Positions 1 to 32,469 of a stretch of DNA of 32,469 nt are shown piece after piece (the first letter of the stretch is position 1; each line of letters begins with the position of its first letter). The stretch spans positions 1 to 32,469 of the forward strand of contig NZ_JAHYSG010000131.1 of assembly GCF_022095675.1 (NCBI RefSeq), given 5' to 3'. A program made the translations under genes and the position numbers. Source of the stretch: Dactylosporangium sp. AC04546. GTDB lineage: Bacteria; Actinomycetota; Actinomycetes; Mycobacteriales; Micromonosporaceae. The notes under the pieces were generated by a model, which ran no database searches, had not been told where the DNA came from, and saw only the letters and a program-made list of their open reading frames with translations.

Positions 1-103
1 CCCCACGCCCCCGCCCGCCCTGGGCGGCGGCGGCGGTCAGCGGTACCAGTCGCGGAGGAGGCGCTGCAGGTCGGCGCCGCCCAGGGCGGGCGGGGGCGTG
101 GGG
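1..103. repeat. Perfect 29-bp inverted repeat around the SWIM gene stop
   Basis: Positions 1-29 are the exact reverse complement of 75-103, with a 45-nt centre. Pairing continues a few bases further inward with mismatches. The right arm codes for the last residues of the SWIM protein and the left arm lies beyond its stop codon, so the RNA of that gene would end in a very long GC hairpin. The repeat may continue left of the window. It could be a terminator without a U-tract or a fold-back duplication; an assembly artefact at the window edge cannot be excluded. Confidence 0.8.
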
Positions 104-891
104 AGCTGGCGCAGCAGGAGGTCGCGGTCGGTGGCCAGGGCCGGCTCGGGCTCGGTGACCGGAACCGGGGGCAGCCAGAAGCGCTCCGGCTCCACGTCCG
201 GCTCGGTCAGGCCGTCGAGCGCCCGTGCCGTGCCGGTGGGCTCCGGCGCCTCGACCACCGCGCCGCCCTCCGGGCCCGAGCCGCCCTCGGCGCCTTCGCC
301 ACCCGCGCGGAGGGCGCGCAGGCGGGCCAGCAGGTCGTCGCGGGAGCGGCCGCGCCAGCGCAGGATCAGGAACGGGTCGGCGTCGAAGCGCTCGGCGAGC
401 AGGTAGAACGTGGCCGCGAGGTGCTTGCACGGCACCGCGGCGTCAGGGCACGAGCAGCGCATCGCGAGGTCGGTGAACCGGGCCGGAAACAGCGGGGCGT
501 CCGCCGCGGCGAACACCCGCTCGACGTCCGGCGGCAGCTCCCCCGCCAGCAGCTTCGCGGCACCCAGCGCCTCACCGGCCAGCGCCGCCTCCACCCGGTC
601 CCACGCGTCGGGGGTCAGCTCGGCGAGGCCGACGCGCACCGCGTACGGCTGGGGGCGGGACCCCTGCACGGCCGCGGTGACCGTGCCGGGCTCGACGTCG
701 AGGCTGAGCACCTGGCCGGCGCGGGCGTAGTTGCGCCCGCGGGTCAGGCGGGTGCCGAGCGCGAAGGACTCCAGGACGGCCAGGAACCGCTTGGACCACC
801 AGGTCGAGCCGATCTCCCCGCGGGTGCTGCGGGCGCGGATGCCGCCCTCGACCCGGATCGTACGGCTCCCCCAGTAGTCCGGAGCCGTCAC
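37..891 (-). CDS. SWIM zinc-finger protein, partner of SNF2 helicase
   Basis: A 284-aa protein. The SWIM zinc-binding motif is visible as C146-x-C148-x6-C155-x-H157, followed by the usual AATFYLLAERFD helix. The N-terminal part (G8-R20, then TWWSKRFLAVLE at 30-41) is typical of actinobacterial SWIM proteins encoded beside SNF2 helicases, where the SWIM finger is thought to bind DNA or protein; the exact role is not established. The C-terminal third is acidic and proline-rich and probably disordered, ending in LQRLLRDWYR. I chose the GTG at 891 because it overlaps the stop of the upstream YciI gene by 4 bp (GTGA), giving translational coupling. A longer in-frame extension to 1104 lies inside the YciI gene and has shadow-like composition. 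The 3' end lies inside a 29-bp inverted repeat. Confidence 0.85.
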   Translation of the reverse strand: MTAPDYWGSRTIRVEGGIRARSTRGEIGSTWWSKRFLAVLESFALGTRLTRGRNYARAGQVLSLDVEPGTVTAAVQGSRPQPYAVRVGLAELTPDAWDRVEAALAGEALGAAKLLAGELPPDVERVFAAADAPLFPARFTDLAMRCSCPDAAVPCKHLAATFYLLAERFDADPFLILRWRGRSRDDLLARLRALRAGGEGAEGGSGPEGGAVVEAPEPTGTARALDGLTEPDVEPERFWLPPVPVTEPEPALATDRDLLLRQLPTPPPALGGADLQRLLRDWYR

Positions 892-1175
892 GCCTGCATC
901 CGCTCCAGGCCGGGCGCGACGCGGCGGGCCGCGAACTCCACGATCGAGTACTCCGCGAGGCCCTTCTGCTGGAACGGGTCGAGCGCCAGCCGGGCCTCCA
1001 GTTCGGGCCGCTCCAGGCCGGCGGCCAGGATCACCCCGCCGGTGCGCGGCACCATCGCGCCCGAGGCGACGAACACGCCGTCCTCGAACTGCCCGTCGAC
1101 CCACTCGCGGTGGTCGTCCATGGCCTCGTCGATGCGGTCGAGGTCAGCGACATAGCTCAGCGTGATCACGAACAC
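888..1175 (-). CDS. YciI-like protein
   Basis: A 95-aa protein of the YciI/YCII dimeric alpha-beta-barrel superfamily. It has the family pattern of a first strand MFVITLSYVADLDRID, a D-DHREWVDGQFEDGVFVASGAMVPR segment, and an LALDPFQQKGLAEYSIVEF segment. The conserved H22 and the DPF motif match the family, but the reaction cannot be deduced. It sits between the SNF2 helicase gene (stop 17 nt upstream) and the SWIM gene (4-bp overlap), so it is co-transcribed with SWIM. The start is GTG with no Shine-Dalgarno. A TAGACT -10 box ends 6 nt before it, which suggests a leaderless mRNA starting at the end of the helicase gene. Confidence 0.85.
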   Translation of the reverse strand: MFVITLSYVADLDRIDEAMDDHREWVDGQFEDGVFVASGAMVPRTGGVILAAGLERPELEARLALDPFQQKGLAEYSIVEFAARRVAPGLERMQA

Positions 1176-1181
1176 CGACGC

Positions 1182-1187
1182 AGTCTA
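1182..1187 (-). promoter_or_regulatory. -10 box TAGACT, leaderless YciI-SWIM mRNA
   Basis: TAGACT on the minus strand fits TANNNT and leaves 6 nt to the GTG at 1175. No ribosome-binding site precedes that GTG. The -35 region, inside the helicase gene end, is not recognisable. Confidence 0.5.
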
Positions 1188-1191
1188 TCCG

Positions 1192-4149
1192 TCACTCCAC
1201 CACGGCGCCCGGTTCGAGGGCCAGCAGCGAGCGCAGCTCGGTGGTGGACAGCTCGGTGAGCCACTGCTCGCCGGCGCCCACGATGCGGGCGGCGAGGCCG
1301 CGCTTGTCGTGGATCATGGCGGCGATCTTCTCCTCGACCGTGCCCGCCGTGACGAACTTGCGCACCTGGACCGCCCGGCGCTGGCCGATCCGGAAGGCGC
1401 GGTCGGTGGCCTGGTCCTCGACGGCCGGGTTCCACCAGCGGTCGACGTGCACGACGTGGTTGGCGGCGGTGAGTGTCAGGCCGGTGCCGCCCGCCTTCAG
1501 CGACAGCACGAAGATCGGCGGCGCGGCCGGGTCGGCCGACTGGAACCGGGCGACGAGCGCGTCGCGGGACGCCTTCGGCAGGCCGCCGTGCAGGAACGCG
1601 ACCTCGCGGCCGAACCGGGCCGACAGGTGGGCCCGTAGCATGCCGCCGAACTCCGCGTACTGCGTGAAGATCAGCGCGCGCTCACCCGCCGCGAGCACCT
1701 CGTCGAGGATCTCCTCCAGCCGGGCCAGCTTGCCGCTGCGGCCGGCGAGCCGGCTGCCGTCGCGCAGCGCCTGCGCCGGGTGGTTGCACACCTGCTTGAG
1801 CCGGGTCATGGTGGCCAGCACCAGGCCGCGGCGCTCGATGCCCTCGCTGCGCTCGATCCGGGCCAGCATGTCGTCGACGACGGCCTGGTACAGCGACGCC
1901 TGCTCCCGCGTCAGGTTGCACAGGACGTCCATCTCCAGCTTCTCCGGCAGGTCGGCGATGATGCCCTTGTCGGTCTTGACCCTCCGCAGCACGAACGGCT
2001 GGGTGATCCGCCGCAGCCGGGCCGCCGCCTCCTCGTCGCCGAACCGCTCGACCGGCTCGGCGAAGCGCTCCCGGAACTTCGTCGCGGTGCCGAGCAGGCC
2101 CGGGTTGGCGAAGTCCATGATCGACCACAGGTCGGCCAGCCGGTTCTCGACGGGCGTGCCGGTGACCGCGACACGGTGGCGCGCCGGCAGCTGCCGGACC
2201 GCGACCGACTGCTTCGTCGCCGCGTTCTTCACCGCCTGCGCCTCGTCGAGGACGAGCCGGTGCCAGCGCAGCGCCTTGAGCGCGGCGGCGTCGCGGGCGG
2301 CGATCGAGTAGGTGGTGATGACCAGGTCGGACTCCGCGACCGCGGCCCGGAACGCCGCGCCGCGGGCCCGCTCGGCGCCGTGGTGGACGTGCACGCGCAG
2401 CCCGGGCGCGAACTTGGCGGCCTCCCGCTGCCAGTTGCCGACCAGCGACATCGGGCAGACGAGCAGGGTCGGGCCGGGCGCCTTGCCGGCGATGAGGGCG
2501 AGCAGCTGGACGGTCTTGCCCAGACCCATGTCGTCGGCCAGGATGCCGCCGAGGCCGGCGTGCTCGAGGAAGCCGAGCCAGTTGAGCCCGCGCTGCTGGT
2601 ACGGGCGGAGCTCGCCGGCGAACCCGTCGGGCACGTCGAGGTGGCCGATGCGCAGCTCCGTCTCCCCCGACAGCAGATCGCCGAGCCAGCCGTCGGCGGT
2701 GATGCCGGTGACCGGCAGGCCGCCCGGGCCCTCGTCGGCCCCGCCGGCGAGGTGCAGCAGGTCGGCGACGGTGAGCTCGGTCTGTTCGGCCCGCTGGCGC
2801 AGGATCTCCAGGCCGGCCGCAAGCCGCCGTGGGTCGAGCTCGACCCACTGGCCGCGCAGGTTGACCAGCGGTGCCTTGAGGTCGGTGAGGCGGCGCAGCT
2901 CGTCCTGGGTGAGCGGCTCGTCGCCGATCGCCAGGTCCCAGCGGTAGTCGACGACGGCGGCGAGGCCGAGCGCGCTGCCCGTGTCGACGGTGCCCGGGGC
3001 GGTCGCCGTCGACGACCGCGCGGTGAGCTTCAGCCCGAGCCGGGCCGACGCCTTGCGCCACCAGCCGGGCAGCAGCAGGCCGAAGCCGGCGGCGGCCAGC
3101 AGCGGCGCGTACTCGCTGAGCATCCGGTGGGCGCCGGCCGCGTCGAGCTCCAGTTCGGCCGGGCGGGCGGTGCGCAGGGCGTCCTCGATCTCCGGGTACA
3201 GGCGGCTGGCCCGGCCCAGCTCGGCCAGCAGCGTCTCCTGGGGTGCGGGGATGTGCCCCTGGAGGTCGGTCAGCGCGCCGCGCGAGCGCCAGACCCGGTC
3301 GGCGCCGACGACGAGGCTGGGCTCGTCGGCGGCCTGCAGCGCGAACTCCAGCCGCCACGGCGCGGTGTCAAGGTCCTCGGCCGGCTCGACGAGCCGGAAG
3401 CAGGCCCGGACCGCGCCGCCGACCGCGTCACGCTGCCAGGCGGCGAGCTCGGCGCGCAGGACGGCGAGGTCGCCGCGGACCTTCCGGTCCCGGCCGGTGA
3501 GCCGCGCGACCCAGGCACCGGCGGCGCCGGGCACCTGATGACGCGGGGCGGGCAGCGCGTCGCGGGCGGCCGCGTCGACGAACAGGTCGAGCACCTCGGT
3601 CAGCACCCGGGCCCGCGGGCGGTCGCCGTCGAGGGCGGCCTGCGGGAGGGCGAGCGCCAGCTGGCGGGTGTAGGCGGCGTCCCGGCCGGTGAGCACCGGC
3701 AGCCAGCGGGCCTCGTCGGCGACCAGGCCGGGCAGCAGGCGCCCGCGCGCGACGAGGCCGGCGGCGAAGGTGGCGACGGCGGCGAACCAGCGGGTCGTCT
3801 CGCCCAGCACCAGGTCGTCGCCGGCGAGCCCGCCGAGCGAGCGCAGCAGCCCGACCGCGTCGTCGGGCGCGTAGGCGACCGTCTCGACGGCCCAGTCGCG
3901 CAGCTCCAGCCTGCCGGTCGGCGGCTCGGCGGCGACCGACGGCGAGGGCTCGGGCAGGCCGCCGCGGGTCGGCAGCCGCAGGGTGCGCACCGCGGCCACG
4001 CCGGCGTCGCCGTCGAGACTCAGCCCACGCACCGCGAACGGGTGCGGCGCCACGTGGGCCCGCGAGCGGGTCGGCGCCGCCGGGAGCGTCCCGTCCTCGG
4101 CCCACAGGCAGAGCCGGGCGTCCGCCCAGAGCGCATGGACCACGAGCAC
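1192..4149 (-). CDS. SNF2-family DEAD/DEAH-box helicase
   Basis: A 985-aa Swi2/Snf2-type ATPase that should translocate on double-stranded DNA. The first ~480 residues are the family-specific bacterial SNF2 N-terminal region. The SNF2_N domain follows: Walker A DDMGLGKT (K545), motif II DEAQ (635-638), motif III VTGTPVENRL. The C-terminal helicase domain has FTQYAEF, FLHGGLPKASRDALVARFQ and the SLKAGGTGLTLTAANHVVH...WWNPAVEDQATDRAFRIGQ signature. This architecture matches mycobacterial HelZ-type proteins, usually found next to a SWIM protein gene, as here. Function in vivo (nucleoid remodelling, repair or defence) is not shown by the sequence. The start is GTG with no Shine-Dalgarno; TAGGCT lies 6 nt upstream, suggesting leaderless translation. 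Confidence 0.93.
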   Translation of the reverse strand: MLVVHALWADARLCLWAEDGTLPAAPTRSRAHVAPHPFAVRGLSLDGDAGVAAVRTLRLPTRGGLPEPSPSVAAEPPTGRLELRDWAVETVAYAPDDAVGLLRSLGGLAGDDLVLGETTRWFAAVATFAAGLVARGRLLPGLVADEARWLPVLTGRDAAYTRQLALALPQAALDGDRPRARVLTEVLDLFVDAAARDALPAPRHQVPGAAGAWVARLTGRDRKVRGDLAVLRAELAAWQRDAVGGAVRACFRLVEPAEDLDTAPWRLEFALQAADEPSLVVGADRVWRSRGALTDLQGHIPAPQETLLAELGRASRLYPEIEDALRTARPAELELDAAGAHRMLSEYAPLLAAAGFGLLLPGWWRKASARLGLKLTARSSTATAPGTVDTGSALGLAAVVDYRWDLAIGDEPLTQDELRRLTDLKAPLVNLRGQWVELDPRRLAAGLEILRQRAEQTELTVADLLHLAGGADEGPGGLPVTGITADGWLGDLLSGETELRIGHLDVPDGFAGELRPYQQRGLNWLGFLEHAGLGGILADDMGLGKTVQLLALIAGKAPGPTLLVCPMSLVGNWQREAAKFAPGLRVHVHHGAERARGAAFRAAVAESDLVITTYSIAARDAAALKALRWHRLVLDEAQAVKNAATKQSVAVRQLPARHRVAVTGTPVENRLADLWSIMDFANPGLLGTATKFRERFAEPVERFGDEEAAARLRRITQPFVLRRVKTDKGIIADLPEKLEMDVLCNLTREQASLYQAVVDDMLARIERSEGIERRGLVLATMTRLKQVCNHPAQALRDGSRLAGRSGKLARLEEILDEVLAAGERALIFTQYAEFGGMLRAHLSARFGREVAFLHGGLPKASRDALVARFQSADPAAPPIFVLSLKAGGTGLTLTAANHVVHVDRWWNPAVEDQATDRAFRIGQRRAVQVRKFVTAGTVEEKIAAMIHDKRGLAARIVGAGEQWLTELSTTELRSLLALEPGAVVE

Positions 4150-4155
4150 GTCGGA

Positions 4156-4161
4156 AGCCTA
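4156..4161 (-). promoter_or_regulatory. -10 box TAGGCT, leaderless SNF2 gene
   Basis: TAGGCT on the minus strand, then 6 nt, then GTG at 4149. The spacing equals that of the YciI gene. No -35 consensus is evident; the position where it should lie overlaps the inverted repeat at 4176-4189. Confidence 0.5.
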
Positions 4162-4175
4162 GTCCAGCCGCCACA

Positions 4176-4189
4176 TCAGGAACTCCTGA
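4176..4189. promoter_or_regulatory. Inverted repeat TCAGGA-AC-TCCTGA
   Basis: A perfect 6-2-6 palindrome in the divergent spacer between the SNF2 helicase and acylase genes. It covers the expected -35 position of the helicase promoter, so it may be an operator. No regulator can be named. Confidence 0.4.
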
Positions 4190-4216
4190 ACCTCTATTCA
4201 GCGATACGTGTCGTTG

Positions 4217-4230
4217 TTACCATCCGGTAA
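4217..4230. promoter_or_regulatory. Inverted repeat TTACC-ATCC-GGTAA
   Basis: A 5-4-5 inverted repeat about 50 nt upstream of the acylase start. It overlaps TACCAT (4218-4223), a possible -10 box for the plus strand. Operator or promoter function is inference only. Confidence 0.25.
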
Positions 4231-4277
4231 TCCGAGTCACTTTCACGTTGACTCGCCACCCCCGGAAGGGATCCGCC

Positions 4278-7200
4278 ATGTCCCGATCCGTAGTCAAACG
4301 CGCCCTGGCGGCGCTCCTGCTCACCGCCGGTGTCCTCGTGGCGCTGCCCGCCCCGGTACAGGCGGCCGTCCTGGCGCCGACCGACTACTGCCTCGACGAG
4401 TGCGACGACATCCTGCCGCCAGGCCAGAACGGCAACGCCACGCTCGCCGACATCCTGGCCCACCAGGCCCTCGGGTTCCGCCCGGCGCACTCCGCCGACC
4501 AGCTCGGCAAGTACGCGAACCTCGTCTCGGCGTACACCGGCCTCACCACCGAGCAGATCGACCGCTTCTACAACGACGCCTCGTTCGGCGTGCCCGCCGG
4601 CCAGGTCGAGCGCAGCTACAGCCCGCGCGCCGACGTGACGATCGTGCGGGACAAGACCCTCGGCGTACCGCACGTGACCGGCACAACGCGGGCCGGCACG
4701 ATGTTCGGCGCCGGCTACGCCGGGGCGGAGGACCGGCTGTTCGTCATGGACCTGCTGCGGCGGGTCGGCCGCGGGCAGCTCACGCCGTTCGCCGGCGGCG
4801 CGCCCGGCAACCGCGAGCTGGAGCAGTCGATCTGGCGCAACGCCCCGTACACCGAGGCCGACCTCCAGGCGCAGGTCGCCGCGCTGCAGTCGAAGGGCCC
4901 GCGGGGCGCGCAGCTCTACGCGGACGTCCAGCAGTACATCGCGGGCATCAACGCCTACATCGCGGCCTGCATGTCCGGCCGCAACTGCCCCGGCGAGTAC
5001 GTGCTGACCGGCCACCTCGACGCGATCACCAACGCGGGCGGGCCGGAGCCGTTCCAGATGACCGACCTCATCGCGATCGCCGGGGTCGTCGGCGGCCTGT
5101 TCGGCGGCGGCGGGGGCGGCGAGGTCGAGTCGGCGCTGGTGCGGGTCACCGCGCGGGCCCGCTACGGCGCCGTCGAGGGCGACCGCCTGTGGACCGCCTT
5201 CCGGTCGCAGAACGACGAGGAGGCGACGCTGACCCTGCACGCCGGGCAGACCTTCCCGTACGGCGCCGCCGACCCGGACGCGGCCGGCGTGGCCCTGCCC
5301 GACCAGGGCAGCGTCACCGCGCAGCCGGTGGTGTTCAACCCGTCCGGCTCGGCGACGACCACCGCCGGCCTCGCGCCGGGCGCGGCCACGAAACGCGGCA
5401 TGTCCAACGCGGTCGTGGTCGACGCCGCCCACTCGGCGACCGGCAACCCGATCGCCGTCTTCGGGCCGCAGACCGGCTACTTCTCCCCGCAGCTGCTCAT
5501 GCTCCAGGAGCTGCAGGGCCCGGGCATCAGCGCGCACGGCGTGGCGTTCGCCGGCCTGAACCTCTACGTGCTGCTCGGCCGCGGGCAGGACTACGCGTGG
5601 AGCGCCACCTCGGCCGAGCAGGACATCACCGACACCTACGCGGTGCCCCTGTGCAACGTCGACGGCTCCCCGGCGACCCGCGCGTCGGAGGCCTACCTGT
5701 TCCGGGGCGCGTGCACGCCGATGGAGAAGCTCACCCGGACCAACGCGTGGACCCCGACGGTCGCGGACTCCACGCCCGCCGGGTCGTACCAGCTGACCAC
5801 GTTCCGCACGAAGTACGGGCTGGTCGCCTGGCGCGGCGCGGTCGGCGGGCAGCCGGTGGCGTTCACCCAGCTGCGCTCCACCTACCGGCACGAGGCCGAC
5901 TCGGCGATCGGGTTCCAGGCGTTCAACGACCCGGCCGCGATGGGCTCGGCGTCCGCGTTCGTCACCGCGGCCTCCGACGTGGGCTACGCGTTCAACTGGT
6001 TCTACGTGAACGCGGCCGAGACCGGGTACTTCAACTCCGGCAGCAACCCGGTGCGCAAGGCCGGGGCGAACCCGAACCTGCCGACGAAGGCGGAGGCCGC
6101 CTACGAGTGGTCGGGCTGGAACCCCGACACGAACACCGCCGACTACGCGCCGGTCGCCCAGCACCCGCAGTCGACCGGGCAGGACTACTTCGTCAGCTGG
6201 AACAACAAGCAGGCGGCCGGGTTCAGCGCGGCCGACGGCAACTTCAGCTTCGGCGCCGTGCACCGCGCCGACCTGCTGGACCGGCGGGTGCGCGCGGCCC
6301 TGGCCAACAACGCCAAGCTCGACCGGGCCGGCGTGGTGCGCCTCGTGGAGGACGCCGCCGTCACCGACCTGCGGGCCGAGGCCCTGCTGCCGGAGCTGCT
6401 GCGGATCCTCGGCGGCAGCGGCGGTCCCGACGTCGCGAAGCTGGCGGCGTGGCAGGCCGCCGGGGCCAAGCGGGTCGAGACGACGCCGGGTTCCCATGTG
6501 TACCTCCACGCCGACGCGATCCGGATCTTCGACGCCTGGTGGCCGCGGCTGGTCGACGCCACCTTCCGGCCGGGGCTGGGCGACGACGTCTACGCCGCGC
6601 TGACCGGGGCGCTCCAGATCGACGAGTCGCCGTCGGGGTACACCGGCCCGACCAGCGCCGGCTCGCTGAACCAGAGCCAGAGCCACAAGGGCTCGGCGTT
6701 CCAGTACGGCTGGTGGGGCTACCTCGACAAGGACCTCCGCACGGTCCTCGGCGACCCGGTGCGCAGCGGCCTCGGCCGCACGTACTGCGGCGGCGGCGAC
6801 CTCGCCGCCTGCCGGCAGGTGCTGACGACCACCCTCGCGGCGGCCGCTGCACAGCCCGCGACCACCACCTACCCCGGCGACGAGGACTGCGCCGCCGGCG
6901 ACCAGTGGTGCGCGGACACGATCATCCAGTCGCCGCTCGGCGGGATCACGCACGACAAGATCTCGTGGCAGAACCGGCCGACGTACCAGCAGGCGGTCTC
7001 GTTCCCGGCCCGGCGCGGCGACAGCATCGCGAACCTGGCCCAGGGCCGCAGCGTCTCGGCCAACGGCACGTTCATCGGCTACTCCGCGGGGGCGGCCGTC
7101 GACGGCGACCCGACCACGCGGTGGAGCAGCTGGTGGACCGACAACCAGTCGATCACCGTCGACCTCGGGTCGGCCCGCACGGTGCGCCGGGTCATCCTGC

Positions 7201-7412
7201 GCTGGGAGGCGGCGTACGGGTCGCGGTACCGCATCGAGGCCTCTTCGAACGGCAGCTCCTGGACCGCCGTGTCGACCGTCGACGCCGGCAACGGCGGCAC
7301 CGACAGCGTGGTGTTCGCCCCGGTGACCGCCCGCTACGTGCGGATGGCCGGGGTCGACCGGGCCACCGACTGGGGCTACTCCCTGTGGGAGCTGGAGGTG
7401 TATGCGCGGTGA
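4278..7412 (+). CDS. Secreted penicillin acylase-family hydrolase with F5/8 type C domain
   Basis: A 1044-aa Ntn-hydrolase of the penicillin acylase (S45) family, which cleaves amide bonds such as those of acyl-homoserine lactones, beta-lactam side chains or lipopeptides. A signal peptide (MSRSVVKRALAALLLTAGVL...VQA) precedes the alpha region. The probable autoproteolysis site is G-M-S-N-A with nucleophile Ser376, which would become the new N-terminus of the beta chain. After the hydrolase, residues ~920-1044 form a discoidin (F5/8 type C, CBM32-like) domain beginning NLAQGRSVSANG and ending YSLWELEVYAR, probably for binding glycans or surfaces. ATG 4278 is preceded by GGAAGGG at 8 nt; an in-frame TTG 30 nt upstream is less likely. 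The substrate is not predictable. The gene stands alone, divergent from the helicase. Confidence 0.88.
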   Translation: MSRSVVKRALAALLLTAGVLVALPAPVQAAVLAPTDYCLDECDDILPPGQNGNATLADILAHQALGFRPAHSADQLGKYANLVSAYTGLTTEQIDRFYNDASFGVPAGQVERSYSPRADVTIVRDKTLGVPHVTGTTRAGTMFGAGYAGAEDRLFVMDLLRRVGRGQLTPFAGGAPGNRELEQSIWRNAPYTEADLQAQVAALQSKGPRGAQLYADVQQYIAGINAYIAACMSGRNCPGEYVLTGHLDAITNAGGPEPFQMTDLIAIAGVVGGLFGGGGGGEVESALVRVTARARYGAVEGDRLWTAFRSQNDEEATLTLHAGQTFPYGAADPDAAGVALPDQGSVTAQPVVFNPSGSATTTAGLAPGAATKRGMSNAVVVDAAHSATGNPIAVFGPQTGYFSPQLLMLQELQGPGISAHGVAFAGLNLYVLLGRGQDYAWSATSAEQDITDTYAVPLCNVDGSPATRASEAYLFRGACTPMEKLTRTNAWTPTVADSTPAGSYQLTTFRTKYGLVAWRGAVGGQPVAFTQLRSTYRHEADSAIGFQAFNDPAAMGSASAFVTAASDVGYAFNWFYVNAAETGYFNSGSNPVRKAGANPNLPTKAEAAYEWSGWNPDTNTADYAPVAQHPQSTGQDYFVSWNNKQAAGFSAADGNFSFGAVHRADLLDRRVRAALANNAKLDRAGVVRLVEDAAVTDLRAEALLPELLRILGGSGGPDVAKLAAWQAAGAKRVETTPGSHVYLHADAIRIFDAWWPRLVDATFRPGLGDDVYAALTGALQIDESPSGYTGPTSAGSLNQSQSHKGSAFQYGWWGYLDKDLRTVLGDPVRSGLGRTYCGGGDLAACRQVLTTTLAAAAAQPATTTYPGDEDCAAGDQWCADTIIQSPLGGITHDKISWQNRPTYQQAVSFPARRGDSIANLAQGRSVSANGTFIGYSAGAAVDGDPTTRWSSWWTDNQSITVDLGSARTVRRVILRWEAAYGSRYRIEASSNGSSWTAVSTVDAGNGGTDSVVFAPVTARYVRMAGVDRATDWGYSLWELEVYAR

Positions 7413-7417
7413 CGTCC

Positions 7418-7448
7418 GGGCGCGCCGGCCTCACGGGCCGGCGCGTCC
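7418..7448. terminator. GC hairpin between convergent genes
   Basis: A 13-bp stem (7418-7430 with 7436-7448, one G-U pair) and 5-nt loop, starting 6 nt after the acylase stop. There is no U-tract. It sits between the convergent acylase and ATPase genes and may act for both. Confidence 0.6.
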
Positions 7449-7481
7449 CAGGCGGCCCAGGTGAGCTGCTCCCCCGCCGGG

Positions 7482-8012
7482 TCAATTCGGGGATTCGCTC
7501 CATTCGGCAATCAGCGCACCGACGTGGTCGGCGACCTCCTCGGGGTCGAGATCGTCGGTGTCGACGACCGCGCCGGCGCCGCGCAGGTCGTGTCGGGCGA
7601 CGAGGTACGCACCGACGTGGTCCATGCCCCAGCCGGGCGGGCCGGGCGCCTCGTCGGCCTCGATCCGCTCCACGAGCACCGGGGCCGAGGCGTCGAGCAG
7701 GACATGGTGGACCTGGTGGCCGCGGGCGCGCAGGCCGCCGAGGAGCTCGTCGAGGTACCGCCGGCGCAGGACCGTCATCGGCACGAGCAACGGGTCGGCC
7801 CCGCGCGCCTGCCAGGCGGCCGCGGCCACGGTCGCCGCCCGCCACGCGGGCAGGTCCTGGTGGTCGCCGTGGTTGAGCAGACCGGCGGCGCGTTTGAGCA
7901 CCCACCCGACGCGCTCGGCGTCGAACGCCCGGGCCTTCGGCAGCCGGCGGCACAGCTCGGCGGTGACCGTCGCCTTGCCGACACCGAACGGCCCGTTGAT
8001 CCAGACGATCAC
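7482..8012 (-). CDS. TmrB-like P-loop ATPase/kinase
   Basis: A 176-aa single-domain P-loop protein. The start VIVWINGPFGVGKAT is characteristic of the TmrB/AAA_33 group, small nucleotide-binding proteins including the tunicamycin-resistance protein TmrB. The Walker A lysine is K13, but the following residue is Ala rather than Ser/Thr (GKAT), a mild oddity. Later segments VHHVLLDASAPVLVERIEADE and the C-terminal DTDDLDPEEVADHV fit a nucleoside or small-molecule kinase fold. GTG at 8012 has GGAGGG 6 nt upstream; in-frame extensions further up read into the region of the divergent gene. Substrate unknown. Confidence 0.8.
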   Translation of the reverse strand: MIVWINGPFGVGKATVTAELCRRLPKARAFDAERVGWVLKRAAGLLNHGDHQDLPAWRAATVAAAAWQARGADPLLVPMTVLRRRYLDELLGGLRARGHQVHHVLLDASAPVLVERIEADEAPGPPGWGMDHVGAYLVARHDLRGAGAVVDTDDLDPEEVADHVGALIAEWSESPN

Positions 8013-8091
8013 CGCGGCTCCCTCCGTCGCTTCCAGGATTTTCGCAGGCGCCACGGAGGGCGGTACCAGTCCCGGGCGGCATAAATGAGAC

Positions 8092-8499
8092 ATGAACATC
8101 GCGACCCTCCCCCAGCGCACCGCCCTGGTGCTCGACCGCGTGACCGTCCTGGTCGTGACCGGCGCCACCCGCCTGTCCGACCTGCCCAAGCACCTGCCCG
8201 GCGACTGGCTGGTCGTCCAACGGCGGGGACCCCTCGCGCAGAGCGCGGCGTTGGACCGGGACGACGGTGACGTCCGGGAACCCGACATCGTGGTGCTGGA
8301 CGACCCCGGGCCGCGCGCGGTGACCATCGCCTGCCTGCGCCACCCGGCCGCCGCGGTGGTCGCCGTCCTCAACCCGTACAGCGACCATCAGGACGTCGTG
8401 GACGTGCTCGAGGCAGGAGCGGATGCCTGCGTGCGCTCGTCCTCCACGGCGATCGTCGCGGCCCATGTGGAGGCGTGTCAGCGGCGCCTGGCCGCATAG
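8092..8499 (+). CDS. Receiver-like small protein, hypothetical
   Basis: A 135-aa protein. The second half (AAAVVAVLNPYSDHQDVVDVLEAGADACVRSSSTAIVAAHVEACQRRLAA) resembles the alpha4-beta5-alpha5 part of a response-regulator receiver domain, where GADA is followed by a hydrophobic strand. The equivalent of the phosphoacceptor region reads DIVVLDDPGP, so an Asp is present, but the conserved Lys of beta5 is replaced (VRSSS). It is therefore probably a degenerate, non-phosphorylated receiver. There is no output domain. ATG 8092 lacks a clear Shine-Dalgarno; an AT-rich CATAAAT lies just upstream and might be a -10 box. Function unknown. Confidence 0.6.
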   Translation: MNIATLPQRTALVLDRVTVLVVTGATRLSDLPKHLPGDWLVVQRRGPLAQSAALDRDDGDVREPDIVVLDDPGPRAVTIACLRHPAAAVVAVLNPYSDHQDVVDVLEAGADACVRSSSTAIVAAHVEACQRRLAA

Positions 8500-8528
8500 C
8501 AATTCGGTGTTTCCGACAACATATTCCA

Positions 8529-8540
8529 GAGAGCGCTCTC
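8529..8540. promoter_or_regulatory. Operator palindrome 1 (GAGAGCGCTCTC)
   Basis: A perfect 12-bp palindrome of the LacI-family type with a central CG step (compare GGGAGCGCTCCC of CebR-like regulators). It lies 15 bp upstream of a -35 box and is repeated exactly at 8596. The LacI-type gene begins 262 nt downstream. Confidence 0.75.
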
Positions 8541-8554
8541 AGTCGATTCCACGA

Positions 8555-8583
8555 TTGACATTGAGCTTGTCGAACGCCAGGAT
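8555..8583 (+). promoter_or_regulatory. Promoter TTGACA-N17-CAGGAT between two operators
   Basis: A consensus -35 (8555-8560), 17-bp spacer, and an actinobacterial -10 (8578-8583). It lies exactly between the two identical palindromes, so bound repressor could block it from both sides. The expected transcription start is near 8590. Confidence 0.65.
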
Positions 8584-8595
8584 GAATCGAGTCTT

Positions 8596-8607
8596 GAGAG
8601 CGCTCTC
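8596..8607. promoter_or_regulatory. Operator palindrome 2 (GAGAGCGCTCTC)
   Basis: Identical to the site at 8529-8540, 67 bp away centre to centre. It lies at about the +6 to +17 position of the promoter between them. Paired LacI-family sites at this spacing would permit looping by a dimer of dimers or simple double blockage. Confidence 0.75.
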
Positions 8608-8696
8608 CGGCCGAACACCCCCGGGTGAACCAGGCTTGGGACCGGCGGATCGTGACCGGCGAAATCGTGATCAGGGTGTCACCGGTGTGAGGGTGC

Positions 8697-8738
8697 GACG
8701 GGTGGTGGAGCGGGCTGCTCCACCACCCGTCTCTTTTT
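8697..8738 (+). terminator. Strong intrinsic terminator upstream of the LacI-type gene
   Basis: A 15-bp perfect stem (8697-8711 with 8717-8731), GGGCT loop, then a U-run at 8734-8738. The U-run is present only in the plus orientation. It lies 63 nt before the LacI start codon and downstream of the operator-flanked promoter, so it should end or attenuate that transcript. Confidence 0.85.
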
Positions 8739-8801
8739 GTGCGCACCACACCGGCGGCGTGCGTCATGATGGTCCGGCACATGGATATGGGGGATGTCGG
8801 A

Positions 8802-9818
8802 ATGGTGATGTCGGGTCGGGACCGGCCCACGCTCGAGAACGTGGCGCAGCGCGCCGGGGTCTCGCGTGCCACCGCGTCCCGTGTGGTCAACGGCTCGACC
8901 TCGGTCGCGCCACACATCCGCGACAAGGTGCTCAGCGCGGTGGAGGCCCTCGGCTACGTGCCCAACCAGGCCGCGCGCAGCCTCGTCACCCAGCGGACCG
9001 ACTCGATCGCGCTCGTCGCCTCCGAGACGGCCAGCCGGGTCTTCTCGGACGACCCCTTCTTCTCCAGCATCATCCGCGGCGTGAGCCTGGAGCTGGAGGC
9101 GGTCGACAAGCAGCTGGTGCTGATGATGGTCGGCCCGTCCGGGCCCAGCCACGACCGGGTCGAGCGCTACGCGACCGGCGGCCACGTCGACGGCGCGATC
9201 ATCTTCTCCATGCACGGCGCCGACCCGCTGCCCGAGCGGCTGAGCCGGGCCGGGGTGCCGGTGGTGTGCAACGGCCGGTTGCTCATCCAGTCGTCGGTGC
9301 CCTACGTCGACGTCGACAACGAGGCCGCCGCCCGGGCCGCCGTCAACCTGCTGCTCGACACCGGCCGGCGGCGGATCGCCACGATCGCCGGGCCGCAGGA
9401 CATGAGCGCCGGGATCGACCGCCTCAAGGGGTACCGCTCGGCCATGCACGACGCCAGCCGGCGCTCGCTGGTCGCGGTCGGCGACTTCACCCGGCAGTCC
9501 GGCGCGCTGGCGATGACCCAGCTGCTGGAGGACGACCCGACGCTCGACGCCGTCTTCGCCGCCTCCGACGCGATGGCCGAGGGGGCGCTGCGCTCGCTGC
9601 GCCAGGCCGGGCGCCGGGTGCCCGACGACGTGGCCGTGGTCGGCTTCGACGACATGGACTTCGCCCGCGACACCGAGCCGCCGCTCACCACGGTCCGCCA
9701 GCCGATCACCGACCTGGGCCGCATGGCCGCCCGCCAGGTGCTGCGCATGGCGGCCGGCGAGCAGATCGAGCCGGTCCTGCTACTCCCCACCGAGCTGGTG
9801 AAGCGCGACTCGGCATGA
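8802..9818 (+). CDS. LacI-family transcriptional regulator
   Basis: A 338-aa LacI/GalR repressor. The N-terminal helix-turn-helix RPTLENVAQRAGVSRATASRVVNG is followed by the hinge helix VPNQAARSLVTQRTDSIALV, then a periplasmic-binding-protein-like effector domain to the end (DAVFAASDAMAEGALRSLRQAGRRVPDDVAVVGFDD, then PLTTVRQP). The LVTQ hinge and central-CG operators are usual for this family. ATG 8802 has GGGGG at a good distance; in-frame starts at 8781 and 8808 are possible. Two identical GAGAGCGCTCTC palindromes upstream suggest autoregulation. No sugar transport or glycosidase genes flank it, so the effector is unknown. A terminator lies between promoter and gene. Confidence 0.93.
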   Translation: MVMSGRDRPTLENVAQRAGVSRATASRVVNGSTSVAPHIRDKVLSAVEALGYVPNQAARSLVTQRTDSIALVASETASRVFSDDPFFSSIIRGVSLELEAVDKQLVLMMVGPSGPSHDRVERYATGGHVDGAIIFSMHGADPLPERLSRAGVPVVCNGRLLIQSSVPYVDVDNEAAARAAVNLLLDTGRRRIATIAGPQDMSAGIDRLKGYRSAMHDASRRSLVAVGDFTRQSGALAMTQLLEDDPTLDAVFAASDAMAEGALRSLRQAGRRVPDDVAVVGFDDMDFARDTEPPLTTVRQPITDLGRMAARQVLRMAAGEQIEPVLLLPTELVKRDSA

Positions 9819-9828
9819 ACCTGGCATT

Positions 9829-10653
9829 GTGGCAGTCGTGAGACTTGCCACCTGGAACGTGAACTCCGTGAAGGCCCGGCTGCCCCGCCTGCTGGAGTGG
9901 CTGCCGCAGGCCAGCCCCGACGTCCTGTGCGTGCAGGAGACCAAGGTCGCCGCCGACGCGTTCCCGGCCGCCGAGGTGGGCGAGCTGGGGTACACGGTGG
10001 CCCACCACGGCGAGGGCCGGTGGAACGGTGTCGCCCTGCTGTCCCGGGTCGGCCTCGACGACGTCCGGCGCGGCTTCGACGGCGATCCCGGCTGGGCCGG
10101 GGAGCCGGGTGGTGACGAGGCGCTGTTCGACGAGCCGCGCCGGGAGGCCCGGGCCGTGTCGGCGGTCTGCGGCGGCGTGCGGGTCTGGTCGGTCTACGTG
10201 CCGAACGGCCGCACCCCGGAGTCGGCGCACTACGGGTACAAGCTCACCTGGCTCGAGGCGCTGCGCGTCGCGCTGGCGGCCGACCTCGCCGCCGGGCCGC
10301 CGCTCGCCGTCTGCGGCGACTTCAACGTCGCGCCGGCCGACTCCGACGTCTTCGACCCGGCCGCCTTCGTGGGCGCCACCCACGTCACCAAGCCGGAGCG
10401 CGACGCGCTCGCCGCCCTGCGGGACACCGGGCTGGCCGACATCGTGCCGAAACCGATGAAAGGCCCGAACCCATTCACGTACTGGGATTACCGGGCAGGC
10501 ATGTTCCATCAGGACAAGGGCATGCGGATCGATCTGGTCTACGCGAGCCCGTCGATAGCGGACGCGGTCACGAGCGCGTACATCGACCGCGAGGCGCGAA
10601 AAGGAAAGGGTCCCTCGGACCACGCGCCAGTTGTGATCGACTTCGATGTTTGA
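9829..10653 (+). CDS. xth: Exodeoxyribonuclease III (AP endonuclease)
   Basis: A 274-aa member of the exonuclease III/endonuclease-exonuclease-phosphatase family, acting at abasic sites in base excision repair and as a 3'-5' exonuclease on duplex DNA. Signature segments are all present: LATWNVNSVKARL (N12), VQETK (metal ligand E37), VYVPNG, CGDFNVAP, the F-T-Y-W-D-Y segment, MRIDLVYAS, and the terminal GPSDHAPVVIDF with catalytic D-H. Length fits the family (~260-270). It starts 10 nt after the LacI stop with GTG, without a good Shine-Dalgarno; a second GTG at 9838 is equally in frame. Probably co-transcribed with the LacI gene. Confidence 0.93.
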   Translation: MAVVRLATWNVNSVKARLPRLLEWLPQASPDVLCVQETKVAADAFPAAEVGELGYTVAHHGEGRWNGVALLSRVGLDDVRRGFDGDPGWAGEPGGDEALFDEPRREARAVSAVCGGVRVWSVYVPNGRTPESAHYGYKLTWLEALRVALAADLAAGPPLAVCGDFNVAPADSDVFDPAAFVGATHVTKPERDALAALRDTGLADIVPKPMKGPNPFTYWDYRAGMFHQDKGMRIDLVYASPSIADAVTSAYIDREARKGKGPSDHAPVVIDFDV

Positions 10654-10702
10654 GTACGCTGTGTCACCGTGACGGTGTCCGGGCCGTACTGTTAAGTGTG
10701 AA

Positions 10703-10717
10703 ACGATCAATGATCGT
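10703..10717. promoter_or_regulatory. Inverted repeat ACGATCA-A-TGATCGT
   Basis: A perfect 7-1-7 inverted repeat, 50 nt after the exonuclease gene and about 190 nt upstream of the operon promoter candidate. It looks like an operator for a dimeric regulator; none is identified. Confidence 0.4.
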
Positions 10718-10897
10718 CCTGGATAGCCCGTTCTCGCCAGTCTTCGACGGGCATTTCCGCCACTGAGCGTGATCACATCGTTACGATCTCGCAGTATTTC
10801 ATCCCTTTCGGGCCTGTATGCTCCAAACGTCGGTGAGCTTGGATCACGCCCTCATCACGGCGCGGCGTGGACTTGGTTACAGGACGGGGGGTGACCC

Positions 10898-10926
10898 TTG
10901 ACGATCGGCCGAACGGGAGACAGGGT
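10898..10926 (+). promoter_or_regulatory. Promoter candidate TTGACG-N17-CAGGGT
   Basis: A good -35 (10898-10903) and a weaker -10 (10921-10926) at 17-bp spacing. It is the best match upstream of the ABC importer operon. Confidence 0.45.
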
Positions 10927-11145
10927 TCCTCCAACGAAGGCGACACCACCAAGTCGGCTTCGTGCACGCTCTGCCCGTGGACCGAACCTGCGGATGGGGC
11001 ACCAGGAGTCCACGAAGACACAGCCGATCGGCTGCTGACTGCCACGGGCCCCGGTCTGGCCGACGCACGCCGTACTCTGCTGCGCCGGCCATCGCTGGCG
11101 GGCTTTGTAGACGGGCAGGCGGCCGGGGAGAGGGGCACCACGCCC

Positions 11146-12147
11146 ATGACTATGGGACCCGTCACGTCCAAGAGCGACGAGCAGGTGCCGACTGTCGAAG
11201 AGGCGACCGCCACACCGTCCGGTGTTCCCGCGAAGGCGATCGAGGGTCGTTCGCTCGGCCAGATCGCCTGGACCCGCCTCAAGCGTGACAAGGTCGCGCT
11301 CTTCGGTGCCGGATTCATCGTCTTCCTGGTGCTGATCGCCGTGTTCGCCCCGCTGCTGAACAAGGCCTTCGGTCACCCGGTCAACGACTTCCACCAGGAC
11401 AAGATCGACCCCTCGCTGGGCGGCATCCCGACCCCCGGCACCTGGGGCGGCATCAGCAGTGAGTTCCTGCTGGGTGTGCAGCCGGTCACCGGCCGCGACC
11501 TGTTCTCCCAGATCATCTACGGCGCGCGGGTGTCGCTGCTGGTGGCGCTCTCGGCCACCATCGTCGCGGTGCTCCTCGGCGTGGTGCTGGGCGTCGTCGC
11601 CGGCTACTTCGGCGGGATCGTCGACAGCGGCATCAGCCGCCTGATGGACCTGATCCTCGCCTTCCCGTACCTGCTGTTCTCGATCGCCCTGATCTCGGTC
11701 GTGCCGCCGAGCACCGGCTGGCGTATCGGCGTCGTCATCGGCGTCATCGCGTTCTTCAGCTGGCCCTACATCGGACGCATCGTCCGCGGCCAGACCCTCT
11801 CCCTCCGAGAACGCGAGTTCGTCGAGGCCGCCCGCAGCATCGGCGCTGGCTCGACGCGGATCCTCTTCCGCGAGCTGCTGCCGAACCTCGTGGCGCCGAT
11901 CCTGGTCTACGCGACCCTGATCATCCCGTCGAACATTCTCTTCGAGGCCGCGCTGTCGTTCCTCGGTGTCGGCGTGCTCCCGCCCACTCCCTCGTGGGGC
12001 CGCCTGCTCTCCGACGCCGTGAACTTCTACGAGTACGACCCGATGTACATGTTCGTGCCGGGCATCGCCATCTTCCTCATGGTCCTCGCCTTCAACCTCT
12101 TCGGCGACGGCCTGCGTGACGCTCTCGACCCGAAGGCCAACCGCTAG
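11146..12147 (+). CDS. Oligopeptide/nickel-type ABC importer permease, DppC/OppC type
   Basis: A 333-aa inner-membrane permease. After a hydrophilic ~45-residue N-terminus, the OppC_N segment (LKRDKVALFGAGFIVFLVLIAVFAPLL) holds the first membrane helix, followed by the extracytoplasmic GVQPVTGRDLFSQIIYGARVSL part and five more helices. The EAA loop that contacts the ATPases is EAARSIGAGSTRILFRELLPNL. The C-terminus LSFLGVGVLPPTPSWGRLLSDA...FNLFGDGLRDALDPKAN is diagnostic of DppC/OppC. ATG 11146 follows a G-rich GGGGAGAGGGG at 11 nt; the ATG at 11152 is an alternative. It is the first gene of the operon, which is unusual: the C-type permease normally follows the B-type. Confidence 0.92.
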   Translation: MTMGPVTSKSDEQVPTVEEATATPSGVPAKAIEGRSLGQIAWTRLKRDKVALFGAGFIVFLVLIAVFAPLLNKAFGHPVNDFHQDKIDPSLGGIPTPGTWGGISSEFLLGVQPVTGRDLFSQIIYGARVSLLVALSATIVAVLLGVVLGVVAGYFGGIVDSGISRLMDLILAFPYLLFSIALISVVPPSTGWRIGVVIGVIAFFSWPYIGRIVRGQTLSLREREFVEAARSIGAGSTRILFRELLPNLVAPILVYATLIIPSNILFEAALSFLGVGVLPPTPSWGRLLSDAVNFYEYDPMYMFVPGIAIFLMVLAFNLFGDGLRDALDPKANR

Positions 12148-12152
12148 CCGGT

Positions 12153-12166
12153 AGGCCTTCGGGCCT
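12153..12166 (+). other. UUCG-loop hairpin between permease and lipoprotein genes
   Basis: A 5-bp stem AGGCC/GGCCT closed by a TTCG tetraloop, 5 nt after the permease stop. It is very stable for its size and lacks a U-tract. It may protect or punctuate the operon mRNA in the 174-nt spacer before the binding-protein gene. Confidence 0.4.
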
Positions 12167-12321
12167 CACCCCGTCCACCCGAGCACGTCGTCCGGCCCCG
12201 CCCCCGCAGCCTGGTCGAACCCTGTGCGCCATTCCCGAACTTCACTCGCACGGCAGCACCACAAGCACAGCTCGGACGGCCCGTCCCTCGGCGGGTCGCG
12301 CCAAACAAGGAGGGAAACCCA

Positions 12322-14088
12322 GTGAGAATGAGGACAGGGGCGCTGGTGGCGGGTTCTACCGCCATCGCCCTGGTGTTGTCCGCCTGTGGGTCAGGCGGCG
12401 AGGACAAGCCCACGACCACCGAGACCAAGGGTGAGACCGGCTTCAACGCCGCCACCAAGGGCGTCGTGAACCCTTCCGACAAGAAGGGTGGCACCCTCAA
12501 GCTCCAGACCCACGACGACCCGGACTCGTGGGACGGCGCCCGCGCCTACTACGCCTGGGTGTGGAACTTCAGCAAGGGCTACTACGCCCGTACGCTGCTC
12601 ACCAACGAGGCCAAGCCCGGTGACGACGGCCTGAAGCTCGTCGGCGACCTCGCCACCGATCTGCCGAAGATCGAGGACGGCGGCAAGAAGTACACCTTCA
12701 CGCTGAAGGACGGGCTCAAGTTCGAGGACGGCTCGCCGATCACCTCGAAGGACGTCAAGTACGGCATCGAGCGCAACTTCGCCACCGACATCCTCTCCGG
12801 TGGCCCGCCGTACCTGAAGGACGTCCTCGACCAGGGCCAGAACTACCCCGGCCCGTACAAGGACACCGACCCGGACAAGCTGGGCCTGAAGTCGGTGCAG
12901 ACGCCCGACGACAAGACCATCGTGTTCACGCTGAAGGACCCGCTGTCCGACTTCAACTACCTGCTGGCGATGCCGGGCTCGGCCCCGGTGCCGAAGGACA
13001 AGGACACCGGCGTCAAGTACGGTGACAAGCCGGTCTCGTCGGGCCCGTACAAGTTCCAGTCGTACGACGCCGGCAAGAAGGCCGTCCTGGTCCGCAACGA
13101 GAACTGGGACGCCAAGACCGACACCGTCCGCAAGGCGCTGCCGGACTCGATCGAGCTGACCATCGGCACCGCGCCCGAGGAGATCGACAACCAGCTGATC
13201 TCGGGCACCGCTGACATCGACGTCGCCCAGACCGGTGTCCAGCAGGGTGCGCAGGCCAAGGTCCTGCTCGACGCGGACAAGAAGAAGAACGCGGACACCC
13301 CGAACACGGGCTTCATCCGCTACTTCTCGATCAACACCAAGGTCGCGCCGTTCGACAACATCCACTGCCGCAAGGCCGTGCAGTACGCGACCGACAAGAC
13401 CACGATGCAGACCGCTCGTGGCGGCGCGGACGCCGGTGGCGACATCGCCACCAACATGCTGCCGCCGACGATCGGTGGTCACGACCCGAACCTGGACCCG
13501 TACAACACCAAGTCGGGCAAGCCGCAGATCGACAAGGCCAAGGAAGAGCTGAAGCTCTGTGGCAAGCCGGACGGCTTCGACACGGTCATCGCGACCCGTA
13601 ACTCCGGCAAGGAGCCGAAGACGGCCGAGGCCCTGCAGGCCGCGCTGAAGAACGTGGGCATCAACGCCCGCCTCGACCCGACCGACGCCTCGCTGTACTT
13701 CCGCTCGACCATCGGCGCGCCGTCCAACACGCACGCCAAGGGCTACGGCCTCATGATGGCCGGCTGGGGCGCCGACTTCCCGACCGGTTACGGCTTCCTC
13801 CAGGTGCTGGTCGACGGCCGTGGCATCACCCCGTCGGGCAACAACAACTACGCCGAGCTCGACAACGCTGAGGTCAACAGCCTGATCGACAAGGCGAAGG
13901 CCGAGACCGACGCGGCCAAGGCCGCCGAGATCTGGGGCCAGATCAACAAGATCGTCATGGACGAGGCCGTCATGGTGCCGTTCGTGTACGACAAGGCCCT
14001 GAACTACCGCAACCCCCGGGTCACGAACGTGTTCGTGACCAAGTACTACGGCATGTACGACTTCGGCAGCCTGGGCGTCTCCTCCTGA
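12322..14088 (+). CDS. ABC importer substrate-binding lipoprotein, family 5
   Basis: A 588-aa extracellular solute-binding protein of family 5 (DppA/OppA/NikA type), the receptor of the importer. The lipoprotein signal MRMRTGALVAGSTAIALVLSAC has lipobox LSAC with Cys22 as lipidation site, then a Gly/Ser/Thr-rich tether. Family features include TFTLKDGLKFEDGSPITSKDVKYGIER, SGPYKFQSYDAGKKAVLVRNENW, and the C-terminal GWGADFPTGYGFLQVL. Translation starts at GTG 12322 behind AAGGAGGG at 7 nt, the strongest ribosome-binding site of the operon, as expected for a binding protein made in excess. Ligand (peptide or other) is not predictable. Confidence 0.93.
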   Translation: MRMRTGALVAGSTAIALVLSACGSGGEDKPTTTETKGETGFNAATKGVVNPSDKKGGTLKLQTHDDPDSWDGARAYYAWVWNFSKGYYARTLLTNEAKPGDDGLKLVGDLATDLPKIEDGGKKYTFTLKDGLKFEDGSPITSKDVKYGIERNFATDILSGGPPYLKDVLDQGQNYPGPYKDTDPDKLGLKSVQTPDDKTIVFTLKDPLSDFNYLLAMPGSAPVPKDKDTGVKYGDKPVSSGPYKFQSYDAGKKAVLVRNENWDAKTDTVRKALPDSIELTIGTAPEEIDNQLISGTADIDVAQTGVQQGAQAKVLLDADKKKNADTPNTGFIRYFSINTKVAPFDNIHCRKAVQYATDKTTMQTARGGADAGGDIATNMLPPTIGGHDPNLDPYNTKSGKPQIDKAKEELKLCGKPDGFDTVIATRNSGKEPKTAEALQAALKNVGINARLDPTDASLYFRSTIGAPSNTHAKGYGLMMAGWGADFPTGYGFLQVLVDGRGITPSGNNNYAELDNAEVNSLIDKAKAETDAAKAAEIWGQINKIVMDEAVMVPFVYDKALNYRNPRVTNVFVTKYYGMYDFGSLGVSS

Positions 14089-14167
14089 GCCCTGTTTCAC
14101 CGAAGCAGCAAGCCTGAAAGCCGGTAACCCGCCCTTCACGAGTTCAGAAGGCAGGTGATGGCCACGG

Positions 14168-14208
14168 CGCCGGCCGGTGCGACGGGAACCCCGTCAATCC
14201 GGCCGGCG
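14168..14208 (+). other. Two-part hairpin between lipoprotein and second permease genes
   Basis: Outer stem of 10 bp (14168-14177 with 14199-14208), small internal loop, then inner stem of 6 bp (14181-14186 with 14190-14195) and an AAC loop. There is no U-tract. It ends 13 nt before the permease GTG. It may shield the binding-protein mRNA from 3' decay and lower permease expression. Confidence 0.65.
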
Positions 14209-14221
14209 TCAGGCCGCACAC

Positions 14222-15223
<1,002 letters not shown>

Positions 15224-15278
15224 CCGATCCCCGTCCCCGTTCCCGATCCCTCCACGGCTTTCCTGGAAAGGAGTGAGC

Positions 15279-16358
15279 ATGTCCAGCGGTCTGCTCACCA
15301 GCGGCGGCCCCGTTCCGGCCGGCGCGGACCCCTCGGCGGCACAGTCCTTCCTCGACGTGCGCGACCTGCGGATCCACTTCAAGACCGACGACGGCGTGGT
15401 CAAGGCCGTCGACGGCCTCACGTTCCAGCTGGAGCGCGGCGAGACCCTCGGCATCGTCGGCGAGTCCGGCTCCGGCAAGAGCGTCACCAGCCTGGGCATC
15501 CTGGGCCTGCACCGGCGCGGCTCGGCCAAGATCTCCGGTGAGGTCTGGCTCGACGGCGAGGAGCTCATCGGCGCCGCCCCCGAGCGCGTCCGGCTGCTCC
15601 GCGGCCGGAAGATGTCGATGATCTTCCAGGACCCGCTGACCGCGATGCACCCGTACTACACGGTCGGCGCGCAGATCATCGAGGCCTACCGGGTGCACAA
15701 CAAGGTCAGCAAGGGCGAGGGCCGCAAGCGCGCGATCGAGATGCTCGACCGGGTCGGCATCCCGCAGCCGCAGAAGCGCGTCGACGACTACCCGCACCAG
15801 TTCTCGGGCGGCATGCGCCAGCGCGCGATGATCGCCATGTCGCTGGTGAACAACCCGCAGCTGCTCATCGCCGACGAGCCCACCACGGCGCTCGACGTGA
15901 CGGTCCAGGCGCAGATCCTCGACCTGATCCGCGACCTGCAGGCGGAGTTCAACTCGGCGGTCATCATCATCACGCACGACCTCGGCGTCGTCGCCGAGGT
16001 CGCCGACGACATCCTGGTGATGTACGGCGGGAAGTGCGTCGAGCACGCGAACGCGCAGACGATCTTCCGGCGCCCCGAGCACCCCTACGCGTGGGGCCTG
16101 CTGTCCTCGATGCCGCGCGTCGACCGGGAGGTGCGCGACCGGCTGGTGCCGATCAAGGGCAACCCGCCGTCGCTCATCAACCTGCCGAGCGGGTGCTCGT
16201 TCCACCCGCGTTGCCCGTACGTCGAGCGCAACGGCATCCCTTGCAAGACGGTCGAGCCGAACCTGGCGGAGGGCACCGCCGGCCACGGCGTCGCGTGCCA
16301 CATCCCGCCGGCCGAGCGGCAGGCCATCTTCAAGTCGGACATCGCCCCATCCCTCTGA
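15279..16358 (+). CDS. ABC importer ATPase, DppD/OppD type
   Basis: A 359-aa ATP-binding subunit. Walker [10 protein letters not shown]-loop [13 protein letters not shown] signature [15 protein letters not shown], Walker [13 protein letters not shown], and switch His in [11 protein letters not shown]. The C-terminal oligopeptide-transporter extension ([13 protein letters not shown]...[18 protein letters not shown]...GHGVACHIP) carries the conserved cysteines that can bind an Fe-S cluster in this family. ATG 15279 has AAGGAG at 5 nt. The ribosome-binding site overlaps a short inverted repeat CTTTCC-T-GGAAAG (15258-15270). It pairs with the OppF-type subunit encoded next to form the ATPase heterodimer. 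Confidence 0.94.
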
Positions 16359-16369
16359 GGAGCACGACA

Positions 16370-17500
<1,131 letters not shown>

Positions 17501-17514
17501 CGGTGTCGTTCATG

Positions 17515-17545
17515 GTCGGGGAGTCGCCACTGGCGGCTCCCCGAC
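17515..17545 (+). terminator. Terminator of the ABC importer operon
   Basis: A 14-bp stem (17515-17528 with 17532-17545, one G-U) and a 3-nt loop ACT, followed by TCTGTTTC. It starts 15 nt after the last operon gene. Confidence 0.8.
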
Positions 17546-17567
17546 TCTGTTTCTCCCCGGGTGGACC

Positions 17568-17573
17568 TAGGTT
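17568..17573 (+). promoter_or_regulatory. -10 box TAGGTT, leaderless L7/L12-like gene
   Basis: TAGGTT, then 7 nt, then ATG 17581. No Shine-Dalgarno lies in between, so the mRNA probably starts at or near the ATG. Confidence 0.5.
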
Positions 17574-17580
17574 TCCGTCC

Positions 17581-17817
17581 ATGGACGCCCCCGACATCGC
17601 CCGGATCGCCCGCCTCGAGCGCCAGATCGCCTTCCTGTACCGCCACCTCGGGATCGACCCGCGGCTCGCCGAGCAGATCGACGTGCCCCGCGACCTGCCG
17701 CCGGAGTTCACCGACGCGCTGCGCAAGCACAACCTGGTCCTGGCGATCAAGATCTACCGGCAGGTCACGGGCGTGAGCCTGGCCGAGGCGAAGGCCGCCG
17801 TGGAGCGAATGGTCTGA
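17581..17817 (+). CDS. Small protein with L7/L12 C-terminal-like segment
   Basis: A 78-aa protein. Its C-terminal half (LVLAIKIYRQVTGVSLAEAKAAVERMV) matches the helix-turn-helix end of the ribosomal protein L7/L12 C-terminal domain (..AIKxVRxxTGLxLKEAKxxV..). The N-terminal half (IARIARLERQIAFLYRHLGID) is an amphipathic, probably coiled-coil helix. Proteins of this build are common in actinomycetes as solitary L7/L12-like or DUF proteins without a known role; they are not the ribosomal stalk protein itself. Monocistronic, between a terminator and the protease gene. Confidence 0.7.
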   Translation: MDAPDIARIARLERQIAFLYRHLGIDPRLAEQIDVPRDLPPEFTDALRKHNLVLAIKIYRQVTGVSLAEAKAAVERMV

Positions 17818-17831
17818 GGACTCCCGCACCC

Positions 17832-17860
17832 TTGACTTGGTTGCGGAACCCTTGCATGAC
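17832..17860 (+). promoter_or_regulatory. Promoter candidate TTGACT-N17-CATGAC
   Basis: A good -35 (17832-17837) with a weak -10 (17855-17860) ahead of the secreted protease gene. Other alignments are possible. Confidence 0.3.
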
Positions 17861-17919
17861 TTCCGCCACAGGGCCGTTGTCGGGTCTGATATCCCCATCC
17901 CCTCGACCAGGGAGGACCT

Positions 17920-19605
17920 GTGGGATTGAACAAGAGGCTCACCGGTGCGGTCGCCCTCGCGGCCGCACTCACGGTGACCGGTGCGGGTTTGTCGGCCCCG
18001 GCAAGCGCCGCGCCCGGCGCGACGACCGAGTACACGGTCGTCGCGGCGGACAACGTCTCCGCGGCTGACGCGGCCGCCGCCATCAAGAAGGCCGGCGGCA
18101 CGATCACCGCGACCAACGAGACGGTGGGCATGTACACCGTCACCGCTGCGCAGACCGGGTTCGTCGAGAAGGCGGCCGCCTCCGGGCAGCTCGTCGGCGC
18201 GACGCACCGGATCGCGATCGGCAAGTCGCCCAAGAAGCAGCAGCCGGTCGACGTGGAGAAGGCAGTCGCCGCGGCGAAGAAGGGCCCGAAGAAGCCGGCC
18301 ACGGCCGGCATGGACCCGCTCGACGACAAGTTGTGGGGCCTCACGACCGTCAAGTCGGACAAGGCGCGGAAGGTCAACGCGGGCGACAAGCGCGTGACCG
18401 TCGGCATCCTGGACACCGGCGTCGACGCGTCGCAGCCCGACATCGCCCCGAACTTCAACTGGGCGCTGTCGAAGAACTTCGCCAAGGACATGGTCGACAT
18501 CGACGGCCCGTGTGAGGTCGCCAGCTGCCTCGACCCGGTCGGCACCGACGACGGCGGCCACGGCACGCACGTCGCCGGCACGATCGGCGCGGCGGCCAAC
18601 GGCTTCGGCATCTCCGGTGTCGCGCCGAACGTGTCGCTGGTCGAGCTCAAGGGCGGCCAGGACTCCGGGTACTTCTTCCTGGAGCCGGTCGTCAACGCGC
18701 TCGTCCACGCCGCGAACAACGGCATCGACGTGGTCAACATGTCGTTCTACGTCGACCCGTGGCTGTACAACTGCACCGCCAACCCGGCCGACTCCCCGGC
18801 GGCGCAGGCGGAGCAGCGCACCATCATCCGGGCGATGTTCCGGGCGCTGACCTACGCGCACTTCAAGGGCGTCACGCTCGTGAGCGCGCTGGGCAACAAC
18901 CACGAGGACATCGGCAAGCCGCGGACGGACATCTCCAGCCCGGACTACCCGGCGGACACCGCCTACGAGCGGCCGATCGACAACGGCACCTGCTGGGACC
19001 TTCCCACCGAGGGCCCCTTCGTCATCGGCGTCTCGTCGCTCGGCCCGTCGCTGAAGAAGTCGGACTTCTCCAACTACGGTCTGGAGCAGATCGGCGTCTC
19101 GGCACCCGGTGGCTGGTTCCGTGACGGGTTCGGCACGGACACGTACCGCACCAACGAGAACATGATCCTCTCGACGTACCCGAAGAAGGTGCTGCAGGAG
19201 GAGGGCACGGTCGACGCCGACGGCAACATCACGCCGGCCGGCGAGGGCCTGGTCTACAAGGAGTGCAACGCGAAGGGCCAGTGCGGCTACTACACCTACC
19301 TGCAGGGCACGTCGATGGCGTCCCCGCACGCGGCGGGTGTGGCCGCGCTGATCGTCAGCGCGCACGGCGAGAAGAAGGGCCGCGACTTCGGCCTGGAGCC
19401 CTGGAAGGTGGAGTACCTGCTGTACAGCACGGCCGCCGAGCGTGCCTGCCCGGAGCCGCGCCTGCAGAGCTACACCAACGAGGGCCGCCCGGCCGAGTTC
19501 GACGCCCTGTGCGAGGGTGGCAAGGAGTTCAACGGCTTCTACGGCTTCGGCATCGTCGACGCCTACGCGGCCGTGACCGCCCGCGCCTGGTGGGAGCACC
19601 GCTAG
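17920..19605 (+). CDS. Secreted S8 family serine peptidase (subtilisin-like)
   Basis: A 561-aa secreted protease precursor. Signal peptide to about PASAAPG; an inhibitor-I9-like propeptide with TEYTVVAAD...GGTITATNETVGMYTVTA; a short Lys-rich linker (KSPKKQQPVDVEKAVAAAKKGPKKP). The catalytic domain has the triad Asp165 (VGILDTGVD), His214 (GGHGTHVAG) and Ser465 (QGTSMASPHAAG). The oxyanion Asn is likely in SALGNNHED. There is a larger than usual insert between His and Ser with possible disulphide cysteines, and no C-terminal domain. GTG 17920 follows GGGAGG at only 4 nt; a TTG at 17926 is an alternative. Monocistronic, followed by a terminator. Confidence 0.93.
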   Translation: MGLNKRLTGAVALAAALTVTGAGLSAPASAAPGATTEYTVVAADNVSAADAAAAIKKAGGTITATNETVGMYTVTAAQTGFVEKAAASGQLVGATHRIAIGKSPKKQQPVDVEKAVAAAKKGPKKPATAGMDPLDDKLWGLTTVKSDKARKVNAGDKRVTVGILDTGVDASQPDIAPNFNWALSKNFAKDMVDIDGPCEVASCLDPVGTDDGGHGTHVAGTIGAAANGFGISGVAPNVSLVELKGGQDSGYFFLEPVVNALVHAANNGIDVVNMSFYVDPWLYNCTANPADSPAAQAEQRTIIRAMFRALTYAHFKGVTLVSALGNNHEDIGKPRTDISSPDYPADTAYERPIDNGTCWDLPTEGPFVIGVSSLGPSLKKSDFSNYGLEQIGVSAPGGWFRDGFGTDTYRTNENMILSTYPKKVLQEEGTVDADGNITPAGEGLVYKECNAKGQCGYYTYLQGTSMASPHAAGVAALIVSAHGEKKGRDFGLEPWKVEYLLYSTAAERACPEPRLQSYTNEGRPAEFDALCEGGKEFNGFYGFGIVDAYAAVTARAWWEHR

Positions 19606-19616
19606 ACGAGTAGGAC

Positions 19617-19658
19617 CCGCCTGGTGGTGCAACTCATGCTCCCCGCACCACCAGGCGG
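19617..19658 (+). terminator. Terminator after S8 peptidase gene
   Basis: A 14-bp perfect stem (19617-19630 with 19645-19658) and a 14-nt loop, 12 nt after the stop codon. The tail is C/T-rich rather than a U-run. Confidence 0.7.
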
Positions 19659-19689
19659 CCTTCCCGCTCTCCGGCCGCGGGCCGCGGCT

Positions 19690-19695
19690 TAGGAT
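19690..19695 (+). promoter_or_regulatory. -10 box TAGGAT, leaderless aldo/keto reductase gene
   Basis: TAGGAT, then 7 nt, then GTG 19703. No ribosome-binding site is present. The -35 is not recognisable. Confidence 0.55.
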
Positions 19696-19702
19696 CACGT
19701 CC

Positions 19703-20701
19703 GTGGTGTACGAGGCGGCTTCGGGCCGATACCAGGACATGCTCTACCGGCGCAGCGGGCGGAGCGGGCTCAAGCTGCCGGCGATCTCGCTCGGCCTGTG
19801 GCACAACTTCGGCGACGGCCGGTCGTACGAGACGCAGCGGGCGATCGTGCGCCGCGCGTTCGACCTCGGCGTGACGCACTTCGACCTGGCGAACAACTAC
19901 GGGCCCCCGCCGGGGTCCGCGGAGTCGAACTTCGGCCGGATCCTGGCCGACGACCTGCGGCCCTACCGGGACGAGCTGGTGATCTCGACCAAGGCCGGTT
20001 ACGACATGTGGCCGGGCCCATACGGCGAGTGGGGTTCGCGGAAGTACCTCATGGCGTCGCTCGACCAGTCGCTGCGGCGCATGGGCCTGGAGTACGTCGA
20101 CATCTTCTACTCCCACCGGCCGGACCCGGACACGCCGCTGGAGGAGACGATGGGCGCCCTGGACCGGGCGGTGCGCTCCGGCAAGGCGCTCTACGTCGGC
20201 ATCTCGAACTACAGCCCGGCGCAGACCCGGGAGGCGGCGCACATCCTTCGCTCCTTGGGCACGCCGCTGCTGATCCACCAGCCGCGGTACTCCATGTTCG
20301 ACCGCTGGATCGAGGCGTCGCTGCTGGATGTGCTGGAGTCGGAGGGGGTCGGCTGCATCCCGTTCTCGCCCTTGGCGCAGGGGCTGCTGACCGACCGCTA
20401 CCTGCACGGGGTTCCCGACGACTCGCGCGCGCGGACCAGTCGGTTCCTTTCGGAGGCGTCCCTGACGCCCTCGTTGCTGGAGGTGCTGCACGCGCTCGAC
20501 GACATGGCCCGCCGGCGGGGGCAGAGCCTGGCGCAGCTGGCGCTGGCGTGGGCGCTGCGCGACCAGCGGGTCACGTCGCTCATCATCGGGGCGAGCAGCG
20601 TGACCCAGCTGGAGCAGAACATCGGTGCGCTCTCGCACCTGACGATCTCCGACGGGGAGCTGTCGGAGATCGACAAGCTACTTGCTCAGGACCGCGCTTA
20701 G
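19703..20701 (+). CDS. yghZ: Aldo/keto reductase, YghZ type (L-glyceraldehyde 3-phosphate reductase)
   Basis: A 332-aa NADPH-dependent aldo/keto reductase (TIM barrel). It closely follows E. coli YghZ as I recall it, with SLGLWHNFGDG, HFDLANNYGPPPGSAE, STKAGYDMWPGPYG, GSRKYLMASLDQSLRRMGLEYVDIFYSHR and FSPLAQGLLT. The catalytic tetrad is Asp61, Tyr66, Lys97, His138. The C-terminal IIGASSVTQLEQNIGAL binds NADPH. YghZ reduces L-glyceraldehyde 3-phosphate and methylglyoxal, a detoxification role; the same is inferred here. Start GTG 19703 gives an N-terminus MVYEAASGRYQDMLYRRSG aligned with YghZ and appears leaderless. The last 24 bp overlap the convergent lipoprotein gene. Confidence 0.92.
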   Translation: MVYEAASGRYQDMLYRRSGRSGLKLPAISLGLWHNFGDGRSYETQRAIVRRAFDLGVTHFDLANNYGPPPGSAESNFGRILADDLRPYRDELVISTKAGYDMWPGPYGEWGSRKYLMASLDQSLRRMGLEYVDIFYSHRPDPDTPLEETMGALDRAVRSGKALYVGISNYSPAQTREAAHILRSLGTPLLIHQPRYSMFDRWIEASLLDVLESEGVGCIPFSPLAQGLLTDRYLHGVPDDSRARTSRFLSEASLTPSLLEVLHALDDMARRRGQSLAQLALAWALRDQRVTSLIIGASSVTQLEQNIGALSHLTISDGELSEIDKLLAQDRA

Positions 20702-21175
20702 CGTGCCGAGGATCGGCTGGAGGGCGGGCGGGATCGCGCCGTCCTCCGCCACGATCTCGCGGCCGTTGTAGATCACGCTGTACGTGAAGCCGTCGGCGAC
20801 GGTGCCGTTGTTGGCGTTCACGTTGGGGATCTTGGTGAAGTCGACGCTTCCCAGGGCCTGCTTGAGGGCGGCGAGCTCCTGGGGGGCGAGCTTGCCGGTC
20901 TTGGTGCCGCTGCGGGTCTGGATCGTGTAGGAGCCGTCCTGGGCGACCGTGAGACGGTCGTTGACGCCCGCGATCCCGCCGGTCCTGGTGAAGGCCACGA
21001 GCGTGGCTGCGCTCGCCGTGGGGCTCGGTGCTTCGCCGGCGGTCGGGCTCTCGCTCGGCGCGGTGGTGGCGCTCGGCGCGGTGCTTGCCTCCCCGGCGGT
21101 GGTGCCCGGGTCGTCCGCGCAGCCGGTGAGCGCCAGGGCCAGCAGGACGGCCGCTGCCGCGAGTCTCGGCTTCAT
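20678..21175 (-). CDS. Lipoprotein with emfourin-like domain
   Basis: A 165-aa predicted lipoprotein: MKPRLAAAAVLLALALTGC with lipobox LTGC (Cys19), then a ~40-residue Ser/Thr/Pro/Ala tether. The globular part (RTGGIAGVNDRLTVAQDGSYTI...LAPQELAALKQALGSVDFTKIP...DGFTYSVIYNGREIVAEDGAIPPALQPIL) follows the layout of emfourin, the protein inhibitor of M4 proteases such as protealysin: GGxAG start, LxxxELxxLxxAL helix, DxFxYxV strand, and E-G-A-x-PPAL end. This assignment is by pattern only. ATG 21175 has GGAGAGA upstream. The 3' end overlaps the convergent aldo/keto reductase gene by 24 bp, with no terminator between them. Confidence 0.75.
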   Translation of the reverse strand: MKPRLAAAAVLLALALTGCADDPGTTAGEASTAPSATTAPSESPTAGEAPSPTASAATLVAFTRTGGIAGVNDRLTVAQDGSYTIQTRSGTKTGKLAPQELAALKQALGSVDFTKIPNVNANNGTVADGFTYSVIYNGREIVAEDGAIPPALQPILGTLSAVLSK

Positions 21176-21315
21176 CGTGGGTCTCTCCATCCGTGGGGGT
21201 CTCGTCGGTTGGACGGTGCCGCGTTATGTCCGGTTCCCCGGTGACGTCGCGCACAATCCTGCTTCACCGGCGCCTGGCGGCCGCAAACCCGGTCGTTTCT
21301 GTCGTACCCCAGGTT

Positions 21316-21321
21316 CATGAT
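21316..21321 (+). promoter_or_regulatory. -10 box CATGAT, leaderless MFS gene
   Basis: CATGAT, then 6 nt, then ATG 21328. It is the weakest of the leaderless-type boxes in the window, since the first T is replaced by C. GTG 21322 is an alternative in-frame start. Confidence 0.35.
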
Positions 21322-21327
21322 GTGCCC

Positions 21328-22623
21328 ATGCACCTTGACCCGTACCGCCGAGTCCTCGCCCTGCCCGGGGTGCGGTCGCTCATGGTGCTCGCCCTGCTGG
21401 CCCGGATCCCGATCACCGCCATCGGGGTCACCATGACGCTGCACGTGGCGCAGGACCTGCACCGGGGCTGGGGCGCCGCGGGCCTGGTCGGCGCCGCGCT
21501 GACCGTCGGCACCGCGCTCGGCGGGCCGCTCAACGGCCGCTTCGTCGACCGGCGCGGCCTGCGGCCGATGCTGCTGGTGACCACGGTCGCCGAGGCACTG
21601 TTCTGGGTCATCTCGCCGTTCATGTCCTATCCGGTGCTGCTCGTCGGCGCGCTGGTCGCGGGCGTGTTCTCGTTGCCGGTGTTCTCGGTGGTGCGCCAGT
21701 CGATCGCCGCGCTCGTCCCCGCCGACCAGCGCCGCCAGGCCTATGCGCTCGACTCGATGTCGGTCGAGCTCTCGTTCATGGCAGGCCCGCCGCTCGCGGT
21801 GCTGCTCATGAGCACGCTGTCCGGCCGGGTCGCGATGTGGTCGATCGGCGCCACGCTGGTGCTGGCCGGCCTCGCGCTGTATGTCACCAACCCGCCGGTC
21901 CACGCGGCCCACGACGAGCCGGCGCCGGCGGGCCCGGTCCGCCGCCGCGACTGGCTGACGCCGCGCTTCATCGCCGTGTGCGCGGCGGCCGCCGCCACGA
22001 CGGTCGTGCTGGCCGGCACCGACCTGGCGATCATCGCGATGATGCGCGAGGCGGGCCGCGTCGAGCTCGTCGGCGCACTGCTGGCCGCGTGGGGCGTCTA
22101 CTCCCTCGTGGGCGGCTTTGTGTACGGCGCCCTGACCCGCGCCGTCCCGCTCGTGGCGCTGCTGGGCGGCCTGAGCCTGTTCACGCTCCCGGTGGGCCTG
22201 GTGGGCGACGCGTGGCCGCTGCTGTTCGCGGTCCTGATCCCGGCGGGCGCGCTGTGTGCGCCGACCTTGAGCGCGAGCGTCGACATGGTGAGCCGCATGG
22301 TCCCGGCGCCGGCCCGCGGCGAGGCCATGGGCTGGCACGGCTCGTCGCTGACGGTGGGCCTGGCGATCGGCTCGCCGCTGGCGGGCTGGGCCATCGACCG
22401 CGGCTCACCGGCGTGGGGATTCGCGTCGGTGGCCGCCGCCAGTCTCGTGGCCACCCTGGCCCTGCTGGTGTTCCAGTCGTTCGGCCGCCGCACCCCGCCC
22501 GAGACTCCGGCCGAGACTCCGGTGGAGCAGGTGCCACTTCCGGAGACGGGGGCGCTGCAGGCGACAGCGGCAGCGCTCGCACAGCCGGCGACGGTTTCGG
22601 CGGGTGCCCCCGAAGCTCGCTGA
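21328..22623 (+). CDS. MFS transporter
   Basis: A 431-aa integral membrane protein of the major facilitator superfamily with about 12 hydrophobic segments. The family's loop 2-3 motif is recognisable in modified form as LNGRFVDRRGLRPMLL (compare G-x-x-x-D-R-x-G-R-R). A second copy-like half begins near PRFIAVCAAAAAT. The C-terminal ~45 residues are a hydrophilic Pro/Glu/Thr tail with a PETPAETP repeat. It resembles actinobacterial drug or metabolite exporters, but substrate and direction are unknown. The start MHLDPYRRVLALPGVRSLMVLALLAR is typical of the group. Likely leaderless. Its stop codon lies in the first unit of a 16-bp tandem repeat. Confidence 0.88.
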   Translation: MHLDPYRRVLALPGVRSLMVLALLARIPITAIGVTMTLHVAQDLHRGWGAAGLVGAALTVGTALGGPLNGRFVDRRGLRPMLLVTTVAEALFWVISPFMSYPVLLVGALVAGVFSLPVFSVVRQSIAALVPADQRRQAYALDSMSVELSFMAGPPLAVLLMSTLSGRVAMWSIGATLVLAGLALYVTNPPVHAAHDEPAPAGPVRRRDWLTPRFIAVCAAAAATTVVLAGTDLAIIAMMREAGRVELVGALLAAWGVYSLVGGFVYGALTRAVPLVALLGGLSLFTLPVGLVGDAWPLLFAVLIPAGALCAPTLSASVDMVSRMVPAPARGEAMGWHGSSLTVGLAIGSPLAGWAIDRGSPAWGFASVAAASLVATLALLVFQSFGRRTPPETPAETPVEQVPLPETGALQATAAALAQPATVSAGAPEAR

Positions 22624-22674
22624 GGCGCGGAAGCCGGCAGGCGCGGAAGCCGGCAGGCGCGGAAGCCGGCAGGC
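22623..22674 (+). repeat. 16-bp tandem repeat, 3.25 copies
   Basis: Three exact copies of the unit AGGCGCGGAAGCCGGC (22623-22638, 22639-22654, 22655-22670) plus four bases of a fourth. The first copy begins on the last base of the MFS stop codon. Each unit contains GCCGGC and can pair with the others. Confidence 0.9.
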
Positions 22675-23181
22675 AATCTCAGCGGCGGCGTTGAGTGCGA
22701 GTGGGGGGACCGCCTCGGCGGGTGCCCCGGATGCGGACTGAGACGTTGCGGCCACGAAGCCGGCGGCGGGCGCTCCTTCCTTCTTCCCCTACTGCTCTTA
22801 CTGCTCCTGCTGCGCGTGTCTCGTCGGGCGCCCACCCTCACCGCCGGACCGGGTGGAGGATTTGCCCGAATTGCCGGCGGATGGCGGTGGGTGTCGCCGC
22901 GGCGGTCCATGATCACGGGAAACTTCTGGTCGTCATGGCAGCCAAATACTTCCCTCGATCATGGAACCAGTCCTCGGCGTAGCCCGTTGGCGTGAACCCT
23001 CACCAAGATCCGGACCCGCGAAACGGTGTGGAAGGTCCGTGCGGCCGGCCTAGGGCCGCAACTTCCCCGAGCGGCAAGCGTTTCCGCAGGTCAGGTGGGA
23101 TATGAGCCATCCCCGGCGGGGTGCTGGCAAGTTAACGTTGAAAAATTCGTCGTGAGAAATTTCTTCAGTTGGTGCCATCCG
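22624..23181. other. Gene-free region between MFS and DUF2334 genes
   Basis: A 558-nt region without a credible gene on either strand. It holds the 16-bp tandem repeat at its left end, a pyrimidine-rich stretch near 22770-22815, a REP-like imperfect inverted repeat at 22907-22964, and an AT-rich patch at about 23130-23170 just beyond the end of the DUF2334 gene. The DUF2334 and MFS genes converge here. Confidence 0.6.
22907..22964. repeat. REP-like imperfect inverted repeat
   Basis: The 15-nt arms at 22907-22921 and 22950-22964 match with two mismatches (CCATGATC outer part perfect, GGGAA inner part perfect) around a 28-nt centre. Size, symmetry and intergenic position resemble a REP/REPIN or small MITE. 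Copy number elsewhere cannot be seen from this window. Confidence 0.5.
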
Positions 23182-24804
23182 TTACGAGTCGAGCAGCGAA
23201 TGGGGGGCCGCGAAGGTGTAGCCCATGGACTGAAGGCCCTCGATCAGGGTCGGCAGGTACTCCAGGGCCAGGAACGGGTGGTAGAAGAACGCCGCCACGT
23301 TGTCCCGGACCACCAACTGGCGCCTGGCCGACGCCAGCAGGTCGGCGGGCAGGCGGACCCCGTGTTGGTTAAACCTTTGTGTCGCCACGTTTCCGAGTGT
23401 TTCGGGAAGTACCGGTGTCCCGTATGCGTCCTTTACGACGTATGGGAAGTACTGGCTCACCGAGCGTGCACTCCTCGGCGTACCCGACAAAATTCCCGAG
23501 AAGTACAACACCTGCTCGAAACGGGCGCGAATGCCTGGGGCTGACGATATCGCTCGGTAGTCTGCCGCGCTCGCAGTGTAGTGGGGAAACTCCCAGATAT
23601 CCGGCGGGTCCAGGCCGGCCGCCTTCCATTCCGTGCGAGCCGACTCCAGGCGGGACAGCGCCCACTCCGCCGAGTCGTCCGGGACCGGGCCGTCCAGCAC
23701 CACCGTGCCTGCCGGGTCCACGTGGGCGCGGTAGAACTCGTAGTCCTCGGCGCTCACGCCGTACGGATTCGGGGCGCCCGTGAAGCCGTGGGTATATCCG
23801 TGCATGATCAGGGTGCCGCCGCGGGCCGTCATGTAGCGCAGGGCGGCGACCACTTCCGGGGCCGTCCGCAGGGTCTTGTGGACCGATGCGCCGCCGGAAT
23901 ACACGCCGGATGCGTCGTCGTAAACAGGAAATACCGCTACAGCGAACGGCACCTTACGGGACGACAGATAGTCGGCGATGGCGCGCAGCTGCGCGGGGTC
24001 GGAATGCGGGCCCACGTCCTCGATGCGGACCAGCGCCCGGTGCCGGGGCCGGGTGGACGGGGCGAGCAGGTCGTACAGCAGGTCCGTCAGGGCGAGGTAC
24101 CGATCGTCGAAGCTCACGTACGTGAACGGAACCTCGGCGATGTACGTCAGGCGGGCCACCCGCAGCGCCCATGGGGCCACGCCGCCGCCCGGCGCCACCG
24201 CATCGGCCAGTGTCGTTGCCTCGACGCCCGGGGAGGTGGTCAGGCGCACCATCGCGCCGGCCGCCGGGTTGCGGGTCAGGGAGGTGCCGCGATAGCGGAT
24301 CTCCGCGACCCGGTCGTCGGCGATCGTCGCATTCTGAAATCCGATTCCCCGGTACCGCGAGATCAATTGCCAGATGTTGGCCCCCATCCACAGGACCGGG
24401 GCGCCGGCGGCCACGTCGGCGAGGAACGCCGGCGGCAGGGGTTCGTCGTACGTCGATCCGATATAGATCGTCAACTGGTACTTCCCGGCCGTTCCGGACG
24501 TGTACTTCGTCACGGGCAGCGCCTCCCATGATCCGAAGTGGGAGGCCAGATTCCCAGCTTGGACCGCATACAGCTCGCCCAGGTCTCCGTATTGCCCGGT
24601 TGTGTCATACAGGACGAGCACCCCGCTCGCCGGGTATGCAGGAGAACGGCCCGCCGACGGGCTGGCCGGAGTCGTACCGATTGGAGAGGTTTTGCAGGCG
24701 TTCACCGAGACGACCACGAGCACCAGCACGGCGATCACGGCAAGAAGCCCGTTCGGGCGACCGGTCGTCACAGCGAGTATTCGTCGGACTGCGGCTCGAT
24801 GCAT
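23182..24804 (-). CDS. Membrane-anchored DUF2334 polysaccharide deacetylase-like protein
   Basis: A 540-aa protein. One N-terminal hydrophobic segment (~residues 19-36, LLAVIAVLVLVVVSVNAC) acts as anchor, possibly lipidated at Cys37 though the lipobox is weak. The first half (VLVLYDTTGQYGDLGELYAVQAGNLASHFG...) resembles a ThuA/glutamine-amidotransferase-like fold. The second half is DUF2334, a NodB-related (beta/alpha)7 domain, with RIEDVGPHSDP (Asp263), MHGYTHG (His335, His339) and WEFPHYTAS, the usual metal and catalytic positions. It probably deacetylates or otherwise processes an extracellular polysaccharide; the substrate is unknown. ATG 24804 has GGAGAG at 6 nt. Codon choice is less GC-biased than in neighbours, notably in the C-terminal 100 codons. 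Confidence 0.83.
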   Translation of the reverse strand: MHRAAVRRILAVTTGRPNGLLAVIAVLVLVVVSVNACKTSPIGTTPASPSAGRSPAYPASGVLVLYDTTGQYGDLGELYAVQAGNLASHFGSWEALPVTKYTSGTAGKYQLTIYIGSTYDEPLPPAFLADVAAGAPVLWMGANIWQLISRYRGIGFQNATIADDRVAEIRYRGTSLTRNPAAGAMVRLTTSPGVEATTLADAVAPGGGVAPWALRVARLTYIAEVPFTYVSFDDRYLALTDLLYDLLAPSTRPRHRALVRIEDVGPHSDPAQLRAIADYLSSRKVPFAVAVFPVYDDASGVYSGGASVHKTLRTAPEVVAALRYMTARGGTLIMHGYTHGFTGAPNPYGVSAEDYEFYRAHVDPAGTVVLDGPVPDDSAEWALSRLESARTEWKAAGLDPPDIWEFPHYTASAADYRAISSAPGIRARFEQVLYFSGILSGTPRSARSVSQYFPYVVKDAYGTPVLPETLGNVATQRFNQHGVRLPADLLASARRQLVVRDNVAAFFYHPFLALEYLPTLIEGLQSMGYTFAAPHSLLDS

Positions 24805-24903
24805 GCACAACTCTCCGGAGAACTCATCGCCAACGCTATCAAAACGGACGGAATTGGTGGCCTGGTCGGGCATATTCGGCGGGTCGTCCGACAAACGGGA
24901 TGG

Positions 24904-24931
24904 TTGCGTCCGTCACTCAGCGCGGTACGAT
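24904..24931 (+). promoter_or_regulatory. Promoter candidate TTGCGT-N16-TACGAT
   Basis: -35 at 24904-24909 and -10 TACGAT at 24926-24931, 16-bp spacer. It would give a ~210-nt leader for the 865-aa protein gene. Confidence 0.4.
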
Positions 24932-25056
24932 CCGGCAGAGCCGCCCTGCGGTGATCGGTGCGGAACCCCCTCCGTATCGCTCCGCTCGTGGCACACCCGA
25001 CGGAGGGCGATCTTGACTACGTGCTGCCCGTTCGCAGCTAGCACGCCGGACCGGCT

Positions 25057-25095
25057 GGTCCCCTCGTGGCCGCCAGCAGCTTCGGCCACGCGACC
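25057..25095 (+). other. Leader hairpin before the 865-aa protein gene
   Basis: A perfect 8-bp stem CGTGGCCG/CGGCCACG (25065-25072 with 25083-25090), extended after a bulge by GGTC/GACC (25057-25060 with 25092-25095). It lies about 55 nt before the start codon. It may affect mRNA stability or translation. Confidence 0.4.
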
Positions 25096-25149
25096 GGCAG
25101 CCGTGCCCCCTCCAAGCGGCTCGGATTTCCAGAGTTCTGAGAGGTCCGC

Positions 25150-27747
25150 ATGAGCACCGCGATGCAGGTCCGGCTGCGGCACTGGCCGGGCATGAAGGTC
25201 TCCTGGCTCGGCGCCGGGGCGGTCGTCCACTCGGGGGACGAGCCGAGCCCGGGCGCGGCCCAGCTGGTGGTCTCCCCCCACGGCGGTTCCACCGAGTGCG
25301 CTGTCGTCATCAGCTCGCACACGGTCAAGCTGCAGCCCGCGATGGTCGAGGAACTGGCCGAGGTTCTGGCCAACGGTCTCCCCCGCGGATTCAGCGCGAT
25401 GCGCTTCGTCGCCTGGGACGGCGCCTGCGCCACCAACGAGCGGCCCGCCGCCGCCCACATGATCTCCATGCGGCTCGGCATCGACGTCATCGCCGCCGCC
25501 GGCCCGCTGCTCGGCGTGCCCGGCGGATCGCTGTTCGCGCCGATCGGCCGCGGCGAGCACCGCCCAGGGGGCTTCTGGCGGTTCCGCACCGGCACCAACC
25601 CGGTGCGCGTGGGCTGGCGCTTCCCGGCCCCGGCGTGGGAGGCCGACCTCAGCGCAGAGCTGCCCGAGCTGCCCGGCGACCTGGTGCTCGACCAGATCCC
25701 GGCCGGTCTGTGGCTGCACCGCCGTCGCGTGGGCAGCGTGACCGACCTGGCGTACTCGGTGCCGACCGACCACGCGCACCCGTCGCTCATCCTGTCGCAC
25801 CCCGGCGAGAAGCCGCTGCACCGCGAGGAGTTCGCGCACGCCGTCTCCGCGATCCCGGCGCTCGCCGCCGACCGCTGCGTCATCACGCCGTACGGGCAGC
25901 AGCCGCTGGCCGACGGTCCGGTGGGGCCGGTCGTGGCGGACGTGCTCGGGCGCGCGGTGCATGTGCGCACCGGCTTACCCCTGTGTGCGCCCGCCGGCCA
26001 GCGGGCCGTCGTCACCATCGACCAGAAGGGCCTGCCCCGCTGGCGCACGTTCGCCCGCGAGCTCTGGCACGCCCCGCGCAACGGCTCCCCGCGCACGGTC
26101 GACTGGGTCAACCCCTGCCCCGACCTGCTCGACAGCCCGGCCGGCGCGGCGACGTTCACGCTCGGCAGCGGCTGGGTGCTCGAGGTCGTCCAGGCCGGCG
26201 TGTGGATCCGCCCGGAGCACCTGACCGACCCGGCCGACTGGATCCGCGGGCTGCCGGTCGACGTGAACCGCTGCGCGATCGTGGTGGGCGCGCCCAACGC
26301 CGCCGAGGTGCCTCCGCCGGGGCACATGATCGCGGACGTCCTGGAGAAGTTGCCGGTCGACGCGCGGAAGCGCGCGTACATCGCCGTCCCGCGCGGCGCC
26401 GCCCCCACCGTCTTCGTGCTCGCCACCGCGCTGCGCGACTCGCTGCCCGAGCCGGGTGAGGTCGAGCTGGTCGGGCCGACGCCGCACACGCCGTCCTCGG
26501 CGCTGCCCGCGTACCCGGCCTCGACGACCGCCACGGGCTCGTTCCCCGCGGTCGACAACGGCACGACGCACGGGCGCAGCCGCCGCGGCGACGCCAACGG
26601 GCCCTACCTCGTCGACGGCCGCCCGGCCAACGGGCACCCGTCCGGCGCGCACCCGACGGTGTCCCGTCCGGCCTACGACGAGCGCGGCACGGCGTACGGC
26701 CAGCGCCCGCACGAGGACCGGCCGTACGACGAGCCCCGCACCAACGGCTTCGCGGCCCAGCACGGGCCCCGGGAGCCGCGCACGGGCGCGCTGCCGCCCA
26801 TGGACCGCACCGGCGCGATGCCCACGGTGCCCCCCATGGACCGCACGGGCAGCATGCCGCCCAAGGACCGCACCGGCGCCATGCCCACCGTGCCCCCCAT
26901 GGACCGCACCGGGGCGATGCCGCCCGTGGACCGCGACCGCACCGGGGCCATGCCGCCCCTGGAGCGGGACCGCACCGGGGCCATGCCGCCGGTGGACCGC
27001 GACCGGACGGGCCCGATGCCGCCCCTGGACCGGCCGGAGCCGCGCACCGGGGGCTTCCCCGAGCCGCGCACCGGCGCGTTCCCGGCGGCCGAGGCGACCG
27101 GGTCGTTCACGCCGGTCAGCCCGAACGGCGCGCACCGGCCGAGCAACGGCCGCCACCCGGCGGCCCCGCACGGCGGGCACCCGGCGGACACGTCGGCGTT
27201 CCCGCCCGCGAACGGCTACGCCGGCGCCCCCCGCAACGGCAACGGCAACGGTCACAACGGGTACGCCAACGGCCACGGCCACCCGGCGATGCACCCCGAG
27301 CTGCACGTCGCCCCGCCGCGCACGTTCCACCGCGAGGACCAGCCGATCGCGCCCGGGCCGAACGGGTCGCAGGGGTACAGCTTCGACGCCCCGAACTACG
27401 ACGAGCACCACTTCGACCTGCCCGTCCCGCCGAGCCGGCACCACGACGAGGCGACCGGCCGCATGCCGGCGCAGCGCGCGCCGATGCACGACGAGGGTGA
27501 TGACGACCGCGAGGAGGCGTCGTCGCCGAACACGGGCCGGGAGATCCGCTCGCACAGCAAGAAGGGCAAGACGACCCGCGCCGACGACAAGACGAGCACG
27601 CAGGAGCTCGACCGGCTGCTCGGGTTCTTCGACGAGATCCGCCGCGCGAAGGCGTGGGACGAGGACTCGAACTCGTCGGACCAGCAGGCCGAGCAGCGCG
27701 CCGCCGCCGGCCAGCCGCCCGCCGGCCCGCGTCGCGCCCGGCACTGA
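25150..27747 (+). CDS. Unknown 865-aa protein, three degenerate modules plus repeat tract
   Basis: Not recognised as a named family. Residues ~51-130, ~212-280 and ~350-416 look like three divergent copies of one alpha/beta module: a hydrophobic strand, an acidic helix, an (A/N)RC-type strand ending near P-Y-G or V-G-A, then a polar loop and an (I/V)AD(V)LG-type helix followed by V-x-V strand. The layout recalls the caspase-like or HExxH-free decoy segments in giant actinomycete surface proteins, but this is only a resemblance. Residues ~450-800 are low-complexity, with DRTGAMPP repeats at ~548-627 and Asn/Gly/His-rich runs. The C-terminus has a conserved-looking TQELDRLLGFFDEIRRAKAWDED helix (~820-843). 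No signal peptide or membrane helix. ATG 25150 follows GAGAGG. Confidence 0.75.
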   Translation: MSTAMQVRLRHWPGMKVSWLGAGAVVHSGDEPSPGAAQLVVSPHGGSTECAVVISSHTVKLQPAMVEELAEVLANGLPRGFSAMRFVAWDGACATNERPAAAHMISMRLGIDVIAAAGPLLGVPGGSLFAPIGRGEHRPGGFWRFRTGTNPVRVGWRFPAPAWEADLSAELPELPGDLVLDQIPAGLWLHRRRVGSVTDLAYSVPTDHAHPSLILSHPGEKPLHREEFAHAVSAIPALAADRCVITPYGQQPLADGPVGPVVADVLGRAVHVRTGLPLCAPAGQRAVVTIDQKGLPRWRTFARELWHAPRNGSPRTVDWVNPCPDLLDSPAGAATFTLGSGWVLEVVQAGVWIRPEHLTDPADWIRGLPVDVNRCAIVVGAPNAAEVPPPGHMIADVLEKLPVDARKRAYIAVPRGAAPTVFVLATALRDSLPEPGEVELVGPTPHTPSSALPAYPASTTATGSFPAVDNGTTHGRSRRGDANGPYLVDGRPANGHPSGAHPTVSRPAYDERGTAYGQRPHEDRPYDEPRTNGFAAQHGPREPRTGALPPMDRTGAMPTVPPMDRTGSMPPKDRTGAMPTVPPMDRTGAMPPVDRDRTGAMPPLERDRTGAMPPVDRDRTGPMPPLDRPEPRTGGFPEPRTGAFPAAEATGSFTPVSPNGAHRPSNGRHPAAPHGGHPADTSAFPPANGYAGAPRNGNGNGHNGYANGHGHPAMHPELHVAPPRTFHREDQPIAPGPNGSQGYSFDAPNYDEHHFDLPVPPSRHHDEATGRMPAQRAPMHDEGDDDREEASSPNTGREIRSHSKKGKTTRADDKTSTQELDRLLGFFDEIRRAKAWDEDSNSSDQQAEQRAAAGQPPAGPRRARH
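26797..27030 (+). repeat. Coding tandem repeat, DRTGAMPP units
   Basis: About eight degenerate copies encoding (P)P-x-(D/E)R-(DR)-TG-x-MP. DNA copies share CCATGGACCGCACCGG-like cores. Unit lengths alternate between 9 and 12 codons (with or without a PTV or DR insertion), which points to expansion by slippage or recombination. Confidence 0.85.
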
Positions 27748-27761
27748 CCGTCGACCGACGA

Positions 27762-27793
27762 ACGGCCCGTTCCCCACAAGGGGGACGGGCCGT
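27762..27793 (+). terminator. Terminator after the 865-aa protein gene
   Basis: A 14-bp stem (27762-27775 with 27780-27793, one G-U) and ACAA loop, 15 nt after the stop codon. No U-run follows. It overlaps the -35 position of the next gene's promoter. Confidence 0.75.
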
Positions 27794-27815
27794 CGGCGTA
27801 TTCAGGACAATTGTT

Positions 27816-27821
27816 TAGGAT
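27816..27821 (+). promoter_or_regulatory. -10 box TAGGAT, leaderless glycosyltransferase gene
   Basis: TAGGAT, then 6 nt, then GTG 27828, the same hexamer as before the aldo/keto reductase gene. No Shine-Dalgarno is present. Confidence 0.55.
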
Positions 27822-27827
27822 CGCACG

Positions 27828-28736
27828 GTGCTCGACATCATGTTGCCGCACTACGGCGACCTGCGACTGCTGAAGCTCGCCGTCGACAGCGTGCTCGCCC
27901 AGACCGACGACCGCTGGCGGCTGACCGTCTTCGACGACAACCCCGCGGGGCGGCACGAGGAGGTGCCGGCGTTCTTCGCGGCGCTGGACGACCCGCGCGT
28001 GCGGTACCACCGGAATCCCGAGAATCTCGGCATCACCCGAAACTTCCAGCAGTGCATCGACCAGGCAACCGAGCCGTTCATGGTCATCATGGGTTGTGAC
28101 GACGTGATGCTGCCCGGCTACGTGGCGCGGGTCCACCAGCTGGTCGAGGCGCACCCCGACGCGGTGCTCGTGCAGCCGGGCGTGGAGGTCATCGACGGCG
28201 GCGGTGCCGTGGTCAAGACGCTCGTCGACTCGACGAAGCGGCGCGTGTACGCCCCGAAGTTCACGGGCACGCTGGTGATGACCGGCGAGGAGCTCGCGGT
28301 GAGCCTGCTGCGGGGCAACTGGCTGTACTTCCCGTCGCTCGCCTGGCGCACGTCGGAGATGCAGGCGGTCGGCTTCGACGCGTCCCTGTCGGTGATCCAG
28401 GACCTGGCGCTCATCCTCAACCTGGTGGTGCGGGGCGGTTCGCTGGTCGCCGACGACACGCTCTGCTTCCAGTACCGCCGCCACAACGACAGCCTCTCCG
28501 CCTCCTCCGCCGTCACCGGCAACCGGTTCAGCGAGGCCCGTAACTTCTTCCTGGGCGCCGCGGCACGCATGGAGGCGCACGGCTGGCCGCGGGCGGCCAA
28601 GGCGGCCCGCTGGCACCTCTCGTCGCGCATCCACGCGCTCACGATGCTGCCGGCGGCCGCCAAGCAGCGCAGTGGCAGCAGCGTGCGGGTGCTCACGCGG
28701 TACGCCTTCGGCCCGCCCCGTCAGACGTCCAGGTAA
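27828..28736 (+). CDS. Family 2 glycosyltransferase
   Basis: A 302-aa GT-A fold glycosyltransferase. The N-terminal MLDIMLPHYGDLRLLKLAVDSVLAQTDDRWRLTVFDDN holds the nucleotide-binding strand-helix-strand and the first Asp pair (36-37). The metal-binding DXD equivalent is GCDDVML (Asp91-Asp92). NPENLGITRNFQQCIDQA is typical of GT2 enzymes. There is no membrane helix, so it is cytosolic or peripheral; donor and acceptor are unknown. It stands alone, with no polysaccharide cluster around it. Its last 16 bp overlap the convergent YCII gene. Apparently leaderless. Confidence 0.9.
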   Translation: MLDIMLPHYGDLRLLKLAVDSVLAQTDDRWRLTVFDDNPAGRHEEVPAFFAALDDPRVRYHRNPENLGITRNFQQCIDQATEPFMVIMGCDDVMLPGYVARVHQLVEAHPDAVLVQPGVEVIDGGGAVVKTLVDSTKRRVYAPKFTGTLVMTGEELAVSLLRGNWLYFPSLAWRTSEMQAVGFDASLSVIQDLALILNLVVRGGSLVADDTLCFQYRRHNDSLSASSAVTGNRFSEARNFFLGAAARMEAHGWPRAAKAARWHLSSRIHALTMLPAAAKQRSGSSVRVLTRYAFGPPRQTSR

Positions 28737-29059
28737 GGCCGGATCTCCACCGACCACCACGGCGCGGCCGGGTGACCGGCCGCGCACTCGATCGCCTCGT
28801 CGAGGTCGGCGCACTCGACCAGCTCGAACCCGCCGATCTGCTCCTTCGTCTCGGCGAACGGCCCGTCGGTCACGATGACCCGGCCGTCGCGCACCCGGAC
28901 CGTGCGCGCGTAGCGGGCCGGCCGCAGCCGCTGCCCGTCGTGCACGATGCCGCGCCGCGCCATGTCGGCCTGCCAGACGACGAAGTCGGGCGAGGCGACG
29001 ATGTCGTCGGGGCTCGGCTCGTCGGGGTTGTCGTCGCAGATGAGCATCAGGTACTTCAT
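28721..29059 (-). CDS. YCII/DGPF-domain protein
   Basis: A 112-aa protein of the YCII-related DGPF group. It has MKYLMLICDDNPDEPSPDDI, an RRGIVHDGQRLRPARYARTVRVRDGRVIVTDGPFAETKEQIGGFELVECADLDEAIECAAGHP core, and a C-terminal VEIRPYLDV. The DGPF-E-T-KE motif is diagnostic. Members are dimeric alpha-beta-barrels, often encoded with ECF sigma factors; none is adjacent here. Enzymatic function is unproven. ATG 29059 gives the canonical start. The 3' end overlaps the glycosyltransferase gene by 16 bp. Confidence 0.9.
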   Translation of the reverse strand: MKYLMLICDDNPDEPSPDDIVASPDFVVWQADMARRGIVHDGQRLRPARYARTVRVRDGRVIVTDGPFAETKEQIGGFELVECADLDEAIECAAGHPAAPWWSVEIRPYLDV

Positions 29060-29254
29060 GCACATCCGACGAACGGCGACTGTCGAAATCGACCGCGCAG
29101 GATCGTCGTCTCCACGAACCCGATCTTCTTGGAGATGATGATGATGTACCTCCCGATGCACGCGGCAACGGAACCGTCCGACCGGGAGCGGCGCGAGACG
29201 GACCGCCGGATGGGCGAACTCGCCCGCGGTGCCCGGCGGTGGTGGAACTGGCTG
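29060..29254. other. Spacer between YCII gene and tRNA array
   Basis: A plus-strand open frame starting at four consecutive ATG codons (29133-29144) behind GGAG runs into the antisense of the Ser tRNA. It is probably spurious. A GGGCGA/TCGCCC inverted repeat at 29212-29225 is the only structure downstream of the tRNA array; it has no U-run. Confidence 0.4.
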
Positions 29255-29340
29255 CGGGGAGGGTGGGAGTCGAACCCACACGGGCGTGAACCCAACGCCG
29301 TTTTCGAGACGGGTGCCGGCACCTATCGGCTGGCCTCCCC
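29255..29340 (-). tRNA. tRNA-Ser(CGA), atypical
   Basis: An 86-nt class II tRNA. Acceptor stem of 7 bp (GGGGAGG/CCTCCCC) with discriminator G73; D-stem GCC/GGC; anticodon CGA in loop CTCGAAA; 17-nt variable arm; T-stem GTGGG/CCCAC with TTCGACT loop. Oddities: the acceptor-D linker is three nucleotides (CCA) and lacks the conserved U8; the 27-43 pair is a C-C mismatch. CCA is not encoded. It reads the serine codon UCG if functional. Confidence 0.8.
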
Positions 29341-29350
29341 CGGTCCTGCG

Positions 29351-29424
29351 CACCCTTGGAAGGATTCGAACCTCCGGCCTCCTCGTTCGTAGCGAGGCGC
29401 TCTACTCCGCTGAGCTACAAGGGC
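29351..29424 (-). tRNA. tRNA-Arg(ACG)
   Basis: A 74-nt class I tRNA with anticodon ACG in loop CTACGAA and a perfect 5-bp anticodon stem CCTCG/CGAGG. A20 in the D-loop and C35 are the arginine identity elements. The D-stem is GCTC/GAGC. The acceptor begins with a G1-U72 wobble (GCCCTTG/CAAGGGT); discriminator G. CCA is not encoded. Confidence 0.88.
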
Positions 29425-29454
29425 ATGGTGGTGCTGTGCGTGCGCTTCGTCGCG

Positions 29455-29539
29455 CGGAAAGTGAGGGGATCGAACCCCCGCGGGGTCTCCCCCGTCGACG
29501 GCTTAGCAAGCCGCAGCCTTACCTCTCGGCCAACTCTCC
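29455..29539 (-). tRNA. tRNA-Ser(GCT)
   Basis: An 85-nt class II tRNA. Acceptor GGAGAGT/ACTTTCC, discriminator G, U8 present, D-stem GCC/GGC, anticodon GCT in loop TTGCTAA, variable arm with a 5-bp stem CGGGG/CCCCG, T-loop TTCGATC. Structurally the soundest member of the array. CCA is not encoded. Confidence 0.88.
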
Positions 29540-29556
29540 AGTGGTGCCGTGGGACG

Positions 29557-29630
29557 TACCCGGAAGAGGATTCGAACCTCCACTGTCCTGGCCCTGAACC
29601 AGGTGCCTCCTGCCGTTGGGCTATCCGGGC
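29557..29630 (-). tRNA. Class I tRNA with CAG anticodon (Leu codon CUG), unusual
   Basis: A 74-nt tRNA with perfect anticodon stem CCTGG/CCAGG and loop TTCAGGG, so the anticodon is CAG (leucine CUG in the standard code). The variable loop is only 5 nt (ACAGT), unlike normal bacterial tRNA-Leu, which has a long arm. Acceptor GCCCGGA/TCCGGGT with G1-U72 wobble; discriminator A73, as leucine tRNAs have. The D-arm (GCCC...AGGC) has an enlarged loop. T-stem GGAGG/CCTCT. No encoded CCA. Its body resembles the CAA tRNA at 30177-30250. The amino acid it carries is uncertain. Confidence 0.8.
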
Positions 29631-29633
29631 GTG

Positions 29634-29672
29634 CGGGGCTCGGCGGGCGGTAGCAGGACCCGCCGAGCCCCG
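29634..29672 (-). terminator. 14-bp hairpin between HNH gene and tRNA(CAG)
   Basis: A perfect stem 29634-29647 with 29659-29672 and an 11-nt loop. It starts 2 nt after the HNH stop codon and ends 3 nt before the tRNA 5' end. No U-run follows. It may terminate HNH transcription or serve as a processing structure for a joint transcript. Confidence 0.6.
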
Positions 29673-29674
29673 AT

Positions 29675-30118
29675 TCAACGCTGGGCGAGCGAGGCCCACG
29701 TCGGAGTCGACGGCTGGACCCGCAGCACCATGCCCGCTTCGACGGGGGTGCGGTCGCCCTTGCGCTGGTTGCAGGCCGTGCAGGCCGCAACCGTGTTCTT
29801 CCAGGTGTTCCGCCCGCCCCGCGAGCGGGGCAGGATGTGGTCGATGGTCGTGGCCTCGCGGCCGCAGTAGCCGCAACGGTGGCCGTCGCGGGCGTGAACG
29901 CCCGCACGCGACCAGGCCGGGCCGGCGCCGAAGCGCCAACGCGTCACCACGAAGCTGACGAGCCGCACCACCCGCGGGAGCGGGTAGACCCCGATCAACC
30001 GGTCCGGCTCCGCCTCGTGCACGACGGCCACCTCACGCAGCAGCATGCGGATGGCGTGGCGGAGTGAGACCCGGTGCAGGGGTCCGAGGTCGGCGTTGAG
30101 CACGAGAACCGCGGTCAC
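29675..30118 (-). CDS. HNH endonuclease inside a tRNA array
   Basis: A 147-aa protein of the actinobacterial VLVLNA-type HNH family (HNH_5-like). The N-terminal ~65 residues are MTAVLVLNADLGPLHRVSLRHAIRML...RVVRLVSFVVTRWRF. The nuclease finger has zinc-binding C82-x2-C85 and C113-x2-C116, catalytic D93-H94 (ATTIDHILPRSRGG), and the N-T-V-A-A-C-x-x-C-N-x-x-K-G-D-R-T-P end. It should nick or cut DNA; the target is unknown. GTG 30118 has GGGAGGAGG 4 nt upstream, so translation is efficient. It lies between the CAA and CAG tRNAs on the same strand, as homing-type HNH genes do in phage tRNA clusters. However, close relatives of this family are also ordinary chromosomal genes. Confidence 0.9.
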   Translation of the reverse strand: MTAVLVLNADLGPLHRVSLRHAIRMLLREVAVVHEAEPDRLIGVYPLPRVVRLVSFVVTRWRFGAGPAWSRAGVHARDGHRCGYCGREATTIDHILPRSRGGRNTWKNTVAACTACNQRKGDRTPVEAGMVLRVQPSTPTWASLAQR

Positions 30119-30136
30119 CGGGCCTCCTCCCTTCCT

Positions 30137-30165
30137 GTCGTACCGAGTGCCAGGTGTTGCACCAA
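30137..30165 (-). promoter_or_regulatory. Promoter candidate for HNH gene, TTGGTG-N17-TACGAC
   Basis: -35 at 30165-30160 and -10 at 30142-30137 on the minus strand, 17-bp spacer, about 18 nt before the GTG. It lies just downstream of the CAA tRNA. Confidence 0.35.
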
Positions 30166-30176
30166 ACGATCTTGCG

Positions 30177-30250
30177 TACCGTGGGCGGGCCTCGAACCCG
30201 CACTGACCCCGCTTTGAACGGGGCGCCTCTGCCGATTGGGCTACCGCGGC
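30177..30250 (-). tRNA. Class I tRNA with CAA anticodon (Leu codon UUG), unusual
   Basis: A 74-nt tRNA with perfect anticodon stem CCCCG/CGGGG and loop TTCAAAG, anticodon CAA (leucine UUG). It has a 5-nt variable loop (TCAGT) instead of a class II arm, G1-U72 wobble, a C5-A68 mismatch in the acceptor stem, and discriminator A73. T-arm GCGGG/CCCGC is perfect with loop TTCGAGG. No encoded CCA. It shares D-arm, variable loop and end bases with the CAG tRNA, so the two are probably paralogues. Confidence 0.78.
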
Positions 30251-30286
30251 ATGTATCGAATGGAATTGTCAAAGAACAATGGAATG
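30251..30286 (-). other. AT-rich spacer between CAA and Trp tRNAs
   Basis: Strikingly AT-rich for this genome. It contains a 5-bp inverted repeat ATTGT/ACAAT (30265-30269 with 30276-30280) and, on the minus strand, TTGACA, which is too close to the tRNA to be a normal -35. It may be a foreign remnant or a processing spacer. Confidence 0.35.
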
Positions 30287-30359
30287 CACGGGCGGCAGGA
30301 ATCGAACCCGCAACCGTCGGATTTGGAGGCCGGTGCTCTACCAGTTGAGCTACACCCGT
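30287..30359 (-). tRNA. tRNA-Trp(CCA)-like with defective anticodon stem
   Basis: A 73-nt tRNA. Acceptor ACGGGTG/CGCCCGT, G73 (as in tRNA-Trp), D-stem GCTC/GAGC, T-stem GCGGG/CCTGC, anticodon CCA in loop CTCCAAA. The anticodon stem CCGGC/TCCGA pairs only at its three middle positions; 31-39 (C-T) and 27-43 (C-A) are mismatched, where normal tRNA-Trp has CCGGT/ACCGG. It may be a degenerate gene or a tRNA with altered decoding. No encoded CCA. Confidence 0.75.
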
Positions 30360-30377
30360 ATGTGTTCATGTCGCACG

Positions 30378-30409
30378 AAAAAGCCGCCCGATGCTTCACC
30401 GGGCGGCTT
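30378..30409 (-). terminator. Intrinsic terminator of the small gene
   Basis: A 10-bp perfect stem (30381-30390 with 30400-30409) and 9-nt loop, followed on the minus strand by a U-run at 30382-30378. It ends the small-gene transcript 18 nt before the Trp-type tRNA, so readthrough or a hidden promoter must supply the tRNAs. Confidence 0.85.
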
Positions 30410-30424
30410 CGAGGCAGGCTGGAC

Positions 30425-30574
30425 CTAGCCTCGCCACCGTCCGGGGCGCAGCGACAACTCGCCGGTCAGACCGCTGACCAGCGCGAATCCGGGACGTGAC
30501 CGCCAACTGCGGGACAGGGCGGCTCGACCGAGCGGCGCGCTCGCCGTCAGCCATAGCTTCTTGTGCCCGTTCAT
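30425..30574 (-). CDS. Small basic protein, 49 aa, hypothetical
   Basis: A 49-codon frame beginning MNGHKKLWLTASAPLGRAALSRSW and ending TGELSLRPGRWRG. It is basic and has no Cys or long hydrophobic stretch. I do not recognise it. Support for a real gene: ATG 30574 has AGGAAGGGA at 7 nt, a well-spaced promoter (30626-30654) lies upstream, and an intrinsic terminator follows 15 nt after the stop. It is a complete unit beside the tRNA array. It might instead be a small RNA with chance coding capacity. Confidence 0.55.
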   Translation of the reverse strand: MNGHKKLWLTASAPLGRAALSRSWRSRPGFALVSGLTGELSLRPGRWRG

Positions 30575-30625
30575 CGGTGGTCCCTTCCTCTGCGTATCCT
30601 CGTCTGCGTGCCGTTGACGTATTCA

Positions 30626-30654
30626 AAGATACGACCCGGCCGGACGCGCGGCAA
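30626..30654 (-). promoter_or_regulatory. Promoter of the small gene, TTGCCG-N17-TATCTT
   Basis: Minus strand -35 TTGCCG (30654-30649), 17-bp spacer, -10 TATCTT (30631-30626), about 50 nt before the ATG at 30574. The surrounding sequence is AT-rich relative to the window. Confidence 0.6.
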
Positions 30655-30662
30655 GAGATTAA

Positions 30663-31280
30663 TCAAGCGGCCGTGTAATGCGCCAGGTAGAGGTTCATCT
30701 CGTCGGTGGACTCGTCGCCCTCGTTGACGCTGAACCAGAGCGAGTTCTCCAGCCAGAAGCGGTGGATGAACTGCTCGAAGCCGTCGGCCGCGCGGACCAT
30801 GTTGGCGATCAGGGTCGCGCGGTCGACCTCCTCCAGGCCGACGATCTCCAGCAGCCACGGGGAGGCGATCACGAACGGCTGCTCGCCCGGGCGCAGGTAG
30901 AGGTACCAGATGACCGCGTCCTGCTGATCGCGCAGGAACCGCACCAGCTGTGCGGTGGGCTCGACCGGGCTCGGGACCGGGCGGGGCGCGAGGTCGAAGT
31001 CGCAGCCCGTGCACGACGGGATCGCGTCCATGAGCAGCTGGCTGCTCATGAACCGCTTGAACGCGGCCGGCAGCTCGACGTGCTGCGAGAGGGCGCCGAC
31101 CTCCATGGCCCGCAGCGGGTCGTGCGCTGCGTCGGGGACGAGCCACGAGAACGTCCCGTCGTGGCGGGACTCGTCGACGACCGGCAGGCTCTCCGTGGGG
31201 TAGAGCTCGTACGTGCCCATGCTCTCCCGGGCGCTGCCCAGGTCGGTGCCCCACCAGCCGTGCGGGAAGTCGATCGTCAT
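30663..31280 (-). CDS. Hypothetical protein, possibly SUKH-like
   Basis: A 205-aa cytosolic protein without signal or membrane helix. The stretch VGALSQHVELPAAFKRFMSSQLLMDAIPSCTGCDFDL recalls the LP-x-x-(Y/F)-x-x-F start of SMI1/KNR4 (SUKH) proteins, and the aromatic-rich later part (VIWYLYLRPGEQPFVIASPWLLEIV...FWLENSLWFSVNEGDE) also fits an alpha/beta SUKH layout. SUKH proteins include many toxin-immunity proteins, but no toxin gene is adjacent, so this role is not supported here. ATG 31280 has no Shine-Dalgarno and is preceded by TACCGT at 7 nt, suggesting leaderless translation. Confidence 0.75.
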   Translation of the reverse strand: MTIDFPHGWWGTDLGSARESMGTYELYPTESLPVVDESRHDGTFSWLVPDAAHDPLRAMEVGALSQHVELPAAFKRFMSSQLLMDAIPSCTGCDFDLAPRPVPSPVEPTAQLVRFLRDQQDAVIWYLYLRPGEQPFVIASPWLLEIVGLEEVDRATLIANMVRAADGFEQFIHRFWLENSLWFSVNEGDESTDEMNLYLAHYTAA

Positions 31281-31287
31281 GTGTCGC

Positions 31288-31293
31288 ACGGTA
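31288..31293 (-). promoter_or_regulatory. -10 box TACCGT, leaderless SUKH-like gene
   Basis: TACCGT on the minus strand, then 7 nt, then ATG 31280. It fits TANNNT; no -35 is evident. Confidence 0.45.
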
Positions 31294-31357
31294 CGGCCAG
31301 GGATGGGGTTCTTCCGTCGCCTATCGGACCGACACGGGCGCGCGTTTGCGCAATCCG

Positions 31358-31762
31358 CTACGCGGGGGCCCCGGCGGGGGCGATCGGCACCATGCCCAGA
31401 TAGTTGAGCTTGTCCACGATCGCCTCGGCGGTGAACGGCTTGATCACGTACTCGTGCGCGCCCGCGGCGAGCGCCCGCACGATCTGGCCGTGCTCGCTCT
31501 CGGTCGTGACCATCATGAGGGTCATCTGGCGGAGGTGCTTCTGCTTGCGGACGGCCAGGACGAACTCCAGGCCGTTCATCTCGGGCATGTTCCAGTCGAT
31601 GAGCGCGAGCCCGGGCTGGAGGTTGTCGTTCCAGATCTGGTCGAGCGCGTTCTTGCCGTTGGTGGCCTCGCGCACCTCGAAGCCCAACGGCAGCAGGATC
31701 CGTTTCAGGATGCCCCGCATCGCACGCGAATCGTCGATGACCATGGCGAGCTTGGTGTCCAT
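31358..31762 (-). CDS. CheY-like single-domain response regulator
   Basis: A 134-aa receiver domain without output domain. Acidic pair Asp10-Asp11 (VIDDSRAMR), phosphoacceptor Asp56 (ALIDWNMPEMNG), Thr86/87 (MMVTTES), Lys108 (YVIKPF). The order VIDDSRAMRGILKRILLPLGFEV...ALDQIWNDN is of the CheY type used in chemotaxis and in two-component phosphorelays. No kinase gene lies in the window. ATG 31762 has GGAGAGGGGA about 8 nt upstream. Confidence 0.93.
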   Translation of the reverse strand: MDTKLAMVIDDSRAMRGILKRILLPLGFEVREATNGKNALDQIWNDNLQPGLALIDWNMPEMNGLEFVLAVRKQKHLRQMTLMMVTTESEHGQIVRALAAGAHEYVIKPFTAEAIVDKLNYLGMVPIAPAGAPA

Positions 31763-31828
31763 GCAGGCTTCCCCTCTCCGCAAGCCCCATCGGCGGGGGC
31801 CCGCGGATTCTGAGAAAAGCCCGGTGGA

Positions 31829-31852
31829 GGGCCGCCTACGCCCCGGCGGCCC
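31829..31852 (-). terminator. Terminator of the right-edge gene
   Basis: A perfect 8-bp stem GGGCCGCC/GGCGGCCC (31829-31836 with 31845-31852) and 8-nt loop, 15 nt downstream of the right-edge gene. A short U-run (31818-31815) follows after 10 nt on the minus strand. Confidence 0.55.
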
Positions 31853-31867
31853 CATCCGTCGCAGCGG

Positions 31868-32469
31868 TTACGGGGCGCTGCTGGTGCGCTTCATCTGGAT
31901 GGTTATGGTCGAGTTGGTCAGGCTCATCGCCACGGAGCCACAGTTGATCTTCATCGGCTCCGGCACCCGGGCGGCGAGCTTGCCGCTGTAGTCACTCACG
32001 CCGTTGCGGTAGAACGTCTCGGTGCCGTTCGGGCGGGGGTCGCCGAAGACCAGCATGCCGTTCTCGACCTTGAACGTGTAGCTGATGAACCCGGTGAACA
32101 TGTAGTCGAACTTGCTCGTGCCGGCGGCGCTGGTGCCGGTGAGGTGGACGCCGTTGCCGTAGTCGAACACCGCGCGCCCGGTGTCGTTGTACCGCTGATA
32201 CGTCCCGCTGCTGGTGAACGGGAACACGCCGGTGTTGCGCACGGTGACCTGCTCGTCGTGCTTCTCCTCGAGCCACACGCCGTAGACGCAGGCGGCGTCG
32301 GCGGCCTTCGACGGGCTCGCCGAGGCGCTGGCCGACGGCTCCACGGACGCGGTAGGGGTGGCATCGGTGGTCGGGCCGGCGGAGGCCGACGGGGTGGCGG
32401 ACGCGGTGGCCGGCGGCGGGGCCGCGGCGGGCAGGCCGTCCTCGTCACCGCCCGACGTCGCCGCGTAGA
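31868..32469 (-). CDS. Partial anchored or secreted protein with Ser/Pro/Ala linker
   Basis: The frame is open through the right edge, so the N-terminus is missing; ~200 residues are visible. They begin with an acidic Gly segment, then a long Ala/Pro/Ser/Thr linker (to ...[16 protein letters not shown]), then a ~130-residue domain VYGVWLEEKHDEQVTVRNTGVFPF...GKLAARVPEPMKINCGSVAMSLTNSTITIQMKRTSSAP. The domain looks all-beta and contains two cysteines that may pair, compatible with an extracellular domain behind a signal peptide, membrane helix or kinase-like N-terminus. No family recognised. Starting it at the internal GTG 32344 would cut the linker arbitrarily. Confidence 0.7.
   Translation of the reverse strand, partial: YAATSGGDEDGLPAAAPPPATASATPSASAGPTTDATPTASVEPSASASASPSKAADAACVYGVWLEEKHDEQVTVRNTGVFPFTSSGTYQRYNDTGRAVFDYGNGVHLTGTSAAGTSKFDYMFTGFISYTFKVENGMLVFGDPRPNGTETFYRNGVSDYSGKLAARVPEPMKINCGSVAMSLTNSTITIQMKRTSSAP

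Follow-up and report, generated by a model that had tools for sequence, protein, structure and literature searches.

Leader peptides matched to the tRNAs encoded downstream precede a dispersed accessory tRNA set in Dactylosporangium

What is a tight cluster of tRNA genes around an HNH endonuclease gene for, and how might it be controlled? The question is raised by a locus in Dactylosporangium sp. AC04546 (contig NZ_JAHYSG010000131.1), of which the whole stretch analysed, 32,469 nucleotides, is called the window here. On the minus strand of the window, ARAGORN called six tRNA genes at 29254-30359. The Rfam tRNA model placed five of the six above its gathering score when the window was searched and all six when their own genome was searched. 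The product of the ORF between them matches Pfam HNH_5 (5.4e-15) and HNH (1.6e-13), and the three tools thus agree with an earlier sequence-only reading that described six same-strand tRNA genes with an HNH gene in the middle. The genes are, in the order of transcription:

30286..30359, minus strand: tRNA-Trp (CCA), ARAGORN and Rfam
30176..30250, minus strand: tRNA-Leu (CAA), class I, A73, G1-U72, ARAGORN and Rfam
29675..30118, minus strand: HNH endonuclease gene, 147 aa, on the same strand as the tRNAs, Pfam
29556..29630, minus strand: tRNA-Leu (CAG), class I, A73, G1-U72, ARAGORN and Rfam
29454..29539, minus strand: tRNA-Ser (GCT), ARAGORN and Rfam
29350..29424, minus strand: tRNA-Arg (ACG), G1-U72, ARAGORN and Rfam
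29254..29340, minus strand: tRNA-Ser (CGA), ARAGORN; Rfam 33.5 bits

The G1-U72 pair, previously counted in two of these tRNAs, occurs in three (Arg-ACG, Leu-CAG and Leu-CAA). Structural defects had also been reported; they exist but are mild in the ARAGORN drawings, consisting of a single acceptor mismatch in Leu-CAA, two mismatches in the anticodon stem of Trp and a mismatched top of the anticodon stem in Ser-CGA. Likewise, none of the six genes encodes CCA, as had been stated, but this is not distinctive because few tRNA genes of the source genome do so (8 of 47 outside the arrays, 3 of 31 within them). The idea that mis-sense or otherwise unusual class I leucine tRNAs are the main story was dropped, since short tRNA-Leu genes (Leu-UAG and a second Leu-CAA) were also found outside the arrays.

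For each of the six anticodons, at least one other gene is present elsewhere in the source genome, and the window tRNAs are therefore accessory. The sequence-only reading had held that they would simply be housekeeping tRNAs if the genome had no other Ser-CGA, Arg-ACG, Ser-GCT or Trp-CCA genes and the cluster were syntenic across the family; with other genes for six of six anticodons, we rejected this possibility. Relatives of the window HNH protein, at 45-47% identity, lie in the tRNA arrays of three mycobacterial plasmids and of Microbacterium phage Cece (44-47% for the mycobacterial plasmid matches listed), which bears out the earlier assignment to the accessory arrays with an embedded HNH gene. 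Such tRNA array units are defined by at least 20 tRNA genes per region and at least two per kb (as quoted in PMC5966550); redundancy with housekeeping genes and a frequently embedded HNH gene are described there outside the definition. The window locus shares both of these described features and has the required density (six tRNAs in 1.1 kb), whereas its gene number lies below 20.

The window locus is one of four dispersed and largely complementary array pieces, which together form a second tRNA set of 31 detected genes for 19 amino acids. These 31 genes comprise 29 distinct isoacceptors, compared with 23.5 expected (p 0.0008) when drawn from a pool of 40 tRNA species of our own choice; the same test was not significant for the genomes G002, G003 and G004 (p 0.05, 0.16 and 0.15). 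All array lists are based on ARAGORN, which misses some genes found by Rfam (e.g. the Ser gene ending the array L073).

A search of related genomes, which the sequence-only reading had proposed, covered seven Dactylosporangium genomes. Each of them has the locus, accompanied by the end of the same upstream ORF. Between the window tRNAs and those orthologues that were detected in the genus, identity ranges from 78 to 100%, and individual tRNAs are missing from some copies. Dactylosporangium arrays are split over two to four loci and are chromosomal in the complete genomes; arrays of related genera contain up to 36 tRNAs. Simple breakage of one such array is disfavoured, as the pieces interleave over the gene order of the full array in G016. 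Judged from this order, duplication followed by reciprocal loss fits better and may have given rise to the pieces.

Directly upstream of the window tRNAs and beyond the interval covered by the sequence-only reading, at 30374-30574 on the minus strand, lie a leader ORF and a terminator. Neither element appears in that reading. Together with the putative signals around them, the features are:

30649..30654, minus strand: -35-like box TTGCCG, with a 17-nt spacer to the -10-like box, read from the sequence
30626..30631, minus strand: -10-like box TATCTT, read from the sequence
30581..30591, minus strand: purine-rich ribosome-binding region AGAGGAAGGGA preceding the leader ATG, read from the sequence
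30425..30574, minus strand: leader ORF of 49 codons, MNGHKKLWLTASAPLGRAALSRSWRSRPGFALVSGLTGELSLRPGRWRG, ORF rule
30399..30444, minus strand: predicted antiterminator, end of the leader ORF with the terminator 5' arm, RNAfold
30382..30408, minus strand: intrinsic terminator hairpin, 12 bp, loop AAG, terminator rule and covariance model R1
30374-30381, minus strand: U-rich tail after the hairpin, from the sequence

The leader contains Leu, Ser, Arg and Trp, i.e. all four amino acids served by the array, and includes the run TTG TCG CTG CGC. After trimming, 49% of its residues are on the list of the array, the fourth-highest value among 16 leaders. Covariance model R1 matches the window at 30374-30445 with an E-value of 1.2e-8, the window sequence being among the 31 from which the model was built.

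The same order of promoter-like site, short ORF, terminator and tRNA array is found at each piece, and many other leaders are likewise preceded by boxes resembling TTGCC and TA(T/C)C, which are candidate promoters. One uniform ORF/terminator rule, which ignores composition and was set after several leaders had been read by eye, found the module upstream of 23/23 array loci in the seven Dactylosporangium genomes and at each of the 15 distinct arrays that it was given from other genera; the hairpin at C69 is followed by a poor U tract. Controls were positive at two of 36 non-array tRNA units and in 23 of 1500 random windows. R1 matches across the seven genomes also numbered 23, equal genome by genome to the array loci found, and at an E-value of 0.01 the model had matches in 146 of 200 genomes of the family. 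D. roseum has two R1 matches. No ARAGORN tRNA lies within the 3-kb locus of a weak match outside the family (G330).

By computation, the module is linked to the arrays, and leader and array match at the level of amino acids, reading frame and synonymous codons. In all tests of coverage and codons, the leaders were used without Met1 and without their last five residues, and Met was excluded from every amino-acid coverage test. For the 16 Dactylosporangium leader groups, each represented by one of a set of near-identical leaders, every amino acid served by an array is present in the leader of that same array (93 of 93). Swapped leaders covered a mean of 62.4 (sd 4.7, maximum 82 in 20,000 permutations), and the ORFs of rule-positive control windows a mean of 55.9 and at most 79. 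Cys and Tyr are each present in 4/4 leaders whose array serves them and in 0/12 of the others, and Ile in 4/4 and 1/12. Trimming ten terminal residues lowered coverage to 88/93 and 179/221, and many leader residues have no matching array tRNA.

In Dactylosporangium, the match is strongest in the true frame (z 6.5, compared with -1.8 and -0.4 for the other two), with a weak signal in the reverse-complement frame (z 2.6, p 0.01). This frame specificity argues for translation of the leader. Of the 1661 codons for served amino acids, the arrays can read 1275, a number that fell to 1208 on shuffling between arrays (p 0.0003). A codon that the tRNA can read is present in the leader for 104 of the 108 tRNAs (p 0.011). 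Leaders of large arrays (n=14, whole leaders used) contain on average 18.0 distinct amino acids, versus 14.6 in coding windows, and three of them contain all 20; the Mantel-Haenszel odds ratio for the match is 15.8 (with L115 left out and L087 included).

Hold-out arrays came from 59 R1 matches chosen from among the approximately 150 listed, on long contigs with downstream room and in genomes taken as unused; 55 of the 59 stand before at least two tRNAs. Besides the four with fewer, we excluded L287, an extra region without a chosen R1 match, and L231, L236 and L238, whose leaders are identical to discovery leaders. Four leaders (L232, L245, L273 and L276) were retained although they look shortened, the rule having apparently started at an internal Met. 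In the resulting 52 new arrays, 458 of 498 amino acids were covered by the array's own leader, compared with 389.4 expected (p 1e-4, odds ratio 9.5); for small hold-out arrays, the figures were 102/107 versus 79.3 (odds ratio 35.9). The remaining 40 amino acids were absent from the leader, and Lys and Trp are among those most frequently lacking. The +1 and +2 frames reached z-values of 1.7 and 1.9.

An antiterminator is a predicted structure in most leaders. The window transcript preceding the terminator 3' arm folds with -32.2 kcal/mol in RNAfold (z -3.3 for a slightly shorter segment), and the pairing of its arms alone is not better than in shuffles (p 0.47). Over 30 leaders, the pre-terminator RNA had a mean z of -1.97 against dinucleotide shuffles and fell below 0 in 27. 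In equilibrium folding of 30 leaders, only 15 had a terminator that was less probable by more than 0.05 with a ribosome stalled in the middle of the ORF than with one at the stop codon; in the window, the terminator dominated (0.98) with no ribosome placed. Taken one by one, only four of 38 leaders had a terminator arm that paired better with its own ORF end than with shuffled ORF ends (p <0.05), and RNAalifold on a MAFFT alignment recovered only the terminator helix, with no covariation support for the antiterminator.

Three features of a ribosome-mediated attenuator are present at the locus: a leader ORF with a ribosome-binding site, cognate codons in the leader and an intrinsic terminator before the genes. 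We consider it likely, with a probability of roughly 0.78, that the window array belongs to a dispersed set of backup tRNAs and is controlled by such an attenuator, whose leader peptide inventories the tRNAs downstream. Here we infer ribosome stalling, antitermination, expression of the array and, as the trigger, depletion of tRNA and not of amino acid. RNA polymerase would start at the promoter and a ribosome would translate the leader. With all listed tRNAs available, the ribosome would reach the stop codon and cover the ORF end; the terminator would form and the array would stay off. Depletion of any listed tRNA, for example when a toxin or anticodon nuclease cleaves it, would stall the ribosome within the leader. 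The ORF end would then be free to pair with the terminator 5' arm, allowing polymerase to enter the tRNA genes (and the HNH gene). The new tRNAs would restore translation of the leader and thereby switch the array off. As the leader names the tRNAs that it would control, the quantity sensed would be the supply of each of these tRNA species individually.

Part of this evidence could also be read as a general attenuator of translation stress, in which the leader need only be translated, any slowing of ribosomes by antibiotics or starvation induces the array and the correspondence of residues and tRNAs is a by-product. Large arrays have leaders with most of the amino acids in any case, and a silent tRNA operon of Anabaena is described as induced by translation inhibitors via the repressor TrcR (PMC10272220). 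We regard this reading as unlikely, since a general sensor would need neither leaders of small pieces that fit their own few tRNAs, as in the small hold-out arrays, nor a match down to synonymous codons. Extra tRNAs could instead aid certain growth phases or the expression of foreign genes, with the leader merely tuning dosage. The window isoacceptors do duplicate existing ones, as described for mycobacterial arrays (PMC5966550, PMC12803027), but other genes already serve all six anticodons and dosage control requires no leader that names the amino acids of its array, which makes such a codon supply very unlikely.

The sequence-only reading took the array for either a domesticated remnant or a small autonomous element. 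A decaying and today functionless remnant of a mobile phage or plasmid array with a homing HNH endonuclease would account for the related HNH proteins encoded in arrays of phages and plasmids, the fragmentation, the mild structural defects and the single tRNAs lost from some copies. Yet the locus is kept throughout the genus with well-conserved tRNAs, the three further pieces complement it and each piece has its matched leader; the proposal is not supported, and we regard a remnant as highly improbable. The earlier statement that no phage genes are nearby agrees with our Pfam scan of 20 of the 166 listed window ORFs, which revealed no phage, integrase or replication domain; a prophage or plasmid remnant was rejected on this basis. 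An HNH domain is present; signs of recent mobility are absent from these ORFs, and the end of the upstream ORF is the same in seven genomes of the genus. Finally, short ORFs and terminators are frequent in high-GC DNA, the leaders are short and the module was first spotted by eye, so that leaders might have been picked to fit by chance. The composition-blind rule with its few positive controls and the far poorer fit of other frames speak against this, and the hold-out genomes, which confirm the match, contradict it; the chance of it is close to negligible.

Attenuation of backup tRNAs by a matched leader would set these arrays apart from the systems they resemble. With the array units of mycobacteria, plasmids and phages (Morgado and Vicente, 2018, PMC5966550; Yano et al., 2026, PMC12803027), they share dense, redundant tRNAs, and with the mycobacterial units, as characterised there, an HNH protein of the same broad family and a near-complete coverage of amino acids. 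Unlike the latter, they are chromosomal in complete genomes, genus-wide and split over several loci. They also differ by their matched leader and terminator, as a search of the 1 kb upstream of three mycobacterial plasmid arrays revealed no such leader. The trp and his attenuators, as treated by Elf and Ehrenberg (2005, PMC1183508), have leaders with a run of one amino acid, whereas the leaders here contain many, up to 20; their product is a tRNA set and the regulated variable would be a tRNA species. The Anabaena trn operon (PMC10272220) likewise consists of accessory tRNA genes that are silent until translation stress induces them, but is controlled by a DNA-binding repressor and not by a leader in cis. 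Phage tRNAs are described as countering tRNA-cleaving defences (PMC10264068), and the homing endonuclease SegB as amplifying a phage tRNA-Tyr (PMC13096335). Common to these and our proposal are replacement tRNAs and a homing-type nuclease tied to tRNA genes; the phage examples reside in phages, the present array on a bacterial chromosome. HNH-bearing arrays are already known, whereas control by a matched leader appears to be new, as we found no report of leader-peptide control of tRNA arrays among the matches listed from the open-licence PMC literature.

The biological role of accessory tRNA arrays has been called unknown (PMC12803027). Through the matched leader, the idea of backup tRNAs becomes directly testable, R1 provides a sequence marker for finding such systems, and the leaders suggest ready-made reporters for the depletion of single tRNAs. 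For the Micromonosporaceae as a whole, we think it probable that these are self-inventorying tRNA operons, whose leaders require the tRNAs that the array can replace and are rewritten when arrays split or lose genes. They would provide the family with a general sensor of tRNA loss that needs no dedicated protein and may serve as an immune or toxin-recovery system.

The array of six tRNA genes with an embedded HNH gene described by the sequence-only reading is real: all six tRNAs are called by ARAGORN as well, and the nuclease gene is recognised by Pfam. Contig C131 makes up the window; it belongs to a 13.0 Mb genome in 348 contigs. Among 82 tRNA matches above the Rfam threshold in the whole genome, each of the six window anticodons also has a gene elsewhere, which upholds the proposal that these tRNAs are accessory. 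Their bodies show 58-81% identity to the best same-anticodon non-array gene of their own genome. Identity rises to 76-88% for the closest counterpart with the same anticodon in larger arrays of other genera, and to 78-100% for orthologues detected at the same locus across the genus. The six tRNAs are accessory and old. By itself, the window array lies below the 20-gene definition of a tRNA array unit (PMC5966550); its larger kin lie within it.

Features of the window
1192-4149, minus strand: SNF2-family helicase with DUF3670 (Pfam SNF2-rel_dom, Helicase_C)
23182-24894: 570-codon ORF with DUF2334 domain
29254-30359, minus strand: array of six tRNA genes with embedded HNH gene
30425-30574, minus strand: leader ORF

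Reading the arrays by eye revealed a module before the first tRNA, consisting of a promoter-like site, a short leader ORF, which often has GRWRG-stop or a similar end, and a terminator rich in G+C. A rule blind to peptide composition (hairpin with T-rich tail, ORF stop 8-36 nt upstream, start by ribosome-binding match) was applied after this reading. It was positive at every Dactylosporangium array locus (23 of 23) and at 16 of 16 tested array loci in other Micromonosporaceae (15 distinct, L104 repeating L082), with a background of 2/36 non-array tRNA units in the own genome and 23/1500 random windows. No module was found by this rule at the seven other tRNA groups tested, namely L149, L174, L157 (28 tRNAs, Acidobacteria MAG) and the Dactylosporangium groups L180, L185, L188 and L189. 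At L177 and L184, from two Dactylosporangium genomes, the module is farther upstream of the tRNAs; the space between the attenuator and the first detected tRNA contains another ORF that resembles an HNH gene by eye.

Several other tRNA-like loci were recorded. Eight near-identical genes of the own genome share the GTAGCGCAGAGGTCGTCGC body, with varied or broken anticodons; they are scattered or paired and have no leader module. Loci of this family lie on contigs C11, C98, C4 and C21 (L003 3880-3953 and 13490-14606; L004 8901-9058; L007 703-777; L041 1206-1282), and L180, L188 and L189 represent it in two other Dactylosporangium genomes. A second degenerate cluster (L185 1827-2137, G006 contig C47) has four genes with the unusual T loop GGTGCGA and likewise no leader module. 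The non-array tRNA-Leu genes (UAG) at L019 502-575 and (CAA) at L042 1083-1157 are short class I; long-arm Leu tRNAs are on other contigs.

The leader peptides correspond to the tRNAs encoded behind them. With Met1 and the last five residues removed (the latter lie within the predicted antiterminator), the leaders of 16 Dactylosporangium arrays contain every amino acid for which their own array has a tRNA (93 of 93), compared to 62.4 for shuffled leaders (sd 4.7, maximum 82). The match is clearest for residues that are scarce in these leaders. Cys is present in 4/4 leaders whose array serves it and in 0/12 others; the same counts hold for Tyr, while Ile is found in 4/4 and 1/12, and Asp in 5/5 and 2/11. 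Common residues, among them Ala, Arg, Pro and Thr, are found in most leaders irrespective of array content. Examples are L074 (Pro, Thr, Ile, Arg, Val and His tRNAs), with the leader MITTRRVTVVPTPRPHTIPVIRPTGRWRG, and L187 (Asp and Ile tRNAs), with MRIRTATAIDPVSDRPRWRG. The window leader holds Leu, Ser, Arg and Trp, and its run TTG TCG CTG CGC would be read by Leu-CAA, Ser-CGA, Leu-CAG and Arg-ACG of the array. In fourteen larger arrays of other genera, the leaders average 18.0 distinct amino acids versus 14.6 in coding windows of equal length, and those of L080, L100 and L114 (the last longer, 62 residues) contain all 20. The match of these larger arrays is also array-specific: the own leader holds 210/221 amino acids, a count reached in none of 20,000 permutations, versus 196.0 after swapping (15 arrays).

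The signal is much stronger in the true reading frame than in the others, with z values of 6.5 for the Dactylosporangium leaders (other frames -1.8 and -0.4, reverse complement 2.6), 4.6 for the larger arrays (others -0.4 to 0.9) and 8.6 for the hold-out arrays (others 1.2 to 1.9). Codon choice follows the anticodons as well: 1275 of 1661 synonymous codons of served amino acids are read by anticodons of the own array, versus 1208.2 after permuting codons among arrays (p 0.0003; p 0.0003 for the discovery set and p 0.0023 for the hold-out set), and 104/108 tRNAs have a readable codon in the leader versus 98.7 with resampled synonyms (p 0.011). This synonymous-codon match favours sensing of tRNA species over sensing of amino acids as such.

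For the hold-out test, a covariance model (R1) was built from 31 leader tails plus terminators, including that of the window. R1 matched in 146/200 Micromonosporaceae genomes at E 0.01. The seven Dactylosporangium genomes have 23 matches (4, 4, 3, 2, 2, 4, 4), as many as the array loci detected in them. At E 0.001, a search over 296 genomes of the class yielded matches in three Micromonosporaceae and one weak outsider without nearby tRNA. Of 59 matches fetched, 55 have at least two tRNAs downstream, two have one and two have none. The last four (L242, L278, L269, L272), two without ARAGORN tRNA and two with a single tRNA-Met several hundred bases off, are candidates for decayed arrays or other targets. 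In the 55 hold-out arrays, leaders cover 506/547 amino acids versus 430.9 swapped (p 1e-4, Mantel-Haenszel OR 10.4); taking one per leader cluster gave 288/312 versus 237.1, and small arrays 102/107 versus 79.3 (OR 35.9). Three of the 55 leaders are identical to discovery leaders; removing them left 458/498 versus 389.4, and the 41 arrays whose leaders resemble none of the discovery leaders gave 329/362 versus 275.2. The 40/498 misses are either genuine or reflect truncated ORF starts or imperfections in the lists of tRNAs.

The window array is one piece of a dispersed second tRNA set. Further accessory clusters were detected on C71 (11 tRNAs), C53 (11) and C69 (3), and the four pieces together have 31 genes for 29 different isoacceptors, serving 19 amino acids (Phe absent). 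Independent sampling from 40 species, a pool chosen by us, would give 23.5 isoacceptors (p 0.0008); by the same test, complementarity was not significant singly for G002, G003 and G004. In G005, four pieces together serve all 20 amino acids. Since the pieces of the complete D. vinaceum chromosome lie at 2.64, 3.49, 4.73 and 8.18 Mb, dispersal is not an assembly artefact. The complete genome G016, from another genus, has all 35 tRNAs of its set in a single array, and an HNH gene (78% identical) lies among them. Where four or more genes can be compared, the order within a piece mostly agrees with that of the G016 array (Kendall tau 0.55-1.0, with one value of 0.2); such pieces are interleaved along its length, which suggests that arrays were duplicated and then lost genes in a complementary manner.

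The array HNH gene is present in 7/7 Dactylosporangium genomes, has relatives within phage and plasmid tRNA arrays and is absent from the other three pieces. The only other match in the own genome is a distant paralogue (C57, 51404-51823), about 48% identical and present in most genomes searched, which looks like a conserved chromosomal gene. No ARAGORN tRNA was detected near several HNH loci of related genera (L052, L055, L057, L058, L061, L063) or in six wider regions. By analogy with SegB (PMC13096335), the array HNH could possibly move or amplify segments.

Folding predictions suggest how the leader might control the array. The ORF end has a sequence complementary to the terminator's 5' arm, and RNA running from the one through the other is more stably folded than its dinucleotide shuffles (mean z -1.97, 27/30 below zero). 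In total over 38 leaders, 271 arm bases pair with the ORF end versus 184 with shuffled ends; singly, only 4/38 reach p 0.05. Mean terminator probability is 0.92 with a ribosome at the stop codon, 0.62 without ribosome and 0.61 with a mid-ORF stall. The stall clearly lowers it in only 15/30 leaders, and the window terminator stays at 0.98 without ribosome, falling to 0.40 only with a stalled one. All values are equilibrium values; synthesis order would favour the antiterminator. An attenuator switch is therefore a plausible prediction.

Attenuation through cognate codons is a classical form of control (PMC1183508), and tRNA arrays with HNH genes are described from mycobacteria, plasmids and phages (PMC5966550, PMC12803027). 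Three mycobacterial plasmid arrays (L093, L197, L198; 25-28 detected tRNAs) likewise have an embedded HNH but show no such leader within 1 kb upstream. In the open-licence literature searched, no paper joining tRNA arrays and leader attenuation was found, nor did we meet the logic of a leader that lists the tRNA genes under its control. Since what the array provides is tRNA rather than amino acids, the trigger would be a loss of tRNA, which array expression could cure. This is in line with the proposal that phage tRNAs counter tRNA nucleases (PMC10264068).
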